Below, one piece after another: positions 1 to 64,000 of a stretch of DNA of 64,000 nt (the first letter of the stretch is position 1; each line of letters begins with the position of its first letter). The stretch is taken from the NCBI GenBank assembly GCA_020444325.1, contig JAHLLD010000008.1, positions 62,001 to 126,000 of the forward strand, written 5' to 3'. The notes under the pieces were generated by a model, which worked only from the letters and a program-made list of their open reading frames with translations, was not told the origin of the DNA and made no database searches. The position numbers and the translations under genes are program-made. The DNA is from a bacterium. Lineage in GTDB: Bacteria > Bacteroidota > Ignavibacteria > SZUA-365.

Positions 1-60
1 AATTGGTAGAGCAGCGGTCTCCAAAACCGCAGGTTGGGGGTTCGAGTCCCTCCTCTCGTG
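1..60 (+). tRNA. tRNA-Trp (anticodon CCA), 5' end cut by the window
   Basis: The last three quarters of a tRNA are visible. The sequence enters in the D-loop; anticodon stem GCGGT/ACCGC (14-18 with 26-30) frames loop CTCCAAA with anticodon CCA at 21-23; the T-loop reads TTCGAGT. The discriminator base is G at 60, as expected for tRNA-Trp, and the 3' CCA is not encoded. About 13 bases of the 5' end lie outside the window. It sits 33 bases before secE, a common bacterial order, and may be cotranscribed with it. Confidence 0.96.
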
Positions 61-93
61 CAATAAACGTTAACTGAACTTCGTAGCCGGGTC

Positions 94-282
94 ATGAAAG
101 AAAAGATAACAGCATTTTTCGACGGTGTCACCAAAGAGATGAAGAAGGTGACGTGGCCGACCAAGGACGAGCTCAAGGACTATACAACGATAGTACTGGC
201 ATCGACAATTATCCTTTCGCTATTCATTTTTGTCGTCGATGCCGTGTTCACAAAGTTTCTGGAACTGCTGCTGGGAAGCTGA
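94..282 (+). CDS. secE: Preprotein translocase subunit SecE
   Basis: Small inner-membrane subunit of the SecYEG protein-conducting channel, which clamps the two halves of SecY. At 62 residues it is the short, single-span form found in most bacteria. The family signature E-M-K-K-V-T-W-P-T-K (residues 15-24) lies in the amphipathic helix on the cytoplasmic face, followed by one transmembrane segment at about residues 32-52. It precedes nusG by 41 bases, the standard secE-nusG pairing, and SecY itself is encoded further down the same block at 25483. Confidence 0.97.
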   Translation: MKEKITAFFDGVTKEMKKVTWPTKDELKDYTTIVLASTIILSLFIFVVDAVFTKFLELLLGS

Positions 283-323
283 GCCTCCGGGTGAAGCTGA
301 CCGCGGTCAACAGATGGTAATTC

Positions 324-893
324 ATGGCTTCGGAAGAAACGCAGACAGAACACCTCCGATGGTATGCCATACGGTCGTACTCCGGCCATGAGAACAAAGT
401 AAAGGCATACATCGAGAGCGAAGTAAAGCAGGCCGATCCCGCACTCCGGATGGAGGAGAGGATCGTCTCTGTCATTGTTCCCACGGAAAAAGTATATGAG
501 ATGCGGGACGGGAAGAAGCGCACGAAGACGCGCAACTTCTTTCCCGGATATGTCCTTATCAACTGCGTTCTCGATAAGGATACCAAGCATCTTATTCTCA
601 ATACGCCCTCGGTCATATCCTTTGTCGGACCCAGGAACAATCCGGCACCGCTGCGCAGGGACGAGGTAGATAAAATCCTCGGCCGCATGGAAGAGCGCAA
701 GGATACGGAAATGCCCGAGATTCAGTTCCGCGTCGGCGATCCGGTGCGGGTCATCGACGGTCCGTTCAACACCTTCAGCGGCTTCGTTCAGGAAGTCAAC
801 CAGGAGAAGACCAAGCTGAAGGTGATGGTTTCCATCTTCGGACGGAAAACCCCGGTGGAACTGGATTTCAGTCAGGTTGAATTCGATACATAA
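324..893 (+). CDS. nusG: Transcription termination/antitermination factor NusG
   Basis: Elongation factor that binds RNA polymerase through its N-terminal NGN domain and contacts Rho or ribosomal protein S10 through its C-terminal KOW domain. The NGN domain begins [12 protein letters not shown] (residues 12-23) and contains FFPGYV (72-77); the KOW domain covers roughly residues 137-170 with [12 protein letters not shown]. Length 189 residues is normal, with no extra domain inserted. It lies between secE and rplK, 20 bases before the latter. Confidence 0.97.
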
Positions 894-913
894 TAGCATA
901 GGCGGATCCCCCC

Positions 914-1339
914 ATGGCGAAAAAAATTGACGGGTATATCAAACTCCAGATCCCTGCAGGCGCAGCGAATCCTGCTCCTCCTGTTGGACCGGCGCTGGGC
1001 CAGAAAGGCGTCAACATCATGGAATTCTGCAAGCAGTTCAATTCCAGGACGCAGGATAAGGCCGGTCTGATCATTCCCGTTGTCATCACGGTGTTCACCG
1101 ACAAGTCGTTCACCTTCATCACCAAGACGCCCCCTGCGGCTGTGTTGCTGAAGAAGGCTGCGAAGCTGGAGAAGGCCTCGGCCGAACCGCATCGCGTCAA
1201 GGTCGCCAAGGTTACGAAGGACCAGGTGCGTGAGATCGCCGAAACCAAGATGACGGATCTGAACGCGCACACGGTTGAAGCGGCAATGGAAATGGTTGCG
1301 GGCACCGCTCGCAGCATGGGTATCACAGTAGAAGGTTAA
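914..1339 (+). CDS. rplK: 50S ribosomal protein L11 (uL11)
   Basis: L11 forms the stalk base of the large subunit on 23S rRNA helices 43/44, where it contacts elongation factors and, in other bacteria, signals to the stringent factor RelA. The 141-residue protein has the conserved N-terminal [18 protein letters not shown] (22-39) with the two prolines that form part of the thiostrepton site. It ends 11 bases before rplA, giving the classic rplK-rplA pair. Confidence 0.98.
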
Positions 1340-1350
1340 CGGTACAGGCT

Positions 1351-2049
1351 ATGAAACTCTCAAAGCGCATGAAAGAATCCACCTCGCTGGTCGAGCGCCA
1401 GAGGGAATACTCCCTCAACGAAGGCGTTGATATTCTCAAGCAGACCGCGAAGGCGAAGTTCAACGAGTCGGTGGATATCGCCGTCAAGCTTGGTGTGGAT
1501 CCCAAGAAGTCCGATCAGATGGTACGCGGCACGGCTTCGCTCCCGAACGGAATCGGGAAGAAGGTTCGTGTTCTGGTTCTTACCCGCGGTGGTAAGGAGC
1601 AGGAAGCGAAAGATGCCGGCGCCGAACATGTCGGATACGAGGACTATCTCGAAAAAATCCAGAACGGATGGGCGGATATCGATGTCGTTATCGCGACGCC
1701 CGACGTCATGGGCGAAGTCGGTAAGCTCGGTAAAGTGCTCGGTCCCCGCGGACTGATGCCGAATCCGAAATCCGGTACGGTGACCAACGACGTTGGTCAG
1801 GCCGTGCAGGATGTGAAGGGAGGAAAGATTTCCTTCCGTGTCGACAAGGCCGGCATCGTGCATGCCATGGTTGGCAAAACCGATTTCACCGCCGAAAAGA
1901 TCGTGGAGAACGTGCAGTCCTTCATCGCGACGCTCAATCGCATGCGTCCCACCGCAGCGAAAGGCATCTACATCAAGGGCGTGACCATCTCTACCACGAT
2001 GGGCCCCGGCATCAAAATTGACAAATCCGAAGCAGCTGCGCTGCACTGA
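1351..2049 (+). CDS. rplA: 50S ribosomal protein L1 (uL1)
   Basis: L1 builds the mobile stalk at the E site and helps eject deacylated tRNA. The 232-residue length is standard. The family region [14 protein letters not shown] lies at about residues 131-144. In other bacteria L1 represses its own operon by binding the rplK leader; no obvious target could be judged here because the leader before 914 is only 20 bases long. It is followed by a 105-base gap before rplJ. Confidence 0.98.
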
Positions 2050-2154
2050 TAAAGATTTTGTACCTGACCTGCATCCGGTCAGACTACGCACTCTCAATGC
2101 TTCTATTTCTCTAATTCACGTTGTCCCATTCGAACGTATCCCCCAGAGGATCGA
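2050..2154 (+). promoter_or_regulatory. Possible L10 leader (rplJ 5' untranslated region)
   Basis: This 105-base gap between rplA and rplJ is long for this tightly packed block. It contains a stem-loop at 2064-2082 (CTGACC pairing with GGTCAG, 7-base loop), then a pyrimidine-rich unpaired stretch up to the rplJ start. Bacteria commonly have an autoregulatory L10-L12 binding leader at this place. I could not verify the L10 leader consensus or its kink-turn, so the assignment rests mainly on position. Confidence 0.35.
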
Positions 2155-2688
2155 ATGACTAAAGAACAGAAAGCCACGGTGATCGCGGATACGGTTGAAC
2201 GACTCAGCCGTTCCAACGGTCTGTACCTGGCAAACTTTTCGGGGCTGACCGTTGATAAGGCCAATGCGCTCCGGAGTGAGTTCTTCAAAGCTGGTGTGGA
2301 CTACAAGGTTATCAAGAACACCCTGCTGAAGCGGGCTCTCGAAGAGATCGGCGGTTACGATGAGGTTTATCCTTATCTGGTTAACCAGACCGGCGTTGTA
2401 TTCGCATATGACGATCCCGTACAGCCTGCACGTATTCTCAAGGAGTTTGTCAAAACCAATGAGAACATGCTCGCCGTCAAGGTGTGCGTGCTTGAAAAGG
2501 AAGTGTTCGACGGTTCACGACTGGAAGAACTCGCATCCCTGCCCACTCGCGACGACCTCATTGCCTCCATTATCGGAAGCATTGCGGCTCCTGCGCAGGG
2601 CATCGCCGGCGCTATCAATGCCGTCATGCGCGACCTGGTCGGCGTTATCGACGCCATCGAAAAGCAGAAACAGGAACAGGCGGCCTGA
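2155..2688 (+). CDS. rplJ: 50S ribosomal protein L10 (uL10)
   Basis: L10 anchors the L7/L12 stalk: its N-terminal domain binds 23S rRNA and L11, and a C-terminal helix carries L12 dimers. The 177-residue protein has the expected N-terminal VERLSRSNGLYLANFSGL and a long C-terminal helix ending in KQKQEQAA. It is followed 57 bases later by rplL, its stalk partner. Confidence 0.97.
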   Translation: MTKEQKATVIADTVERLSRSNGLYLANFSGLTVDKANALRSEFFKAGVDYKVIKNTLLKRALEEIGGYDEVYPYLVNQTGVVFAYDDPVQPARILKEFVKTNENMLAVKVCVLEKEVFDGSRLEELASLPTRDDLIASIIGSIAAPAQGIAGAINAVMRDLVGVIDAIEKQKQEQAA

Positions 2689-2745
2689 TCGCCCATCCCT
2701 GATAAAAGAGTATCTAAATAATTCTATCCTTCAAGGAGTAATACA

Positions 2746-3123
2746 ATGTCCGTGATCGAAGAAATCGTTGAGAAAATTGAGAAATTGACTCTTCTTGAGG
2801 CATCTGAGCTCAAGACCGCCCTCGAAGACAAGTTCGGCGTTACCGCTGCTGCCCCGATGATGATGGCTGGTGCCATGCCCGGCGGCGCTCCCGCAGCCGA
2901 AGCCGAAGAAAAGACCGAATTTGATGTTGAGCTGACCGGTATCGGTTCCAACAAGATCAACGTGATCAAGGTTGTGCGCGCAGCGACCAGCCTCGGTCTC
3001 AAGGAAGCCAAGGACCTCGTCGAAGGCGCCCCGAGCATCGTCAAGGAGCAGCTGCCGAAGGAAGAGGCCGAGAAGCTTCAGAAGGAACTCGAGGAAGCAG
3101 GCGCGACCGTTACCCTCAAGTAA
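2746..3123 (+). CDS. rplL: 50S ribosomal protein L7/L12 (bL12)
   Basis: Multicopy stalk protein that recruits and activates the translational GTPases. Three parts are visible in 125 residues: an N-terminal dimerisation domain (1-33), an Ala/Met/Gly/Pro-rich hinge (about 35-52), and the C-terminal factor-binding domain with the signature [13 protein letters not shown] (about residues 84-96). A strong Shine-Dalgarno (AAGGAG) precedes the ATG. A structured 215-base gap separates it from rpoB. Confidence 0.98.
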
Positions 3124-3206
3124 GCGGCACTGCTTTTCAACGTACTGGAACACTCACCATCTGACAGAACGTTCTGTTTAGCGAAAACAACGATTCAACG
3201 ATGTGT

Positions 3207-3254
3207 ACGACAGGAAGCGGGTCGAATTTAGTTCGTCCCGCACTTGTCGTTTTA
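3207..3254 (+). terminator. Hairpin/attenuator between rplL and rpoB
   Basis: A long stem-loop occupies the rplL-rpoB gap: ACGACAGG (3207-3214) pairs with CTTGTCGT (3243-3250, one G-U pair), then GCGGG with CCCGC, then CGAA with TTCG, around a 5-base loop, with small internal mismatches. The 3' side runs into TTTTA. It resembles an intrinsic terminator of moderate strength. In Escherichia coli the same interval holds a partial attenuator that lowers rpoBC transcription relative to the stalk genes; a similar job is inferred here. Confidence 0.6.
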
Positions 3255-3338
3255 TCGCCTGACCTGATTTCTGCTGCAATCCGCCGGATCGCGGCACCAG
3301 GTATCCGCCACGCACGCACCATGTTAAGGAGCTAGGAA

Positions 3339-7169
<3,831 letters not shown>

Positions 7170-7234
7170 CCGTACGCACCCGCGTTCAACCGGTTTTCCC
7201 GAGTGTCTGAATATGAATCTGATTGGAGATAAAG

Positions 7235-10200
7235 ATGCCATTCAAGCCGCAGGAGCAAGTCAAGAAGAATTTTACGCGCATTTCGGTGAGCCTCGCCTCA
7301 TCGGATGCGATTCTTTCCCGTTCCTATGGTGAGGTAACCAAGCCGGAGACCATCAACTACCGGTCGTTCCGTCCCGAGAAAGACGGTCTTTTCTGTGAAA
7401 AGATCTTCGGTCCGGTACGTGACTGGGAATGCCATTGCGGAAAGTACAAGCGCATCCGCTATAAAGGCATTATCTGCGACCGCTGCGGTGTCGAGGTCAC
7501 GCAGAAGTCCGTGCGCCGCGAGCGCATGGGACACATCTCTCTGGCGGTACCCATCGTCCATATCTGGTATTTCCGTTCGCTTCCGAGTAAGATCGCCAAT
7601 ATTCTCGGCCTCTCCTCGAAAGAACTCGAACGCATCATCTATTACGAAAACTATGTGGTGATCAACCCCGGTCCCACCAGCTTCCCGAAGCCGTTCGGTG
7701 CACTCGATGACGAATTCCCCGAGGCGGAGGAAGGGGAGAAGGTCGACAAGGCGCTGTTCCGCAACGACATCACCCTGTTGACCGAAGAAGAGTTCCTCGA
7801 GGTGCTTGATGGACTCCCGGAAGAGAATTTCGATCTCGACGACGACGATCCCGAGAAATTCGTAGCGCTGATCGGTGGCGATGCCATCAAGGCGCTGCTG
7901 CGTGGAGTGGACATCGAGAAGCTTGCCGAGCGCCTTCGTCTGCAGATCCGTTTCGAGACGTCGCAGCAGAAGCGCCAGGAAGCCATCAAGCGTCTGCGCG
8001 TCGTCACCGCGTTTACGACGATGCACGATACGGAATACATCAACCGTCCCGAATGGATGGTGCTGGATGTCATTCCCGTCATACCGCCTGAACTGCGTCC
8101 CCTCGTTCCCCTTGAGGGTGGACGATTCGCGACGTCGGATCTGAACGATCTGTATCGCCGCGTCATCATCCGCAATAATCGCCTCAAACGCCTGATCGAT
8201 ATCAAGGCTCCTGAAGTGATTCTCCGCAACGAAAAGCGCATGCTGCAGGAAGCGGTGGATTCGCTGTTCGACAACAGCCGCCGCGTGAATTCCGTGCGCA
8301 GCGACAACAACCGGGCGCTGAAATCCCTTTCTGACATGCTCAAGGGCAAGCAGGGACGCTTCCGTCAGAACCTTCTCGGAAAGCGCGTTGATTACTCGGG
8401 CCGTTCGGTTATCGTCGTCGGTCCCGAACTGAAACTGCATCAGTGCGGTCTTCCCAAGGACATGGCGGTCGAGTTGTTCAAGCCTTTTGTGATCCGTAAG
8501 CTGATCGAGCGCGGCATTGTCAAGACCGTCAAAAGCGCCAAGAAGGTGGTCGACAAGAAAGGTCCCGAGGTCTGGGATATTCTCGAAAAGATCATCGATG
8601 GACACCCAGTACTGCTCAACCGTGCACCGACGCTGCATCGTCTCGGCATCCAGGCTTTCCAGCCGCTGCTTGTCGAGGGTAAGGCGATCCGCCTCCATCC
8701 GCTCGTGTGTACGGCGTTCAATGCTGACTTTGACGGTGACCAGATGGCGGTGCACGTACCGCTCTCGTTCGACGCTCAGCTCGAATCATCCATTCTGCTG
8801 CTTTCGTCGCACAACATCCTTTCACCGCAGAACGGCAATCCCATCACCATTCCTTCGCAGGAGATGGTCCTGGGCTGCTACTACATCACCAAGGCGCTGC
8901 CCGGCGACCGCGGCGAAGGCATGATTTTCTCCTCCGCAGAGGAAGCGATGATGGCCTTTGATCATCGCGTTGTCGGTCTGCACGCGCGCGTGAAAGTGCG
9001 TGTTCCCATCGCCCTCGACAGGCTGACTGAAGGTGGTCCGACACACGAAGTGATCGAGACCACACTCGGACGCATCCTGTTCAACCGCATCGTCCCTGTC
9101 GAGATCGGTTTCATCAATGAAATCCTCACCAAGCGTCGTTTGGTGCAGATTATCGGTATGATTTTCCACAAGATGGGCAATCTCGCCACGACGAAATTCC
9201 TTGACGATCTCAAGGACCTCGGTTTCGGATATGCCACGAGCGGCGGACTCTCCATCAGCATCCACGATGTGGAAATTCCGGATGAGAAGACCGGTCTGAT
9301 CGACAAGGCACAGTCCGACGTCGAGAACATCATGCAGCAGTACCAGATGGGCTTCATCACCAACGGTGAACGCTACAACAAGGTCATCGACATCTGGACG
9401 CGCACGACAAACCGCGTCGCCGACAAGCTGTTCGACACGCTGCAGCGCAGTCAGCAGGGCTTCAACTCCCTGTACATGATGATGGACTCCGGTGCGCGAG
9501 GTTCAAAAGAGCAGGTGCGTCAGCTGGCCGGTATGCGTGGACTGATGGCGAAACCGCAGAAGAGTCTCACCGGTCAGACAGGTGAAATCATCGAGAACCC
9601 GATTGTTGCGAATTTCCGCGACGGACTCTCCGTGCTCGAGTACTTCATCTCCACGCACGGTGCGCGTAAGGGCCTCGCCGATACTGCTCTGAAAACCGCT
9701 GATGCAGGTTACCTGACCCGTCGTCTCGTCGACGTGGCACAGGACGTCGCCATCACGGAATTCGACTGTAACACCATTCGTGGTGTGGAAGTCGAAGCAC
9801 TCAAGGAAGGCGAGGACATCAAGGAACCGCTGGCCGAACGCATTCTCGGCCGTGTCTCCCTCTACGACGTCAAGGATCCGCTGAGCGGCGACTTGCTCGT
9901 CAAGGCCGGCGAGATGATTGACGAGCAGAAGGCGGGCACGATCGCACAGACCTCCATCGAATCCGTCGTCATCCGCTCCGTGCTTACCTGTGAAGCCCGT
10001 CACGGCGCGTGTGCGCGCTGTTACGGCCGTAACCTGACCACGGGCCGCCTCGTCGACGTCGGTGAGGCTGTAGGCATCATTGCGGCGCAATCCATCGGTG
10101 AACCGGGTACGCAGCTGACACTTCGTACCTTCCACGTCGGTGGTACCGCAAGCCGTATCGCTGCCCAGTCACAGATTTCCACACGCTTCAACGGACGCGT

Positions 10201-11596
10201 GCAGTTCGAAGGTCTCAAGCATGTGACCTATCATGATGATCTCGAAGACCAGGTCATCGTCGTCAATCGTAACGGTGTGATCAACATCCTTGATGACGAC
10301 AACCGCGTACTCTCGAAATATGATATCCCTTACGGCGCGACACTGCTGGTTGAAGAAAAGCAGTCCGTCGCCCGCGGAGAAGTGCTCTACGAGTGGGATC
10401 CGTACAATGCGACCATTATCGCAGCGCATCCCGGTACCGTACGCTTCGCGGACCTCTACGAGGGACGCACATTCCGTGAGGAACCCGATGAGCAGACCGG
10501 CCATATTCAGAAGGTCGTCACCGACTCCAAGGACAAGACGCTCAACCCGCGCATTCAGATTGTCGATGACGCCGGTGAAGTGCTGGCGGAGTACAACACC
10601 CCTGTGCGCGCAAACCTCATCGTGGATGACGGGCAGCGTATCATCAGCGGTACCGTGCTTGTCAAGATCCCGAGGGAAATCGGAAAGACGCGTGACATTA
10701 CCGGCGGTCTGCCGCGTGTCACCGAGCTGTTCGAAGCCCGCAGTTCCCAGAATCCTTCCATCGTCTCCGAGATCGACGGTACGGTAACCTTCGGCGCGCA
10801 GAAGCGCGGCTCCCGCGAGCTGATCGTCACCAGTCACGACGGCAGCGACGTACGTACGTACCTGTCGCCGATCGGACGGCACGTGCTGGTTCAGGAGCAT
10901 GATGTGGTGAAGGCCGGAGAGCGTCTGACAGACGGCTCCATCAATCCCCATGACATCCTCAGCATCAAGGGCGCCGGTGCGGTGCAGGAATACCTGGTCA
11001 ATGAAATCCAGGAAGTGTACCGCATGCAGGGTGTGCCCATCAACGACAAGCACATCGAAATCATCGTGCGTCAGATGCTGCAGAAAGTGCGTATCATCGC
11101 ACCGGGCGACACACAGTTCCTCGAAGGCGACGTCGTCGAGCGCCCCCGTGTCGTTGAGGAAAACAGCGAACTCGAAGACAAGGTGATCATCACCGACAAA
11201 AAGGATTCGAAGTTCAAGAAAGGCCAGCAGGTTTCGAAGAAGAAAGTGCGTGAGGCCAGTTTTGAGCTGAAAAAGAAGAGCAAGGAGGCCCCTGCCTACC
11301 GCGATACCGAACCGGCCAACTACGAGCCGATTCTGCTCGGTATTACGCAGGCATCGCTGACCACCGAGAGCTTCATTTCCGCTGCCTCCTTCCAGGAGAC
11401 CACCAAGGTTCTTACGGAAGCCGCGATCGCCGGCAAGATCGACGGATTGCACGGACTCAAGGAAAATGTGATCATTGGTCACCTTATTCCTGCCGGTACA
11501 GGACTGAAGAAATTCCGGGATATTATTGTGACATCCATGCAGGATGAGGCCGAGGAGGAAGCTCAGCCCGAGGAACTCATCCCTGCCGCACAGTAA
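7235..11596 (+). CDS. rpoC: DNA-directed RNA polymerase subunit beta'
   Basis: Catalytic beta' subunit, 1453 residues from the ATG at 7235 (MPFKPQEQ). An in-frame TTG lies at 7223, but it overlaps the GGAG ribosome-binding site at 7225-7228 that serves the ATG, so the shorter form is preferred. The magnesium-binding NADFDGDQM is at residues 496-504. Both zinc sites are present: CHCG...CDRCG near the N-terminus and [11 protein letters not shown] in the C-terminal half. The length is in the range of FCB-group beta' subunits. Confidence 0.98.
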
Positions 11597-11615
11597 TATT
11601 CGTAAGGCAAATAGC

Positions 11616-11666
11616 GCAATTTCCCTTCTCCCGCGGGAAGAAAAGCCTGCGGGAGAAGAAAATTGC
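11616..11666 (+). other. Long imperfect inverted repeat after rpoC
   Basis: CTTCTCCCGC (11625-11634) pairs perfectly with GCGGGAGAAG (11649-11658). The stem can be extended inward by three pairs and outward, past a small bulge, by GCAATTT/AAATTGC, giving about 20 pairs in all. There is no T-run after it, so it is not a textbook terminator; a processing site or a Rho-independent pause is possible. It sits just upstream of the rpsL promoter. Confidence 0.5.
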
Positions 11667-11686
11667 AATAATTCGCCCAATCGTAC

Positions 11687-11715
11687 TTGACAAAGAACGA
11701 GATTCTCGCTAAATT
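11687..11715 (+). promoter_or_regulatory. Sigma70-type promoter for the rpsL-rpsG-fusA-tuf operon
   Basis: TTGACA at 11687-11692, a 17-base spacer and TAAATT at 11710-11715 form a near-consensus housekeeping promoter 68 bases upstream of rpsL. Read with the Bacteroidota grammar, TAAATTTA also matches seven of the eight TAnnTTTG -7 positions. It would give the str operon its own transcription start independent of rpoBC. Confidence 0.65.
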
Positions 11716-11783
11716 TATTAGCTCTTGTGAGTTCTTTTGATCTTGCAAGAGATTTTTACGTACCTCAGTAAAGGATCGAAGCA

Positions 11784-12158
11784 GTGCCAACGATAAGTCA
11801 GCTCGTACGCAAAGGAAGAAAAGTGATCAAGGCGAAGAAGAAAGCGCCGGCCCTTGAGTCCTGCCCGCAGAAGCGTGGCGTCTGCACGCGCGTGTATACC
11901 ACGACGCCGAAGAAGCCGAACTCCGCATTGCGGAAGGTTGCACGTATCCGCCTGTCCAACGGTCAGGAAGTGACGGCATACATTCCGGGCGAAGGTCACA
12001 ATCTTCAGGAGCACTCGATCGTGATGATCCGCGGGGGTCGTGTCAAGGATCTCCCTGGTGTTCGTTATCACATCATCCGCGGCACACTGGATACGCAGGG
12101 TGTCGAGGCGCGTCGTCAGGGCCGTTCCAAGTACGGTGCCAAACGGCCGAAATCCTAA
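11784..12158 (+). CDS. rpsL: 30S ribosomal protein S12 (uS12)
   Basis: S12 lines the decoding centre and monitors codon-anticodon pairing. The 124-residue protein starts at GTG ([11 protein letters not shown]). The lysines in TPKKPNS (43, 44) and GRVKDLPG (88), where streptomycin-resistance changes occur in other bacteria, are wild type. Its start lies 69 bases after a good promoter, and it leads the str operon. Confidence 0.98.
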
Positions 12159-12183
12159 ACTGCAATTACGGGTATAAGGAATC

Positions 12184-12651
12184 ATGAGAAAAAGACGCGC
12201 AGAACGCAGACATCTTTCACCGGATCCGAAGTTCAACGATATCCTGGTGTCCCGCTTCATCAACTCCGTCATGCTTGACGGGAAGAAGACGACGGCCCGC
12301 CGCATCCTGTATGCTGCGATGGACGAAATCGAGAGCCGCACCGGTCAGAACGGATACGAAACCTTCCGCAAGGCGCTCTTCAATGCGCAGCCGGTGCTGG
12401 AAGTGCGCGCACGCCGTGTTGGTGGTGCGACCTACCAGGTTCCGATGGAGGTGCGTCCCGAGCGCCGTACCGCGCTGTCGATTCGCTGGATCCTGAATTC
12501 AGCCCGCTCCCGTGGTGACAAGTCCATGGTACGCAGGCTGGCAAGTGAATTCATCGCCGCAGCCAACAACGAAGGCGGCGCCATCAAGAAAAAGGACGAT
12601 GTCCACCGTATGGCCGAATCCAATAAGGCATTCGCCCATTTCAAGTGGTAA
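12184..12651 (+). CDS. rpsG: 30S ribosomal protein S7 (uS7)
   Basis: S7 initiates assembly of the 30S head and contacts the E and P sites. The 155-residue protein begins MRKRRAERRHLSPDPKFND and contains the family block GGATYQVPMEVRPERR at about residues 80-95. It follows rpsL by 25 bases and precedes fusA by 35. In E. coli S7 represses translation of this operon; no direct evidence for that is visible here. Confidence 0.98.
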   Translation: MRKRRAERRHLSPDPKFNDILVSRFINSVMLDGKKTTARRILYAAMDEIESRTGQNGYETFRKALFNAQPVLEVRARRVGGATYQVPMEVRPERRTALSIRWILNSARSRGDKSMVRRLASEFIAAANNEGGAIKKKDDVHRMAESNKAFAHFKW

Positions 12652-12686
12652 TCGGACCAATTAGCTAGAGTGAAGAAAGAGCGGTA

Positions 12687-14771
12687 ATGGCCAAGCGGGA
12701 ATATCCCATAGACAAAACCAGGAACATCGGTATCATGGCGCATATCGATGCCGGTAAGACCACGACGACAGAGCGTATTCTGTACTATACCGGCGTACTC
12801 CACCGTATGGGCGAAGTCCATGACGGTGCGGCGACCATGGACTGGATGGAGCAGGAAAAAGAGCGCGGCATCACGATCACGAGTGCCGCGACGACGTGCT
12901 TCTGGCGCAATCATCGTATCAACATCATCGATACGCCGGGACACGTAGATTTCACCGTCGAGGTGGAGCGTGCCCTGCGTGTTCTGGACGGCGCCGTTGC
13001 GCTGTTCTGCGCCGTTGGCGGTGTGGAACCGCAGTCCGAGACCGTATGGCGTCAGGCGGACAAGTACCGTGTGCCGCGCATTGCGTTTGTCAACAAGATG
13101 GACCGTGTGGGTGCCGATTTCTATAACGCCGTCGACATGATGAAGACGCGTCTCGGTGCCAACGCCATACCCATCGTCCTGCCGATCGGCAAGGGTGAGA
13201 CCTTCGTCGGCATCATCGATCTTATCACGAATACCGCCCGCATCTACAACGATGATACCCTTGGCGGAACGTGGGACGACATTGATATTCCTGACGACCT
13301 GAAGGAAATCACGGTCGAGTATCGGACGAAGATGCTCGAAGCCGTCGCCGAAGTCGACGACACCCTGCTCGAGAAGTATCTCGAGGGTGAGGAAATCAGT
13401 CCGGAAGAGATTGTCGACGTGCTTCGCGATGCGACGCTCAAGATGAAGATCATCCCCGTGCTTTGCGGCTCGTCCTTCAAAAACAAGGGTGTGCAGCGTC
13501 TGCTTGACGCTGTCGTGGATCTGCTTCCTTCGCCGAGCGATGTCGGCGCCACCGTCGGTCATCACATCAACCTGTCCGATCATGTCGAGCGCGAGCCGTC
13601 CGATGAGGCGAAGTTCTCCGCGCTGGCGTTCAAGGTTGCAACCGATCCGTATGTCGGGAAGGTTATTTTCTTCCGCGTGTACTCGGGTGCGGTGAAGGCG
13701 GGAAGCTATATTTACAATCCGATCAGCGGAAAGAAAGAGCGTCTCGGTCGTATTCTGCGCATGCACGCAAATCACCGTGAAGACGTGGAAACTGCATATA
13801 CGGGAGACATCTGCGCCGCGATCGGACTGAAATTCACGAGGACGGGAGATACGCTCTGTGATCAGAGTGATCCCATCGTGCTCGAGAAGATGGAATTCCC
13901 CGAGCCCGTCATCGATGTCGCAGTCGAGCCGAAGACCAAGGCGGACCAGGAAAGTCTGAGCGAAGCGATTCAGAAGCTGGCGGACGAAGATCCGACCTTC
14001 CGCGTGCGCACGGACGAAGAGACCGGCCAGACCATTATCAGTGGCATGGGCGAGCTGCATCTCGAGATTCTCATTGACCGCATGAAGCGTGAATTCAACG
14101 TCGAAGCCAACATCGGCAAGCCGCAGGTGGCCTACAAGGAGACCATCCGCGAAGCCAGCAAGGCCGACACGAAGTTTGCGCGCCAGTCCGGCGGCCGTGG
14201 CCAGTACGGTCACGTCCTGATCGAGATCGAACCTTCCGAAAAGGGCAAGGGTTACGAGTTCGAAGACGCCATCGTAGGCGGTTCGATCCCGAAAGAGTAT
14301 ATCCCGGCGGTTTCGCAGGGTATTCAGGAGGCCATGCGCAACGGACTCCTCGCAGGTTATCCGATGGAAGACATCAAGGTGCGTCTCTATGACGGGTCGT
14401 ATCACGAGGTGGATTCCAGCGAGATGGCATTCAAGGTCGCAGGCTCCATGGCCTTCAAGGAGGCAGCGAAAAAGGCGAAGCCCGTTATTCTCGAGCCGGT
14501 ATTCATGGTCGAAGTCGTCACGCCTGAAGAATACATGGGCAGTGTCGTGGGAGATCTCAATTCCCGCCGTGGCCGTATCGAAGGTATGGGGACGCGCAGT
14601 GACGCGCAGGTTGTCCGTGCCGTTGTCCCGCTCTCGGAGATGTTTGGTTATGCGACCACATTGCGTTCACTCTCTCAGGGCCGCGCGATTTACACGATGC
14701 ATTTCGCGCATTACGAAGAAGTTCCGACGAGCATCAGTGAGAAGATCGTCGAGAAGTTTCAGGGCAAGTAA
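12687..14771 (+). CDS. fusA: Elongation factor G
   Basis: Translocation GTPase, 694 residues, full length. The G domain shows AHIDAGKTT (18-26), DTPGHVD and NKMD, followed by domains II-V ending in the typical ...[19 protein letters not shown]. The str-operon position between rpsG and tuf argues for the housekeeping EF-G rather than a specialised paralogue such as EF-G2. Confidence 0.98.
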
Positions 14772-14825
14772 TCAGGTAATAAAGAATTTCTACGTCACTC
14801 ATACAGTCACAGGAGCAACAGTACC

Positions 14826-16037
14826 ATGGCCAAGGAAAAATTTGATCGTTCAAAGCCTCACGTGAACATCGGAACCATCGGTCACGTCGACCATGGCAAG
14901 ACTACGCTGACCGCTGCCATCACGATGGCGCTCGGACGCAAGGGTCTTTCCGAAGTCCGCACGTTTGATTCCATTGATAACGCACCGGAAGAGCGTGAGC
15001 GCGGTATCACCATCGCAACTGCACATGTCGAGTATCAGACGGAAACGCGTCACTACGCACACGTTGACTGCCCGGGTCACGCTGACTACGTCAAGAATAT
15101 GATCACCGGTGCCGCCCAGATGGACGGTGCGATTCTGGTTGTCGCTGCATCTGACGGTCCCATGCCGCAGACGCGCGAGCACATCCTTCTCGCCTATCAG
15201 GTGAACGTGCCCCGTATCGTCGTGTTCATGAACAAGGTGGACATGGTTGATGACGAGGAACTCCTTGAGCTGGTTGAGATGGAACTTCGTGAGCTGCTGA
15301 GCTCGTACGAATTCCCCGGTGACGAGATCCCCATCGTGCGCGGCAGCGCCCTGCAGGCTCTCGAAGCCGGCACGAATCCCGATGCCAGCATGGATGATCC
15401 CCGTCTGAACTGCATCTGGGAGCTGATGGAAGCCTGTGACAGCTACATCCCCATCCCCGAGCGCGAAGTCGACAAGCCCCTCCTCATGTCCGTCGAGGAC
15501 GTGTTCTCCATCACCGGTCGCGGTACCGTGGGTACGGGCCGTATCGAGCGTGGACAGGTCAAGGTTGGCGAGGAAGTCGAAATCATCGGTCTCGGTGCAC
15601 ACAAGAAGACGGTTGTGACGGGTGTCGAAATGTTCCGCAAGGAGCTGGATTCCGGTATGGCCGGTGACAACGTCGGTCTGCTCTTCCGCGGCGTCGACAA
15701 GGAAGAACTCGAGCGCGGTATGGTTGTTGCCAAGCCCGGCAGCATCACCCCGCATAAGGTCTTCAACGCCCAGGTGTACGTCCTCAAGAAAGAAGAGGGT
15801 GGCCGCCACACGCCGTTCTTCAACAACTATCGTCCCCAGTTCTACTTCCGCACGACGGACGTGACAGGAATCGTGGAGCTGCCCGGTGGTACGGAAATGG
15901 TTATGCCCGGTGACAACGTCGATGGTATGAAGGTTACCCTGATCTCCGAAATCGCCATGGAAGAAGGTCTCCGTTTTGCCATCCGTGAAGGTGGCCGCAC
16001 GGTTGGCGCAGGCGTCGTTGCGAAGATCATCGAATAA
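14826..16037 (+). CDS. tuf: Elongation factor Tu
   Basis: Delivers aminoacyl-tRNA to the ribosome. P-loop GHVDHGKT at 19-26, [15 protein letters not shown] switch II region, and NKVD are all present. At 403 residues it is several residues longer than most EF-Tu proteins, owing to short loop insertions rather than an extra domain. It is the only tuf copy in the window and is followed directly by a strong terminator. Confidence 0.98.
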
Positions 16038-16051
16038 TTGTTCGTGAATGA

Positions 16052-16086
16052 AAACAGTGGGTGGAAACGCCACCCACTGTTTTTTT
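16052..16086 (+). terminator. Rho-independent terminator after tuf
   Basis: ACAGTGGGTGG (16054-16064) pairs perfectly over 11 bp with CCACCCACTGT (16070-16080), loop of 5, followed by seven Ts. Only 26 bases separate the T-run from the rpsJ start, so no full promoter fits after it. The S10 operon must be reached by read-through or by antitermination. Confidence 0.93.
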
Positions 16087-16112
16087 CACCTCATTTCAAA
16101 GGTAGGTAGACT

Positions 16113-16421
16113 GTGGCGCAGCAGAAGATTCGCATTAAACTGAAATCATACGATCACAACCTGATCGACAAGTCGGCGGAAAAGATCATTAAGACGGTCA
16201 AGACCACGGGCGCAGTGGTGTCAGGTCCCATTCCCCTGCCTACGAAGCGGTCGGTTTATACTGTCTTGCGGTCGCCGCATGTCGACAAGAAGTCCCGCGA
16301 GCAGTTTGAAACCCGTTCACATAAGCGTTTGATCGACATTTTCAACACCACGCAGCGTACGGTCGACTCGCTGATGAAGCTTGAGCTTCCCGCTGGTGTG
16401 GACGTTGAAATTAAAGTGTAA
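16113..16421 (+). CDS. rpsJ: 30S ribosomal protein S10 (uS10)
   Basis: 30S head protein that, as NusE, also pairs with NusB and NusG in antitermination and transcription-translation coupling. 102 residues, GTG start preceded by GGTAGG. The motif [20 protein letters not shown] (44-63) is typical. It opens the S10 cluster immediately after the tuf terminator. Confidence 0.98.
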
Positions 16422-16446
16422 GAAATAAGCAAGCTGGTTTGACACT

Positions 16447-17076
16447 ATGCCTGGAATACTTGGTAAAAAACTCGGAATGACGAGCATTTTCGATGACGAT
16501 GGGAAACTGATTCCCTGTACGGTCATCGAAGCCGGCCCCTGCACCGTGCTGCAGAAGCGTTCGAAAGATTCGGACGGCTATGAAGCTGTGCAGCTCGGAT
16601 ATGGCGAGAAATCCGAAAAGAACGTGAACAAGCCCGATATGGGTCAGTTCACAAAATACAACGCGAAGCCGATGCAGGTCGTGCGCGAGTTCAAGGGATT
16701 CGATGCGGAAGCAATGAATTCCGGTGACACAGTGACCGTAGAGCTTTTCACTGCCGGTGACAGAGTGACGGTGACCGGAACCTCGAAAGGCAAAGGCTTC
16801 CAGGGTGTCATGAAGCGCCACGGGTTCGGTGGTGTCGGTGGGGCAACCCACGGCCAGCACAACCGCCTCCGTGCACCCGGTTCCATTGGTCAGAGCTCCT
16901 ATCCCTCTCGCGTGTTCCGTGGAATGCGCATGGCGGGGCGTACCGGTGGCAAGCGCGTGACGTACAAAAATCTGACCGTCCTGCGTGTGATTCCCGAAAA
17001 CAACATCCTGATTGTGAAGGGTGCGGTGCCGGGGAATCGCAAGGGACTTCTCGAGATTCACAAACAAGCTAAGTAA
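16447..17076 (+). CDS. rplC: 50S ribosomal protein L3 (uL3)
   Basis: Early 23S rRNA-binding assembly protein with a long loop reaching the peptidyl-transferase centre. 209 residues; the loop is seen as [17 protein letters not shown] around residues 121-137. It begins [12 protein letters not shown], as in most bacteria. 11 bases separate it from rplD. Confidence 0.98.
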
Positions 17077-17087
17077 TCGCTGTCATT

Positions 17088-17717
17088 ATGAACGTTCAAG
17101 CATATACCGTTTCAGGCTCGAAAAGCGAAGAAGTCGCTTTGAACGAGGGTGTATTCGGAATCGAGCCGAACGCGCATGTGGTCTATCAGGCCGTGCGCAT
17201 ACATCTCGGGAACAGGCGTCAGGGAACTTCGAAGGCCAAGGAACGCTCCGAGGTTCGCGGCGGCGGCAAGAAGCCGTGGCGTCAGAAGGGCCGCGGTACG
17301 GCCCGCGCAGGATCCACGCGTTCTCCGCTGTGGGTCGGTGGCGGTACCATCTTTGGTCCGCGTCCGCGCGATTACCGCAAGAAGCTGCCCACGAAAATGC
17401 GTCAGCTCGCCCGTAAGTCGGCTTTCTCCATGAAAGCACAGGACGAACAGGTCATGGTGATCGAAGACTTCCAGATCAAGGAAGCGAAGACGCGCGAGAT
17501 GCAGACCATTCTCAAGGCGCTGTCGCTGGAGAATACCAAGACGCTTCTCCTGGTCACCGAATACGATCAGAATCTCTGGCTGGCGGGACGCAACATCCCG
17601 ACGCTGGAAATCCGCGAAGCCGGCAAGGTGTCAACCTATGACCTGCTCAACAACCAGATGCTCCTTATCCAGAAGGGTGCGCTTCCGGTGATCGAAGAGA
17701 CGTTTACGAAAATCTAA
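17088..17717 (+). CDS. rplD: 50S ribosomal protein L4 (uL4)
   Basis: L4 lines the nascent-peptide tunnel and, in E. coli, is the autogenous repressor of the S10 operon. The 209-residue protein has the basic tunnel loop GGGKKPWRQKGRGTARAG (about residues 56-73), where macrolide-resistance mutations occur elsewhere; it looks wild type. Start ATG at 17088. Confidence 0.98.
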   Translation: MNVQAYTVSGSKSEEVALNEGVFGIEPNAHVVYQAVRIHLGNRRQGTSKAKERSEVRGGGKKPWRQKGRGTARAGSTRSPLWVGGGTIFGPRPRDYRKKLPTKMRQLARKSAFSMKAQDEQVMVIEDFQIKEAKTREMQTILKALSLENTKTLLLVTEYDQNLWLAGRNIPTLEIREAGKVSTYDLLNNQMLLIQKGALPVIEETFTKI

Positions 17718-17732
17718 TTCTGTGGACAGGCA

Positions 17733-18020
17733 ATGAAAACCATTATAAAACGGCCGATTCTGACGGAAAAAATGACCATGCTGGGTGAGCGCTCCCAGTA
17801 CGCGTTTGAAGTCGATATCAACGCGAACAAGATCGAGATCAGCGATGCGATCGAGAAGCGTTTTTCCGTAGACATCGAGAGCATCCGTACGATCCGTTAC
17901 AAAGGCAAGCGGAAATCGCAGTTTACCCGTCGCGGCCGCCTGGAAGGCTCCCGCGCCAGCTGGAAAAAAGCGATTGTCACCCTGAAAGCAGGGCAGACCA
18001 TCGAGCTGCTGGAAGCCTAA
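17733..18020 (+). CDS. rplW: 50S ribosomal protein L23 (uL23)
   Basis: Located at the tunnel exit, where it docks trigger factor and the signal recognition particle. 95 residues starting MKTIIKRPILTEKMT, with the usual basic loop YKGKRKSQFTRRGR. It follows rplD by 15 bases and precedes rplB by 37. Confidence 0.98.
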   Translation: MKTIIKRPILTEKMTMLGERSQYAFEVDINANKIEISDAIEKRFSVDIESIRTIRYKGKRKSQFTRRGRLEGSRASWKKAIVTLKAGQTIELLEA

Positions 18021-18057
18021 CTGAAGAAAACGAGAACCATTAATCAAGGATAGAGCA

Positions 18058-18897
18058 GTGGCTGTTAGAAAATTACGTCCGATGACCCCCGCTACGCGCT
18101 TCTACTCGATTTCCACTTTCGAGGAAGTCACGTGTACGACGCCGGAGAAATCCCTGCTTGCCCCGCTGTCAAAATCCGGCGGACGCAACAACCACGGACG
18201 CATCACCTCGCGTCATCGTGGCGGTGGACACAAGCGGCGCTACCGCATCATCGATTTCAAGCGCAACAAGATTGGTATTCCCGGTCGCATTGAGACCATT
18301 GAATATGATCCCAATCGCTCCGCCTATATCGCCCTGGTCGTTTATGCGGACGGTGAGAAGCGCTACATCCTCGCACCGGACAAGCTGAAGGTCGGCGAAC
18401 AGATCATGAACGGCCCGGATGCGGAAATCAAGGACGGAAATGCGCTGCCGCTGCAGAATATTCCTGTCGGCACCTTTGTGCATAACATCGAGATCAAGCC
18501 CGGGAAGGGCGGACAGATCGCCCGCAGCGCAGGCAATGCCGCGCAGCTGGTTGCCAAGGAAGGCAAGTATGCACAGGTGAAAATGCCTTCCGGTGAAGTG
18601 CGCCTCATCCGCGTCGAATGCTACGCCACGCTCGGCGAAGTCGGCAACAAGACACACGAGAACATCACCTGGGGCAAGGCGGGACGCTCGCGCTGGAAAG
18701 GCAAACGTCCCCATGTCCGCGGCATGTGTATGAATCCCGTCGATCACCCCAATGGTGGCGGCGAAGGCAAGTCGAAGTCCGGCGGTGGCCGTCAGCACCC
18801 GGTTTCGCCCTGGGGCAAGTATGCCAAGGGACTCAAGACGCGCAAGAAAAAGAACCAGTCCAATAAGTACATCATCAAGTCGCGGAAGAAGAAATAA
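18058..18897 (+). CDS. rplB: 50S ribosomal protein L2 (uL2)
   Basis: Core 23S rRNA-binding protein needed for subunit association and peptidyl transfer. 279 residues from GTG at 18058. The N-terminal [20 protein letters not shown] and the C-terminal [17 protein letters not shown] blocks with the conserved histidines near the catalytic centre are intact. Its TAA stop overlaps the rpsS ATG by one base (TAATG), suggesting coupled translation. Confidence 0.98.
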
Positions 18898-19178
18898 TGG
18901 CACGTTCGCTCAAAAAAGGACCGTTCATTGACGAGAAGCTCGCCGCCAAGGTCGAGGACCTCAACAGGACCAATCAGAAGCGCGTTATCAAGACGTGGGC
19001 GCGACGCTGCACCATTCCGCCTGATTTCATTGGACACACATTTGCGGTGCATAACGGCAACAAGTTCATCCCTGTGTACGTGCAGGAGAACATGATTGGC
19101 CACAAGCTCGGAGAGTTCTCCCCGACGCGCATCTTCCGCAGCCACCCCGGTGGTAAAGCAGAAAAATCCTCACGATAA
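18897..19178 (+). CDS. rpsS: 30S ribosomal protein S19 (uS19)
   Basis: 30S head protein near the A-site tRNA finger bridge. 93 residues beginning [15 protein letters not shown]; contains the signature [19 protein letters not shown] near its C-terminus. Overlaps the end of rplB by one base. Confidence 0.98.
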
Positions 19179-19197
19179 AGCGAGACGTAGGTACACC

Positions 19198-19548
19198 ATG
19201 AGTTTGCAAGCACGCGCTATCAAGAAATACATCCCGGGGTCCCCGCGGAAAATGCGACTGCTGGCGGATCTGATCCGCGGCAAGTCAGTCGAGGAAGCAC
19301 TGGATATCCTGCATTTCTCGCCCAAACAGGCATCGAAGGTCTGTGAGACCACGCTGCGTTCCGCAGTATCCAACCTGATCAACGCCAAGGATGGCGGACG
19401 GGTCAATCCGGAGAACGTGATCATCACGACCATTACCGTCGACGGCGGTCCCGTGATGAAGCGTATTCTCCCCGCACCGCAGGGACGTGCGTTCCGCATC
19501 CGTAAGCGGTCGAATCATCTTACCATCGTAGTTTCCGAACAAGAGTAG
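19198..19548 (+). CDS. rplV: 50S ribosomal protein L22 (uL22)
   Basis: Tunnel-wall protein with a long beta-hairpin next to L4. The start is the ATG at 19198 (MSLQARAIKKYIPGSPRKMR), giving 116 residues; the reading frame is open further upstream to 19096 but that would overlap rpsS. The hairpin region VDGGPVMKRILPAPQGRAF is near the C-terminus. Confidence 0.97.
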   Translation: MSLQARAIKKYIPGSPRKMRLLADLIRGKSVEEALDILHFSPKQASKVCETTLRSAVSNLINAKDGGRVNPENVIITTITVDGGPVMKRILPAPQGRAFRIRKRSNHLTIVVSEQE

Positions 19549-19566
19549 GCTAGCAGGAGAAGCATT

Positions 19567-20220
19567 TTGGGCCAGAAGACTAATCCCACAGGAATTCGAC
19601 TCGGCATCACCCGTGAATGGGATGCCAACTGGTACGACGAGCGGAATTTTGCGACGAAGCTCGACGAGGATCTTATGATCCGTAACTATATCCGCAACCG
19701 CCTTCGCAAGGCCGGCATTTCGCGGATTGTGATCGAGCGCACCCCGAAGCGTGTTGTTCTCGCAATTCACACCTCTCGTCCCGGCGTAGTGATCGGAAAG
19801 AGCGGTAAGGAAATCGCCCAGCTGGAAGAAGAGCTGAAGAAGGTGACGAGCAAGGACGTCAAGATTCTGATCTCTGAGATCAAGCGTCCCGAGCTCGATG
19901 CCTATCTCGTTGCGGAGAACATCGCCAACCAGCTCGAAGGACGCGTGTCCTTCCGTCGCGCGATGAAATCCTCAATCACCGCAGCCATGCGCATGGGTGC
20001 GGACGGCGTGCGCATCATGTGCGCAGGACGCCTCGGCGGCGCGGAAATGTCCCGTACCGAACAGTACAAGGACGGACGTATCCCCCTGCACACGCTGCGC
20101 AGCAACATCGATTACGCACAGGCTACGGCCAAGACCATTTATGGCACCATCGGCGTGAAGGTCTGGATCTGCAAGGGCGAAGTGCTCGGCAAGAAAGCCA
20201 GTCCCGCTTCCCGGATGTAA
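19567..20220 (+). CDS. rpsC: 30S ribosomal protein S3 (uS3)
   Basis: Forms the mRNA entry tunnel and ribosomal helicase with S4 and S5. 217 residues from a TTG start (MGQKTNPTGIRLGITREW) preceded by AGGAGAA. The KH domain GxxG loop is seen as IGKSGKEI (residues 77-84). Of its entry-tunnel partners, S5 is encoded at 24242, whereas the S4 gene is absent from the window. Confidence 0.98.
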   Translation: MGQKTNPTGIRLGITREWDANWYDERNFATKLDEDLMIRNYIRNRLRKAGISRIVIERTPKRVVLAIHTSRPGVVIGKSGKEIAQLEEELKKVTSKDVKILISEIKRPELDAYLVAENIANQLEGRVSFRRAMKSSITAAMRMGADGVRIMCAGRLGGAEMSRTEQYKDGRIPLHTLRSNIDYAQATAKTIYGTIGVKVWICKGEVLGKKASPASRM

Positions 20221-20260
20221 GCCGCCGAATCAAGAATTGAATTGAAGAAGGATTTAGACC

Positions 20261-20683
20261 ATGTTAATGCCCAAACGAGTCAAGTTCAGGAAACAGCAGC
20301 GCGGCCGCATGCGGGGCAAGGCGCACCGCGGTTCGCGGGTGTCCTTCGGATCCTTCGGTCTCAAGGCGCTGGAGCCTGGCTGGATCACCTCCCGTCAGAT
20401 TGAAGCTGCTCGTGTCGCGCTCACGCGCCGCATGAAGCGTGACGGAAAAGTCTGGATTCGCATTTTCCCTGACAAGCCGGTTTCAAAGAAGCCGCTTGAG
20501 ACCCGTATGGGTAAGGGAAAGGGCGCCCCTGAGTTCTGGGTCGCCGTTATCAAGCCGGGGCGCGTGATGTTTGAAGTCGGCGGTGTGAGCAGTGAACTCG
20601 CTCATGACGCACTCAAGCTTGCGTCCTACAAGCTTCCGATCAAGGTGAAGATTGTCACACGTCCTGATTACACAGGCGACTAA
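20261..20683 (+). CDS. rplP: 50S ribosomal protein L16 (uL16)
   Basis: Late-assembling protein that organises the A-site region of the 50S subunit. 140 residues beginning [19 protein letters not shown]; contains [15 protein letters not shown]-like core as [17 protein letters not shown]. An alternative ATG two codons later would make little difference. Confidence 0.98.
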
Positions 20684-20702
20684 GCGCTGGAGAAGTATAG
20701 AC

Positions 20703-20906
20703 ATGAAGGCCACAGAAATACGTCAAATGAGCACTCAGGAAATCCGCGAACGTCTGGCGGAGGACCAGGAGACTTTAACTACGCTGCACTTTCAGCTGGC
20801 AAGTGCGCAGCTCGCGAATACCGCGCAGCTCCCCTTGCTTCGCAAGGATCTCGCACGCATGCAAACCATTCTGAAAGAACGCGAACTTAGCGGAGAAGAA
20901 AAATAA
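20703..20906 (+). CDS. rpmC: 50S ribosomal protein L29 (uL29)
   Basis: Small helical-hairpin protein at the tunnel exit beside L23. The ATG at 20703 ([14 protein letters not shown]) preceded by GGAG is taken as the start, giving 67 residues; the frame is open back to 20652 inside rplP. The C-terminal [14 protein letters not shown] is family-typical. Two bases separate it from rpsQ. Confidence 0.96.
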
Positions 20907-20908
20907 TC

Positions 20909-21190
20909 ATGGCAATTGCACAGGATAGCACGAGCAAGACGCGCAACGCCCGCAAGACGAGGATCGGCATCGTCGTGTCCAGCAAGATGAACAAGACGAT
21001 TACCGTTACCATCGAGCGGCAGGTCCCACATCCGCTGTACAAGAAATACTATAAGACGAGCAAGAAGTATCTCGTCCATGACGAACACGAGACAGCAGAT
21101 CTCGGTGACAAAGTGCTCATTATGGAAACCCGTCCGTTGAGCCGCCGGAAGCGCTGGCGTCTTGTCGAAATCGTTGAACGTGCACGCTAA
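20909..21190 (+). CDS. rpsQ: 30S ribosomal protein S17 (uS17)
   Basis: OB-fold 16S rRNA-binding protein. 93 residues, slightly longer than average through an N-terminal extension ([16 protein letters not shown]). Core motif [18 protein letters not shown] and C-terminal [18 protein letters not shown] are clear. Confidence 0.97.
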
Positions 21191-21207
21191 ACTTGTAGGT
21201 AATACCG

Positions 21208-21576
21208 ATGATTCAGGAAGAAACTAATCTTGTCGCGGCCGATAATTCCGGCGCAAAGAAAATCCGCTGCATCCGCGTTCTGGGCGGCTCGGGCCGGCGC
21301 TACGCCTCGGTTGGCGACATCGTGGTCGTCACCGTCAAGTCTGCCATTCCCGGCGGCGGCGTGAAAAAGGGAGAGATCTCCCGCGCGGTCATCGTGCGCA
21401 CCAAGAAGGAATACCGTCGTCCTGACGGCTCCTACATCCGCTTTGATGAGAATGCCGCGGTGCTTATCAATCAGAACATGGAACCGCGTGGCACGCGCAT
21501 TTTCGGACCCGTGGCGCGTGAGCTGCGAGAGAGGTCGTTCATGAAAATCGTATCGCTCGCACCCGAAGTACTGTAA
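21208..21576 (+). CDS. rplN: 50S ribosomal protein L14 (uL14)
   Basis: Intersubunit-bridge protein beside the factor-binding site and the contact of ribosome silencing factor RsfS. 122 residues, normal length, starting [18 protein letters not shown] and ending in the conserved [12 protein letters not shown]. Confidence 0.98.
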
Positions 21577-21605
21577 GACATCAATAACGTAACGCGCGAA
21601 TACAA

Positions 21606-21932
21606 ATGAAGATCAAGAAAAACGACATGGTGGTGGTGATCGCCGGCAACTCCAAGGGCCGCAGCGGAAAGGTGCTTCGCGTTTATCCCGAAAAGCAGCG
21701 CCTTATTGTTGAAGGCGTAAATCTGGTCAGCCGGCATCGCAAGCCGACGCAGAACAATCCGCAGGGTGGAATCACGCGCCAGGAAGCTCCTGTTCACGTG
21801 TCGAATGTCATGCTCATCGACCCGAAGTCGAATGAGCCGACGCGCGTCGGCAAGGCTCCGATCATCGACGAGAACACCGGCAAAACCCGCTATGTGCGCC
21901 GCAGCGTGGCCAGCGGAGAAACCATCGAATAA
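21606..21932 (+). CDS. rplX: 50S ribosomal protein L24 (uL24)
   Basis: Assembly initiator that nucleates folding of the 5' domain of 23S rRNA. 108 residues with a KOW motif (VIAGNSKGRSGKVLRVYP, residues 11-28). 27 bases separate it from rplE. Confidence 0.98.
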   Translation: MKIKKNDMVVVIAGNSKGRSGKVLRVYPEKQRLIVEGVNLVSRHRKPTQNNPQGGITRQEAPVHVSNVMLIDPKSNEPTRVGKAPIIDENTGKTRYVRRSVASGETIE

Positions 21933-21959
21933 TTCAATCGCTGAGAGTTAGCAAAAGAC

Positions 21960-22598
21960 ATGGCATCGAAGAAAGACAAAAAAGGCGCTTCGGCAAAATC
22001 CGCGGCGAAAGTAAAAGAGCACGGCGACGATCCTATCGAGAGTCTGCGTTTATTTGAACGTTACAAAGAGACGATCGTACCGGCCATGATGAAGCAGTTC
22101 TCGTACAAGAGTATCATGGAAGTTCCGAAGATCCAGAAGGTCAGCGTGAACATGGGTCTCGGCGACGCCATCCAGGATGCAAAAGTGCTGGAGCAGGCGG
22201 CTGATGATCTGGAGACCATTGTGGGCCAGAAAGTCGTCATCACGAAGGCCAAGAAAAGCATCTCGAACTTCAAACTGCGTGAGGGCATGCAGATCGGTCT
22301 TCGTGTGACCCTGCGCCGCGCACGCATGTATGAGTTCCTCGATCGCCTCATCAGCACGGCCATTCCGCGCATTCGTGACTTCCGCGGTGTATCGGACAAG
22401 TCGTTCGATGGGCGCGGCAATTACACGATGGGTGTGAAAGAGCAGATCATCTTCCCGGAAATCGACGTGGACAAAATCGCGCGTATTTTCGGAATGGACG
22501 TTACCATTGTCACGTCCGCGAAAACCGATGAGGAAGCCAAAGCGCTGCTTGAGCACTTCGGCCTTCCGTTCCGTAAGAAAGAAGTCGCGCAAGCGTAA
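21960..22598 (+). CDS. rplE: 50S ribosomal protein L5 (uL5) with N-terminal extension
   Basis: Central-protuberance protein that binds 5S rRNA and contacts P-site tRNA. At 212 residues it is about 30 longer than the usual 179: a Lys/Ala-rich N-terminal tail ([17 protein letters not shown]...) precedes the normal start of the fold at [13 protein letters not shown]. No good ribosome-binding site is seen further in, so the extended form is annotated. Confidence 0.95.
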
Positions 22599-22626
22599 AC
22601 GTTCACGATAGGAGAAGGACAGCACT

Positions 22627-22812
22627 GTGGCTCGTAAAGCACTTATTGTTAAGGCGAACAGAAAACAGAAATTCGGCGTGCGGGATTACAATCGGTGTCA
22701 GCGCTGCGGACGTCCGCGCGCATACTACCGCAAGTTTGGCATTTGCCGCCTCTGCTTCCGCGAACTCGCGCTGGAAGGAAAGATTCCCGGCGTCCGCAAG
22801 GCCAGCTGGTAA
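22627..22812 (+). CDS. rpsN: 30S ribosomal protein S14, zinc-binding short form (uS14)
   Basis: Short 61-residue zinc-type S14, from GTG at 22627 with AGGAGAAGGA upstream. Four cysteines, C24-x2-C27 and C40-x2-C43, form the zinc ribbon. The zinc-free long form (about 100 residues), which some bacteria use under zinc limitation, is not encoded here. Confidence 0.97.
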
Positions 22813-22848
22813 GAGTAATCAAGACGAATTCATCGAATAGAGATCATC

Positions 22849-23238
22849 ATGACAGATCCCATTGCAGATTACCTGACGCGCATTCGTAATGCCGGCCGCG
22901 CGCAGCACAAACATGTCGACATCCCGGCTTCCAATTTGAAAGTCAGTCTGACGGAAATTCTGTATCAGCAGAATTTCATCAACGGCTATTCCATTCTGAA
23001 GGATTCTCCCCAGGGCAGCATCCGCATCTATCTTCGGTACCGGGATAACAAGCCCGTGATCGAAGGACTCGAGCGCATCAGCACGCCAGGATTGCGTCGC
23101 TACATGGGCGCAAATGATATTCCCCGGACCCTGAATGGCCTGGGAGTCACAATCGTATCCACACCGAAGGGATTGCTCACCGACGCGCAGGCACGTCAGC
23201 AGAACGTCGGCGGTGAAGTCCTGTGCAGAATCTGGTAA
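22849..23238 (+). CDS. rpsH: 30S ribosomal protein S8 (uS8)
   Basis: Primary 16S rRNA binder and, in E. coli, the repressor of the spc operon. 129 residues starting MTDPIADYLTRIRNA; ends with the conserved ARQQNVGGEVLCRIW. Confidence 0.98.
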   Translation: MTDPIADYLTRIRNAGRAQHKHVDIPASNLKVSLTEILYQQNFINGYSILKDSPQGSIRIYLRYRDNKPVIEGLERISTPGLRRYMGANDIPRTLNGLGVTIVSTPKGLLTDAQARQQNVGGEVLCRIW

Positions 23239-23265
23239 GAGAGTAATCGTTAAAGGAGCAGCCAC

Positions 23266-23805
23266 GTGTCTAGAGTAGGTAAAAACCCAGTCGTCATTCC
23301 TTCCGGTGTGGAAGTGAAGCTTGAGAACGGCATCATGACAGTTAAAGGCCCGAAGGGTGAGCTTTCCACGCCCATTCACCCGGAAATGAATGTCGCCATT
23401 GAGGACGGAGCCGTCACGGTGACGCGTCCGAGCGACAGCAAACCCCATCGTTCCCTGCACGGCACAACGCGTGCAAATGTGCAGAACATGGTTACAGGCG
23501 TGACCGAAGGGTACAAGAAGAGCCTCGAGATGGTGGGTGTGGGGTACAAAGCCGAACTATCCGGTCCGAATCTTGTTATGAGCATCGGCTTCTCGCATCA
23601 GGTCGCGTTCGTCCCTCCCACGGGAATTACCTTCGAGGTAACCTCGGCGACGGCAATGAGCGTTTCCGGCATCGACAAGCAGCTGGTTGGACAGATCGCC
23701 GCCAAGATCCGCGGGATTCGTCCCCCCGAGCCTTACAAGGGCAAGGGTATCAAGTATGCGGGTGAGTACATTCGCCGCAAGGCCGGTAAGACTGCGAAAG
23801 CGTAA
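23266..23805 (+). CDS. rplF: 50S ribosomal protein L6 (uL6)
   Basis: Two-lobed protein near the sarcin-ricin loop. 179 residues, GTG start at 23266 behind AAGGAG. The C-terminal [20 protein letters not shown] block is the family signature. Confidence 0.98.
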
Positions 23806-23839
23806 TTGATTAGACGTTGATATCTGGAGATATGACAGA

Positions 23840-24214
23840 ATGTCCATTCGGAAAGTAAAAGCGTACAAGATCCGTGACAAGCGGAAGATCCGCATCCGGA
23901 AGAAAATTAATGGCACACCCGAGAAGCCGCGTCTTTCGGTGTACCGCAGCCTGAAGCACATGTATGTGCAGCTCATCGACGATACCCAGGGCATTTCGCT
24001 CGGCATGGTATCCACGAAGAGCAAAGATCTCGCCGACGCCGTGAAGGCTGCTGGCACCAAGGTCGCCCAGGCTGAGATCATCGGTAAGGAAATCGCCCGC
24101 GTTGCGAAAGAAAAGAACATCGAGACCGTCGTGTTCGATCGCAACGGGTACCTGTATCATGGACGCGTCAAGGCCGTTGCAGACGGCGCGCGCGAAGGTG
24201 GATTACAATTCTAA
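23840..24214 (+). CDS. rplR: 50S ribosomal protein L18 (uL18)
   Basis: Binds 5S rRNA with L5 in the central protuberance. 124 residues; the conserved GTPEKPRLSVYRSLKHMYVQ lies at about residues 25-44 and VFDRNGYLYHGRVKA near the C-terminus. 27 bases before rpsE. Confidence 0.98.
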   Translation: MSIRKVKAYKIRDKRKIRIRKKINGTPEKPRLSVYRSLKHMYVQLIDDTQGISLGMVSTKSKDLADAVKAAGTKVAQAEIIGKEIARVAKEKNIETVVFDRNGYLYHGRVKAVADGAREGGLQF

Positions 24215-24241
24215 ACAGCACGATAGCAGAAGGAGTGATTC

Positions 24242-24763
24242 TTGGCTACAGTCGTTAAAGCAAGTGAGCTCGAACTTAAGGAGCGCCTTGTACAGATTAA
24301 GCGCGTCGCGAAGGTTGTGAAGGGCGGACGCCGTTTCAGTTTCAACGCCATTGTGGTGGTTGGAGACGGAAACGGGCACGTCGGCATCGGACTCGGCAAG
24401 GCAAATGAAGTGACCGACGCCATCTCCAAGGGTGTGGAAGATGCACGTAAGCGTGTTCTGCGCATCCCGATCATCAAGGGAACCATCCCGCATGCCATCG
24501 TCGGTCGCTATGGCGCCGGTCGTGTCGTGCTCAAACCCGCATCCCCCGGTACCGGCCTGATCGCAGGCGGCGGTGTCCGTGCGGTGCTCGAGAGCGCAGG
24601 CGTGCAGGATATCCTGACCAAATCCCTCGGGACCTCCAACCAGCACAACGTCGTCAAAGCGACGATGAATGCACTGGAGTCCCTCGTCGATGCACGTAGC
24701 ATGGCAGCGCGTCGCAATATGACGATGCAGGAAGTTTTCACCCAAGTCCCCCAGAGTAAATGA
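24242..24763 (+). CDS. rpsE: 30S ribosomal protein S5 (uS5)
   Basis: Decoding-fidelity protein at the mRNA entry tunnel. 173 residues from TTG at 24242 with AGAAGGAG upstream. The RNA-binding loop [20 protein letters not shown] (residues 23-42) is complete, as is [20 protein letters not shown]. Its stop overlaps an ATG (ATGA) that could be used as an alternative, longer start of rpmD. Confidence 0.98.
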
Positions 24764-24780
24764 CCGAAACGGATAACGCA

Positions 24781-24966
24781 ATGGCGAAGATCAAAATTAC
24801 ACAGGTTCGCAGTATCATTGGACGGCTTGAAAATCAGAAGCGCACTATCGAGGCGCTCGGTCTTGGCCGCCCCAACTACGCTGTGGTCCAGAATGACACT
24901 CCTCAGATTCGCGGCATGATCCGCAAGGTGGCCCACCTCGTCAAGGTCGAGGAAGTGGCAGAATAA
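24781..24966 (+). CDS. rpmD: 50S ribosomal protein L30 (uL30)
   Basis: Small 23S rRNA-binding protein; not universal in bacteria but present here. The start at 24781 ([15 protein letters not shown]) matches family N-termini and gives 61 residues; an ATG at 24760 overlapping the rpsE stop would add seven residues. Confidence 0.94.
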
Positions 24967-25001
24967 CGCGAACGCTAGAAAAGGAATACGGGTACTATAT
25001 C

Positions 25002-25469
25002 ATGGCAAATCACCTTGGAAATCTGCGTTACGCAGAAGGTTCACGAAAGAAAAAGAAACGCGTTGGCCGCGGACATGGCAGCGGTCGTGGTGGTACATCC
25101 ACACGCGGGCACAAGGGTGCGCAGTCACGTTCCGGCTACAAGTCCAAGCGCGGGTTCGAAGGCGGTCAGATGCCGCTGCAGCGCCGCGTGCCGAAATTCG
25201 GATTCACCAATATCAACCGCAAAGACTACCAGGGCGTCAATGTTGCCCGTCTTGAAGAGCTGGTCGCAAAGGGCGTGATCACCGACGGCGTGATTACTCC
25301 TGACGTGCTCTACACTATTGGAGTGGTCTCCAAGCGTCGCTCCCTGGTGAAAATTCTCGGCAACGGCGACATCAAGAGCAAACTCGAAATCACGGCGCAC
25401 GCATTCAGCGCGACCGCGAAAGAGAAAATTGAGGCGGCAGGCGGTACCGCTACCACTATTACAGCGTAA
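25002..25469 (+). CDS. rplO: 50S ribosomal protein L15 (uL15)
   Basis: Late assembly protein of the 50S subunit. 155 residues; the Gly/Arg-rich N-terminal half ([20 protein letters not shown]) threads into rRNA, and the globular C-terminal half ends at [11 protein letters not shown]. 13 bases before secY. Confidence 0.98.
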
Positions 25470-25482
25470 GACAGGTTGATAC

Positions 25483-26823
25483 ATGGCTGGTTTCAGCGAA
25501 AGCTTTCGTAACATGTTCAAGATTCAGGAGCTGCGGCAGCGGGTCCTGTTTACTCTATTGATGCTGATCATCGTGCGCTTCGGCGCGCATGTGACGCTTC
25601 CGGGTGTCAACGCCGGACTCCTCGCCGATTGGCTCGAGTCGCAGTCAGGCGGAAGCGGACTGCTCGGAATGTTTGATCTGTTCGTCGGTGGCGCCTTCAG
25701 TAATGCCGCCATTTTCTCGCTGGGTATCATGCCCTACATCACCGCGTCCATTATTCTTCAGCTTCTCGGTGCAGTCGTGCCGTATTTCCAGAAACTGCAG
25801 AAGGACGGTGGTGAAGAAGGCAGAAAGAAAATCAACCAGTATACCCGCTATGGCACTATCCTCATTGCGGCGCTCCAGGGCTGGGGCGTGCAGATTCGTC
25901 TGCAGAACCTGACGACGCCGAATGGCGGTCCCGTGGTTCCGCCGGAGGTGCAGGGCATTTTCTTCGCGCTTTCAACGATGATTATCATCGCGTCGGCAAC
26001 GATGCTGATGATGTGGATCGGTGAGCAGATTACAGAACGGGGTATCGGTAACGGTATTTCCCTGATCATCTTCATCGGTATTGTCGCGAGATTGCCACAA
26101 TCGGCTCTCGGCGAATTCACCCGCGGCGAAAATATCGTCATTGAAATCGTGGTTATCATTCTCATGGTCTTCATTACCGCGGCAGTGGTGATGGTGACAC
26201 AGGGGACACGAAGGATACCGGTCCAGTACGCAAAACGTGTTGTGGGACGCAAGGTGTATGGCGGCGTTACGCAGTACATTCCTCTCCGCGTGAACACTGC
26301 AGGCGTCATGCCCATCATCTTTGCGCAGGCGCTGATGTTCATCCCCGAAACCGTGACCATGTTCTTCCCCGAGAACGAGTTCATGCAGAACATCGCGGTG
26401 TATTTCCGCTACGATTCCTTCGTCTACGCGGCGATTTATGCGGTGATGATCATCTTCTTCACGTATTTCTACACGGCAATTTCCTTCAATCCTCAGGATG
26501 TCAGTGACAACATGAAGAAGCAGGGTGGCTTTATTCCCGGTATTCGTCCGGGCGCACACACCCGTGATTACATCGACAACATCCTGACCAAGATCACACT
26601 GCCGGGATCGATTTTCCTGGCAATCATCGCGATTCTCCCGACCTTCATGATGCGCATGAATGTCACTCCGGGATTCGCACAGTTCTTCGGCGGCACCAGC
26701 CTTCTGATTATTGTCGGTGTCGCCCTCGATACGCTGCAGCAGATCGAATCGCATCTGCTCATGCGTCACTACGATGGTTTCATGAAGAGTGGAAAAATCC
26801 GCGGCCGTATCGGCCGGGGCTGA
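25483..26823 (+). CDS. secY: Preprotein translocase subunit SecY
   Basis: Channel subunit of the Sec translocon, 446 residues, ten predicted membrane spans. The protein starts MAGFSESFRNMFKIQELR; recognisable features include GIMPYITASIILQL in the second span region, GNGISLIIFIGIVARLP, and the cytoplasmic loop ending in GFIPGIRPGAHTRDYID used for ribosome and SecA contact. Its spc-operon position before map and infA is standard. Confidence 0.98.
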   Translation: MAGFSESFRNMFKIQELRQRVLFTLLMLIIVRFGAHVTLPGVNAGLLADWLESQSGGSGLLGMFDLFVGGAFSNAAIFSLGIMPYITASIILQLLGAVVPYFQKLQKDGGEEGRKKINQYTRYGTILIAALQGWGVQIRLQNLTTPNGGPVVPPEVQGIFFALSTMIIIASATMLMMWIGEQITERGIGNGISLIIFIGIVARLPQSALGEFTRGENIVIEIVVIILMVFITAAVVMVTQGTRRIPVQYAKRVVGRKVYGGVTQYIPLRVNTAGVMPIIFAQALMFIPETVTMFFPENEFMQNIAVYFRYDSFVYAAIYAVMIIFFTYFYTAISFNPQDVSDNMKKQGGFIPGIRPGAHTRDYIDNILTKITLPGSIFLAIIAILPTFMMRMNVTPGFAQFFGGTSLLIIVGVALDTLQQIESHLLMRHYDGFMKSGKIRGRIGRG

Positions 26824-26851
26824 CCTCGCAGTCGACGGCGGGATAGCACAC

Positions 26852-27637
26852 ATGATCCATCGCAAGACAGAGCAGGAAATCGAACTGATGCGCGAAAGCA
26901 ATCAGATTGTATCCGATGTGCATCGCCTGCTCGCCCCCATGGTCAAGCCCGGAATCCGGGTATCGGAACTGGACGCCATGGCGGAAGATTTCATTCGCGC
27001 AAACGGTGCCCGCCCTGCATTCAAAGGGTACCAGTCCGGCAGCCCTTCGATACCGGACTTCCCCGCGACCCTCTGTGTCTCCATTGACGATGAGGTGGTT
27101 CACGGGATTCCGACGGAAAGGATGCTGGAGGAAGGGCAGATTGTCTCGATTGATGTCGGGACTGAGAAAAACGGGTTTTTCGGCGATGGCGCGATGACGC
27201 TTGCCGTCGGCAGGATTGACCCGGAAAAGCAGCGCCTGCTGAAGGTGACGAAAGAAGCACTGTACCGCGGAATAGACCAGGCGGTGCCCGGCGGAAAGCT
27301 GCATGACATATCTGCTGCAATTCAGCAGTATGTCGAAGACAACGGTTTTGCCGTGGTTCGAGACCTCGTCGGCCATGGCATCGGCAGGAAGCTGCATGAG
27401 GATCCGCCCGTGCCGAATTTCGGCAGAGCGGGAAGCGGACCGGCACTGGAAGCCGGCATGACCCTGGCAATCGAACCCATGGTAAACTACGGCAGCTTCA
27501 AAGTCAGAATCGCGTCCAACGGATGGACGGTGTTCACGCGGGATGGTGCTCCATCAGCGCATTTCGAACACACGGTACACATTTCGAAGGACGGTCCAGA
27601 AACGCTCACTAATCACTTCGAACGAGAGAATGGCTAA
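26852..27637 (+). CDS. map: Methionine aminopeptidase, type I
   Basis: Removes the initiator methionine from nascent proteins. 261 residues from ATG 26852 ([15 protein letters not shown]). All dinuclear-metal ligands are present: D101, D112, H175, E208 and E239, with H84 as the additional active-site histidine. There is no N-terminal zinc-finger extension, so this is the type Ia form. Its last 8 bases overlap the start of infA. Confidence 0.97.
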
Positions 27638-27848
27638 ACAGGGCTCAATTACCGTAGACGGTGTAATCACGGAAACACTCCCCAATGCAATGTTCAAGGT
27701 GAAGCTTGAGAATGGACACGAAGTGTTGGCGCATGTCTCCGGTAAAATGCGCATGCATTTCATCCGCATTCTCCAGGGTGACAAGGTGACGGTCGAACTG
27801 TCGCCCTATGATCTGACCAAGGGCAGAATTACTTATCGCTACAAATAG
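27630..27848 (+). CDS. infA: Translation initiation factor IF-1
   Basis: OB-fold factor that occupies the ribosomal A site during initiation. 72 residues, [20 protein letters not shown] through [18 protein letters not shown], standard length. The ATG at 27630 lies inside the end of map (8-base overlap), which suggests translational coupling. Confidence 0.98.
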
Positions 27849-27864
27849 ATATCGTGGAGAACCC

Positions 27865-27978
27865 ATGAAAGTCCGTGCGTCTGTGAAAAAAATGTGTGAC
27901 AAGTGTAAGGTGATCCGCCGTAAAGGTGTGGTTCGCGTTATTTGCACGAATCCCAAGCACAAGCAACGCCAAGGTTAA
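27865..27978 (+). CDS. rpmJ: 50S ribosomal protein L36 (bL36)
   Basis: Short gene of 37 codons between infA and rpsM. The protein [20 protein letters not shown]... has the zinc ribbon C11-x2-C14-x12-C27-x4-H32 of the zinc-dependent L36 type and ends KHKQRQG. GTGGAG lies 7-8 bases before the ATG. Confidence 0.97.
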
Positions 27979-28024
27979 TGTCGAACACTATTAGAACTCA
28001 CCACCGAGCTGCAAGGAGTTACAG

Positions 28025-28405
28025 TTGGCACGTATAGCAGGAGTCGATTTACCAAGAACGAAGCACGCCGTCATCGCGTTGACGTACATCTACGGTGTGG
28101 GGCGTTCCACTGCCCGAAACATTCTCGATCAGGCAGGCATCCCTCACGACAAAAAAATCGAGGCTCTCAACGACGATGAAGTCAGCGCCATCCGCAACAT
28201 CGTGCAGGGTATGAAAGTTGAAGGTGCCGTGCGCAGCGAGATGCAGATGAACATCAAGCGTTTGATGGACATCGGCTGCTACCGCGGTCTCCGCCATCGT
28301 CGCGGACTCCCCGCACGCGGCCAGCGCACAAAGACCAACGCCCGCACGCGTAAGGGACGCAGGAAAACCGTCGCCGGAAAGAAGAAAGCCCCGGGCAAGA
28401 AATAG
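28025..28405 (+). CDS. rpsM: 30S ribosomal protein S13 (uS13)
   Basis: Head protein that bridges to the 50S subunit and touches P-site tRNA with its tail. 126 residues from a TTG start preceded by CAAGGAG. Starts [15 protein letters not shown] and ends in a basic tail; the [20 protein letters not shown] block is intact. Confidence 0.98.
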
Positions 28406-28440
28406 TCAGTAAGTCAACGTGAGCATATACAGGAGTAGCA

Positions 28441-28827
28441 GTGGCTAAATCCGTAAAGAAAACGAAAAAGAAAATCCAGGTCGATACGACGGGACGCGCC
28501 TATATCAAGGCCACGTTCAACAACGTGATCGTCACACTGACGGACGTCTACGGCAATACGATTTCGTGGTCTTCAGCCGGGAAAAACGGCTTCAAGGGAT
28601 CGCGGAAAAACACCCCGTATGCCGCCCAGACCTCCGCGGAGAATGCCGCAAAGGAAGCATACGATCTGGGATTGCGCAAGGTTGAAGTGTATGTAAAGGG
28701 TCCTGGTTCGGGTCGTGAGGCCGCAATTCGCGCCCTTCAGACCACTGGTCTCGAGATCATGGCGATCCGTGATGTCACCCCCATCCCGCATAACGGCTGC
28801 CGTCCTCCGAAACGCCGGAGAGTCTGA
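28441..28827 (+). CDS. rpsK: 30S ribosomal protein S11 (uS11)
   Basis: Platform protein near the E-site mRNA. 128 residues from GTG with AGGAG upstream; family signature [20 protein letters not shown] is near residue 90 and the C-terminus is [12 protein letters not shown]. The next gene is rpoA: the rpsD gene usually found here is missing. Confidence 0.98.
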
Positions 28828-28936
28828 CAGCGCATGCTGCGCCGGAGAAACCGGCGGGCAGTCGCCCGCACGCCACTGTTGTGGCGTTGGTTAACGACCA
28901 GAGTCAGAACCCTTTAACAGGAGAACAGAATACCAG
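28828..28936 (+). promoter_or_regulatory. Structured intercistronic region at the usual rpsD position
   Basis: This 109-base gap has no reading frame of note but three potential stem-loops in a row: CGCCGG/CCGGCG (28840-28856), GCGGGC/GCCCGC (28854-28869) and ACGCCAC/GTGGCGT (28870-28887). The first two share three bases and cannot form together. No T-run follows, so it is not a simple terminator. The rpoA Shine-Dalgarno (CAGGAGAA) lies at its end. A regulatory or processing role is inferred from structure only. Confidence 0.45.
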
Positions 28937-29938
28937 ATGAGTACGACTATGATTCAAATGCCCGATGGCATTGTTCTTGACGAGGCAACCTACACTGACA
29001 CGTTCGGACGATTCGTCATTCAGCCGCTCGAGAAGGGGTATGGTACCACGATCGGAAATTCCTTCCGCCGTGTTCTCCTTTCCTCCCTGACCGGTCTGGC
29101 GATCACCTCTGTCAAGATTGACAAAGTGATGCACGAGTTCTCCACCATCCACGGGGTTGTGGAGGATGTGTCGGAGATTATTCTCAATCTCAAGGAAGTG
29201 CGTTTCAAGGCCCTGAATCCCAAGGCAAGTACAGTGAATATTTCGCTGAAGGGGCAGCACACCTTCACCGCAGCTGATATCCAGGCGGCGACCTCCGAAT
29301 TCGAAGTGCTGAATCCGGAAAAATATATCTGCACCCTCGGTCCTGAAGCAGCATTCGATATTGAGCTGCGTATCAATCGCGGCCGTGGTTACGTGCCTGC
29401 CGATGAGAATAAGGTGCCCGATCAGCCGATCGGTACGATCTCCATCGACGCCATCTTTACGCCGATCAAGAATGTCCGGCTGCTCGTGGAGAACACGCGC
29501 GTCGGCGGCAGCACGGACTATGACAAGCTGACGCTTGAGATCAATACCGACGGTTCCATTACGCCGGAAGATGCCCTCTCGCAGTCTGCAAAAATTCTTC
29601 TCGATCACGTCCAGATGTTCATCAACTTCGATATGTCGAAGAAGGATGAAGAGGAAAGCACTCCTGAAGACGATGAAACGGCACGCGTGCGCAAGATCCT
29701 TCTGACTTCTGTCGACGATCTTGAGCTGTCGGTTCGTTCGCATAACTGCCTCAAGGCAGCAAACATCAAGACCATCGCCGATCTTGTCCGCCGCGAAGAG
29801 GCGGAAATGCTGAAATTCCGCAACTTTGGCCGGAAATCCCTTGCAGAGCTCGGAGCCATTGTTGATGATTTCGGATTGCATTTCGGTATGAATGTCGAAC
29901 AGTACATTTCTGACGGTTCTTCGCAGGAAGACGAGTAA
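28937..29938 (+). CDS. rpoA: DNA-directed RNA polymerase subunit alpha
   Basis: Assembly platform of RNA polymerase. 333 residues: N-terminal dimerisation domain (to about residue 235), a short acidic linker (DEEESTPEDDETAR), and the C-terminal domain with helix-hairpin-helix SVRSHNCLKAANIKTIADL that contacts UP elements and activators. LEKGYGTTIGNSFRRVLLSS near the N-terminus is the hallmark motif. Confidence 0.98.
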   Translation: MSTTMIQMPDGIVLDEATYTDTFGRFVIQPLEKGYGTTIGNSFRRVLLSSLTGLAITSVKIDKVMHEFSTIHGVVEDVSEIILNLKEVRFKALNPKASTVNISLKGQHTFTAADIQAATSEFEVLNPEKYICTLGPEAAFDIELRINRGRGYVPADENKVPDQPIGTISIDAIFTPIKNVRLLVENTRVGGSTDYDKLTLEINTDGSITPEDALSQSAKILLDHVQMFINFDMSKKDEEESTPEDDETARVRKILLTSVDDLELSVRSHNCLKAANIKTIADLVRREEAEMLKFRNFGRKSLAELGAIVDDFGLHFGMNVEQYISDGSSQEDE

Positions 29939-29958
29939 ACTGAGGAATAGAACACACC

Positions 29959-30711
29959 ATGAGACACGCAAAAGTTGGAAAAAGACTCAGCAGGTCCGCC
30001 AGCCACCGCAAGGCGCTGCTGTCTGCGCTCTCCACGGCGCTTATCAAGCACAAACGCATCCGCACGACCACGGCGAAAGCCAAGGAAACGCGCCGCATTA
30101 TCGAGCCGCTGATCACGCGCGCTCGCAATGCATATCTGCGTGAGCAGAGCGGGGAAGCGGTTGATGTACATGCCCGCCGTGAGATCGCAAAATTCATCCG
30201 TGACCGGGAAGCGTTGCAAATGCTTTTCTCCGAAATCGCGGAAAAAGTCGGGACGCGTTCCGGAGGCTATACGCGCGTGCTGAAACTCGGTCATCGCCAG
30301 GGCGATGGCGCGGAAATGGCCGTCATTGAGCTCGTGGACTACAACGAGGCACAGGACAACAAGCAGCGCAATGAGCGCGCCGCGCGTTCGAAGGCTGCTG
30401 CCCAGCGCCGCAAGGCTGCCGAGGAACGGAAGAAAAAGGCTGACGCCGGTTCCGGAACGACAGCAGAAAAAGCCAAAGACGCCGCGGAAGAGGTCGTCGA
30501 AGCCGCAGCTGATGTTGTGGAAGACGTGAAGGATACCGCCGTCGAGGCTGTCGAAGAGGCGAAGGAAACTGCCGCGGATGTTGTCGAAGACGTCAAGGAC
30601 GCTGCAGAAGACGTCAAGGAAGCTGCAGAAGACATCGTCGAAGATGTCAAGGATGCGGTCACACCTGACGACAAGGCAGCCGACGAAGACAAGGAAGAAA
30701 AGAAGGGCTGA
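29959..30711 (+). CDS. rplQ: 50S ribosomal protein L17 (bL17) with long acidic repeat tail
   Basis: Tunnel-exit protein. Residues 1 to about 128 form a normal L17 core ([20 protein letters not shown]...). The remaining 120 residues are unusual: a basic Ala/Arg/Lys segment, then an Ala/Glu/Asp/Val/Lys repeat with recurring VEDVKD and similar blocks (five in residues 184-240), probably a long amphipathic helix or coiled coil resembling LEA-type repeats. Total length 250 residues is about twice the usual. A terminator follows 26 bases after the stop. Confidence 0.95.
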
Positions 30712-30737
30712 TCGCCCACTCCCCATAGTTCAATGTG

Positions 30738-30768
30738 CGCCGTGGCCCTGCGCCACGGCGTTTTTTTT
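30738..30768 (+). terminator. Rho-independent terminator after rplQ
   Basis: CGCCGTGGC (30738-30746) pairs with GCCACGGCG (30752-30760), 5-base loop, followed by eight Ts. This closes the ribosomal block. The T-run ends three bases before the engB start codon, an unusually tight arrangement. Confidence 0.93.
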
Positions 30769-30771
30769 GCC

Positions 30772-31362
30772 ATGCAGCTACATACCACTTTTGAAATAGG
30801 TGCGGCGTCAATGTCGCAGTTCCCCGAAGGGGGGCTCCCGGAGATCGCATTTGCGGGACGATCGAACGTCGGCAAATCCTCTCTGCTCAATACTCTTGTC
30901 GGAGCAAAACAGCTCGCACGCGTGAGTACGACACCGGGGAAGACGCAGGAAATCAACTTCTATCGTGTCAACGAGGAATTCCGTTTCGTGGATCTTCCCG
31001 GCTATGGCTACGCCAAAACGTCGCAGACAAAGCGCCGGAGCTGGGGGAAACTGATCACACAGTATTTTGAGGCGGGACGTCCTCTCGCGCTTGTCGTGCA
31101 GCTGTTCGACAGCAGACTGCCACTGCAGGAATCGGATGCCCGTGTGCTGCGGTGGTTTGTCGAGGAAGGTTTTCCGGTACAGGCAGTACTGACCAAAGTG
31201 GACAAGCTGAAGCAGGGGGAACGGGTGCGGCAGGAACGGACGCTGACGGCTGGCTTTGAAGAGCTCGGCTATCGTAATCGTGTGCTCCTGCTGTCGAGCC
31301 TCAAAGGGATAGGGAAGAAAGAACTGTTACAGGCAATATTCCTTGCGGCAGGGAGCCGCTGA
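30772..31362 (+). CDS. engB: Ribosome biogenesis GTP-binding protein EngB/YsxC/YihA
   Basis: Small GTPase needed for late 50S assembly. 196 residues; G1 GRSNVGKSS (29-37), G3 DLPGYGYAK, G4 TKVDKL are present. The start at ATG 30772 is preferred because the family normally begins about 20 residues before the FPEGGLPEIAFAG segment; the frame is also open from an ATG at 30733, but that would translate through the terminator stem. No Shine-Dalgarno is seen before 30772, since the terminator T-run lies there. Confidence 0.94.
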   Translation: MQLHTTFEIGAASMSQFPEGGLPEIAFAGRSNVGKSSLLNTLVGAKQLARVSTTPGKTQEINFYRVNEEFRFVDLPGYGYAKTSQTKRRSWGKLITQYFEAGRPLALVVQLFDSRLPLQESDARVLRWFVEEGFPVQAVLTKVDKLKQGERVRQERTLTAGFEELGYRNRVLLLSSLKGIGKKELLQAIFLAAGSR

Positions 31363-31381
31363 GAAAACAATCGAATCGAAC

Positions 31382-31960
31382 ATGTTTGAAGTATTCATCA
31401 AGACGTTCATCCCCCTGTTCGTCGCCATGGACACGCTCGGACTCATCCCGCTGTTCCTGGGACTGACACAGGGTATCGAGGGACGTGAGCTGCGCAAACT
31501 GATTTACAGCGCCGCGCTCACCGCCTTCGTGATTGCTATCATTTTTCTGTTCACCGGTACAGCGCTGTTCGAGTTCCTCGGCATCACCACCCATGATTTC
31601 CGTATCGGTGGTGGCATTCTTTTGCTCGTTCTTGCCATACAGGACCTCTCATCGTCGGGAGGGGACAGCAGGCGCAAGCCACAGTCGACTGTCGGTGTGG
31701 TACCGATCGGTATTCCGCTGATCATGGGACCCGCTGCGCTGACGACCATCCTGATTCTGCATGATACGCAGGGACTGGCGATGACACTCGGCGCACTGGT
31801 TGCAAACTTCGTGCTCGTTCTCCTGCTGCTCATCAATTCGAAATGGATTATCCGCATCATGGGTGAGGCCGGATCCCAGGCATTCGCGAAAGTCGCTTCG
31901 CTTTTCATGGCGGGCATCGCAGTGATGATGATACGTTCCGGAATTGAAGGTGTGCTTTAG
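31382..31960 (+). CDS. MarC family integral membrane protein
   Basis: 192 residues, six predicted membrane spans; begins MFEVFIKTFIPLFVAMDTLG, and contains the family-type stretch PIGIPLIMGPAALTTIL. MarC proteins (UPF0056) were once linked to multiple antibiotic resistance but their substrate is not known. The gene follows engB by 19 bases and is probably cotranscribed. It converges with the next minus-strand gene, and the two stop codons overlap by 4 bases. Confidence 0.92.
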   Translation: MFEVFIKTFIPLFVAMDTLGLIPLFLGLTQGIEGRELRKLIYSAALTAFVIAIIFLFTGTALFEFLGITTHDFRIGGGILLLVLAIQDLSSSGGDSRRKPQSTVGVVPIGIPLIMGPAALTTILILHDTQGLAMTLGALVANFVLVLLLLINSKWIIRIMGEAGSQAFAKVASLFMAGIAVMMIRSGIEGVL

Positions 31961-33054
31961 TACTCGTTCTCTTGCACGAACGTAATGCCAGGTATCGTCG
32001 TGGCGAAATCGCTCCCGAAGGCCTGCGCCGGGGTCCATACTCCAGGCTCAACTTCCCCCTGCAAAACCCGTGGTAATATTGCGAGCGTGGTTTCAATCGT
32101 ACATGCATATCCTTCAGGCGTGTGCATGTGCACACAGCGATGTTCGCCCTGCGCATTCCAGACATCGCCTCGAATATGCATGATGTTCTGAGAACGTGCG
32201 GTCGCATCAGGACCGTGGACCAGTTTCCCGGCGAGGTCTTCTGAAAACCTGCGGATGCGATCACTGCGCATGAGGATAGTGATCATTCCACGTATCATGC
32301 GCATTGTAATAGCCGTAGGCCGTGGGACAGATCCGAAGATTTGGATGTTCGGAATCCCGGTACTTACCCAGGCCGTACTGACGTCTCCCCAGGGAATGCT
32401 GATCGTGCATCGCTCCTGGTCGTCAAATTCGATGGACTTGATGCGCCAGGCGTGAGGGACGCGCATCAGTTTACCATTCTTTCGAATTGTGCCCCCGGTC
32501 GGAATGGTCTCAATGCTGACCTTCAGTGTCCCGGGACTCAGAGACACCGTGCCTCCCATTGCAATCTGTAACTCTGTCGCATCAGGAAGAAGCTCCTTGA
32601 GCTTCTTTGCAAGGCAGTCGGTCGGGACGACATCGAATCCGGATCCCGGCAGGACAACGACACCATGTTTCTTTGCAGCCTCACCTTTCAGGAGAATGGA
32701 CTCAAGTACCGGAATCTCCCCGCCAATGTCCAGATAATGCGTGCCAGTGCGAAAACAGGCATCGATCATGTTCTCTGCGGTACGTGCAAATGGTCCAGCG
32801 CAATGCAGTACCGCCGATACATCAGCGAGAGCGGCATCTACTTGTTCCGGGACATCGAGGGGAAAGATGCGGCTGCTGCAGTTGAGCGCATCTGCGATAG
32901 GGGTGACGCTTTCGGCGCTTCTTCCAGCGAGCACGGGAGAAAATCCTCGCCGCACAGCTTCTTCGGCGATCAATCTGCCTGTGTATCCGTTCGCACCATA
33001 CAGCATCCACTGTCCGGTATCTGTCGCACCGGACAAGGCTGTTGAAGTGTTCAT
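31957..33054 (-). CDS. Saccharopine dehydrogenase-like NAD(P)-binding protein (enoyl-reductase type)
   Basis: 365 residues. The Rossmann motif GANGYTGRLIAEEAVRRG starts at residue 20, followed by VLAGRSAESV and an LHCAGPFARTA segment; this pattern is typical of the saccharopine-dehydrogenase/trans-acting enoyl reductase family rather than lysine-pathway enzymes. The substrate is unknown. It lies 19 bases downstream of crtI on the same strand, so a role in processing a lipid or isoprenoid is possible but inferred from context only. Confidence 0.82.
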   Translation of the reverse strand: MNTSTALSGATDTGQWMLYGANGYTGRLIAEEAVRRGFSPVLAGRSAESVTPIADALNCSSRIFPLDVPEQVDAALADVSAVLHCAGPFARTAENMIDACFRTGTHYLDIGGEIPVLESILLKGEAAKKHGVVVLPGSGFDVVPTDCLAKKLKELLPDATELQIAMGGTVSLSPGTLKVSIETIPTGGTIRKNGKLMRVPHAWRIKSIEFDDQERCTISIPWGDVSTAWVSTGIPNIQIFGSVPRPTAITMRMIRGMITILMRSDRIRRFSEDLAGKLVHGPDATARSQNIMHIRGDVWNAQGEHRCVHMHTPEGYACTIETTLAILPRVLQGEVEPGVWTPAQAFGSDFATTIPGITFVQENEY

Positions 33055-33073
33055 CTATCTTACCAGATATGGA

Positions 33074-34558
33074 TCAAGCAGAATCAGTTGCCGCAGGTCC
33101 GATGAGAGAAGCGACAATTTTGGAAGAGGAAAGTACTCCCGGCAATCCAGCGCCAGGGTGCGTACCAGCGCCGGTAAAATACAAATTTTCTACATCTTCG
33201 CTACGGTTATGGGGACGAAACCACGCGCTCTGCGTGAGAACGGGCTCCACGGAAAAGGCCGATCCGAGATAACTGTTGAGCCTGTGCTGAAAATCATCCG
33301 GTGTCAGCATGCGCTCTGTCACGATGTTCTCGCTGAGACCGGGAAGATACTTTTCTTCGAGGAAATTGACGATGCGATCCCTGAATTGGGGCGCGGTTTC
33401 CTTCCAGTTGATACCGGATCCGTTGTGCGGTACGGGGATGAGGGCGTAGAAGGCGTCGCATCCTTCTGGCGCCATTGAAGGATCGGTGGCGGTCGGACGA
33501 TGCAGGTACATGGAGAAATCATCCGCGAGCACTTTGCGCGTGAAGATGTCTTCGAGCAGCTCCCGGTAGCGGTGACTCAAGATGATGTCATGATGTGCAA
33601 TGTCGGGGTATTGCCTGTTTGTGCCGAAGTAAAGCACGAAAAGCGACATGGAGTAGCGCATGGATTGCAGTTTGCGATCGCTGTACTTTCGGCGCTCTTT
33701 TGCATCGATCATGTTGAGGTAGGAATAGGCGACATCAGCGTTGCTCACCACGGCATCCGCATTCAACACGCGTCCATCACGCAGTGTCACTCCGCTGCTG
33801 CGTCCGTCGCGCACATCGATGCGCTCAACTTCCGCGTTCAGCAACAATCGGCCACCCTCCTCTTCGAAGAGCTTCGTGAACGCCTGGATGACCTGGCCGG
33901 TCCCTCCCATAGCATAGTGTACACCCCATTCCTTCTCCAGGTAGTGTATCATCGCGTAAATCGATGTGGTGTGGAAAGGGTTGCCCCCCACAAGCAGGGG
34001 GTGAAAAGTGAACACCATGCGAAGGCGCTCGTCCTGGATGAAACGCGAAACGTAGGAGTACACGCTGCGATGTGATCCCAGTTTTACCAGATCCGGCAGT
34101 ACCTTCAGCATGCTCCCGATGGTCAGGAAAGGTTTGTCCGCCAGTTCAACAAAACCTTTCTCGAATATCGGTTTCGTTTTTTTCATGAACGCACGGTATC
34201 CCTCGACATCGGAAGGATTGAATTTGCGGATGTTCTCTTCTATGAACCCCGGGTCATTGTTGTATTCGAAAAAACTGCCGTCGTGGAAGTAGATGCGATA
34301 GAAGGGGTGCACAGGAACGATGTTGACATAGTCTTCACTACGCCTACCGAACAGTTCAAACAGCTCATCGATGAGCCATGGTGCCGTGATGACCGTGGGA
34401 CCCGCGTCGAAACGGAAACCGTCCTGTTCAAAGACGTAAGCGCGTCCCCCCGGCTTGTCCAGTTTTTCAACTATGGTAACATCATGTCCGGCAGCTCGAA
34501 GACGAAGGGCCGTACCCATTCCCCCGAAACCAGACCCAATAACGATTATGCGGCTCAT
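33074..34558 (-). CDS. crtI: Phytoene desaturase/isomerase family carotenoid oxidoreductase (CrtI-like)
   Basis: FAD-dependent enzyme of 494 residues. The dinucleotide motif IGSGFGGMGTALRLRAAGH starts at residue 7 with VEKLDKPGGRA following, and the C-terminal YFTGAGTHPGAGLPGVL is the bacterial-type CrtI signature. CrtI paralogues act on phytoene, diapophytoene or later carotenoids (CrtO, CrtN, CrtD), so the precise substrate is uncertain. No phytoene synthase is in the window. It is the first gene of a two-gene minus-strand unit. Confidence 0.88.
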   Translation of the reverse strand: MSRIIVIGSGFGGMGTALRLRAAGHDVTIVEKLDKPGGRAYVFEQDGFRFDAGPTVITAPWLIDELFELFGRRSEDYVNIVPVHPFYRIYFHDGSFFEYNNDPGFIEENIRKFNPSDVEGYRAFMKKTKPIFEKGFVELADKPFLTIGSMLKVLPDLVKLGSHRSVYSYVSRFIQDERLRMVFTFHPLLVGGNPFHTTSIYAMIHYLEKEWGVHYAMGGTGQVIQAFTKLFEEEGGRLLLNAEVERIDVRDGRSSGVTLRDGRVLNADAVVSNADVAYSYLNMIDAKERRKYSDRKLQSMRYSMSLFVLYFGTNRQYPDIAHHDIILSHRYRELLEDIFTRKVLADDFSMYLHRPTATDPSMAPEGCDAFYALIPVPHNGSGINWKETAPQFRDRIVNFLEEKYLPGLSENIVTERMLTPDDFQHRLNSYLGSAFSVEPVLTQSAWFRPHNRSEDVENLYFTGAGTHPGAGLPGVLSSSKIVASLIGPAATDSA

Positions 34559-34691
34559 ACCGGAATCCTGTGATCGTGTTGTTCAGGGAAGCACACAACG
34601 AATTTTGGCAACTCTTATACAAGCTTTTTTTCACGATCATAGTTCCTGCGCGTCGCCGGTTTTTTCTTCCTTCGTTGCAGCCGTTCCGCGT

Positions 34692-34726
34692 GAAAAACAA
34701 CGATCCGCTTCGATGGGAGCGGATCG
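34692..34726 (-). terminator. Terminator downstream of the barrel-protein operon
   Basis: On the minus strand CGATCCGCT pairs with AGCGGATCG (9 bp, 8-base loop) and is followed by TTGTTTTTC. It lies about 60 bases past the end of the gene at 34788 and before the crtI promoter region. The 34559-34787 gap shows nothing else convincing. Confidence 0.75.
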
Positions 34727-34787
34727 CTGTTTTGCAATCTGAAATTCTGTTTCGCGAAACAACGTGAAGCCTCTCGGCCCAGAGAAT

Positions 34788-36137
34788 TCAGAAATCCGTA
34801 CTCAGTCCGAGGCTCACGGCATTACTTGCGTAGTCATAGTACGAGGTGTTCGACTGATTCCTGAGATACACATACCCGAGACTGAGGCGCAGGTCATTGA
34901 ACATCAGCCATTCGCCGCCGAAACGTTTTTCGATGCGAAGCCAACCGCCGCTGCGATCATCTGTTCGCGAGGGCACGGTGGGATCGCTGTAGTCGAGTGT
35001 GGACGGGTAGTCGTACCGCTTCGCGAGGTAAAATGCCCCGGCCTGTACTCGGACCCCCCAGTTCAGCATCTTCGTCAACTTGAGGCTGACCTCACTGCTT
35101 TCATAGCTGTAGGGATCATCGAACAGTTCTTCCTCCCCGATAAAATCGACAGCGCCGCCTACGAAGGCACGTCCACGGTCCGTCAGATTGAATCGCTGGA
35201 GGAAACGCACACTCAGTCCGGTGGTCTCACCGAGCGATTGCCCGATATTGATCCACGCACGCAGCTGGCTGGTCGACGGCTCCTCGTACATGAGATATTC
35301 AACAGTTGATTCCATGCCGCCACGCTGGCCGTCGGTGTTCAGTCCCATTCTCCCACTTCCATTTCCATTGCCCATGCTGCCGCCGTTGCCTCCACTCCCG
35401 CTTCCTTCGCTGTCGCCACTTCCGTCACCGTTTCCACCACCATTCCCTCCGCCGTTGCCGCCACTGCCGGGACCATCACCTTCGATGGTCATGCCGGTAC
35501 TTTCGCTGCCGAGAATTCCAGCACCGGTCGATGCTGCGAGGGTGTTCGAATAGGCGTTCCGGAGATAATTCTTGAAGCCGTAATCGGCCTGAATGCGAAT
35601 GCTGGTTCGCGTCTCGAAAAACATCATCGTCCCCAGGGAGGCAGTATGTTCGAGGTAGCTCAGCTCTCCAAAATTGGGATAGTTGCGGTAACGTGCCTGA
35701 TACGATGCGAGCAGGGGAATATCTCCGATAAGCTGCTGCTTCCATGTCAGCGAACCCAGCGCCTGAGAGTAATCATAGAGCACATAGTCGGCACCATCGA
35801 TGCGGAAACCGCCGCTGGCGAGGAAGCGCAGGGAATTGTCGTCGTTCGCGCCATAGGTATGCGTGTAGCTGGCGGCCAGATTCTGCAATGTGTAGAGCCT
35901 TTCAGGGTACGCGGAGAAGCTGGAAACCATCCCACTGTAGTTGACGGCCCAGTCCGCGTCCTTCGGGAAATAGCCATACATGAGGGAGAGGTCAGTACTT
36001 GCGGATGACGTGGCGGAGTAATTGCGGAAGACATTGTCGTCGTAGCTGTTGTCCAGCGTGACTGTTCCGAGCCACTGTGCATGAAGTTGGGATGCTGACA
36101 GCAGCAGGACTGTCGTAATGAGGATGATATGACGCAT
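34788..36137 (-). CDS. Secreted outer-membrane beta-barrel protein with Gly-rich loop
   Basis: 449 residues with a signal peptide (MRHIILITTVLLLSASQLHAQ). The rest alternates hydrophobic and polar residues in short strands rich in Tyr, Ser, Leu and Arg and ends in LSLGLSTDF with a terminal Phe, as outer-membrane barrels do. Residues about 220-270 form a low-complexity Gly/Asn/Ser loop (GGNGGGNGGGNGDGSG) between strands, probably exposed. I recognise no specific family. Its ATG overlaps the upstream stop codon (TAATG), so it is translated together with the calcium-loop protein before it. Confidence 0.75.
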   Translation of the reverse strand: MRHIILITTVLLLSASQLHAQWLGTVTLDNSYDDNVFRNYSATSSASTDLSLMYGYFPKDADWAVNYSGMVSSFSAYPERLYTLQNLAASYTHTYGANDDNSLRFLASGGFRIDGADYVLYDYSQALGSLTWKQQLIGDIPLLASYQARYRNYPNFGELSYLEHTASLGTMMFFETRTSIRIQADYGFKNYLRNAYSNTLAASTGAGILGSESTGMTIEGDGPGSGGNGGGNGGGNGDGSGDSEGSGSGGNGGSMGNGNGSGRMGLNTDGQRGGMESTVEYLMYEEPSTSQLRAWINIGQSLGETTGLSVRFLQRFNLTDRGRAFVGGAVDFIGEEELFDDPYSYESSEVSLKLTKMLNWGVRVQAGAFYLAKRYDYPSTLDYSDPTVPSRTDDRSGGWLRIEKRFGGEWLMFNDLRLSLGYVYLRNQSNTSYYDYASNAVSLGLSTDF

Positions 36138-36487
36138 TACTGGCCACCGCCTTTCTGCTGTCCACGACGGGCACCAGAGTGGACGCCGAGTCCGTTACAG
36201 CGCTCATCGTTGATGCCATCGCCATCGACATCGATGAAATGGTCACGACGGCGATTGCGAATCTGCTTGCGATTGGACTGCGATTCTTCCTGTCCTGCCT
36301 CCTCGCGTCGGTCGTTGATGCCGTCACCGTCCTCATCGACGAACTCTTCGCCACCAGACTGCCTGTTTTCGTTCTGTGACGTCTCCTGCTTCGCGTTGCC
36401 CTTCTTCGGCTGCTCCTGGGCGACTGCACTCGCAGCGAAAAGCGGGAGCAGAAGCAGCATGGCCGGGATAAGTATGTATGTTTTCAT
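36137..36487 (-). CDS. Small secreted protein with two calcium-loop repeats
   Basis: 116 residues from ATG at 36487 with a GAGG ribosome-binding site; signal peptide MKTYILIPAMLLLLPLFAASAVAQ. The mature part is highly charged and has two DxDxDGxxD loops, DEDGDGINDRR and DVDGDGINDER, of the thrombospondin type-3/EF-hand-like type that bind calcium. It ends GARRGQQKGGGQ. A -24/-12 promoter lies directly upstream and the gene for a sigma54 activator is the next gene upstream, so calcium-loop protein and barrel are probably one sigma54-controlled operon. Function unknown. Confidence 0.78.
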   Translation of the reverse strand: MKTYILIPAMLLLLPLFAASAVAQEQPKKGNAKQETSQNENRQSGGEEFVDEDGDGINDRREEAGQEESQSNRKQIRNRRRDHFIDVDGDGINDERCNGLGVHSGARRGQQKGGGQ

Positions 36488-36523
36488 TGTTGCCTCTCGG
36501 GTGTATCGAACTACAGAAGTATA

Positions 36524-36541
36524 ATTGCAACAACCATGCCA
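36524..36541 (-). promoter_or_regulatory. Sigma54 (-24/-12) promoter for the calcium-loop/barrel operon
   Basis: Minus strand reads TGGCATGGTTGTTGCAAT: the GG and GC doublets are exactly 10 bases apart, as in the consensus TGGCAC-N5-TTGCA. The predicted start point is near 36514, giving a leader of about 27 bases. The activator that such a promoter needs is encoded by the adjacent gene. Confidence 0.65.
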
Positions 36542-36589
36542 GCGGTGATTGCCGAATCGGACGTTTGTGAAGCTGTCAAATCCTGGAAA

Positions 36590-36625
36590 CCTGCCGAAAT
36601 CGACAAAATTGTCGATTTCGGCAGG
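36590..36625. repeat. Perfect 15-bp inverted repeat: terminator and/or activator-binding site
   Basis: CCTGCCGAAATCGAC (36590-36604) is the exact reverse complement of 36611-36625, with a 6-base loop AAAATT. It lies 20 bases after the stop of the sigma54 activator gene, so it may terminate that operon, although no strong T-run follows. Its centre is about 93 bases upstream of the predicted sigma54 start point at 36514, a usual place for an enhancer (upstream activating) sequence. Confidence 0.7.
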
Positions 36626-36645
36626 CAAGGATTGTCGAAGCGGGG

Positions 36646-38016
36646 CTACTGTTTCTTGATTTTTGAGAGTTTATAGCGCAGGGTGCGCTCTGAAATGCCC
36701 AGGAGTTCGGCGGCGCGGACCTGATTCCCCCCGCTTTCTTCGAGCGCCTGCTCGATGAGCCGCTGTTCGAGTGCCTCGACTTTCTCGTTGAGATTTCCCA
36801 GCGTCAGCAGTTCGTCCTGCGAGGCTGCAGCGACAGTCCCGACACCCTGCATGCCCGGAGGAAGATCCCGCGTTGTCAGCGTTGTGTCACGCGACATGAC
36901 AACTGCCCGCTGAATGATATTTTCCAGCTCCCGAACGTTACCCGGGAAATCGTAGCGCATGAGCGTATCCATGGCCTCAGAGGAGATGCTGTCGACGGAT
37001 TTACCATTGATATCTGCGTATTTTTTTGTGAATTCGTGCACGAGCGGTGCGATATCACTGCGCCTGTCCCGCAGCGGAGGGAGGGTAATCGTCACGACAT
37101 TGAGTCTGTAAAAGAGGTCCTCTCGAAATTCCCCGGCCAGCATCATTTCCTCCAGATTCCGGTTGGTCGCCGCAACGATGCGCACATCGAGTTCGAGGGT
37201 TTCCGTGCCACCGACACGTTCGATGTTGCCGAACTGCAGGGCGCGCAGTAGCTTGACCTGGATTGCGAGCGGAATGTCACCGACTTCGTCGATAAAGAGC
37301 GTGCCGCCATGCGCCTGTTCAAATTTGCCGATGCGCTGTTTTTCCGCCCCGGTAAAGGACCCTCTCTCGTGACCGAACAGTTCGCTCTCAAAGAGGCTTT
37401 CTGTGATCGCGGCACAATTGACAACGATGAACGGCGCGTCGCTTCTGGGACTGGCCTGATGGATGGCGCGGGCGATGAGCTCTTTTCCCGTACCGCTCTC
37501 TCCACGTACCAGCACGGATGCCTTGCTTGCGGCCACGCGTCCCGCGGTGTTGAGCACATCCTCCATTTCAGCGCTCTGTGATATGATGTTGCTGAACGAA
37601 TATCTCTCCGCCAGCTGCTCCCGCAGCAGTTTGTTTTCCGATACCAGCAGCGTATGTTCACGCGCGCGTTCCATGATGAGGAGCAGTTCGTCGAGGTCGA
37701 TCGGTTTCTGCACGTAGTCGAAGGCGCCATGTTTCATGATGCCCACCGCCGTCTCGACACTTCCGTACGCCGTGATCACGATGACCGGGATGAGGGGGTT
37801 GATCTCGCGTACATGCTGAAGGACATCGGCACCGGTCATGTCCGGCATTTTGTAGTCGGTTAGGACCAGATCCACATGATGGTCACGTACATGCTGTATG
37901 CCTGCAGTACCGCTTGGAGCGGTGGAAAGGTCGTATCCCTTTTTCCTGAGAAACCCTGCGATGGATTCCCGCTGCGCGGCTTCGTCGTCAATGACAAGTA
38001 TGCTGAAGGTGTTCAT
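36646..38016 (-). CDS. Sigma54-dependent response regulator, NtrC/AtoC type
   Basis: 456 residues in three domains. Receiver domain (1-120) with phosphoacceptor D54 in LVLTDYKMPD and K104. AAA+ domain with Walker A GESGTGKE (172-179), sigma54-contact loop GSFTGA (219-224) and Walker B TLFIDE (239-244). C-terminal Fis-type helix-turn-helix (about 430-456). The GAFTGA-type loop is the defining feature of a true sigma54 activator. It follows its kinase gene by 56 bases. Confidence 0.96.
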   Translation of the reverse strand: MNTFSILVIDDEAAQRESIAGFLRKKGYDLSTAPSGTAGIQHVRDHHVDLVLTDYKMPDMTGADVLQHVREINPLIPVIVITAYGSVETAVGIMKHGAFDYVQKPIDLDELLLIMERAREHTLLVSENKLLREQLAERYSFSNIISQSAEMEDVLNTAGRVAASKASVLVRGESGTGKELIARAIHQASPRSDAPFIVVNCAAITESLFESELFGHERGSFTGAEKQRIGKFEQAHGGTLFIDEVGDIPLAIQVKLLRALQFGNIERVGGTETLELDVRIVAATNRNLEEMMLAGEFREDLFYRLNVVTITLPPLRDRRSDIAPLVHEFTKKYADINGKSVDSISSEAMDTLMRYDFPGNVRELENIIQRAVVMSRDTTLTTRDLPPGMQGVGTVAAASQDELLTLGNLNEKVEALEQRLIEQALEESGGNQVRAAELLGISERTLRYKLSKIKKQ

Positions 38017-38072
38017 TTTTCTCCTGCTGCGTTATACTCTCTCAACAGTATACAGCAATCACCATGCCGGAA

Positions 38073-40130
38073 TTATTCTCCGGCAGGAAGTGTGATGTAA
38101 AAGGTGGTCCCTTCTCCTTCTCCACTCACGACGGAAATTTCTCCGTCATGCTCGGCGATGAGATGATGCACGATGCTCAGGCCGAGTCCGGTGCCGGTGG
38201 ATTTTGTCGTGTAGTAGAGGTCGAAAATCTGGGACTGCTGCTTCTCGGAGATGCCAGGACCGGTGTCTGCGATCGACAGTGAGACGCAGCCGTTTTTCCT
38301 GCAGGCAACACACTTGATCTCGCCGCCGTCTTCCATGGCATCGATGGCATTCTGCAGGAGGTTGAGCAGAACCTGCTGCATTTTTTCACGGTCACACTGC
38401 AGCGCGAGTCCATCATCCACATACGCATTGATCCGGATGTCCCGCGCCATGGCCTGACTGCGTACCACATTAATACTGTTGTCGAAGAGCTCACTGGCAG
38501 GCACCAGGCTGAGTGACAGCTTTGTGGGACGCGCGAATTCGAGGAACTGTGTGATGATACCGTTGACACGCTGCACTTCGGATCGTACCGTGCGCGTAAG
38601 TTGCTCGAATTCCTCGACATCGTCGGCAGGACGAAACTCGGCCTGGAAGCGCTGCGCAATGATGCTGATTGCATTCAATGGATTGCGGATTTCGTGTGCG
38701 ATACCCGCGGCCAGTTCTCCCATGGCGGTGAGCCTGTCACGGCGCTGCAGCTGTTCCTGTGCCCTGCGCTGCTCGGTGTTATCCCGTGCGATGGAGACGA
38801 GGGTTTCCGTCGCTCCAGCATCACTTCGAATAATTGAAGTACTCACCACAAGGAAGCGCTGGTCTCCATTGCTGTCAGCGAACTGTATCTCCCTGAATGG
38901 AATCGCAAGATTTCCCTGCAGCGTCTCGGCAAGCAGAAGCGTATCGGCAGGGAAAAGCGTTTCGTAACGGCTGCCTTCCGCAGTTTCGGTTTCGATGCCG
39001 AACAGCTGCACTGCCGCACTGTTGAACACCGTAACGCGCTGATCAGCATCGATGGCGATGACGGCATCCGCGATATTGTCGAGTACAAGCCCGGTGTATG
39101 TGGTAATGCGCCGGTGCGCTTCGCTCAATAGGGCGAAGCGCTTGCGGGTGAGGAGAAGGACGAGCAGAATCGCCGCAGTCACGAAAAATCCAACCGCGAT
39201 AAATACCGTGCGCCGCATCGATCGCTGCTGAATATCACGAACGCGATCGAGTGAAAGTCCGATACGGGAGATCATCGGGTTGTCGAGATCAATGGACAGG
39301 CGCCGTACAATCTCGAAAACTTTGCTGCCATTGTAATCCCGGATGCGCGTAAATGCGCTGTCCGATTGCAGGGCGTGGCCGAGGAAGCGGTCTTCATCGA
39401 TCGCCCGCATTTCCTGGATTCCCTTGCTCGCCGTGATGATGCCGTATGCATCCTGGAGCAGTACGTATGCGATGCCGCTTGTGGCACCGATGTCCTGCAC
39501 CAGTTTCCCGATGCCGAGTTTCTTGCGGAGTTGCAGCAGCTTGTCGCTGGACAGTCCGAGCAGGATGGCACCGCCCCCTGTGCGTTCATGCGTAAACGCG
39601 AAAAGTGTGTCCCCCGTCCATGGCAGATAGCTGTTGTCATCCGCTGTCCAGGCATAGCTGCCATCAAGCACGGGAGCGAGGAGATCAGCGCTTTCACGCC
39701 TGGCATTCGCTTCTGATCGTGTTGCCGATTTCAGGGGTCGGTTTGATGCAGCTATCGAGCCGTTGGCATCGAACAGCAGAATCGCCGCGAGACCGAGGTC
39801 CTCCGCCTCTCTCTGCAGCTCCCGCGTGCCGGGTGTGCCATGCCGCTGCATTTCATCGATGAGCCTGGCGGAAATGCGCAGGCGCTGCAGCAGGGCGTTG
39901 TCGAGTTCATTCCCCGCGATAAGTGTGATCTCACTGCTCCGGTTGAGCGTCTCTGTCAGCAGCAGCGCTTCGTCACGCACGTTACTGATAAGCTCTTCAC
40001 GCGTTTGCGTGACCTCGATGTACACGAACGTGCTCACCAGCAAGGCGAGGAGAAGGAGTCCACCCAGCAGCAGACGGGATCGTGGAGGAAGTAAGGACGA
40101 AATTTTCATGTGCACGCTGTTTTGCCACAT
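38073..40130 (-). CDS. Membrane-bound PAS-domain sensor histidine kinase
   Basis: 685 residues. Two membrane spans (about 20-42 and 310-330) enclose a periplasmic sensor region of about 270 residues; then a PAS domain, the dimerisation/phosphoacceptor domain with H479 in AAGIAHEIRNPLNA, and an ATPase domain with NLLQNAIDA, DTGPGI and GTGLGLSI. This NtrB-like layout fits the NtrC-type partner downstream. The ATG at 40130 is used; an ATG at 40109 (MKISSLLPPRSR) is an alternative, and neither has a clear Shine-Dalgarno. The signal sensed is unknown. Confidence 0.94.
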   Translation of the reverse strand: MWQNSVHMKISSLLPPRSRLLLGGLLLLALLVSTFVYIEVTQTREELISNVRDEALLLTETLNRSSEITLIAGNELDNALLQRLRISARLIDEMQRHGTPGTRELQREAEDLGLAAILLFDANGSIAASNRPLKSATRSEANARRESADLLAPVLDGSYAWTADDNSYLPWTGDTLFAFTHERTGGGAILLGLSSDKLLQLRKKLGIGKLVQDIGATSGIAYVLLQDAYGIITASKGIQEMRAIDEDRFLGHALQSDSAFTRIRDYNGSKVFEIVRRLSIDLDNPMISRIGLSLDRVRDIQQRSMRRTVFIAVGFFVTAAILLVLLLTRKRFALLSEAHRRITTYTGLVLDNIADAVIAIDADQRVTVFNSAAVQLFGIETETAEGSRYETLFPADTLLLAETLQGNLAIPFREIQFADSNGDQRFLVVSTSIIRSDAGATETLVSIARDNTEQRRAQEQLQRRDRLTAMGELAAGIAHEIRNPLNAISIIAQRFQAEFRPADDVEEFEQLTRTVRSEVQRVNGIITQFLEFARPTKLSLSLVPASELFDNSINVVRSQAMARDIRINAYVDDGLALQCDREKMQQVLLNLLQNAIDAMEDGGEIKCVACRKNGCVSLSIADTGPGISEKQQSQIFDLYYTTKSTGTGLGLSIVHHLIAEHDGEISVVSGEGEGTTFYITLPAGE

Positions 40131-40152
40131 ATTACGATCTCAGGAAGGAAAA

Positions 40153-40168
40153 TGCATATACCGTGCCG
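40153..40168 (-). promoter_or_regulatory. Sigma54 (-24/-12) promoter for the kinase/activator operon
   Basis: Minus strand reads CGGCACGGTATATGCA; GG and GC are 10 bases apart and most positions fit the consensus TGGCACG-N4-TTGCA. The predicted start point is near 40142, 12 bases before ATG 40130 or 33 before ATG 40109. It would make the two-component operon itself sigma54-dependent and autoregulated. Confidence 0.5.
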
Positions 40169-40208
40169 GATTTTCTTTTGATGGGATAGGAAGCAGCAAA
40201 TTGTTAAC

Positions 40209-41819
40209 ATGCGAAAAACGAATGCCATGAAGCTTTCCTACAGAAATCGAACCCTGCTTGCGCTTTTCCTGCTGTGCGTTATCGCGGTCAGCGTGATGCT
40301 GCTGCCTGTCCGGCAGTCGGCAACGCTTCCAGCCGTTGACGACCTGAGCATGTACCTGGTGATGCTCGATCGCTTCGAGGATGGGGACCCGGCGAACAAC
40401 AACGCCAATGGAATATCAGATGCGCGGAATCCGCTGGCGGTGCAGGGTGGTGATCTGCGCGGCGTTGAACAGCGCTTGCCCTACCTCGACAGCCTCGGTG
40501 TGAATGCGCTATGGATCACTCCCGTGCAGCAGAACATCCCGGGCGCTTTTCACGGGTACTGGATTCAACATTTCAAGCGTATCGATCCGCGCCTGGGAAG
40601 TATGGAAGATCTGCGGCGCCTGATCAACCGCGCGCATGCACGTGGAATGCGTGTCTATCTCGATGTGGTCTGCAATCATACTGCTCCACTCATCGGGACG
40701 AAGGAGGGAGGCTGGAAATGGAATGACGATGGATATACGCTGGCATGGAACGACAGCAGCAGGATGCCCACACCGAAAGCGTTGCAGGATCTGAGCTTGT
40801 ATCACAACTACGGGGAGATTCCCCGTTATGAGTTTCCGTATCAGGTGCTCGGGGAGTTGCCAGGGGGACTCGACGACTTCCGTACCGAGGATCCGCGCGT
40901 GCTGGCGATCATGATCGATATATGGACGTGGTGGATGGAGCAGACGGGCTGCGATGGATTTCGCGTCGATACAGTCAAGCATGTGGACCTCCCGTTCTGG
41001 TACGCCTGGCTCGAAGCCATTCGGCGGAATGCGCGCAGCCGTGGGAAACGGGATTTCTTCGTATTCGGAGAAGTGTTCAGTACGAGCGACTCACTCTGTG
41101 CGGTGTACACGCAGCCCGATGCAGACGGTCACCCCGGATTCGACGCAGTCTATAATTTCAGTCTCGCGGAAGGATTGCGGGATGCGCTCGGACGTAATCT
41201 AGGAACTTTCCGTCTGCGCCTCGCCTTCGACGACCTGTCGCTCTATCATACGGATGCACGATCGAAGCTTCTGAATTTCATAGATAATCATGACATGGAC
41301 CGCTTCCTTTCACTTCCCGATGCGACACCTGAGCGGTTGACGCATGCGTTGACCTTCCTCTACGGCCTCGAGGGAATTCCTCTTCTCTATTATGGAACGG
41401 AGCAGGGCTTTTCAGGTGGGACAGGGAAGGACTGGAAAAACCGGGAATCCATGTTTGCCGGGGGATGGAAAGGCACGGCGCCGGCAGGGGACTGTTTTCA
41501 GACAGGTGGACGCCTGTATCGGCACATCGCTGCACTGAATCGTCTGCGTGCTCGATACCCTGTACTCCGACGCGGGAGTATGCACCGGTATGCAGGGGCG
41601 TTGCCGGAAGAACTGCTGGTCGCCGAGCGCAGACTGCAACTGCAGCGGGCCTACGTGCTTCTCAATGCCGGACCGCGGAAGCTGACAGTGACGCTGCCCA
41701 CTGAGCAGGCTATGATGGCCTGGGGTGACCTTCCGTTTCGTCAGCAGGACGACAGCGTGACGGTTGAACTCGCTGCATTCGGTACTGGCATCCTCCTCCC
41801 TCGAGCAGCAGCGAGGTAA
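40209..41819 (+). CDS. GH13 (alpha-amylase family) glycoside hydrolase, membrane-anchored
   Basis: 536 residues. An N-terminal hydrophobic segment (about 15-33) acts as signal or anchor. The four GH13 regions are present: DVVCNHT (152-158), FRVDTVKH with nucleophile D254, FGEVF with acid/base E288, and FIDNHD with D362. The segment LDRFEDGDPANNN near the N-terminus resembles the calcium-binding start of amylase and maltodextrin-hydrolase-like enzymes. Substrate specificity cannot be read off. The gene is followed after 4 bases by a GT4 glycosyltransferase, suggesting glucan metabolism. Confidence 0.92.
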   Translation: MRKTNAMKLSYRNRTLLALFLLCVIAVSVMLLPVRQSATLPAVDDLSMYLVMLDRFEDGDPANNNANGISDARNPLAVQGGDLRGVEQRLPYLDSLGVNALWITPVQQNIPGAFHGYWIQHFKRIDPRLGSMEDLRRLINRAHARGMRVYLDVVCNHTAPLIGTKEGGWKWNDDGYTLAWNDSSRMPTPKALQDLSLYHNYGEIPRYEFPYQVLGELPGGLDDFRTEDPRVLAIMIDIWTWWMEQTGCDGFRVDTVKHVDLPFWYAWLEAIRRNARSRGKRDFFVFGEVFSTSDSLCAVYTQPDADGHPGFDAVYNFSLAEGLRDALGRNLGTFRLRLAFDDLSLYHTDARSKLLNFIDNHDMDRFLSLPDATPERLTHALTFLYGLEGIPLLYYGTEQGFSGGTGKDWKNRESMFAGGWKGTAPAGDCFQTGGRLYRHIAALNRLRARYPVLRRGSMHRYAGALPEELLVAERRLQLQRAYVLLNAGPRKLTVTLPTEQAMMAWGDLPFRQQDDSVTVELAAFGTGILLPRAAAR

Positions 41820-41823
41820 CCGC

Positions 41824-42897
41824 ATGCCGACCCCACCCACACGTACCGTGCTTCACCTTGTCAACCGCCTCGATGGTGGAGGTGTGCTGCGGCATGTGCT
41901 TGATCTCGCTGACGGACTCACCACCTTCGGCTATGAAAGCAGGGTTGCGGCATGGGTACCGGAGCAAGCGCCGCTGCTGAACGATCCCAGGTTCTGCTTC
42001 CTGCCGCTGTATAATCGCACAGGCAGTCGCAAGCGTGCGATTGGCGCGTTGCGTGCCATGTCCCGGCTGCGGCAGCTTGTCGCACAGGAAAACATCTCCA
42101 TTCTGCACACCCACAGCCGCTATGCGCTGCTTCTCGGACAACGCATCGCCGCGATGCGACCGCATGTGTATACGCTGCACAATCTCTTCGATGACGAACG
42201 CGCCGCTGCACTCATTCCCCGCAGCGTCATCGTTCCTTCTTCAGCGCTGACTGCATTGATCCCAACCCGGATGAAGGACGGCAGCGCACGCATGGTGCAT
42301 GTGATTCCTCACGGCATCGATATCCCTGGAGATTGGCACCGCAGGGAGCGCAGCAGCAGGGTGTTTGCCTGGATCGGCCGCATCGAGGAGGGGAAAGGGC
42401 TCGAAATTGTCATTGAGGCGATGCGCATTCTTCGCTCCCGCGGACTGGAAGATGTGCGCCTGGAGGTATACGGCAGCGGGAGTCAGCGTGGTGCGATGGA
42501 GAATCAGGTGAAGGAGGAGGGACTTGCTGCCTTCGTGCGTTTTTATGGCTGGACGAAGGCTCCGCTCAACCGGAGTGACGGTGTGGATGTGCTCATTTTT
42601 TCTTCGCTTGCGCTGGACGCACTCGGTTATGTCAATCTTGACGCGATGGCTCGGGGTCTCCCTGTAATCGCGAGTGACCTCCCGTCGGTCGACGATCTCG
42701 TACTGCATGAAAAAACAGGGTTGCGCTATGCGCGGAGGAATGCACAGGCACTGGCAGATGCCATGCAATTTGCGGTACGGCATCCTGAACGGATGCTGGC
42801 TTACGGGGAAGCCGCTCGTGAACATGTCACCACGCATTATTCGATGCAGGGAATGCTCACGCGAACTGCAGCTGTATATGAGAGTCTGCTGCAATAA
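41824..42897 (+). CDS. GT4-family glycosyltransferase with D-x7-D in place of E-x7-E
   Basis: 357 residues from ATG 41824 (MPTPPTRTVLHLVNRLDGGG) with GAGGTAAC upstream. The N-terminal GGGVLRHVLDLADGL and the C-terminal donor-binding domain (IGRIEEGKGLEIVIEA, then DALGYVNLDAMARGLPVIASD) are of the GT-B, retaining GT4 type. The usual acidic pair E-x7-E is D-x7-D here (D in LDALG and D in NLDAM). Acceptor unknown; it probably acts with the GH13 gene immediately before it. Confidence 0.87.
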   Translation: MPTPPTRTVLHLVNRLDGGGVLRHVLDLADGLTTFGYESRVAAWVPEQAPLLNDPRFCFLPLYNRTGSRKRAIGALRAMSRLRQLVAQENISILHTHSRYALLLGQRIAAMRPHVYTLHNLFDDERAAALIPRSVIVPSSALTALIPTRMKDGSARMVHVIPHGIDIPGDWHRRERSSRVFAWIGRIEEGKGLEIVIEAMRILRSRGLEDVRLEVYGSGSQRGAMENQVKEEGLAAFVRFYGWTKAPLNRSDGVDVLIFSSLALDALGYVNLDAMARGLPVIASDLPSVDDLVLHEKTGLRYARRNAQALADAMQFAVRHPERMLAYGEAAREHVTTHYSMQGMLTRTAAVYESLLQ

Positions 42898-42924
42898 AAA
42901 AGCCCCGGTACGGATACCGGGGCT
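42895..42924 (-). terminator. Terminator for the minus-strand lipoprotein gene (convergent gap)
   Basis: AGCCCCGGTA (42901-42910) pairs with TACCGGGGCT (42915-42924), 4-base loop. On the minus strand the stem is followed by six Ts, so it terminates transcripts arriving from the gene at 42955; on the plus strand an A-run precedes the stem and only a weak tail follows it. Confidence 0.85.
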
Positions 42925-42954
42925 ATAACAGGAAATACCTGTATCGAAATTCGT

Positions 42955-43404
42955 TTATTCTTCACCGGGAATCGGCCGGTTCATGCTGCGGTAGATATCC
43001 TCGATCTGGGCGATTTCCACCTGTGCCTTTTCGTTGTCCGGATCGAGTTCCAGTGCGTGCTTGTACTCAATCAGTGCGCGGTGGTATTTCCCTTCTCGCG
43101 GGGAGACGGAGCTCTCGTATGTCATATAATCCGCGTAGGCCATGTGCGCTTCGATGAGCTCGATCTGATTTTCGGCGTTGTCTTCTTCCTTCACGGCGGC
43201 TTCAGCAGCCGAGAGCCGGTCGGCGTATTTCTGTATGTCAGGATCGATGGCAATCAGAGCTTCGTCGGAGACATCACGTTTTGCAGGCGCGGGATGCTCC
43301 ATGGCTTCCTTGACCATTGCCTTGCCGTCCGTTTTCTCCTCCTCCTGCTTGGAACAACCGGTGGCAATGAGCACGACGGCGGCCAGGAGAATGATTCTTT
43401 TCAT
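42955..43404 (-). CDS. Lipoprotein with TPR-like helical repeats
   Basis: 149 residues from ATG 43404 with GAGG upstream. Lipobox LIATGC puts the lipid-modified cysteine at about residue 16. The C-terminal part YHRALIEYKHALELDPDNEKA is a typical tetratricopeptide (TPR) unit; the middle is charged and helical. Function unknown; last gene of a minus-strand run that descends from the first ECF sigma gene. Confidence 0.75.
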   Translation of the reverse strand: MKRIILLAAVVLIATGCSKQEEEKTDGKAMVKEAMEHPAPAKRDVSDEALIAIDPDIQKYADRLSAAEAAVKEEDNAENQIELIEAHMAYADYMTYESSVSPREGKYHRALIEYKHALELDPDNEKAQVEIAQIEDIYRSMNRPIPGEE

Positions 43405-43491
43405 GGTACCTCTATTCGATTTGTTATGAGACAAGAGTGTAATACAGTAATATCCGGTCTCTGCGAGAAAACATCAAGTGCCGGGTATTCA

Positions 43492-44658
43492 TTATGAGGC
43501 AGGGTTGTCAGAGGTTGTGGCGTGTTCCGAAGCTCCACCGATTGTCGCGTAGAGCTTCTCATAGGCACTGCACTGCGCGTAATGACTGAATGCCTTGTTT
43601 GCATGCGTTCGTGCTGCGACGCCCAGCCGCAACTGCTCATCGGGGTTTCCGAGCAGTCGTGCAAGCGCTTCTGACAGTGCCTGTGGGTCACGGGGTGGCA
43701 CAAGCAGTCCACTCATGCCGTGTTGCAGAATTTCCGGCGTTCCTCCGCTGTCGGATCCAACGACAGGGAGTCCCGCGGCCATGGCTTCTATCGTTACCAT
43801 CCCATAGGTTTCTGAAAGCGAGGTGAGCGCGAAGACGTCCATTGCGGCATACGCCGGAACGACGCTTGAAGCGAAGCCGGCGAACGTAACCGCGTCGGCA
43901 ATAGCGAGTTTCGCAGCGAGGTCGCGCAGCATGCTTCCGTACTCCTGGGATTCCGCTCGGGTGTCCTCTCCGACAATCAGCAACTGCACTTCCGTGCCCT
44001 GTTCGCGAAGCAGTGCGGCGGCACGGAAAAGGAATTCCTGTCCTTTGCCTCTATCCAATCTCCCCACGGTACCCACGACCGGAACGTCCGTTTTCAATCC
44101 ATATTGCTTTCGGGCCATATCACCATCAGGCATGGCTTTGAACTGCGTGAGGTCAATACCGAATGGAATGATGTGAATTCTGTCTGGATGAATGGTGGTG
44201 TTTTCCCGGGTCTGCTCAGCGAGCGAGGGGAGCGGTGCGACCCAGGCGGAGAGCCTGGCATGCTGGAGGCGGTGAAGCAGGTCGGTCTTTGTCCCTCCAA
44301 ACTGCATGTGCTGGACATGCACGAGCTTCAGTGCATCCCGGCTCAGTGCGCGGGTGAGGATGCCGAGATTGAGGTCGCGGGTCGTGTTCAGCTGGAGGAT
44401 GTCGAGCTGATGCTCACGAAGCGTGTGCAGGAGGCGTCGTGCCGCGCCGAGATCACCGTATTTGCGTGGCGTGCCCAGCGCAAAAGCGGGTATCTCTTCA
44501 TCCTGTGCGATCTGCAGCATTGGCGAGCCGCTGCTTCCGATGATGAGAACGCGATGCCCGCGCGCGCGCATCCAACGGGCGAAGCGGAGCACGTTGAGCT
44601 CTATGCCACCGAGCGAATGCGTGGTGCAGAGTAAGCCGATACCGTATACTGCAGACAT
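43492..44658 (-). CDS. GT4-family glycosyltransferase
   Basis: 388 residues. N-terminal acceptor domain with SLGGIELNVLRFARWMRARG; C-terminal donor domain with VGRLDRGKGQEFLF, and the acidic pair in SETYGMVTIEAMAAGLPVVG (complete E-x7-E). This is the layout of lipopolysaccharide or exopolysaccharide glycosyltransferases of family GT4. The gene follows a lipoprotein gene by 40 bases. Confidence 0.88.
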   Translation of the reverse strand: MSAVYGIGLLCTTHSLGGIELNVLRFARWMRARGHRVLIIGSSGSPMLQIAQDEEIPAFALGTPRKYGDLGAARRLLHTLREHQLDILQLNTTRDLNLGILTRALSRDALKLVHVQHMQFGGTKTDLLHRLQHARLSAWVAPLPSLAEQTRENTTIHPDRIHIIPFGIDLTQFKAMPDGDMARKQYGLKTDVPVVGTVGRLDRGKGQEFLFRAAALLREQGTEVQLLIVGEDTRAESQEYGSMLRDLAAKLAIADAVTFAGFASSVVPAYAAMDVFALTSLSETYGMVTIEAMAAGLPVVGSDSGGTPEILQHGMSGLLVPPRDPQALSEALARLLGNPDEQLRLGVAARTHANKAFSHYAQCSAYEKLYATIGGASEHATTSDNPAS

Positions 44659-44698
44659 TCCGCAATATCGTGATTCTCATGAACGGGGGAAAGGGGCA

Positions 44699-45364
44699 TC
44701 AGCGTTTCAGATGCCAGCCAACGGTGTGATACTGCTCATCCTCAATATCGACGCGCAGGATGCATACGCCGGGAACGATGTACAGTACTTCGACGAGGCG
44801 GTTATTAAGCGCCACCTCGTAGCGGTTGCACAGCAATTCAATGCCAGTGGTCAGCATGGGAACGACAAGGTTGACGTCCGTCAGGCGTGTCGCGAATTCC
44901 GCACCGTTATACTGTGCCCAGGTTTCATCAGGTTGCGCCGGGTAGGGCAGGTGGAAGGAGAGCATAGGCTTTGAGTTGAGGCGAAGCGTATCATCAGGAT
45001 CCCCGGGCTGATAAAAGCCGAGTCCGGCACTGTCCTGCGCGAGCAGCATGGGAAATGCCCGCTTCGTTGTGCCCGCGGGACCGAGCAGGGTGCCATAACG
45101 CAGCAGGTAGTAGTTCATATTCTGGAAGGTCAGCTTGCGCATGAGCGCACCGATAGCGGAGCTGTTCGGCCTGGAGCGTGTTGTAACGACGTAAATCCAG
45201 AGATTCCCGTCTTCGAGAGGAAGCAGTTGATCCGGTCCCGTCGGCACGACCACGGGATCATTGCTCTCAGGAGACTTCAGCGGGGGATCGGAAGGGAAAT
45301 CACATGCCGTCAGCAGCAGAACGGCTGCAAATATCATGGACGCAATGTACCTGTATGTCATCAT
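44699..45364 (-). CDS. Lipoprotein in the first ECF sigma operon
   Basis: 221 residues; N-terminal signal with lipobox LLTAC (cysteine about residue 21), then PSDPPLKSPESND linker. The remaining domain is beta-rich (DGNLWIYVVTTRS, YYLLRYGTLLG, AQPDETWAQYNG) and matches no family I recognise. Its ATG overlaps the stop of the barrel-protein gene, so it is translated with the sigma/anti-sigma/barrel unit. Confidence 0.72.
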   Translation of the reverse strand: MMTYRYIASMIFAAVLLLTACDFPSDPPLKSPESNDPVVVPTGPDQLLPLEDGNLWIYVVTTRSRPNSSAIGALMRKLTFQNMNYYLLRYGTLLGPAGTTKRAFPMLLAQDSAGLGFYQPGDPDDTLRLNSKPMLSFHLPYPAQPDETWAQYNGAEFATRLTDVNLVVPMLTTGIELLCNRYEVALNNRLVEVLYIVPGVCILRVDIEDEQYHTVGWHLKR

Positions 45365-46836
45365 CAGAATGCCACCTGCACGCCGTAATGAATACCGAAC
45401 TTGGAGCTGACGTCGCTCTGCATGTGGAGAAGCACCGCGGGAGCGGCGTAGACATTTACGTTGCGAAACACCTGGTAGCGTGCACCGAATGCCGCTTCCA
45501 CGACCGGCGCGGAATCGGAGAACGCCGCGGAGGTCTGCAGGAAGGGCTGAAGCATGGCGCTGCCGATGTTCCAGCGCAGATAGGGTCCGACATATCCATA
45601 TGTGTAGCCCACAACGCCACCATAATCCGAAATACGTGCGACGTCCACATCGTCGCCGGGCGTTTCGTGGAAGGCATCCTGACCGACGACGACGCCGAGT
45701 TCGAGGCTGCTGGAAACGCGGTACCCGAGACGGAAGACGACATGCGTAAACATGTTGCGGAGTCCCCGCGCATTGTCCTGCGGGAACTGGTAGGCGATGC
45801 CACTTTCTGTTGAAAGGACAAAGTTATGAGACCCATCGCGCCGCAGCATGGTGATGGATTCCGGTTTCCAGGAATCCGCTTCGCGGCTTTTGATCAATGT
45901 GTGTTCGCTGTTGTACAATGTCGTACCTTCATCATCCCTTGCCACGAGCGTCGCCGTATAGCTGTCATCGGGCAGATCCTCCGCATCCCAGATCACATCG
46001 TAGGTCCCGGGTTTGCGCTGGCCTTCATCCAGCACACGTTCTTCGCCCTGTACGTGGATGGTCAGCCGCACCATGCTTGTCCGCGGGACGGCGTAGGTCA
46101 GCTGGGCCCTGTCATTGAACGGCTGCGGATAGCTTCCGGGAAGACTGAATTGATGCGGCGTCTCCAGTGTAATGAGCACGCCTTCGCGGAGGCGCTCAGG
46201 GACGGCGGGTTCGCCGCCGGGCAGCGTACTGTCCCACGACGGCAGATCAAATTTCAAGGGAAGATTCCCGTCGAGCTCGACCGAGCGGGAAAAGACTTCG
46301 CTGCTATGGAGTTCAAGGCGGTTGCCTGTTTCCCGTACAACCGCACGCTCGAGGAAAATCGTGGCGTTTAACCTGCCATCGACATAGCGCTGCGGAATCA
46401 GTGCGACACGAAGCATGTAGCGATAGCCTTCAGGAAGCATCGCCAGTTCTTCGCCGCTCTCTCCGGGACGAGGCAGATCGACGAGAATACCACCGGTGAA
46501 ATAGGATGTGGCCGCATCGTCGGGCGACACCGGTCGTGTGCCGACCTGGTGTTTTGAGGCAGTGGAAATGGCTCCCATCGCACCGTGCAGGTGCATGTCG
46601 ATCGGTCCACGCCGGTAGACGATATCTTCACCGTCGAGGCGGCGCAGGTATTCCACCGTACAGCCGAGTTTCGGCAGGCGTTCGTCGAGCGAAGCCTGTG
46701 CGATTGCCGAATTCACCTCCCGCTGGAAAATGTCTTCTTCACCGCTGCGAAGGGTGTACGGCGTGATGTCCTGTGCCTGCAGGAGGGAACCTGAAAACAG
46801 CAGCAGACCAAGTATGAAGGGAATCGACTGTTTCAT
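45364..46836 (-). CDS. Outer-membrane protein with internal FlgD-like domain and C-terminal barrel
   Basis: 490 residues with signal peptide MKQSIPFILGLLLFSGSLLQAQ. Residues about 236-305 form a FlgD/T9SS-tail-like Ig fold beginning SYPQPFNDRAQLTYAVP and running to YDVIWDAEDLPDDSYTATL; this fold is normally at the very C-terminus of secreted proteins but here is internal. Residues about 360-490 look like a small barrel (alternating strands, terminal HYGVQVAF). Start overlaps the stop of the anti-sigma gene, so it is coupled to it. Confidence 0.75.
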   Translation of the reverse strand: MKQSIPFILGLLLFSGSLLQAQDITPYTLRSGEEDIFQREVNSAIAQASLDERLPKLGCTVEYLRRLDGEDIVYRRGPIDMHLHGAMGAISTASKHQVGTRPVSPDDAATSYFTGGILVDLPRPGESGEELAMLPEGYRYMLRVALIPQRYVDGRLNATIFLERAVVRETGNRLELHSSEVFSRSVELDGNLPLKFDLPSWDSTLPGGEPAVPERLREGVLITLETPHQFSLPGSYPQPFNDRAQLTYAVPRTSMVRLTIHVQGEERVLDEGQRKPGTYDVIWDAEDLPDDSYTATLVARDDEGTTLYNSEHTLIKSREADSWKPESITMLRRDGSHNFVLSTESGIAYQFPQDNARGLRNMFTHVVFRLGYRVSSSLELGVVVGQDAFHETPGDDVDVARISDYGGVVGYTYGYVGPYLRWNIGSAMLQPFLQTSAAFSDSAPVVEAAFGARYQVFRNVNVYAAPAVLLHMQSDVSSKFGIHYGVQVAF

Positions 46837-47699
46837 TACTGTGATATTCTATCCGCGCTCGTCAGTTGTACGGAAGCGACGGTGACGAGCATTGCACTGT
46901 ACTGGTCGAGATAATTCTCGGTTTTTTCATGCGGAGTGAGCGTCTCGACGGGACGCGCATCCGCAAAGTATTCACCACTGTCGCCGTTGTTGTTTCTGTC
47001 TTCGGGCGTGACCGAGGGACGCTCTTCAGGATGCAGCTTGTTCGCGGGCGGTGTATCCACCTCGCCATGGTCCGCGCCGGTCCCGTTTCCCGCCATCGCA
47101 GGAGAGGACGCGGGTGTCGCAGGTCGCTGCTCCGTTGTCGAAACTGTTTGCGGCTGCTGCACTGAACTGGGAGCAGGGTTGTCATTGCGCGCAATGTACA
47201 CTTCGCGCGTAACCTCACGCAACTGCGTGACAGTATCCTTCTTGATGATGTACATCGTGTCGGTGAGCCGGGCGACCGGACTGCCGCTGATCGGCAGTGT
47301 TGTTTCGGGTCCGGGGAGAAGCAGCAGCACCAGCGCCGCAGCTGCAGCGGCTGTCGCCACGCCTGTGCCGAAGAGATGGACAAGTCGGAATCGGCGGGGC
47401 GCCGGCGCAGGTGCCGCTGCGGGAACAGCGGTGGACGAAGTGTCGGTGTCCTCGGCGGCGGAATTGTCAACCGCCAGGGATGCAATGCGACTGTTCAGCG
47501 CTTCATGCAATGTGGGAGGGACGGTGACATCGTCACGCAATTTCCGCAGCTTCAGTGACAGAATCAGATGCTGTCGAAGCTGCTCGGCGACTTCCGGATC
47601 GCGTTTGCAGGCGTCGAATAACTCCCGTTCCTGTTCGGCCGTGCTGCCACGGTGCAAATAGGCGGTGATCAGTTCCTGGATGCGCTCATTCATAATCAT
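46836..47699 (-). CDS. Membrane-spanning anti-sigma factor (partner of the ECF sigma upstream)
   Basis: 287 residues. The cytoplasmic N-terminal region (1-105) has the acidic, helical LFDACKRDPEVAEQLRQHL core typical of FCB-group anti-sigma factors; one transmembrane helix (about 106-128); then a periplasmic Pro/Thr/Ser-rich region (130-287). It has no zinc-binding HxxxCxxC motif. The start overlaps the sigma gene by 14 bases (8 if the second ATG at 47693 is used). Confidence 0.82.
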   Translation of the reverse strand: MIMNERIQELITAYLHRGSTAEQERELFDACKRDPEVAEQLRQHLILSLKLRKLRDDVTVPPTLHEALNSRIASLAVDNSAAEDTDTSSTAVPAAAPAPAPRRFRLVHLFGTGVATAAAAAALVLLLLPGPETTLPISGSPVARLTDTMYIIKKDTVTQLREVTREVYIARNDNPAPSSVQQPQTVSTTEQRPATPASSPAMAGNGTGADHGEVDTPPANKLHPEERPSVTPEDRNNNGDSGEYFADARPVETLTPHEKTENYLDQYSAMLVTVASVQLTSADRISQ

Positions 47700-48204
47700 T
47701 CAATATCGGTTCGAGAATCTTATGCAATTTCTGTTTTGCCCGGTGGATGCGCACTTTCACGTTGGAGAGGCTTGCACCGGTAATTTCCGCGATTTCCTTC
47801 ATCGAAAATCCTTCAAATTCCGCCAGCAGCAGTGCTTCCCGGTAATCGTCCGGCAGCTGATCCAGAGCCCGGTGGAGATGTTCTGCCTCGTTGCGCTCCA
47901 CCGCGCCATCACCGGTGACCAGAAAACGTTCCGCATTATCAATCGGCACTGAGCGTTTGTCGCTGCGCTGACGCGATTTCAGATTGTTCAGGCATTCGTT
48001 GCGCGCGATGCGGAAAAGCCAGTTTGCTTCCTTTCCTTCCTCGCGCAGTGTATGCAGCGACTGATACGCCTTCACAAACACCTCCTGATACACGTCATTG
48101 GCCAGATCCCGGTCACTGAGAACGTAAATGCAATAGGCGAGTATGCGCTTGTCGTAAAGCGCGTATAATTCGTTAAAACGCTGTCGCCGTTCGCGTTCGT
48201 TCAT
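47686..48204 (-). CDS. ECF-type RNA polymerase sigma factor (module 1)
   Basis: 172 residues. Region 2 is seen in DRDLANDVYQEVFVKAYQSL and the following NWLFRIARNECLNNL; region 4 helix-turn-helix in LLLAEFEGFSMKEIAEITGA. No sigma1.1 or region 3, so it belongs to the ECF class. It heads a tightly overlapping minus-strand operon of anti-sigma factor, barrel protein and lipoprotein. A candidate autoregulatory promoter is at 48285-48311. Confidence 0.95.
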   Translation of the reverse strand: MNERERRQRFNELYALYDKRILAYCIYVLSDRDLANDVYQEVFVKAYQSLHTLREEGKEANWLFRIARNECLNNLKSRQRSDKRSVPIDNAERFLVTGDGAVERNEAEHLHRALDQLPDDYREALLLAEFEGFSMKEIAEITGASLSNVKVRIHRAKQKLHKILEPILNDYE

Positions 48205-48284
48205 CTGTATTCCGGGGAAGCGCGTTCATGTCAGTTGTCCAGTTTACAGGCCGGGCTTTTATGTACTTGACCTGTCAGAAAACT

Positions 48285-48311
48285 GACAATCCGCATCCTG
48301 CGATGGTTACA
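48285..48311 (-). promoter_or_regulatory. Candidate ECF promoter of sigma module 1
   Basis: Minus strand TGTAACC (48305-48311), 17-base spacer, GTCAG. An AAC-containing -35 and a GTC-containing -10 element are typical of ECF-recognised promoters. The same TGTAACC...GTC pair stands upstream of the second ECF gene at 50769. The -10 lies about 80 bases before the sigma start codon. An inverted repeat TGTCAG-AAAA-CTGACA (48273-48288) overlaps the -10. The rest of the 48205-48474 gap has no convincing gene. Confidence 0.45.
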
Positions 48312-48474
48312 GGGGAATTGGAAATGCAGGAGAAAAAATACGGCTCGCTGAAGACAAGCGCCAGTAAAGGAAGTCCGGGAATACAAACCGCCTGCCGGTT
48401 GTTATACCATGTAATGGGCAGGTGCGCCGAAAAATGCTACTTTATCTGCCAGGTATCATGAACACACAGAGACC

Positions 48475-49059
48475 ATGAACACAAAAACGAACAAAAAGCC
48501 GGGGACGAAGAGGCGCTTCCCTTCGCCGCTCATCATTATCGGACTCACGGTAATCGCTCTGACCATCATCTTTCTCCTTATTTCAAACTATCTGATGGAT
48601 CATCGGGACCCGGAGATCACCCGTGTGATCAAGCAGGAGCGGGAGCAGCCGGCACATGAGGCAATCCAGTTCCGTAACGACGCGATGCTGTATTTCACCG
48701 AAGCGGAGGGCGATACCCTCACCTCCATCGCCGTCGAAATCGCGGAAGACGAGAATACACGGACGCAGGGCTTAATGGGAAGGGAACATATGGGCGAACA
48801 GCAGGGCATGCTGTTCATTTTTCCGAATGAGGAATATCGGTCGTTCTGGATGGCGAATACGCCCCTGCCGCTGGACATTATCTTCGTCAACAGCGCAGGC
48901 AGCATCGTTACCATTCAGCGCAATACCATTCCATACTCGGAAGAATCCGTCCCATCCACGGCGCCGGCGACGTATGTCGTCGAAGTCAATGCCGGGTTCT
49001 GTGACAGACACGGCGTGAGGGAAGGAAATTTCGTACGATGGATTCGAGAGGAGATGTGA
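48475..49059 (+). CDS. DUF192 family membrane-anchored protein
   Basis: 194 residues. One N-terminal membrane anchor (about 17-40), then a DUF192 domain with the family block RTQGLMGREHMGEQQGMLFI and FWMANTPLPLDIIF, facing the periplasm. The role of DUF192 is not established. First of a four-gene plus-strand unit with an HMA lipoprotein, a redoxin and a rhomboid; its TGA overlaps the next ATG. Confidence 0.9.
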   Translation: MNTKTNKKPGTKRRFPSPLIIIGLTVIALTIIFLLISNYLMDHRDPEITRVIKQEREQPAHEAIQFRNDAMLYFTEAEGDTLTSIAVEIAEDENTRTQGLMGREHMGEQQGMLFIFPNEEYRSFWMANTPLPLDIIFVNSAGSIVTIQRNTIPYSEESVPSTAPATYVVEVNAGFCDRHGVREGNFVRWIREEM

Positions 49060-49406
49060 TGAAGAAGATGAATCATACCATTCGGTTCTTGCTGCTGGTT
49101 GTCCCCGTGCTGCTGCTATTCACGGCATGCCAGCAGAATGCAGGGAACAGCAATGCGGAGGAGGAAGCTGCGGGAATGGCTGCCCCCGGTATCACCATGG
49201 TGCAGGTGTCGGCACCCGGTATGCACTGTGACGGATGCACGGCGACAGTGGAGGAGACGCTTGCGAAAATGCAGGGTGTGGATTCGGTGCATGCCGATCT
49301 CGAAAGCAAGGAGGTCACGGTGTACTGTGATACCACGCAGACCGCACGCGCTGCGCTTGTGGGAATGATCGACCGGCTTGGTTTCTCAGAGGCTCCAGGC
49401 AAATGA
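49059..49406 (+). CDS. Lipoprotein with heavy-metal-associated (HMA) domain
   Basis: 115 residues from ATG 49059. Signal with lipobox LLFTAC, linker, then a complete HMA fold: metal motif GMHCDGC in APGMHCDGCTATVEETLAK, followed by VDSVHADLESKEVTVYCD. HMA domains bind Cu(I), Zn or similar metals and normally occur in cytosolic chaperones or P-type ATPases; here the domain is on a membrane-anchored lipoprotein outside the cytoplasm. Overlaps its neighbours at both ends (TGATG and ATGA). Confidence 0.88.
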   Translation: MKKMNHTIRFLLLVVPVLLLFTACQQNAGNSNAEEEAAGMAAPGITMVQVSAPGMHCDGCTATVEETLAKMQGVDSVHADLESKEVTVYCDTTQTARAALVGMIDRLGFSEAPGK

Positions 49407-50098
49407 GCATGGATCTCAGGCGCAGTGTCGGACTCCGCGTTGGTGTGGCAGCGGCGGCCCTATTGCTGCTGCTCAGTGTAGTGCTCTTCGTGGATGGCGA
49501 ATCCGCCGGAAGCGTGGAAGAACCCCTGGTCTGCAAGGATGATGCGGAGTCCCGGCTCTCCCCGGTATTCGGATCGCGTATGAGCGACGTCGCTCTCGTC
49601 GACATGGACCAGCGTCCCGTCATGCTGCACGATCTTGCAGGCAGACGTCTGACCACAGTGATATACTGCTCATACCGTTGTCCCTGCTCCGATGGTTATA
49701 TCGACAGGTTGCGAGACTTGCGCACTGCGTTTGAACAGCGTGGCGTGTCTTTTATCGCAGTCAACGCCAACGCGGATGAAAATGTCGACGGCATGCAGGA
49801 TTATATCGAACGGAAAGACTACCCTCTTCCCGTGTACAGGGACGACATGTCCGCCGCTGCGGATATGATGCATGCGACCGTCACCCCGGAAGTCTTCGTC
49901 TTTGATCCCGCCTGGCAGCTGCAGTATCATGGACGCATCGATGATGATAAGAGCGGGTTTTTCGTGGAAGAAGAGTCCCTTCGCCTCGCGCTCGATTCCC
50001 TGCTTGCGGGGGGGACACTCAGGCACAAGGAGAAAATGAGCCTCGGCTGCGCCATCGTGCGCGACCGCCCGCTGGAAGCCGCACTTCCAAAACACTGA
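49403..50098 (+). CDS. Membrane-anchored redoxin (thioredoxin-fold) protein
   Basis: 231 residues with an N-terminal anchor (about 12-30). Thioredoxin-like fold of the redoxin/AhpC-TSA type: MLHDLAGRRLTTVIYCSYRCPCSDGY gives the active-site region, with cysteines in C-S-Y-R-C-P-C rather than a classical CxxC. Later FIAVNANADEN and TPEVFVFDPAWQL match the family. It starts four bases before the HMA lipoprotein ends. Possible role in metal or thiol handling in the periplasm, inferred from the neighbours. Confidence 0.82.
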   Translation: MSMDLRRSVGLRVGVAAAALLLLLSVVLFVDGESAGSVEEPLVCKDDAESRLSPVFGSRMSDVALVDMDQRPVMLHDLAGRRLTTVIYCSYRCPCSDGYIDRLRDLRTAFEQRGVSFIAVNANADENVDGMQDYIERKDYPLPVYRDDMSAAADMMHATVTPEVFVFDPAWQLQYHGRIDDDKSGFFVEEESLRLALDSLLAGGTLRHKEKMSLGCAIVRDRPLEAALPKH

Positions 50099-50114
50099 TC
50101 GTCATGGATTTTTG

Positions 50115-50741
50115 ATGCAGCAACTCCAGTTTATGCTATCGCACGCTCCGGCGTCTCTCGTCATTCTTGTTGTGACGACGGTTGTCAGTCTCATCGCATT
50201 TCGCAGCAGAACGCTGACGGAAAAATACCTGCTTTTTCCATGGAAGGTGTACCATGGGAAGGAGTATTTTCGGGTGATCAGTTACGGCTTCCTGCATGCG
50301 GATTACATGCATCTCGCGTTCAACCTGATCGCACTCTACTCCGTCGCGATGTATATCGAGGCAGTCACGGGAACGGGCCGCTTCCTCGCGATCTACTTTC
50401 TCTCCATGCTCGGAGCAGCATTGCCACCGGTGTGGGTGAAGCGGAATACCATGGATTACAAGGCCCTCGGGGCGTCCGGCGCTGTTTCGGGACTGTTTTT
50501 CGCGGGAATGCTGTATTTCCCGACGGCCAAAGTCATGCTGCTGTTTCTGCCGATACCGCTTCCCTGGCCTGTTTTCGCCGTTCTTTTCATCGCAGGAAGT
50601 GTCATTGGAGCGAAGCGGAACTGGGGAAATATCGGTCACGATGTGCATCTCTACGGTGCGGCGACCGGTTTTTTCACGACAATATTGCTTGATCCGGGCT
50701 CGTTGGGGGTGTTTTTCCGGGGAATCGGGCTTTCGCCCTGA
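50115..50741 (+). CDS. Rhomboid-family intramembrane serine protease
   Basis: 208 residues from ATG 50115 (a TTG one codon upstream is possible). Five to six membrane spans. Rhomboid signatures: HADYMHLAFNLIALYSV, GASGAVSGLFFA with the catalytic serine in GASG, and IGHDVHLYGAATG with the catalytic histidine. Substrate unknown. It ends the DUF192-HMA-redoxin unit. Confidence 0.9.
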   Translation: MQQLQFMLSHAPASLVILVVTTVVSLIAFRSRTLTEKYLLFPWKVYHGKEYFRVISYGFLHADYMHLAFNLIALYSVAMYIEAVTGTGRFLAIYFLSMLGAALPPVWVKRNTMDYKALGASGAVSGLFFAGMLYFPTAKVMLLFLPIPLPWPVFAVLFIAGSVIGAKRNWGNIGHDVHLYGAATGFFTTILLDPGSLGVFFRGIGLSP

Positions 50742-50768
50742 ATTGCTGCATTCCAGCGTGTATCTTTA

Positions 50769-50796
50769 TGTAACCCACTTCGTAAAACGGTGTCTA
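50769..50796 (+). promoter_or_regulatory. Candidate ECF promoter of sigma module 2
   Basis: TGTAACC at 50769-50775, 16-base spacer, GTCTA at 50792-50796, about 50 bases before the sigma start codon. The -35 heptamer is identical to the one upstream of the other ECF operon (48305-48311, minus), which supports recognition by the neighbouring sigma factors. Confidence 0.5.
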
Positions 50797-50845
50797 TTCA
50801 CTGGTAACCGCCAGAAACAGGCGATCAATTACAGCGCATCAACGG

Positions 50846-51409
50846 ATGCCTGAAAATTATAGCAGACATACCGACGAACAGCTCTTCGAGGCGTTCAAAC
50901 AGAGCGGCAAGGAGAAGGACGCGGCTTTCAGAGAGCTGTTCTCGAGGTACGAGCGAAAAGTCTACATGTTCAGCCTGCGGTTGTGCGGAAACCCGGATGA
51001 TGCAAACGACATTTTCCAGGAAACGTTCACGCGCTTTTACAAGCAGACGCTCAAAGAAAATGAACGTGTCAGCAACATCCTTGCCTATCTCCTGACCAGT
51101 GCGCGCAATGTGTTCCTGAACACACGCCGCAATAAGGTGTACTGGTCGCCGTTCGAGGATGAACAGATCGCTGATCGCGTTCCGATGTACGAACGAAAAG
51201 AACTGTTATCCATGATCAGCTCCGCGCTGGAATTGCTTGACGACACCTACAGGGAAGCGTTCATCCTGCGCTTTTACCAGGGGCTGTCATACAAGGAGAT
51301 CGCGGAAATTACGGGGGACTCTGTTTCCTCGCTCAAGGTGCGCGTCATGCGGGCCAAAGACCAGGTGCGCAGCATTCTGCAGCCATACATTGCTGATCTT
51401 TCACGATAG
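50846..51409 (+). CDS. ECF-type RNA polymerase sigma factor (module 2)
   Basis: 187 residues. Region 2 NPDDANDIFQETFTRFYKQ and region 4 FYQGLSYKEIAEITGDSVSSLKVRVMRAK are clear. It is a different protein from the module 1 sigma factor but follows the same plan, including a membrane anti-sigma protein encoded 32 bases downstream. Confidence 0.95.
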   Translation: MPENYSRHTDEQLFEAFKQSGKEKDAAFRELFSRYERKVYMFSLRLCGNPDDANDIFQETFTRFYKQTLKENERVSNILAYLLTSARNVFLNTRRNKVYWSPFEDEQIADRVPMYERKELLSMISSALELLDDTYREAFILRFYQGLSYKEIAEITGDSVSSLKVRVMRAKDQVRSILQPYIADLSR

Positions 51410-51441
51410 AAATTTCTAAAGTCCAGGCATAGACCATTACA

Positions 51442-52866
51442 ATGCAGTCCACGGAATTACTTCACCGCTTTTTTGACGAAGGACTCGACGACGCCCTCGA
51501 AGACGTGCTGTTCGAACGCATGGCCGTTGACGCGGAGCTTCGTCAGGAATTCCTGCAGCATCAGAAGCTGCACCATATGATACAGGAGGATGTGGCCGGT
51601 ATTACAACACCGTCGCATGTGTCTCAGCAGTTGTTCATCAATCTCGGCCTCACTCCTCCTGCTAATACTTCAACGCAGCCGGCAGGCATCGGCAAACGCA
51701 TGGGTGCCGCTGCGGCGCTCGTCGGCAACGCCCTCATCAAGGGACGCCGCTATGTATTCACCGCAGCAATATCCGCACTCGCAACTGCCGTCCTGGTCCT
51801 CAGCATTTCTCCTGATCAGGATGTCCCCGTCCAGCAGGCGAAAGTGACCGATACGCCGGCCGCGACTACCATTTCACCACAGGTGACGCCTCAACACACA
51901 GAGACAGAGGATGGAGTGTCCGCCACCCCGGGCACCGCTGTTCCATCCTCCCTGTCTTCCTCCGCGGCGGCCGGCGGTCACCGGTCCGATCTCCTGCAGT
52001 CACGCAGCAGCAATACGCGTTCCTCCGCGGGACGCGGCATCTCCACCGCAGGAGTTTCCGCTGCTGATGCACTGCGTGGCGATGGAAGCGCGGTGCCCGT
52101 TACTCTGGCAGCGCTGCCAGATCCCGCATCGCTCGTGACCCGCCGGGATGCAGAAATTTCGGGTGCCGGGATCCCGCTTCGTGGCAACCTGAGTGGTGCA
52201 GGGATGGACGATGAGGCTGCGCTGCAGGCGCTCGTCGCACGTACGACACCGCAGGAACTGCCCAGCACGGAAGGCGACAGGCCCTGGCATTTCTTCCAGC
52301 CAGGTCCCCGCACGAACATCCTCAGCAACATGGTGTTCGAACTGCGCAAGGTGTACGGACAGTCGTATCCGACCGTGGACCTGCCGCATAACTCACACAA
52401 CCTCTTCGAGAACATGGCCATCAGTGCCGTGTACAAGGTCACCGATCACCACGCCTTCGGGTTCGAGTATGGACGCGAAGCCTTCGGCAGGGAATACGTG
52501 ACGCTCGGTGCACCGACAGCACCGAAGCTCGACGGCTCCATGCAGGAAATCTATACGCCGCCATCGCCGGCCATGGCCGAGCAGGTGCGGGAGAACCGTA
52601 TGGTGGATGTCATCGGCGCGGTCTGGAAACTCTCCATGCCGGAATACGGGATGTTCCGTTTCGTCTATCCGTACATGCGAACCTTCGTGGGCGCTTCGCT
52701 GCTCGGACCGGTGAGCAAGGTGCGGGTCGGACTCGAAATGTTTCCTTCCAATTACTCCATGCTCAATGTTGGACTCGAAGGCGGTCTGCTGCGCTACTCC
52801 GTCGATGAATCCGTGTACTACACCAGCAAGTTGAATTTCACCGTAGGCGTCGCCATCGGTTTCTGA
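51442..52866 (+). CDS. Anti-sigma factor fused to a barrel-like C-terminal domain
   Basis: 474 residues. N-terminal 1-70 (LLHRFFDEGLDDALEDVLFE, ELRQEFLQHQKLHHMIQED) matches the anti-sigma plan of module 1. One transmembrane helix at about 104-122. A Pro/Ser/Thr-rich linker (123-270). The last ~190 residues (from RPWHFFQPGPRTN) alternate like outer-membrane beta strands and end in LNFTVGVAIGF with a terminal Phe. It could span inner membrane, periplasm and outer membrane. In module 1 the anti-sigma and barrel parts are separate, overlapping genes. Reading frame is continuous; no frameshift seen. Confidence 0.72.
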   Translation: MQSTELLHRFFDEGLDDALEDVLFERMAVDAELRQEFLQHQKLHHMIQEDVAGITTPSHVSQQLFINLGLTPPANTSTQPAGIGKRMGAAAALVGNALIKGRRYVFTAAISALATAVLVLSISPDQDVPVQQAKVTDTPAATTISPQVTPQHTETEDGVSATPGTAVPSSLSSSAAAGGHRSDLLQSRSSNTRSSAGRGISTAGVSAADALRGDGSAVPVTLAALPDPASLVTRRDAEISGAGIPLRGNLSGAGMDDEAALQALVARTTPQELPSTEGDRPWHFFQPGPRTNILSNMVFELRKVYGQSYPTVDLPHNSHNLFENMAISAVYKVTDHHAFGFEYGREAFGREYVTLGAPTAPKLDGSMQEIYTPPSPAMAEQVRENRMVDVIGAVWKLSMPEYGMFRFVYPYMRTFVGASLLGPVSKVRVGLEMFPSNYSMLNVGLEGGLLRYSVDESVYYTSKLNFTVGVAIGF

Positions 52867-52888
52867 CCGATGGGAGAAAGGAAATCCC

Positions 52889-54115
52889 ATGCATCGCATC
52901 CTCCTCGCTGCCCTGGGTGTTGTCGTCCTGCTCTCCGCATGCTCGGATGAAACGTCAGGACCCGCCGAGCCGACCCCGATGCGGTCGCTCAGCGCCAGGG
53001 AAGCTTCGATTAACAAGTCCAACAGCGCATTCGCTTTCCGTATTTTCAATACGGTCGCGCAGTCTCAATCCGATAAAAATATTTTCCTCTCCCCACTCAG
53101 CATCAGTATGGCGCTGGGCATGACCATGAATGGGGCACGAGGCGATACGTGGGAAGGTATGCGCACCGCGCTGAGCCTGGAGCAACTCTCCCCGTATGAT
53201 ATCAACACTGCATGGCAGGGACTGCGCGACGTTCTGCTGCATGCGGATCCGGCCGTGCAGTTGACCATCGCAAATTCAATCTGGTGCAGGAACGGATTTC
53301 AGGTCGAGCAATCTTTCGTCGATACGAACCGCTATTATTTCGATGCCGAAGTGCAGAGCCTGGATTTCAATGCTCCCACGGCTGCCGGCATCATTAACGA
53401 CTGGGTAAGCACAAATACCGCAGGACGTATCCCCACCATCATTGATGGACCGATCTCTCCGCTCACCATGATGTACCTGATCAATGCAGTGTACTTCAAG
53501 GGCAACTGGTCGACACGCTTCGATCCGGAGCGTACGCACGATGCGCAGTTTCATGCGGCTGGCGGCGCCACGCAGACCGTGCGCATGATGCAGCGCGAAT
53601 CAACCATGCGCTATGTGCATAACGGCAGCGTACAGATCGTTGATCTTCCTTACGGGTGGGATCGTTTCAGCATGGCCATTTTGCTTCCAACAGGAGAAGG
53701 GTCGCTCGCCGATGTGCGCGAAGCGCTGGCGGAAGAGGGAAACTGGACGGCGTGGATCAATGCCCTGCAGGACAGGGAGATCATGCTGCAGCTGCCGCGT
53801 TTCCGCATGGAATATGAGATCCCCCTCAAGGACGCGCTTACAACGCTTGGCATGGAGCAAGCGTTCAGTCCCTACAGTGCCGATTTTACAGGGATCAATC
53901 CTGAGGGTGAGCTTTACATCAGCAGCGTCAAACATAAAACTTTTGTTGAAGTAAATGAGGAAGGCACCGAAGCCGCCGCGGTGACTTCCGTTGAAGTGGG
54001 CGCTACCTCAGTACCTCCAGCACTGATCGTTGATCGCCCGTTCGTATTCGTTATCCATGAGCGCAATACAGGCGCAGTGCTGTTTATTGGACAGGTCAAC
54101 AAGATACAGAGCTGA
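52889..54115 (+). CDS. Lipoprotein serpin (serine protease inhibitor)
   Basis: 408 residues. Lipobox LLSAC (cysteine 18). Full serpin fold: NIFLSPLSISMALGM, NDWVSTNTAGRIPTII, MYLINAVYFKGNW and the C-terminal RPFVFVIHERNTGAVLFIGQV. The hinge EEGTEAAAVTS has the small residues needed for loop insertion, so it is probably inhibitory. Aligned with alpha1-antitrypsin, P1-P1' falls on Thr-Ser (GATSVPP), which hints at an elastase- or subtilisin-like target. It follows the fused anti-sigma gene by 22 bases and ends at a terminator. Confidence 0.93.
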   Translation: MHRILLAALGVVVLLSACSDETSGPAEPTPMRSLSAREASINKSNSAFAFRIFNTVAQSQSDKNIFLSPLSISMALGMTMNGARGDTWEGMRTALSLEQLSPYDINTAWQGLRDVLLHADPAVQLTIANSIWCRNGFQVEQSFVDTNRYYFDAEVQSLDFNAPTAAGIINDWVSTNTAGRIPTIIDGPISPLTMMYLINAVYFKGNWSTRFDPERTHDAQFHAAGGATQTVRMMQRESTMRYVHNGSVQIVDLPYGWDRFSMAILLPTGEGSLADVREALAEEGNWTAWINALQDREIMLQLPRFRMEYEIPLKDALTTLGMEQAFSPYSADFTGINPEGELYISSVKHKTFVEVNEEGTEAAAVTSVEVGATSVPPALIVDRPFVFVIHERNTGAVLFIGQVNKIQS

Positions 54116-54139
54116 CCGCTGTCCAGAGGCAACCACAAG

Positions 54140-54174
54140 ACCGGTGGTCGCGCACAACGCGGCTGCCGGTTTTC
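54140..54174 (+). terminator. Terminator after the serpin gene
   Basis: A 13-pair stem (ACCGGTGGTCGCG, 54140-54152, with CGCGGCTGCCGGT, 54158-54170; three G-U pairs), 5-base loop, then TTTC. It closes the second ECF sigma operon. Confidence 0.75.
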
Positions 54175-54179
54175 ATATT

Positions 54180-54260
54180 ATGCACATTCTGCATAATCGG
54201 CGGGCTGGGAATATGCAGTTTCTGCATAATGCAGGAGCGAATAATATGCAGTTTCTGCAT
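54180..54260 (+). repeat. Three palindromes in a 33-bp phased array
   Basis: Copies of ATGCAGTTTCTGCAT (inverted repeat ATGCAG-TTT-CTGCAT) start at 54180 (one arm base and the loop changed), 54213 and 54246: exactly 33 bases apart, each followed by AAT. They lie between the serpin terminator and a candidate promoter for the DinB-family gene. Three turns of helix put all copies on nearly the same face, as for cooperative operators or activator sites. Confidence 0.85.
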
Positions 54261-54281
54261 AATCTGCAGGAAGTTCGCAAC

Positions 54282-54311
54282 TTGAACGCCGCCGGTGATT
54301 ACTCGTATTTT
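54282..54311 (+). promoter_or_regulatory. Candidate promoter of the DinB-family gene
   Basis: TTGAAC (54282-54287), 18-base spacer, TATTTT (54306-54311), about 50 bases before the start codon. The -10 is only fair. The last palindrome of the 33-bp array ends 21 bases upstream of the -35, a position suited to an activator. Confidence 0.35.
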
Positions 54312-54361
54312 GTTGATTGCGCATCGCAAACGCGCAGGTGTCACATTCTTGAGGAAATACC

Positions 54362-54862
54362 ATGTATCATACCCTTGAAGAGTTCCTGCAGGACTGGAGG
54401 GAAGAGAGAGCAAAAACAGAACGTATTCTTGGAGCACTCACCACCAGCAGCCTGGAGGTGCGCGTGTACCCCGAGGGTCGTACGCTCGGCTTTCTCGCCT
54501 GGCATATCGTGACCAGTCTCAGCCAGATGATGGCACATGTGGGATTGCAGCCGACTGGTGTTGACCAGGAGGATCCGCAACCCACGGCAGCCTCAGACAT
54601 ACTCGCGGGATACCAGCAGCTCTGTGACTCGTTCGACCATCAATTGCGTACATCGTGGACGGACGCTTCGCTGCAGGAGGAATGCGAGATGTTCGGGCAG
54701 ATGTGGAAAATAGTGTTTGCGCTGCAGGTACTTCTGCGGCATGAAATTCACCACCGTGCGCAGTGTACGGCCTACATGCGCCATGCAGGACTGACTGTCC
54801 CGGGCATCTACGGTCCCGCACGTGAGGAATGGAGTGCCATGGGAAGGGAGGAACAGCCCTGA
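54362..54862 (+). CDS. DinB-superfamily protein
   Basis: 166 residues, four-helix-bundle DinB/DUF664-like protein. Candidate metal-binding histidines: H in AWHIVTSL near residue 48 and the C-terminal LLRHEIHHRAQ cluster. The C-terminal block GLTVPGIYGPAREEW is shared with many DinB_2 proteins. Members are metal-dependent and include thiol transferases (bacillithiol, mycothiol type); the activity here is unknown. The gene lies directly behind the 33-bp palindrome array. Confidence 0.88.
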   Translation: MYHTLEEFLQDWREERAKTERILGALTTSSLEVRVYPEGRTLGFLAWHIVTSLSQMMAHVGLQPTGVDQEDPQPTAASDILAGYQQLCDSFDHQLRTSWTDASLQEECEMFGQMWKIVFALQVLLRHEIHHRAQCTAYMRHAGLTVPGIYGPAREEWSAMGREEQP

Positions 54863-54901
54863 CGTGGACAGAATCTTGAACGCAGGCAGGAGGGGCAGAT
54901 A

Positions 54902-55726
54902 ATGGATACGGATGCAACACGTATGATGGCACGTCGCATGCATATCGGTGTTGCGGATGCCGGACTGCATGTGAAAATGTATGCACATGTGAATGAAGAC
55001 ACGCAAGCCCAGCGTCCGACACTGATCTTTTTACATGAGGCGCTGGGCAGCGTTGAGCAGTGGAAAAGTTTCCCGTACGAATTGTGTCAGGCGACAGGCT
55101 GCGACGGAGTGGTATACGATCGAAAGGGACACGGTAAATCCTCACCGATGACGGAACCGCGCCGGCTCGACTTCTACCAGCTGGAGTCGGAGATCTATCT
55201 GCAGGGATTGCTTGACGCACTCAACATTCGGCGTCCGCTGCTGGTCGGGCACAGCGATGGCGCCACCATCGCACTCATGTATGCTTCCCTGTTTCCCGAG
55301 CGCTGTGACGCTGTCATTTCGGAAGCTGCCCACGTGCTCATTGAAGACATCACTCTTGACGGTATCCGTGAAGCAAAAAAACTTTATGGCGAAACTGATC
55401 TGCGCGGGAAACTGCAGCGGTACCACGGGAACAATACCGACGACGTGTTTTCCGCCTGGGCCGACACCTGGCTCGCACCGGGACTGGCGGAGTGGGATAT
55501 GCTCGATGACCTGCAGTCGATACGCTGTCCGGTCATGGTCGTCCAGGGGGAGGATGATCACTACGGAAGCCGGCGACAGGTCGATGCAATCGAAGCCCAT
55601 GTCGCCGGCTCGTCAGAAGTTCTATGGTTGTCGCAATGCGGGCATGTCCCGCATCTACAGGCGCGTCCCAGGGTACTCGACGCCATGCACACATTCATCG
55701 ATCGTGTCATCGCTGAATCGCGCTGA
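54902..55726 (+). CDS. Alpha/beta-hydrolase
   Basis: 274 residues. Catalytic triad: S118 in GHSDGAT, acidic residue in GEDDHYGS (about 218-219) and H248 in CGHVPHLQ. Oxyanion segment FLHEALGSVEQW. AGGAGG lies 8 bases before the ATG. Substrate unknown; follows the DinB gene by 39 bases and may be in the same unit. Confidence 0.92.
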   Translation: MDTDATRMMARRMHIGVADAGLHVKMYAHVNEDTQAQRPTLIFLHEALGSVEQWKSFPYELCQATGCDGVVYDRKGHGKSSPMTEPRRLDFYQLESEIYLQGLLDALNIRRPLLVGHSDGATIALMYASLFPERCDAVISEAAHVLIEDITLDGIREAKKLYGETDLRGKLQRYHGNNTDDVFSAWADTWLAPGLAEWDMLDDLQSIRCPVMVVQGEDDHYGSRRQVDAIEAHVAGSSEVLWLSQCGHVPHLQARPRVLDAMHTFIDRVIAESR

Positions 55727-55742
55727 CGAACCCTCGCTGTGC

Positions 55743-57422
55743 CTACCGCGCGACGATGATGCTGCGCTGCAGCATTTGCGTGCCGTCAGTCAGCTGCAGC
55801 GCATACATGCCGCTGCGCAGGGATTGTGTTGCAATCGTCAATCGCGCAGTTGTGCCGGCATTCGCCTGGAGTTCACCACGATATACGCTGCGACCCAGCG
55901 CATCGAACAGTTCCACGCTGATGGCGGCGGAGGTACGGGCTGCCACGGCAAGCTGCAATTCCTGTGATGCCGGCTGCGGATAACTGGAGACAAGACGGAA
56001 GTTCGGTGCCGCGGAAATCCCGGTCGCATCAAGCGAGGCATCCACTTCAATTTCAAACGAACGCTGCGTTCTGCCCGCAGCGTTTTCTGCTTCGAACAGG
56101 ACGGTATGGTTACCGACCTGCTGCTGTGTGGGCGTCCACGAAATGCGTCCTGTCTGGGGATCAATGCTCATGCCATCGGGTCCCGCGTTCAGCGCAAAAA
56201 CCGGATCGGGATACGCATCGACTATCGGATCCATGGTAAACGGATCATCATACGGAATGACCTGTGCTTCGATCGGAGCGATCACCGGAGAGGTGTGTAC
56301 CTCGAGCGTGTATGTCTGCTCGTCAGTTCCCGCGGAATTTGTCGCGACGACGGTGACCGTATGCGGTCCGGCATGGAGCCGGGTCGGGGTCCAGAATATG
56401 GCACCGCGTCCACCGTCGATAAGCATGCCCTCAGGCGATTCACTCAGGGAGTATGTTGGTGCCGGTGTTCCTGTGGATGTAAGCTGATATGTATACTGTT
56501 TGCCGGCGACGGCCACGGTGACAGGTGAGGATGTGATTTCCGGTACCCCTCCGGATGCCTGCACGGTAATTTCGAACGACTGCGAATCGCTGCCGGCGGC
56601 GTTTTCCGCGATGACGGTGACAGGGTGTTTGCCTTCCTGACCGGCAGACGGTGTCCATGAAACCTTCCCACTCGTGGCATCAATCGTCATACCGGCGGGA
56701 GCAGTTTCCAGACGGTAGCTGGGGGCGGGATCTCCGAAGGCGTTGACCGTGTAACTGTAGGCAACACCGATGCGGGCCGTCGTCGGGGGAATGGTGAGAA
56801 TGGTCGGTGCATTTCCCGAAAAACAGCGGAATGGCTGACCTGAACTCGCGTGGACCATACAGGTGAGCGTATCCGTCGAGGCTGTATAACGGAAGAAGTA
56901 ATACTGTCCCTGCGGAAAATACTTGTTGGCCACCGGATTGTTTATGGTAAAGCAGAGTGCAAGCGTTGCATCCGGGTTGGACTGCAGCCAGCTCTCCGCA
57001 CCGCCATCTTTTGATCCCTGCAGCGCATCATCCGAATCCACCCAGGGCTCGGTCAGTTTCGTGCTCCCGATGCTCACGGGGAAGTATTGCGTTACCGTGT
57101 CGACGGGCAGACGCACTGCCTGAGTACCGATGATGGCCACCTTGACGCCGATGAAGAACGATGCAGAATCGAGCGTCGGGGAATAAAAACGGTACAGCCA
57201 CCCGGTGGCCTTTCCATTCGAAAGATCGAGTTCCAGCGAAACGCCCTGGTAGCTGAATCCGAAGAAGAGGGTGTTCGTCAGCACGGCGTCCGCGGCGAAG
57301 TCGCTCTGGGCTCTGCTGTGGACCGTGGGCAGAATTTCCTTGACGGTGACCTTCTCCAGAATCTGTGCCTGAACACACAGCGGGAGGAGCAGGAGCGCAA
57401 AAATTGGAAGCAGTCGTTTCAT
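55743..57422 (-). CDS. Secreted multidomain Ig-like protein with T9SS sorting domain
   Basis: 559 residues. Signal peptide MKRLLPIFALLLLPLCVQAQ; an N-terminal region of about 200 residues of unknown fold; three consecutive putative-Ig (He_PIG-like) domains, each built on PAPSYRLETAPAGMTID/GKVSWTPSAGQEGKHPVTV-type repeats (about 215-300, 305-375, 380-470); and a C-terminal type IX secretion domain starting SYPQPASQELQLAV and ending RSIIVAR. It is probably exported and attached to the surface or released. Terminal gene of two T9SS cargo genes on this strand. Confidence 0.87.
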   Translation of the reverse strand: MKRLLPIFALLLLPLCVQAQILEKVTVKEILPTVHSRAQSDFAADAVLTNTLFFGFSYQGVSLELDLSNGKATGWLYRFYSPTLDSASFFIGVKVAIIGTQAVRLPVDTVTQYFPVSIGSTKLTEPWVDSDDALQGSKDGGAESWLQSNPDATLALCFTINNPVANKYFPQGQYYFFRYTASTDTLTCMVHASSGQPFRCFSGNAPTILTIPPTTARIGVAYSYTVNAFGDPAPSYRLETAPAGMTIDATSGKVSWTPSAGQEGKHPVTVIAENAAGSDSQSFEITVQASGGVPEITSSPVTVAVAGKQYTYQLTSTGTPAPTYSLSESPEGMLIDGGRGAIFWTPTRLHAGPHTVTVVATNSAGTDEQTYTLEVHTSPVIAPIEAQVIPYDDPFTMDPIVDAYPDPVFALNAGPDGMSIDPQTGRISWTPTQQQVGNHTVLFEAENAAGRTQRSFEIEVDASLDATGISAAPNFRLVSSYPQPASQELQLAVAARTSAAISVELFDALGRSVYRGELQANAGTTARLTIATQSLRSGMYALQLTDGTQMLQRSIIVAR

Positions 57423-57453
57423 GATGTTCTGCAGGTGATAAGTGATTGAAACA

Positions 57454-57479
57454 GCAGCGGCAGCATATGCCGCCGCTGC
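57454..57479 (-). terminator. Inverted repeat between the two T9SS cargo genes
   Basis: GCAGCGGCAGCAT (57454-57466) is complementary to 57467-57479 except for one mismatch. On the minus strand it follows the end of the 57520 gene by about 40 bases and is followed by TGTTTC, so it may be a weak terminator between the two genes. Confidence 0.55.
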
Positions 57480-57519
57480 AAGCTACAAGCTTTTTATGAA
57501 AAATCCTGTCGCGCCTGGC

Positions 57520-59880
57520 CTACCGCAGGTGCTGGAGCTTCAGGCTCTGTACGCTGCCTTCCGCCTCTACCACGAGGAAGTATGTTCCGCTCGCGAGCCC
57601 TGCGGTGATTGGCAGGGTTTGCAGACCGGGCTGCAGCATGCCGGCATCGAAGGTCATGACGCATTGTCCGAGTGCGTTATGAAGTGCAATGCGGGGATTG
57701 TCAAGCGGCCTGTCGCGCTGCAGTACGAACGAAAGACTGCCGCTGCGCAGTGCGGCTGCATCGATGCGCCAGCTGCCCGGATTTGCTGCGGCTTCGATGC
57801 CTGCAGTGATTTCGCCGGTGTACGGAATGGCGTAGCGTGTGTCGAGCTTCAGCGTGGTCAGACTGCGGTGTACCCCGTTGGGATAATGCACGACGACGCT
57901 GTCAATACCGACGGCATTGCCGAGCCCGAATTGCAGTTCGAGGCTGCTGGTGGCTGCACGTGATCCGGCAGAGGATGTCGAGAGTGTGCGGGTGAATGAT
58001 CGTCCGTCGGCGTAAACGACCACCCGTGTTCCGAAGGCGTCCATGGGGACATTGTCTTCCGGACTCCCCGAGAGGCGGAGCGCAAGCCAGTGACCAAGGC
58101 GAGGCAGATCATTCCTGAAAAGTTTGACTCCTTCACGCGGACTCGCCACGAGAAGATCCACATCACCGTCGCGATCAAAATCGAGGCGCGATACCGTCCA
58201 TGCGCCGTGGATCTTCGCACCGAAATGCCATGTGCGATCCAGCAGGTCATATCCGGGTGGCCCCTGGTTCATGTACAGCCGGGAGTAACGGCCGGGTTCG
58301 CCGTTTTCGCCTTCTTTCTGATATGCGTACTGGGACTGCCAGAGATCGAGATATCCGTCGCAGTCGAGGTCCGCCCATGCCACACCGGCATTCATCTCCC
58401 GGAACTTCAATCCCATTTCGTGATGCACTTCGACAAAGGAGTTGCCCTGCTCATTGTGGAAGATGAGAGACGGGTTTGATACCGAGCCGCGCCAGTCGGG
58501 ATGGCCGAGGTTGCCGACCACGAGATCCATCCAGCCGTCATTATCGAAATCGCCCCAGTCGCTTCCCATACCGTGCCCGAAATACTGTGGTGACGCGGTG
58601 GGGTTCCCGCGCGCTCCCGTGGCGGCACCGACTTCCGTAAACGTACCGTCACCGTTGTTGCGGTAGAGCAGGTCAGGTTCGAGACGATAGGTGGAAACGA
58701 AAATGTCGGTCAGTCCGTCGTTGTTGTAGTCGCAGGCGCTTGCTCCCCAGCAATCCATGTACGGAGCGGGTTCCGCGGCGGCAATGCCGCTCTGCGCGGT
58801 GACGTCGGTGAAGCTGCCGTCACCGTTGTTTCTCCAGAGCTTGTCCTGGTAATAGACCTCCTGGTTATTGACGGTCCGCCGTCCGTTCGCAATGAACAGA
58901 TCAGCGAGGCCGTCATTGTTGTAATCGAACCAGATCGGTGTGACGGTGGGAGCGGGATTGCTGATGCCAGCGGTCGCGGTGACGTCTTCGAAACCTCCTG
59001 CACCATCGGAACGGAAGAGGCGGTCGTTGTCGCCGCCGGAAACGATGTATACGTCCTGCCACCCGTCATTGTTGAAATCCGCCCAGACCGAATAGCCGTT
59101 GGGCAGTCCCAGATTCGCGGAGACGTTCGTAAAGCCGGAACCGGTATTCTGGAAATAGTTGGAGCCGATGGCGATATCGTCGCGTCCGTCATTGTTCCAG
59201 TCCGCCACCGCGGCCATCGCGGCGTTGATGCGCGCGCCATCTTTCTGCAGGCCCGACTCAATCGCGACATCGACCATCGTCGCCGCGGGGGGGTCGGCGG
59301 AGCCGTTGCCTTCGGGGAAGTCATATTCCACCAGCGCACGCACCATGTAATCATTGCTGGCAAGCAGGTATGCACCGGGTCCCCCGAGGCTGTTCGTTTG
59401 CGTGGGATCCATGAGGAAGGAGGTATAAGGCGTGAGCTGCTTGTCGGTATCGACCGCCCACCAGGGACCCGCAGGCGCCTGCAGCCAGTGTTGCACGACG
59501 ATGCGGTCGTAGCCGTCGCTCCGCAGTTCCGTACCGCGAAGATCGATGGTGATCCAGCCTTCAGACTGATAGTCCACAACCACGGGATCGATGAGTGTAT
59601 TGTAATCCCACACCCAGTGTGTCGGCGGTATGGCTCCTTCCGCCGCATCCCCGACAATGAACACCGTGTCCTTCGCCGCGCCATTCCCCATGTAATAAAT
59701 CTGAAGTTCCAGCACCCGGCAGGGCCCGTCAAAGGAGAGTATGACCGATTCGTTCATGAAAGAGGGCGCATTGAAATACGCACCGGCCGGTGTGCCGTTG
59801 TCGCGCTGAATGAGCACGGTTTGCGCGGTTGCAGGCAGCGAAATGAGACACAGGCTGAGCAGAAGGAGCAGTGTTTTCAT
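57520..59880 (-). CDS. Secreted FG-GAP/VCBS repeat protein with ASPIC/UnbV and T9SS domains
   Basis: 786 residues. Signal peptide MKTLLLLLSLCLISLPATAQ; N-terminal about 190 residues unassigned; repeated FG-GAP/VCBS blades such as DWNNDGRDDIAIG, DFNNDGWQDVYIV and DYNNDGLADLFIA with calcium-type DxDxDG loops (about 200-560), forming a beta-propeller; an ASPIC/UnbV domain (DAFGTRVVVYADG...); and a C-terminal T9SS sorting domain ending GSVQSLKLQHLR. Typical of large FCB-group surface proteins; ligand unknown. Confidence 0.88.
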   Translation of the reverse strand: MKTLLLLLSLCLISLPATAQTVLIQRDNGTPAGAYFNAPSFMNESVILSFDGPCRVLELQIYYMGNGAAKDTVFIVGDAAEGAIPPTHWVWDYNTLIDPVVVDYQSEGWITIDLRGTELRSDGYDRIVVQHWLQAPAGPWWAVDTDKQLTPYTSFLMDPTQTNSLGGPGAYLLASNDYMVRALVEYDFPEGNGSADPPAATMVDVAIESGLQKDGARINAAMAAVADWNNDGRDDIAIGSNYFQNTGSGFTNVSANLGLPNGYSVWADFNNDGWQDVYIVSGGDNDRLFRSDGAGGFEDVTATAGISNPAPTVTPIWFDYNNDGLADLFIANGRRTVNNQEVYYQDKLWRNNGDGSFTDVTAQSGIAAAEPAPYMDCWGASACDYNNDGLTDIFVSTYRLEPDLLYRNNGDGTFTEVGAATGARGNPTASPQYFGHGMGSDWGDFDNDGWMDLVVGNLGHPDWRGSVSNPSLIFHNEQGNSFVEVHHEMGLKFREMNAGVAWADLDCDGYLDLWQSQYAYQKEGENGEPGRYSRLYMNQGPPGYDLLDRTWHFGAKIHGAWTVSRLDFDRDGDVDLLVASPREGVKLFRNDLPRLGHWLALRLSGSPEDNVPMDAFGTRVVVYADGRSFTRTLSTSSAGSRAATSSLELQFGLGNAVGIDSVVVHYPNGVHRSLTTLKLDTRYAIPYTGEITAGIEAAANPGSWRIDAAALRSGSLSFVLQRDRPLDNPRIALHNALGQCVMTFDAGMLQPGLQTLPITAGLASGTYFLVVEAEGSVQSLKLQHLR

Positions 59881-59919
59881 GGGAATCCTGTATGTGGATG
59901 GTCACAGTACGCGTGATGA

Positions 59920-59948
59920 ATAATACAAAGGGGGAGAGGAAGATTCAA
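59920..59948 (-). promoter_or_regulatory. Sigma70-type promoter of the FG-GAP protein gene
   Basis: Minus strand TTGAAT, 17-base spacer, TATTAT; the -10 lies about 40 bases before the start codon at 59880. Confidence 0.6.
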
Positions 59949-60010
59949 TGTGATTGGCCCCGGGGAGACCTGGACGAACCGTATTTCCAGTCTTCAGAGA
60001 ATGATATTCC

Positions 60011-60037
60011 TTGATCCGAAAAAAAGTGCTATGTTTG
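60011..60037 (+). promoter_or_regulatory. Candidate Bacteroidota-type promoter of the POT transporter gene
   Basis: TTGATC at 60011-60016 and TATGTTTG at 60030-60037; the latter is an exact match to the Bacteroidota -7 consensus TAnnTTTG, although the spacing to the TTG element is a few bases shorter than usual. About 50 bases upstream of the start codon. Confidence 0.45.
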
Positions 60038-60086
60038 TATGTTGTACCGCCTGAAACCAGGTATCGCTAGCACCAAGGAATTGAAT

Positions 60087-61475
60087 ATGGCTGCAAACCC
60101 TCCTGATTCTCCCACCGGCACGAAATCCTTTCCCGTCACATTCTGGACAGCGAACCTCACCGAGCTTTTCGAGCGTGGTGCGTATTACGCGATGGCCAGT
60201 TTTGTCGTCCTGTATCTCGGACAGCTTGGACTCGGTGAATACTGGCCGAGTACGCTGAACGGCATTCTCTGGACACTGGTTTATTTTCTGCCGATTCTTT
60301 CCGGAACCATCGCAGACCAGGTGGGTTTCAAACGATCCCTTCTGGCTGCCTTCATACTGCTCGCCATCGGGTACTTCCTCATGGGATATCCCGTCTGGTT
60401 CGGCGGGGAAATCCTGCACGACCTCGTCGGCACGGAAGTCACCGCGGGCGCAGGGGTGATCGTACCGGTTATCATCGGTATTATCATCATCGGGATGGGC
60501 GGCTCAGTCATCAAGCCCTGCATTTCCGGTACGGTACAGAAGACTGCAGGTGCGAAGGCGACGCTCGCCTTCGGCATTTTCTACATGGTGATCAATATCG
60601 GATCGCTTGTGGGACGCGGAATCAGCTACGTCGTGCGTACGCATTATGATCTGAGTTTCATTTTCGCAGTTGCCGTCGGCTGTTCGGTGGTTGCGTTTTT
60701 CGTCGTGCTGTTCATGTACAGGGATTCGCAGGAAGATGTTGATGCGCGCCGCAGCCGCAAGGGCCAACGCAGCATCGGCCGCATCCTCCTGGATATGATT
60801 CTGGTTCTCAAGAACGTGCGCTTTGCGATGTTCCTGCTTGTGTCCAGCGGTTTCTTCTTCATCTATTCCCAGGTCTACAACGTCATCCCGCTGTATCTGA
60901 AGAAAGTGGTGGAAACCGATCCTGCCGTTGACATCTATACCATGGCCAATCCTTTCACCATCGTGTTCTTCCAGCTGCTGATCACGAAGACGTTCGGGAA
61001 GATGAAGCCGATCAATTCGATCATCGTCGGCATCATCATCATCGGGATTTCCATGCTCATCAACATCGTCCCGATATACACTGCGGGTGGTGTCACCGCC
61101 ACGGTGTGGGATCTTCTGCCGATGGGAGCCCTGTTTGCAACACTGACCGTGGCGCTGATCGCATTTGGCGAACTCTTTACATCGGCGCGAACCTACGAGT
61201 ATATCGGGGCTCTTGCGCCGAAGGGACAGGAAGGACTGTTTCTCGGATATGCGAATCTGCCGATGGCGATTGGATCGCTTATCGGTGGTCCCGCCGGCGC
61301 TGCCATTTTCAACGAGATCATGTGCAAGAACGCCGTCCCGCTCGACAACGGACTGCTGCAGCTCGACCCGACGTGGAATTCCATCGGCTGGGTGGTGCTC
61401 ATGGGCATCGGCCTCGTATCCGCCCTCAGCATGTATCTCTACAACCAGTGGCTGAAGCGTGTGAAAGCCGCCTGA
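60087..61475 (+). CDS. POT/PTR-family proton-coupled oligopeptide transporter
   Basis: 462 residues from ATG 60087 with AAGGA 8 bases upstream (the frame is open to 60039). About 12 to 14 membrane spans. The proton-coupling signature ExxER is present as E26-L-F-E29-R30 in ELFERGAYYAM. Members import di- and tripeptides, sometimes nitrate or other small solutes; a peptide substrate is likely but not shown. Stands alone, with a terminator downstream. Confidence 0.9.
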   Translation: MAANPPDSPTGTKSFPVTFWTANLTELFERGAYYAMASFVVLYLGQLGLGEYWPSTLNGILWTLVYFLPILSGTIADQVGFKRSLLAAFILLAIGYFLMGYPVWFGGEILHDLVGTEVTAGAGVIVPVIIGIIIIGMGGSVIKPCISGTVQKTAGAKATLAFGIFYMVINIGSLVGRGISYVVRTHYDLSFIFAVAVGCSVVAFFVVLFMYRDSQEDVDARRSRKGQRSIGRILLDMILVLKNVRFAMFLLVSSGFFFIYSQVYNVIPLYLKKVVETDPAVDIYTMANPFTIVFFQLLITKTFGKMKPINSIIVGIIIIGISMLINIVPIYTAGGVTATVWDLLPMGALFATLTVALIAFGELFTSARTYEYIGALAPKGQEGLFLGYANLPMAIGSLIGGPAGAAIFNEIMCKNAVPLDNGLLQLDPTWNSIGWVVLMGIGLVSALSMYLYNQWLKRVKAA

Positions 61476-61518
61476 CCTTTTCCCGGCGCGTGAATTTTTC
61501 CATGAGGTCCTATAAATG

Positions 61519-61550
61519 AACGAGGCAGTTCCACCCGGAACTGCCTTGTT
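61519..61550. terminator. Bidirectional terminator between the POT and photolyase genes
   Basis: AGGCAGTTCC (61523-61532) pairs with GGAACTGCCT (61537-61546), 4-base loop ACCC; four more outward pairs (AACG with TGTT). It lies between two convergent genes; both sides have modest T content. Confidence 0.75.
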
Positions 61551-61570
61551 CTGTCTATACCGATTTGTGC

Positions 61571-63007
61571 CTACAGATTCTTGAACAGGGCGATTGCCTT
61601 GTCTTTCTGCTCTGCATGATCGACGATGGGGTGGGGATAGTTTTCACCCAGAACACAGCCCGCTTCCTGCTGTGCAAACAGGTCGGCGTCATGCGGCCAG
61701 TGAATGTGCCCTCCGGTGAATCCTGCCAATTCCGGCAGATGCTCCCGAATGTAACTCCCGTCGGGATCGTACTTTTTGGACTGCAGGACGGGATTGAATA
61801 TGCGGAAATAGGGAGCTCCGTCAGCGCCCGTGGAAGCGGACCACTGCCAACCCCCGTTATTGGCGGCCAGGTCGTAATCGAGGAGTCCTTCCGCGAAATA
61901 CGCTTCCCCGCGACGCCAGTCCACCAGCAGATCCTTGGTGAGGAACATCGCCACAACCATGCGCAGCCGATTGTGCATCCAGCCCGTGGCATTGAAATGC
62001 CGCATGGCCGCATCGACGATGGGGTAACCCGTGCGTCCCTCGCACCATGCGGTGAACTCTTTGTCTCCTCCGGGCCAGCGTATGCTGTTGTACTCTGCTT
62101 TGAAACTGTGATTGACCACATGCGGGAAACGGTCGAGCAGCATCTGGTAGAATTCCCGCCAGATCAGCTCGTGCAGCCAGGTCTGTGCGCCTTCTTCATC
62201 CGATTCCCGTGCGTGGCGAACGCATTCCCGAATCGAAATCGTACCGAAACGCAGATGTGCCGAGAGGCCCGAAGTGCCCTTCCGCGCCGGGTAATCCCGG
62301 TCCTCCGCATACCATTGCAGGGAGGGCAGGAATTCCTCAAGCCTCTGCTGCGCAGCATCCTCACCGGCTTCGAGCCAGGTGTCGGATCGGGTGAAACCAA
62401 GATCCTTGAGCGACCATGTGTCACTGTGTCGCTTCAGCGATGCACGGGTGGCCAGCGACTTGTCGCGTATGTACTCTTCCGCCACCGGACTATGTCCGAG
62501 ACGCTCTTCTTCTTCGAGTCGTTCGAGCCAGGCCCGCCGGTACGGGGTGAATACCTTGTAGGGATCACCACTTTTTGTCAGGATCTCGTCGCGGTGATAC
62601 ACCACATGATCCTTGAACGCGTGGAACGCACGGCCATCCTGCACCAGTGCTTCGGCTATGGCGTCGTCGCGTACACGCGCGTAAGGCTCGTAATCATCAT
62701 TGACGAATACCGCGTCGGCGTCGCAGTCCGCTGCCAGCTTCGGGATGCGGATCATCGGGTCGCCGTGCAGAACGACAAGATCCGATCCACGTCCACGCAG
62801 TGCATTCTGCAGTTTCGCGAGTGCATCGTGGATGAAGCTCAGCCTCCGGTCGCCGCGGTTCGCGATGTCGTCGAGAATATTGCTGTCGAAAATGAAGACG
62901 GGGATGACGCGGCGTGATCTGCGGGTGGCTTCCGCCAGTCCGCGGTTATCGGTCAGGCGGAGATCGCGCCGGAACACAAAAAGTACGGTGTCGAAAGATG
63001 ACTGCAT
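61571..63007 (-). CDS. phrB: Deoxyribodipyrimidine photolyase (class I CPD photolyase)
   Basis: 478 residues. N-terminal antenna-binding domain (VLFVFRRDLRLTDNRGLAEA, residues 8-27) and C-terminal FAD-binding domain with TGYPIVDAAMRHFNATGWMHN and WRRGEAYFAEGLLDYDLA-NNGGWQW. It repairs UV-induced pyrimidine dimers using blue light. The tryptophans of the electron-transfer chain are present in WQW and other places. Cryptochromes and (6-4) photolyases share this fold, so the substrate is inferred. Confidence 0.92.
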   Translation of the reverse strand: MQSSFDTVLFVFRRDLRLTDNRGLAEATRRSRRVIPVFIFDSNILDDIANRGDRRLSFIHDALAKLQNALRGRGSDLVVLHGDPMIRIPKLAADCDADAVFVNDDYEPYARVRDDAIAEALVQDGRAFHAFKDHVVYHRDEILTKSGDPYKVFTPYRRAWLERLEEEERLGHSPVAEEYIRDKSLATRASLKRHSDTWSLKDLGFTRSDTWLEAGEDAAQQRLEEFLPSLQWYAEDRDYPARKGTSGLSAHLRFGTISIRECVRHARESDEEGAQTWLHELIWREFYQMLLDRFPHVVNHSFKAEYNSIRWPGGDKEFTAWCEGRTGYPIVDAAMRHFNATGWMHNRLRMVVAMFLTKDLLVDWRRGEAYFAEGLLDYDLAANNGGWQWSASTGADGAPYFRIFNPVLQSKKYDPDGSYIREHLPELAGFTGGHIHWPHDADLFAQQEAGCVLGENYPHPIVDHAEQKDKAIALFKNL

Positions 63008-63329
63008 GGCGAGCGTGCTTTTGTGATTGATACAGGGATACCCGGAAGGAGCCGGGATGCTGGAGGTGCGTATGTAGTGCGGATGAAGCCGTCAGATGGA
63101 AAAGTGAAAAGACTTTTTCTTGAAAACAAACCCCTCTGCCGTTTCTGCTTCACTATGCGGATTCCGGTACGGACCATCCCGTCCTCTTAACATTCGCTTA
63201 ACCTACGGACAATGATCGTTTAACAGGGGGGAAACATAATCTTAATGCGCGCATTGCAGATTTGAATGATAGGAATTGATTCTCAAAACCAGACGAAATC
63301 ACACAAATCATTCACTGTTTCTCAGGACA
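63008..63329. other. 322-base intergenic region between photolyase and TonB receptor genes
   Basis: Contains no convincing gene. Holds the divergent upstream sequences of the two genes. The only strong feature is the Pho-box-like promoter at 63186-63240. The leader from there to the receptor ATG at 63330 is about 85 bases. Confidence 0.7.
63186..63240 (+). promoter_or_regulatory. Pho-box-like promoter of the TonB receptor gene
   Basis: Four octamers with 3-base spacers, an 11-bp period: CTTAACAT (63186), CTTAACCT (63197), GACAATGA (63208, poor) and TTTAACAG (63219). The pattern PyTTAAPyPyT/A with 3-base gaps is the published cyanobacterial Pho box; CTTAAC repeats with an 11-bp period are also bound by other PhoB-family regulators. 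CATAAT at 63235-63240 is a good -10, and the last octamer ends 8 bases upstream, where a PhoB dimer would replace the -35. Confidence 0.55.
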
Positions 63330-64000
63330 ATGCGAACCACACTTTCTCTTACCACCCTCCTCACCCTCCTTATCCTTTTCGCAACGAGTGTTTCTGCACA
63401 GAACACCGGTAAGGTACGGGGAACGTTGGTTGACGCAGCAAACGGCGAAGGACTGATCGGTGCCAATATCATTATTGAGGGCATGTCGCTCGGTGCCGCC
63501 GCTGATATCTATGGGAATTTTACCATTGAACCGGTACCTCCCGGAACATATACCATTCACGCTTCGATGATCGGATACGCGAAAAAAACCGTGACCGGCG
63601 TTGTTGTGAAGGCGGGAGAAACGACGAAACTGGAGATGACGCTTGCCCCCGAGGCCTTCGAAATGCAGGAGGTCGTTGTCGAGGCAAAGCTTCTGACCAA
63701 TAACGAGGCGGGTCTGCTCAAGGATCGCCAGAAAGCTGCATCCATCAGTGATGCCATCAGCGCGGAAGATATTTCCCGCTCAGGATCCGGTGATGCCGCC
63801 GCGGCCATGAACAAGGTCACCGGTGCCTCCACGGTGGATGGCAAGTACATTTATATTCGCGGACTCGGTGAGCGCTACACTTCCACGCAGCTTAACGGCG
63901 CGGAAGTTCCGAGCGCTGATCCCAACCGCCGTGCGGTGCAGCTCGATCTGTTTCCCGCGAGTTTTCTTGAAAATCTCGTTACCACGAAAACCTTTACGCC
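63330..64000 (+). CDS. TonB-dependent receptor, N-terminal part (runs off the window)
   Basis: First 223 residues only. Signal peptide MRTTLSLTTLLTLLILFATS-VSAQ; CarboxypepD_reg-like (beta-sandwich) domain, about 27-105, with KVRGTLVDAANGEGLIGANI; then the plug domain with YIYIRGLGERYTSTQLNGAE (173-192), as in the receptors with a TonB-box plug. Such receptors import large or scarce substrates through the outer membrane. The substrate is not determinable from this part; the Pho-box-like promoter suggests a phosphorus compound. Confidence 0.93.
   Translation, partial: MRTTLSLTTLLTLLILFATSVSAQNTGKVRGTLVDAANGEGLIGANIIIEGMSLGAAADIYGNFTIEPVPPGTYTIHASMIGYAKKTVTGVVVKAGETTKLEMTLAPEAFEMQEVVVEAKLLTNNEAGLLKDRQKAASISDAISAEDISRSGSGDAAAAMNKVTGASTVDGKYIYIRGLGERYTSTQLNGAEVPSADPNRRAVQLDLFPASFLENLVTTKTFT

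Follow-up and report, generated by a model that had tools for sequence, protein, structure and literature searches.

Two neighbouring operons of an Ignavibacteria-related bacterium, both contained in the analysed stretch of 64,000 nucleotides (hereafter the window), probably encode ECF sigma/anti-sigma switches that are wired to an outer-membrane β-barrel, with sigma-factor binding and membrane topology both predicted. In module 1 (minus strand) the anti-sigma factor and the barrel protein are separate, while in module 2 (plus strand) they form one polypeptide; by profile homology of both of its parts to the two halves of the fusion, module 1 is the true split counterpart of module 2. The most likely role of both modules is that of membrane-to-membrane anti-sigma tethers reporting the status of the outer membrane or of type IX secretion, by way of a putative signal and release step. 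The split form and the putatively controlled genes of secreted proteins appear to be new, whereas gut Bacteroides already provide examples of the fused one.

Architecture of the two modules

All module genes were found by an open reading frame check of the window at the coordinates of the original prediction (Table 1), whose claim of two ECF sigma modules is borne out by sigma-factor regions 2 and 4 in either operon. The best NCBIfam model for the sigma factor of module 2 is TIGR02985 (Bacteroidetes sigma subfamily), with 88.7 bits against a cut-off of 126.4. The overlaps of 1–14 bases that had been described for module 1 are likewise present, 14 bases between the sigma and anti-sigma genes and 1 base between the anti-sigma and barrel genes. 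A fourth gene, encoding a lipoprotein, had been left out of this module; its orthologues lie directly 3' of the barrel gene in loci of relatives (L075, L076, L078), and a Pfam search assigned no family to it.

Table 1. Coordinates of module genes, protein domains and predicted promoters, given as positions in the window.
Feature	Position	Strand	Evidence or remark
Module 1 lipoprotein, fourth gene (CDFPSDPPLK...)	44699..45364	-	1-base overlap with barrel gene
Module 1 barrel protein, 490 aa	45364..46836	-	AF2, Foldseek, orthologues
Eight-strand barrel, aa 338-490	45367..45825	-	AF2 strands; hhalign to fused barrels
Type IX sorting-domain-like Ig domain of barrel protein, aa ~222-305	45922..46173	-	phmmer, best E 1e-11
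Module 1 anti-sigma factor, 287 aa, single predicted span, variable linker	46836..47699	-	Fused-protein HMM, E 3.3e-11
Module 1 anti-sigma C-terminal tail	46839..46928	-	NYLxQYNxMLVSVESVQLTxxDRI, conserved in 11 orthologues
Module 1 ECF sigma factor, 172 aa	47686..48204	-	Sigma70_r2 and r4_2 over Pfam cut-off
Module 1 predicted autoregulatory promoter	48285..48311	-	TGTAAC-N17-TGTC
Module 2 predicted autoregulatory promoter	50769..50794	+	TGTAAC-N16-TGTC
Module 2 ECF sigma factor, 187 aa	50846..51409	+	Sigma70_r2 and r4_2 over Pfam cut-off
Module 2 fused anti-sigma/outer-membrane protein, 474 aa (Dma-like)	51442..52866	+	Profile match
N-terminal helical anti-sigma domain, aa ~1-75	51442..51666	+	Four helices (AF2)
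Predicted transmembrane helix, aa 103-122	51748..51807	+	AF2 helix; hydrophobicity
Disordered, predicted periplasmic linker, about aa 123-290 (~170 residues)	51808..52311	+	pLDDT 22-33 (AF2)
C-terminal beta-barrel-like domain, aa 291-474	52312..52863	+	AF2 strands; module 1 homology
Serpin lipoprotein, third gene of module 2 operon	52889..54115	+	Serpin, E 3e-114

The C-terminal tail of the module 1 anti-sigma factor is conserved in 11 orthologues although the linker that precedes it varies, and it may serve as a docking peptide for the barrel protein. The latter has orthologues in every sampled member of the family and consists of a signal peptide, an N-terminal β-domain (aa 28-225), a CTD/FlgD-like Ig domain and a C-terminal barrel, for which the AF2 model (of moderate confidence, pLDDT 54) gives exactly eight strands. 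This barrel matches NspA (PDB 1p4t; TMt 0.68, prob 1.00) in Foldseek, with further matches to OmpA, Ail and OmpW. Judged by the Pfam gathering score, family PF13505 (OMP_b-brl) is absent from the module 1 barrel, and neither the barrel protein of the window nor the fused protein matched it at all; weak matches occur in three of the 12 orthologues of the module 1 protein (best E 0.0021). The phmmer matches to the Ig domain align with the C-termini of cargo-like proteins, and FlgD_ig was found in 3/12 orthologues (best E 0.0019). A type A CTD occupies the extreme C-terminus; in the present protein the Ig domain precedes the barrel and is therefore described as CTD-like, and not as a sorting signal.

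The fused protein of module 2 has the architecture that was originally described for it, with a helical N-terminus, one span, a linker rich in Pro, Ser and Thr, a β-rich C-terminus and a terminal Phe (GVAIGF). Its N-terminal domain is the best-modelled part (pLDDT 60-75), the peak 19-residue hydrophobic stretch begins at residue 105, and the linker (residues 124-290) contains 55% P/S/T/A/G and varies in the alignment of relatives. For the C-terminal region the AF2 model contains seven long strands at 327-472, while confidence is low (mean pLDDT 37.7 and pTM 0.25 for the whole protein) and the Foldseek list, mostly composed of outer-membrane barrels, holds no match below E 0.05. A profile of 49 fused barrels searched against the PDB sequences gave no match at E ≤ 1. 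Both C-terminal regions are best interpreted as barrels, directly for module 1 and mainly by homology for the fused protein, because its own model is poor, its Foldseek matches are non-significant and the PDB search was empty. The gene for the serpin lipoprotein starts 22 bases after the fused gene, and it takes the same position in loci L075-L077, L079, L080 and L014 of relatives.

Homology of the split and fused halves

Direct BLASTP comparison of the module 1 and module 2 proteins was not significant (E 0.037 and 0.19), so that profiles were needed to compare the split with the fused halves. With an HMM built from fused proteins only, the N-terminal half matched the module 1 anti-sigma factor (E value in Table 1) and the C-terminal half the module 1 barrel, at E 2.5e-7 for the protein of the window and down to 3.8e-10 for an orthologue. 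Generic open reading frames from PF13505 loci of the same genomes reached E 0.28 at best against this HMM, and none resembling the barrel half fell below E 3.8. In hhalign, the module 1 anti-sigma factor aligned to the fused N-termini (96.9%, E 1.3e-10) and the module 1 barrel to the fused barrels (96.9%, E 1.4e-10), against 0.44% for generic barrels and 0.66% for the reversed control; the barrel homology spans ~130 residues and extends to the very C-terminus. The original suggestion that anti-sigma factor and barrel work as one device thus gains support beyond analogy, since each module 1 part has its homologue in one half of the fused protein. In the sigma-factor tree, the split-type sigma factors form one clade (SH-aLRT 99) nested within the clade of fused-linked sigma factors, a nesting that may stem from fission or from fusion.

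The fusion recurs widely, as the search for homologues revealed 49 distinct fused proteins across the class that keep the domain order, 48 of them encoded immediately behind an ECF sigma gene. Orthologues from the genus and the family show 38-54% identity; together with the class-wide set they rule out an assembly error or chance as the source of the fusion. The window protein matches a profile of 19 fused paralogues from the class over its full length (hhalign 100%, E 2.6e-45). Relatives match the anti-sigma model NF052375 at 1e-6 to 1e-7, under the cut-off of that model, and show weak matches to zf-HC2 and RseA_N (the latter in 4/19); the profile of fused proteins also picks up ordinary anti-sigma factors in other classes. 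Sigma gene, Dma-like gene and a downstream gene of lipoprotein type form a recurring trio among relatives, the automatic lipobox test being positive for 24 of 49 downstream genes against a base rate of 7%; this strict count is a lower bound, as by eye most of the remaining genes also carry a lipobox. Up to five or six copies of fused-type modules occur per genome in the class (five matches in genome G000). A third arrangement, found in loci L141 and L142, resembles SigX-CfrX-OprF.

Shared predicted promoter and its other sites

Both operons are preceded by the same predicted promoter, aligned in 10/10 orthologous upstream regions for module 1 and in 7/7 for module 2. TGTAAC-N16/17-TGTC has only these two sites in the window (mean of shuffles, 0.13). 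In the whole genome the pattern is not enriched in total (17 sites, against 21 for the reversed-pattern control), but 12 of the 17 fall into intergenic DNA and 11 have a gene within 200 bp, compared with 1 and 0, respectively, for the control. Other copies precede genes of lipoproteins and of type IX secretion cargo. Among other fused modules the shared promoter is absent, five of six matches being module 2 orthologues; the other fused modules carry related but distinct elements, GTAAC with GTTA/GTTAT. The genome encodes 17 ECF sigma factors, which could share the promoter pattern.

It is conceivable, and has to be taken seriously, that the modules have nothing to do with type IX secretion and that promoter copies before cargo genes merely reflect the abundance of such genes, as some hits are expected in a genome with at least 150 Por_Secre_tail matches. 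On the other hand, Por_Secre_tail occurs in the genes behind five of the 15 non-sigma sites where 4-8% would be expected, and for 10 of the 17 sites a homologous gene with the motif is found in genome G001 or G008. The farthest-reaching proposal, that the device, in fused and split versions lying side by side under one common promoter, watches over type IX secretion through the CTD-like domain of the module 1 barrel protein as sensor and sets how strongly type IX cargo and surface lipoproteins are expressed, is doubtful as a whole.

Proposed mechanism, alternatives and known systems

In module 2, a single anti-sigma polypeptide would span both membranes, with its N-terminal domain keeping the sigma factor bound at the inner membrane, its flexible linker crossing the periplasm and its C-terminal barrel sitting in the outer membrane, from which we infer a direct link between the two membranes. 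In module 1, the separate anti-sigma factor and barrel protein are probably joined non-covalently via the conserved tail. A change at the outer membrane (a barrel that is not inserted, a bound ligand, or disturbed type IX secretion) would be passed along the tether or the docking contact, and the sigma factor thereby released would transcribe its own operon and genes of exported proteins, including type IX secretion cargo.

A credible if tentative alternative takes the barrel as only an outer-membrane anchor or an assembly-dependent degradation signal, so that, by a logic like that of RseA/DegS, an outer-membrane protein that fails to insert (BAM or envelope stress) would be reported, and not ligand or secretion. 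It agrees with the fact that 40 of the 49 fused proteins end in an aromatic residue, as BAM substrates typically do, with the highly variable sequence of linker and outer loops, with an eight-strand fold that offers no clear channel, and with the weak RseA_N matches; yet the paralogues of a single genome (G000) have distinct -10 elements (TGTC vs GTTAT) and their third genes differ (serpin, VWA lipoprotein), which suggests specific, not general, signals. That the fused C-terminal region is a non-inserted β-domain sensing the periplasm, with a real barrel in module 1 only, is improbable: it would fit the low-confidence model and the non-significant Foldseek result, but the homology with the barrel of module 1, which is strong statistically, the long antiparallel strands, the terminal Phe and the precedent of Dma argue against it. 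Least probable by far is cell-surface signalling of the FecI/FecR/FecA type with an unusual receptor, although ECF sigma factor, anti-sigma factor and outer-membrane protein do occur together and TIGR02985, below its cut-off, is the best model for the module 2 sigma factor; the barrels are eight-stranded, and not 22-stranded receptors.

In FecI/FecR/FecA, the outer membrane signals to the sigma factor via a three-part chain. The present modules differ by their small barrels, by the anti-sigma/barrel fusion and by the lack of FecR, STN, Plug and TonB-receptor domains, none of these Pfam families being found in any module protein at E ≤ 1. SigX-CfrX-OprF of Pseudomonas is a proposed mechanosensing complex (PMC8999054) of ECF sigma factor, putative anti-sigma factor and OmpA-type outer-membrane protein; CfrX, however, is soluble, and there is no fusion. 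In Porphyromonas gingivalis, type IX secretion is regulated by PorXY-SigP, with PorA as the CTD protein (PMC4800418, PMC7712824), and the likeness consists in an ECF sigma factor that governs type IX genes and in a signal fed in by an envelope protein with a CTD. PorXY-SigP uses a two-component system and acts on apparatus genes, in contrast to the trans-envelope anti-sigma factors considered here, with promoter sites before cargo and lipoprotein genes.

The original prediction knew of no fused barrel, a statement that does not hold in view of Dma from Bacteroides thetaiotaomicron (2024-2026), which has the same order of anti-sigma domain, transmembrane helix, disordered tether and C-terminal barrel, with an adjacent ECF sigma gene (PMC13088901); the phenotypes reported in the Bacteroides papers, among them its reference 16 (PNAS 2024), concern vesiculation and glycan utilisation. 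Compared by architecture, module 2 shares with Dma the predicted domain order, the adjacent ECF sigma gene and a further operon gene; of the defining features of the family it has the N-terminal anti-sigma domain, the single helix with long disordered tether and the adjacent ECF sigma factor, while the C-terminal outer-membrane barrel is probable, mainly by homology to module 1. The family definition also includes a sigma factor of group ECF21, which the anti-sigma protein binds and inhibits, its loss activating the regulon. A plasmid tblastn search for Bacteroidia relatives of the fused protein gave no match. While Dma is a Bacteroides system, the present modules extend its architecture to an Ignavibacteria-related class, where a split homologue lies next door, the third gene encodes a serpin and further sites of the shared promoter include some before type IX cargo genes. 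This promoter, common to both sigma operons and also standing before genes of secreted cargo, defines a testable target set. For Dma-type regulators, the view that the anti-sigma factor acts together with the barrel as a single unit has until now relied on arguments of architecture and genetics from one gut species, and the natural fused/split pair adds evolutionary evidence for it; as the link between both parts must be non-covalent in the split form, the question of the tether becomes directly testable there.

Homologous halves and predicted folds

The gene positions of the original prediction were confirmed and are compiled in the table, together with those of a third arrangement.

Genes of the split module (module 1), the fused module (module 2) and a third arrangement in two loci of compared genomes
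Feature	Position	Strand	Remarks
Module 1 ECF sigma factor	47686-48204	minus	Pfam cut-offs passed
Module 1 anti-sigma factor	46836-47699	minus	no convincing Pfam family match
Module 1 barrel protein	45364-46836	minus	no convincing Pfam family match
Module 1 fourth gene	44699-45364	minus	lipoprotein, overlapping
Module 2 ECF sigma factor	50846-51409	plus	Pfam cut-offs passed
Module 2 fused protein	51442-52866	plus	474 residues; no convincing Pfam family match
Module 2 serpin lipoprotein	52889-54115	plus	third operon gene
Third arrangement	L141:1585-5162, L142:1819-5725		anti-sigma 219/269 aa; protein 707/724 aa with C-terminal OmpA peptidoglycan-binding domain

Plain BLASTP between the module 1 and module 2 proteins of the window gave no significant match. 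An HMM of 19 fused proteins from outside modules 1 and 2 matched the module 1 anti-sigma factors with its N-terminal half (window 3.3e-11). Its C-terminal ≈ 140 positions matched the module 1 barrel proteins to the last residue (window 2.5e-7, orthologues down to 3.8e-10). Comparison with the fused proteins by hhalign gave 96.9% (E 1.3e-10) for the anti-sigma factor and 96.5% (E 8.6e-10) for the barrel protein. Restricted to the barrel regions it gave 96.9% (E 1.4e-10), whereas a profile of eight generic outer-membrane barrels, taken from these same genomes, reached 0.44% against the fused barrels and a reversed profile 0.66%. Because both halves match and the controls are low, the split and fused forms represent a real pair, and the module 1 anti-sigma factor and barrel protein are, as judged from sequence profiles, homologues of the two halves of the module 2 fusion. 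The N-terminal match is less specific, the fused profile also matching ordinary anti-sigma factors in other classes.

The AF2 model of the module 1 barrel protein (four input sequences, mean pLDDT 54) comprises an N-terminal β domain (28-225, pLDDT mostly 60-80), an Ig-like domain and exactly eight strands (338 to 489), for which Foldseek returned NspA (TMt 0.68), OmpA, Ail and OmpW with probability 1.00. The Ig-like domain matches C-terminal domains of cargo-like proteins (E down to 1e-11); as it precedes the barrel, it does not count as a sorting signal. The C-terminal barrel originally predicted for the fused protein is likely, on homology to the module 1 barrel rather than on its own weak model (seven sequences, pLDDT 37.7), which starts with four helices and continues with a further helix (103-122), a disordered linker and seven long strands (327-472); its Foldseek list consisted mostly of outer-membrane barrels, none below E 0.05. 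In the window protein the linker is ≈ 170 residues long; the rough estimate across the family is about 80-240 (median 124), enough to cross a periplasm when extended. In the module 1 anti-sigma factor, a variable linker is followed by a conserved C-terminal tail, NYLxQYNxMLVSVESVQLTxxDRI, whose position at the periplasmic linker end would fit docking onto the barrel protein.

Conservation and relatives of the modules

The original prediction had left room for an assembly error. The search for homologues yielded 49 unique full-length fused proteins, of which 48 are immediately preceded by an ECF sigma gene and 40 have an aromatic C-terminal residue; the fusion is therefore, on comparative sequence grounds, a stable architecture and no such error. 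Within the genus and family, the fused protein has orthologues of 38-54% identity; more distant fused relatives are found class-wide, several per genome. The close relatives of the window's genome (4.6 Mb) are MAGs labelled "uncultured Ignavibacteria bacterium" or "Bacteroidetes bacterium". Eight genomes (G000-G004, G006, G008, G009) have both modules on the same contig; G007 carries module 1 alone.

The sigma tree groups the split-module sigma factors into a single clade (support 99), found only in the window's family and nested in a clade (99) whose other members are fused-linked sigma factors plus three more from f5 and f12. Two of the latter three loci (L141, L142) carry the third arrangement, ECF sigma factor, short anti-sigma factor and OmpA-domain protein, the last two genes overlapping by 4 bases in L142.

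Downstream of most fused genes lies a lipoprotein gene, its product often starting C[DTSEK]SPLD..TPR (e.g. L144:3460-4203, L145:5719-7005, L025:1998-2585); downstream of the C5 fused paralogue of G000 it encodes a VWA domain. The serpin gene is kept as third operon gene in relatives of module 2, and its reactive-loop hinge, EEGTEAAAVTS, is by eye of inhibitory type. At L005:3-1208, a further ECF sigma factor from this genome precedes a protein of ≈ 400 aa whose N-terminus matches the fused family weakly (E 0.013), possibly another variant.

A shared promoter motif and candidate targets

A predicted promoter motif, TGTAAC-N16/17-TGTC, lies upstream of both sigma genes, aligned in 10/10 module 1 and 7/7 module 2 orthologue regions; the window holds no further copy (mean of 0.13 in shuffled sequence). 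In the paralogous fused modules the conserved elements are related to this motif without being identical: GTAAC with GTTA or GTTAT. The genome-wide total of exact copies does not exceed that of the reversed pattern (17 versus 21), but a simple ORF rule places 12/17 sites between genes versus 1/21 controls (one-sided Fisher about 2e-5, our own arithmetic), and for 11/17 versus 0/21 an ORF starts within the next 200 bp. For 10/17 sites a homologous gene in genome G001 or G008 bears the motif.

Apart from the two sigma genes, the candidate targets mostly encode exported proteins, including lipoproteins. Five large ones end in Por_Secre_tail, the type IX sorting domain; since the genome holds at least 150 such matches, the enrichment is moderate. 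With 17 ECF sigma factors in the genome, it is plausible but unproven that the sites belong to those of modules 1 and 2. A sixth large target resembles the five by eye. The motif also precedes a small non-exported protein of ≈ 81 aa, 78-91% identical between species (L155, L202, L207), and, in three genomes, members of a lipoprotein family of 291-371 aa that has no Pfam family (L148, L163, L190, L213).

Comparison with Dma proteins

Dma proteins of B. thetaiotaomicron consist of an anti-sigma domain, a helix, a disordered tether and a C-terminal barrel, with an adjacent ECF sigma gene; when they are lost, the sigma factor is freed and vesiculation increases, and they are stated to occur solely in Bacteroidota (PMC13088901). 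NCBI now ranks Ignavibacteriota as a phylum of its own alongside Bacteroidota. Domain order and adjacent sigma gene, as described, are the same in the fused protein, its C-terminal barrel being the likely reading, and that it works like Dma is well supported. The original observation thus stands and its interpretation in part: the homologous halves were borne out, the novelty of the fused barrel was not, the Dma family already having this architecture (PMC13088901). The literature searched held no description of a split homologue of a Dma-type fusion, or of a link between Dma-type modules and type IX cargo promoters. What looks new here is the split/fused pair and the predicted promoter common to both modules.

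Follow-up and report, generated by a model that had tools for sequence, protein, structure and literature searches.

A strictly conserved, 33-bp-phased palindrome dispersed through the genome of one Ignavibacteria species

The three palindromes at positions 54180 to 54260 of the window (the whole 64,000-nucleotide stretch of contig JAHLLD010000008.1 analyzed here, from the Ignavibacteria assembly GCA_020444325.1) are one cluster among many of a 21-bp palindrome that is specific to this species, strictly conserved, and present across the whole genome. The array is real, and it is neither a local operator nor an ordinary mobile repeat. A literature search found no description of this motif.

The full palindromic unit of about 21 bp is AWTATGCASWWWSTGCATAWT, and its core is TATGCA-N5-TGCATA (Table 1). 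An earlier note on this DNA, made from the sequence, had described a single word occurring three times. This holds for the copies at 54213 and 54246, the only ones that read ATGCAGTTTCTGCAT; the copy at 54180 reads ATGCACATTCTGCAT, which differs from the other two in one arm base and in the center and is one mismatch away from ATGCAGNNNCTGCAT. The period of exactly 33 plus 33 bp and the AAT that follows each copy were as the note had reported. A serpin gene (PF00079) has its stop codon 64 bp before the array, and the hairpin lies in between. That hairpin, seen by folding, is probably the terminator of the serpin gene, as the note had supposed, although a terminator scan of the locus called none, this hairpin included. 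The note placed a candidate promoter after the array; the sole promoter-like match at the locus fits 9 of 12 positions and overlaps palindrome 1. The neighboring genes were correctly named, with a DinB-family gene starting about 100 bp from the array and an alpha/beta hydrolase gene next after it. An Rfam search at the locus returned no match.

Table 1. The palindrome array and adjoining features, in window coordinates
Feature	Sequence	Position	Strand	Remark
Strong 16-bp RNA hairpin, immediately 5' of array		54137..54173	+	Folding
Palindrome 1	ATTATGCACATTCTGCATAAT	54177..54197	none	Perfect TATGCA-N5-TGCATA core, 54179-54195
Spacer 1-2		54198..54209	none	12 bp
Palindrome 2	AATATGCAGTTTCTGCATAAT	54210..54230	none	Core perfect
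Spacer 2-3		54231..54242	none	12 bp
Palindrome 3	AATATGCAGTTTCTGCATAAT	54243..54263	none	Core perfect
DinB-family gene, 3' of array		54362..54862	+	Pfam family PF05163

The genome of the window (G000; 4.65 Mb in 25 contigs) was compared with those of four congeners (G001 to G004). Counts for all of G000 were obtained by sequence search, and about 2 of the 4.65 Mb were examined base by base. ATGCAGNNNCTGCAT occurs 195 times in G000, versus once for its reversed control, and the perfect core occurs 315 times, again versus 1 for the reversed control, which corresponds to 68 perfect cores per Mb. The four congeners hold 0, 0, 0, and 1 perfect cores. Core matches are present in 103 of 391 genomes sampled from the class, with 315 in G000 and at most 4 in each of the other 390. 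When palindromes with 6-bp arms and gaps of 0 to 20 were compared, the TATGCA arm with a gap of 5 was the most over-represented both in the window's contig (C8; 10 observed, 0.01 expected, ratio of 1,167) and in C1:1-400k (33 observed, ratio of 1,204), while a congener contig, C7 of G001, contained no comparably over-represented 6-bp-arm palindrome.

The consensus of the palindrome is strict. Within 1.65 Mb of G000, a set that includes 20-kb stretches picked for carrying arrays and is thus partly array-chosen, there are 153 perfect cores but 21, 56, and 560 with one, two, and three mismatches, versus means of 0, 1.6, 33.8, and 370 for zero to three mismatches among five control palindromes in the same sequence. 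The contiguous, unbiased set (C1:1-400k, C2:1-400k, C3:1-400k, and C8 only; 1.42 Mb) gives 92, 20, 40, and 474 cores at 0, 1, 2, and 3 mismatches. These conclusions rest on plain mismatch counts, as a position-weight scan derived solely from perfect cores misses weak sites. G000 also carries dispersed palindromic repeats of other kinds, in several families of about 110 to 120 bp with strong hairpins, at C1:124815-138553 (members at 126079-126189, 127583-127700, 130810-130932, and 138435-138553) and on other contigs. These families, for example, one with CGTCCCCACGCTCTGCGTGGGGACG ends, are also found in the congeners, and their positions are unrelated to those of the TATGCA palindromes.

The 33-bp phasing recurs genome-wide, in agreement with the earlier note's view that it looks selected. 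In the contiguous set, 21 of 25 neighboring perfect cores no more than 200 bp apart are spaced by 33 bp, with one each at 32, 41, 43, and 85 bp; the partly array-chosen 1.65 Mb contains 69 pairs at 33 bp, 3 at 32, 1 at 34, 3 at 38 to 39, and 23 at 66. The intervening bases differ, as the note had observed, with a spacer identity of 0.37 within arrays (24 pairs) versus 0.32 between arrays, yet the centers of the spacers are constrained, being 69 to 86% G+C in G000 arrays versus 56% for the sequence overall. Because the spacers are unrelated in sequence, an origin of the arrays by duplication of a unit was ruled out. A putative binder would cover about 33 bp at each site. Neither strand is strongly preferred in tandem intergenic regions, where 36 sites have the T-rich orientation, 24 the A-rich orientation, and 1 is equal. 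The A-rich sense orientation is commoner in coding DNA (39 versus 16), an excess that we put down to the encoded residues and that could also reflect a strand-specific role. A role for the palindromes as RNA hairpins was rejected on the lack of strong strand preference, on arms that are fixed without covariation, and on the absence of an Rfam match.

The genomic placement of the sites was determined with gene positions from a simple in-house open reading frame scorer rather than a published gene finder. The contiguous 1.42 Mb contains 79 clusters (54 single, 16 double, and 9 triple), of which 51 lie in predicted genes, 27 are intergenic, and 1 is at an edge. Intergenic DNA is nevertheless enriched: it holds 27 of 78 clusters, whereas random positions fall in it about 10% of the time (p=2.5e-9). 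Among the 25 arrays, 18 are intergenic. Among the 27 intergenic clusters, 7 are in convergent regions, which make up 7.9% of intergenic bases (p=0.004), whereas 4 are in divergent regions, which make up 26% (p=0.13). Coding sites fall into reading frames 0, 2, and 1 as 25 YAETAY-type, 33 MQKLHN-type, and 1 third-frame site, respectively. The three 400-kb stretches contain 31, 14, and 24 clusters, and the 215-kb stretch contains 10; no clear macrodomain pattern was seen in G000, and spacing was more even than random in only one of the four stretches (C2, P=0.009).

Genes beside arrays include uvrB, prfA, glnS, gltX, lon, asnB, and mdh, all named from sequence without a family search, as well as many genes for secreted proteins, and no coherent functional set was seen among them. 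In the window itself, two large secreted-type proteins are encoded on the minus strand at 55743-57422 and 57520-59880, and their C termini, judged by eye, resemble a type IX secretion sorting domain. A type IX-like C-terminal domain is common to many array-adjacent genes.

Both the position of the sites and their neighbors argue against promoter control. The earlier note had proposed a dedicated operator of the DinB and hydrolase genes, and had itself held that copies scattered without regulatory context, or a lack of conservation in relatives, would speak against it. The genome contains just such scattered copies (315 perfect cores, with clusters mostly in genes and convergent regions enriched), and the array is missing from G003, which has the same serpin-DinB-hydrolase gene order as G000. 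At that orthologous locus (L050), no palindromic site with up to three mismatches was found, so the site is not conserved upstream of the DinB orthologue, and a local operator was rejected. In the loci examined from G001 and G004, no DinB gene was found. The intergenic region between the serpin and DinB genes is shorter in G003 than in G000 by more than the length of the array, and therefore this comparison is compatible with insertion as well as with substitution for intergenic arrays.

Coding copies are more informative. Following the gap test of PMC1626085, coding sites were aligned to their congener orthologues. Of 14 single perfect-core sites queried, 9 gave spanning alignments with at least 45% identity (19 alignments) and 5 gave none; alignments below 45% identity were left out of the gap count. 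A gap at the site was present in 1 of the 19 alignments, the other 18 being ungapped, and four further coding sites were also ungapped against their orthologues. In an epimerase-like gene, for instance, AVMRVLEAGTPG in G003 is aligned opposite AAMQVLHNGTPG of G000. At C1:69904, 101843, and 277425, relatives encode nearly identical residues, and these sites are informative on the absence of gaps only. Because they are ungapped against their orthologues, the tested coding copies must have been made in place by base substitution. Coding arrays in MenE-, PabB-, and SprA-like proteins and in two others (names from sequence) lie in variable linkers, where insertion and substitution therefore look alike.

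Several candidate binders and known sites were considered. AphA, a PadR family protein of Vibrio cholerae, prefers ATGCAA-N4-TTGCAT (PMC6855506), which is very similar to the G000 palindrome but differs in having half-sites one base further apart. PadR proteins (PF03551) were found in none of seven genomes (G000 and six others), while positive controls were found in 14 of 14, and a PadR/AphA-type binder was rejected accordingly. An HTH-MNT binder was also rejected, as G000 yielded three weak matches, of which two covered just the polymerase-beta part and the third was to the HTH at E=0.87, and thus no good HTH match. A gene for a BlaI/MecI-type regulator (named from sequence) has a triple array upstream (L172); it was set aside as an autoregulated binder because a separate TTACTA-type palindrome is nearer to its start and the only match at other arrays had E=0.97. 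The motifs reported for LexA in Bacteroidetes are GGA-N5-TCC or CTAA-N5-TTAG (PMC8565304), and the core matches neither of those given in the accessible part of that source, which extends the earlier note's remark that the arms do not resemble a LexA box. A link to the SOS response through the DinB polymerase was likewise dismissed, as the gene here belongs to the DinB family PF05163 and is not the polymerase of that name.

The same core is found, at low copy number, in other lineages. A contig collection of 84,980 species, from which records very near G000 were possibly left out, was scanned for two cores 27 to 39 bp apart; 28 stretches matched, 18 of them in Rhodothermales, 7 in Firmicutes, and 3 in Campylobacterota metagenome-assembled genomes (MAGs). 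The cores are 31 bp apart in the Rhodothermales, with up to four in a row, 32 to 34 bp apart in the Firmicutes, and 33 to 36 bp apart in the Campylobacterota (Campylobacterales). Perfect cores per genome number 26, 11, 26, 11, and 15 in five Rhodothermales and 2 to 5 in ten others, so that core and phasing (31 to 36 bp) are shared with G000 but its copy number is not (2 to 26 versus 315).

In the Firmicutes, the pair is just upstream of an HTH-MNT gene in 5 of 7 loci (by Pfam, all 5 proteins have Polbeta and 4 have HTH_3); these loci are L056, L059, L066, L070, and L071, with pairs 32 to 33 bp apart, and at L066, an open reading frame judged by eye to be HEPN-like follows the HTH-MNT gene. This arrangement looks like an autoregulated toxin-antitoxin operator. 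In the Campylobacterota (L072, L079, and L054), the pair at 33 to 36 bp is beside formate-dehydrogenase-type genes (fdhD-like, cytochrome-b-like, and ferredoxin-like, judged by eye), which suggests an operator there as well. The low-copy core pairs of other lineages look like operators, and their likeness to the G000 arrays may be convergent. A few arrays of related but composite build are present in the congener G004 (L187 9107-9200, L188 1290-1360, and L189 6838-6905), in which palindromes are either 51 bp apart with a TATGCA half-site between them or 31 bp apart; an ancestral low-copy form is possible. Among viral contigs, 21 stretches carry core pairs, with no regulator candidate; at L257-L264 and L268-L275, on contigs of which several are alike, the pairs are mostly 35 bp apart and in several cases near a gene that appears terminase-like by eye. 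No regulator was seen to be shared between the neighbors of G000 arrays and those of Rhodothermales or G004 arrays, and, apart from a few G004 pairs, most shared-neighbor matches involved a single widespread C-terminal domain.

We propose that the palindrome is the site of one dedicated dimeric protein with cooperative packing at 33-bp intervals and a chromosome-wide role; this may well be so, though we would stop short of calling it probable. The symmetry of the site, the lack of strong strand preference, the fixed period, and the G+C-flanked footprint together suggest a dimeric protein packing side by side. A single homodimeric DNA-binding protein, the candidate binder, would recognize the palindrome, and each bound dimer would occupy about 33 bp, with an A+T-rich core and G+C-rich edges. 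Adjacent dimers would sit on almost the same side of the helix, and their binding would be cooperative. The protein would act at the level of the chromosome, in structuring, segregation, or division control, as at SlmA, Noc, or MatP sites, and its sites would have multiplied in this lineage by base substitution wherever coding constraints permitted. We favor such a role over repression of the DinB and hydrolase genes because the sites occur within as well as between housekeeping genes of unrelated function and favor the ends of genes over promoters.

By analogy, the nearest working counterparts of the palindrome are SlmA sites. These function in nucleoid occlusion in Escherichia coli and consist of a 12-bp palindrome with 50 copies, mainly in coding regions, while matS, of the Ter macrodomain, has 23 copies; both are short dispersed palindromes with a dedicated protein (PMC3116907). 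They are far fewer than the 315 sites of G000, and fixed 33-bp arrays are not described for them in the part of that paper available to us. SlmA sites and matS also follow macrodomains in their distribution and are found again in related species, whereas in G000 no macrodomain pattern was seen and the congeners lack the sites. As in chromosome-structuring systems, the palindromes are dispersed in both coding and intergenic DNA. A strict consensus and a one-species expansion are atypical of such sites, which recur among relatives, and the near absence of cores from the four congeners departs from this pattern. The search for a cognate protein gave no convincing candidate, PadR and HTH-MNT being absent from G000.

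The main rival to a dedicated binding protein is a DNA-uptake-type sequence, similar to the USS of Pasteurellaceae or the DUS of Neisseria, which would accumulate through biased uptake and recombination as mutated copies are kept when taken up. We regard this as unlikely but retain it as the main rival because strictness of consensus and origin by substitution without gaps, both observed in G000, match the signature by which uptake sequences are contrasted with regulatory sites (PMC1626085). Copies in coding as well as intergenic DNA are a further likeness to USS and DUS (PMC1626085), and the many coding copies and the restriction to one species also fit. However, a self-palindrome in fixed 33-bp arrays is not among the uptake-sequence features described in the available part of that work (PMC1626085), and the USS cores AAGTGCGGT and ACAAGCGGT are nonpalindromic 9-mers, whereas G000 has a phased palindrome of 17 to 21 bp at a density of only 68 perfect cores per Mb. 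A methylation- or repair-linked palindrome, with copies made or kept by biased repair as proposed for HIP1 (GCGATCGC) of cyanobacteria, is very improbable. HIP1 is likewise a highly iterated, genome-wide, lineage-specific palindrome, with alternative HIPs in exceptional strains (PMC4390886), but it is 8 bp long and tied to a methyltransferase, and phased arrays are not described for it in the accessible portion of that account (PMC4390886). A fixed core of 12 bases over 17 bp would be far longer than methyltransferase-type motifs, and methylation or repair would leave the 33-bp period of the arrays unexplained.

The earlier note's own alternative, a dispersed repeat, was right about dispersal. 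A REP- or MITE-like mobile palindromic repeat could account for the hundreds of nearly identical copies found in a single species and for their enrichment in intergenic DNA and convergent regions, and it would also fit the longer serpin-DinB gap in G000 than in G003 and the presence of other dispersed palindromic repeats of about 110 to 120 bp. Yet the coding copies replace orthologous codons, the unrelated spacers show that arrays are not duplicated units, and the sites show no association with those repeats (1 cluster of the 79 lies within 100 bp of one, versus 0.8 expected). Because the coding copies arose in place, this is not a usual mobile repeat, and we judge a mobile origin to be improbable. 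So, too, is a very large transcription factor regulon, in which the sites would be operators of a global regulator. The palindrome and its phased tandem copies do look like cooperative operators, and the Firmicutes and Campylobacterota pairs have comparable spacing, but in G000, most clusters are in genes, convergent rather than divergent regions are enriched, adjacent genes form no coherent set, the site is not kept upstream of the DinB orthologue, and the consensus is too strict, with few near matches above background.

Beyond the favored reading of a cooperatively packing dimeric protein, we consider it possible, though somewhat doubtful, that the palindrome is a new chromosomal signal in a broader sense: a strict 33-bp-phased palindrome, spread by in-place substitution from the type of low-copy operator seen in Rhodothermales and others, that would be either the footprint of an organizing protein or a self-propagating uptake or recombination motif. 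A strict consensus that has arisen without copying was previously a puzzle special to uptake sequences (as presented in the available part of PMC1626085). Here, it is combined with self-palindromic sites at a fixed period of 33 bp, features that point to a dimeric protein with cooperative packing. At least 315 sites separate this species from its congeners, and the build-up of a binding code by point mutation, at a cost to proteins, would therefore be directly testable. Should a binder be found, the palindrome would belong either to a previously unknown DNA-binding system acting at chromosome scale or to the uptake-type sequences, in a palindromic form for which we found no report.
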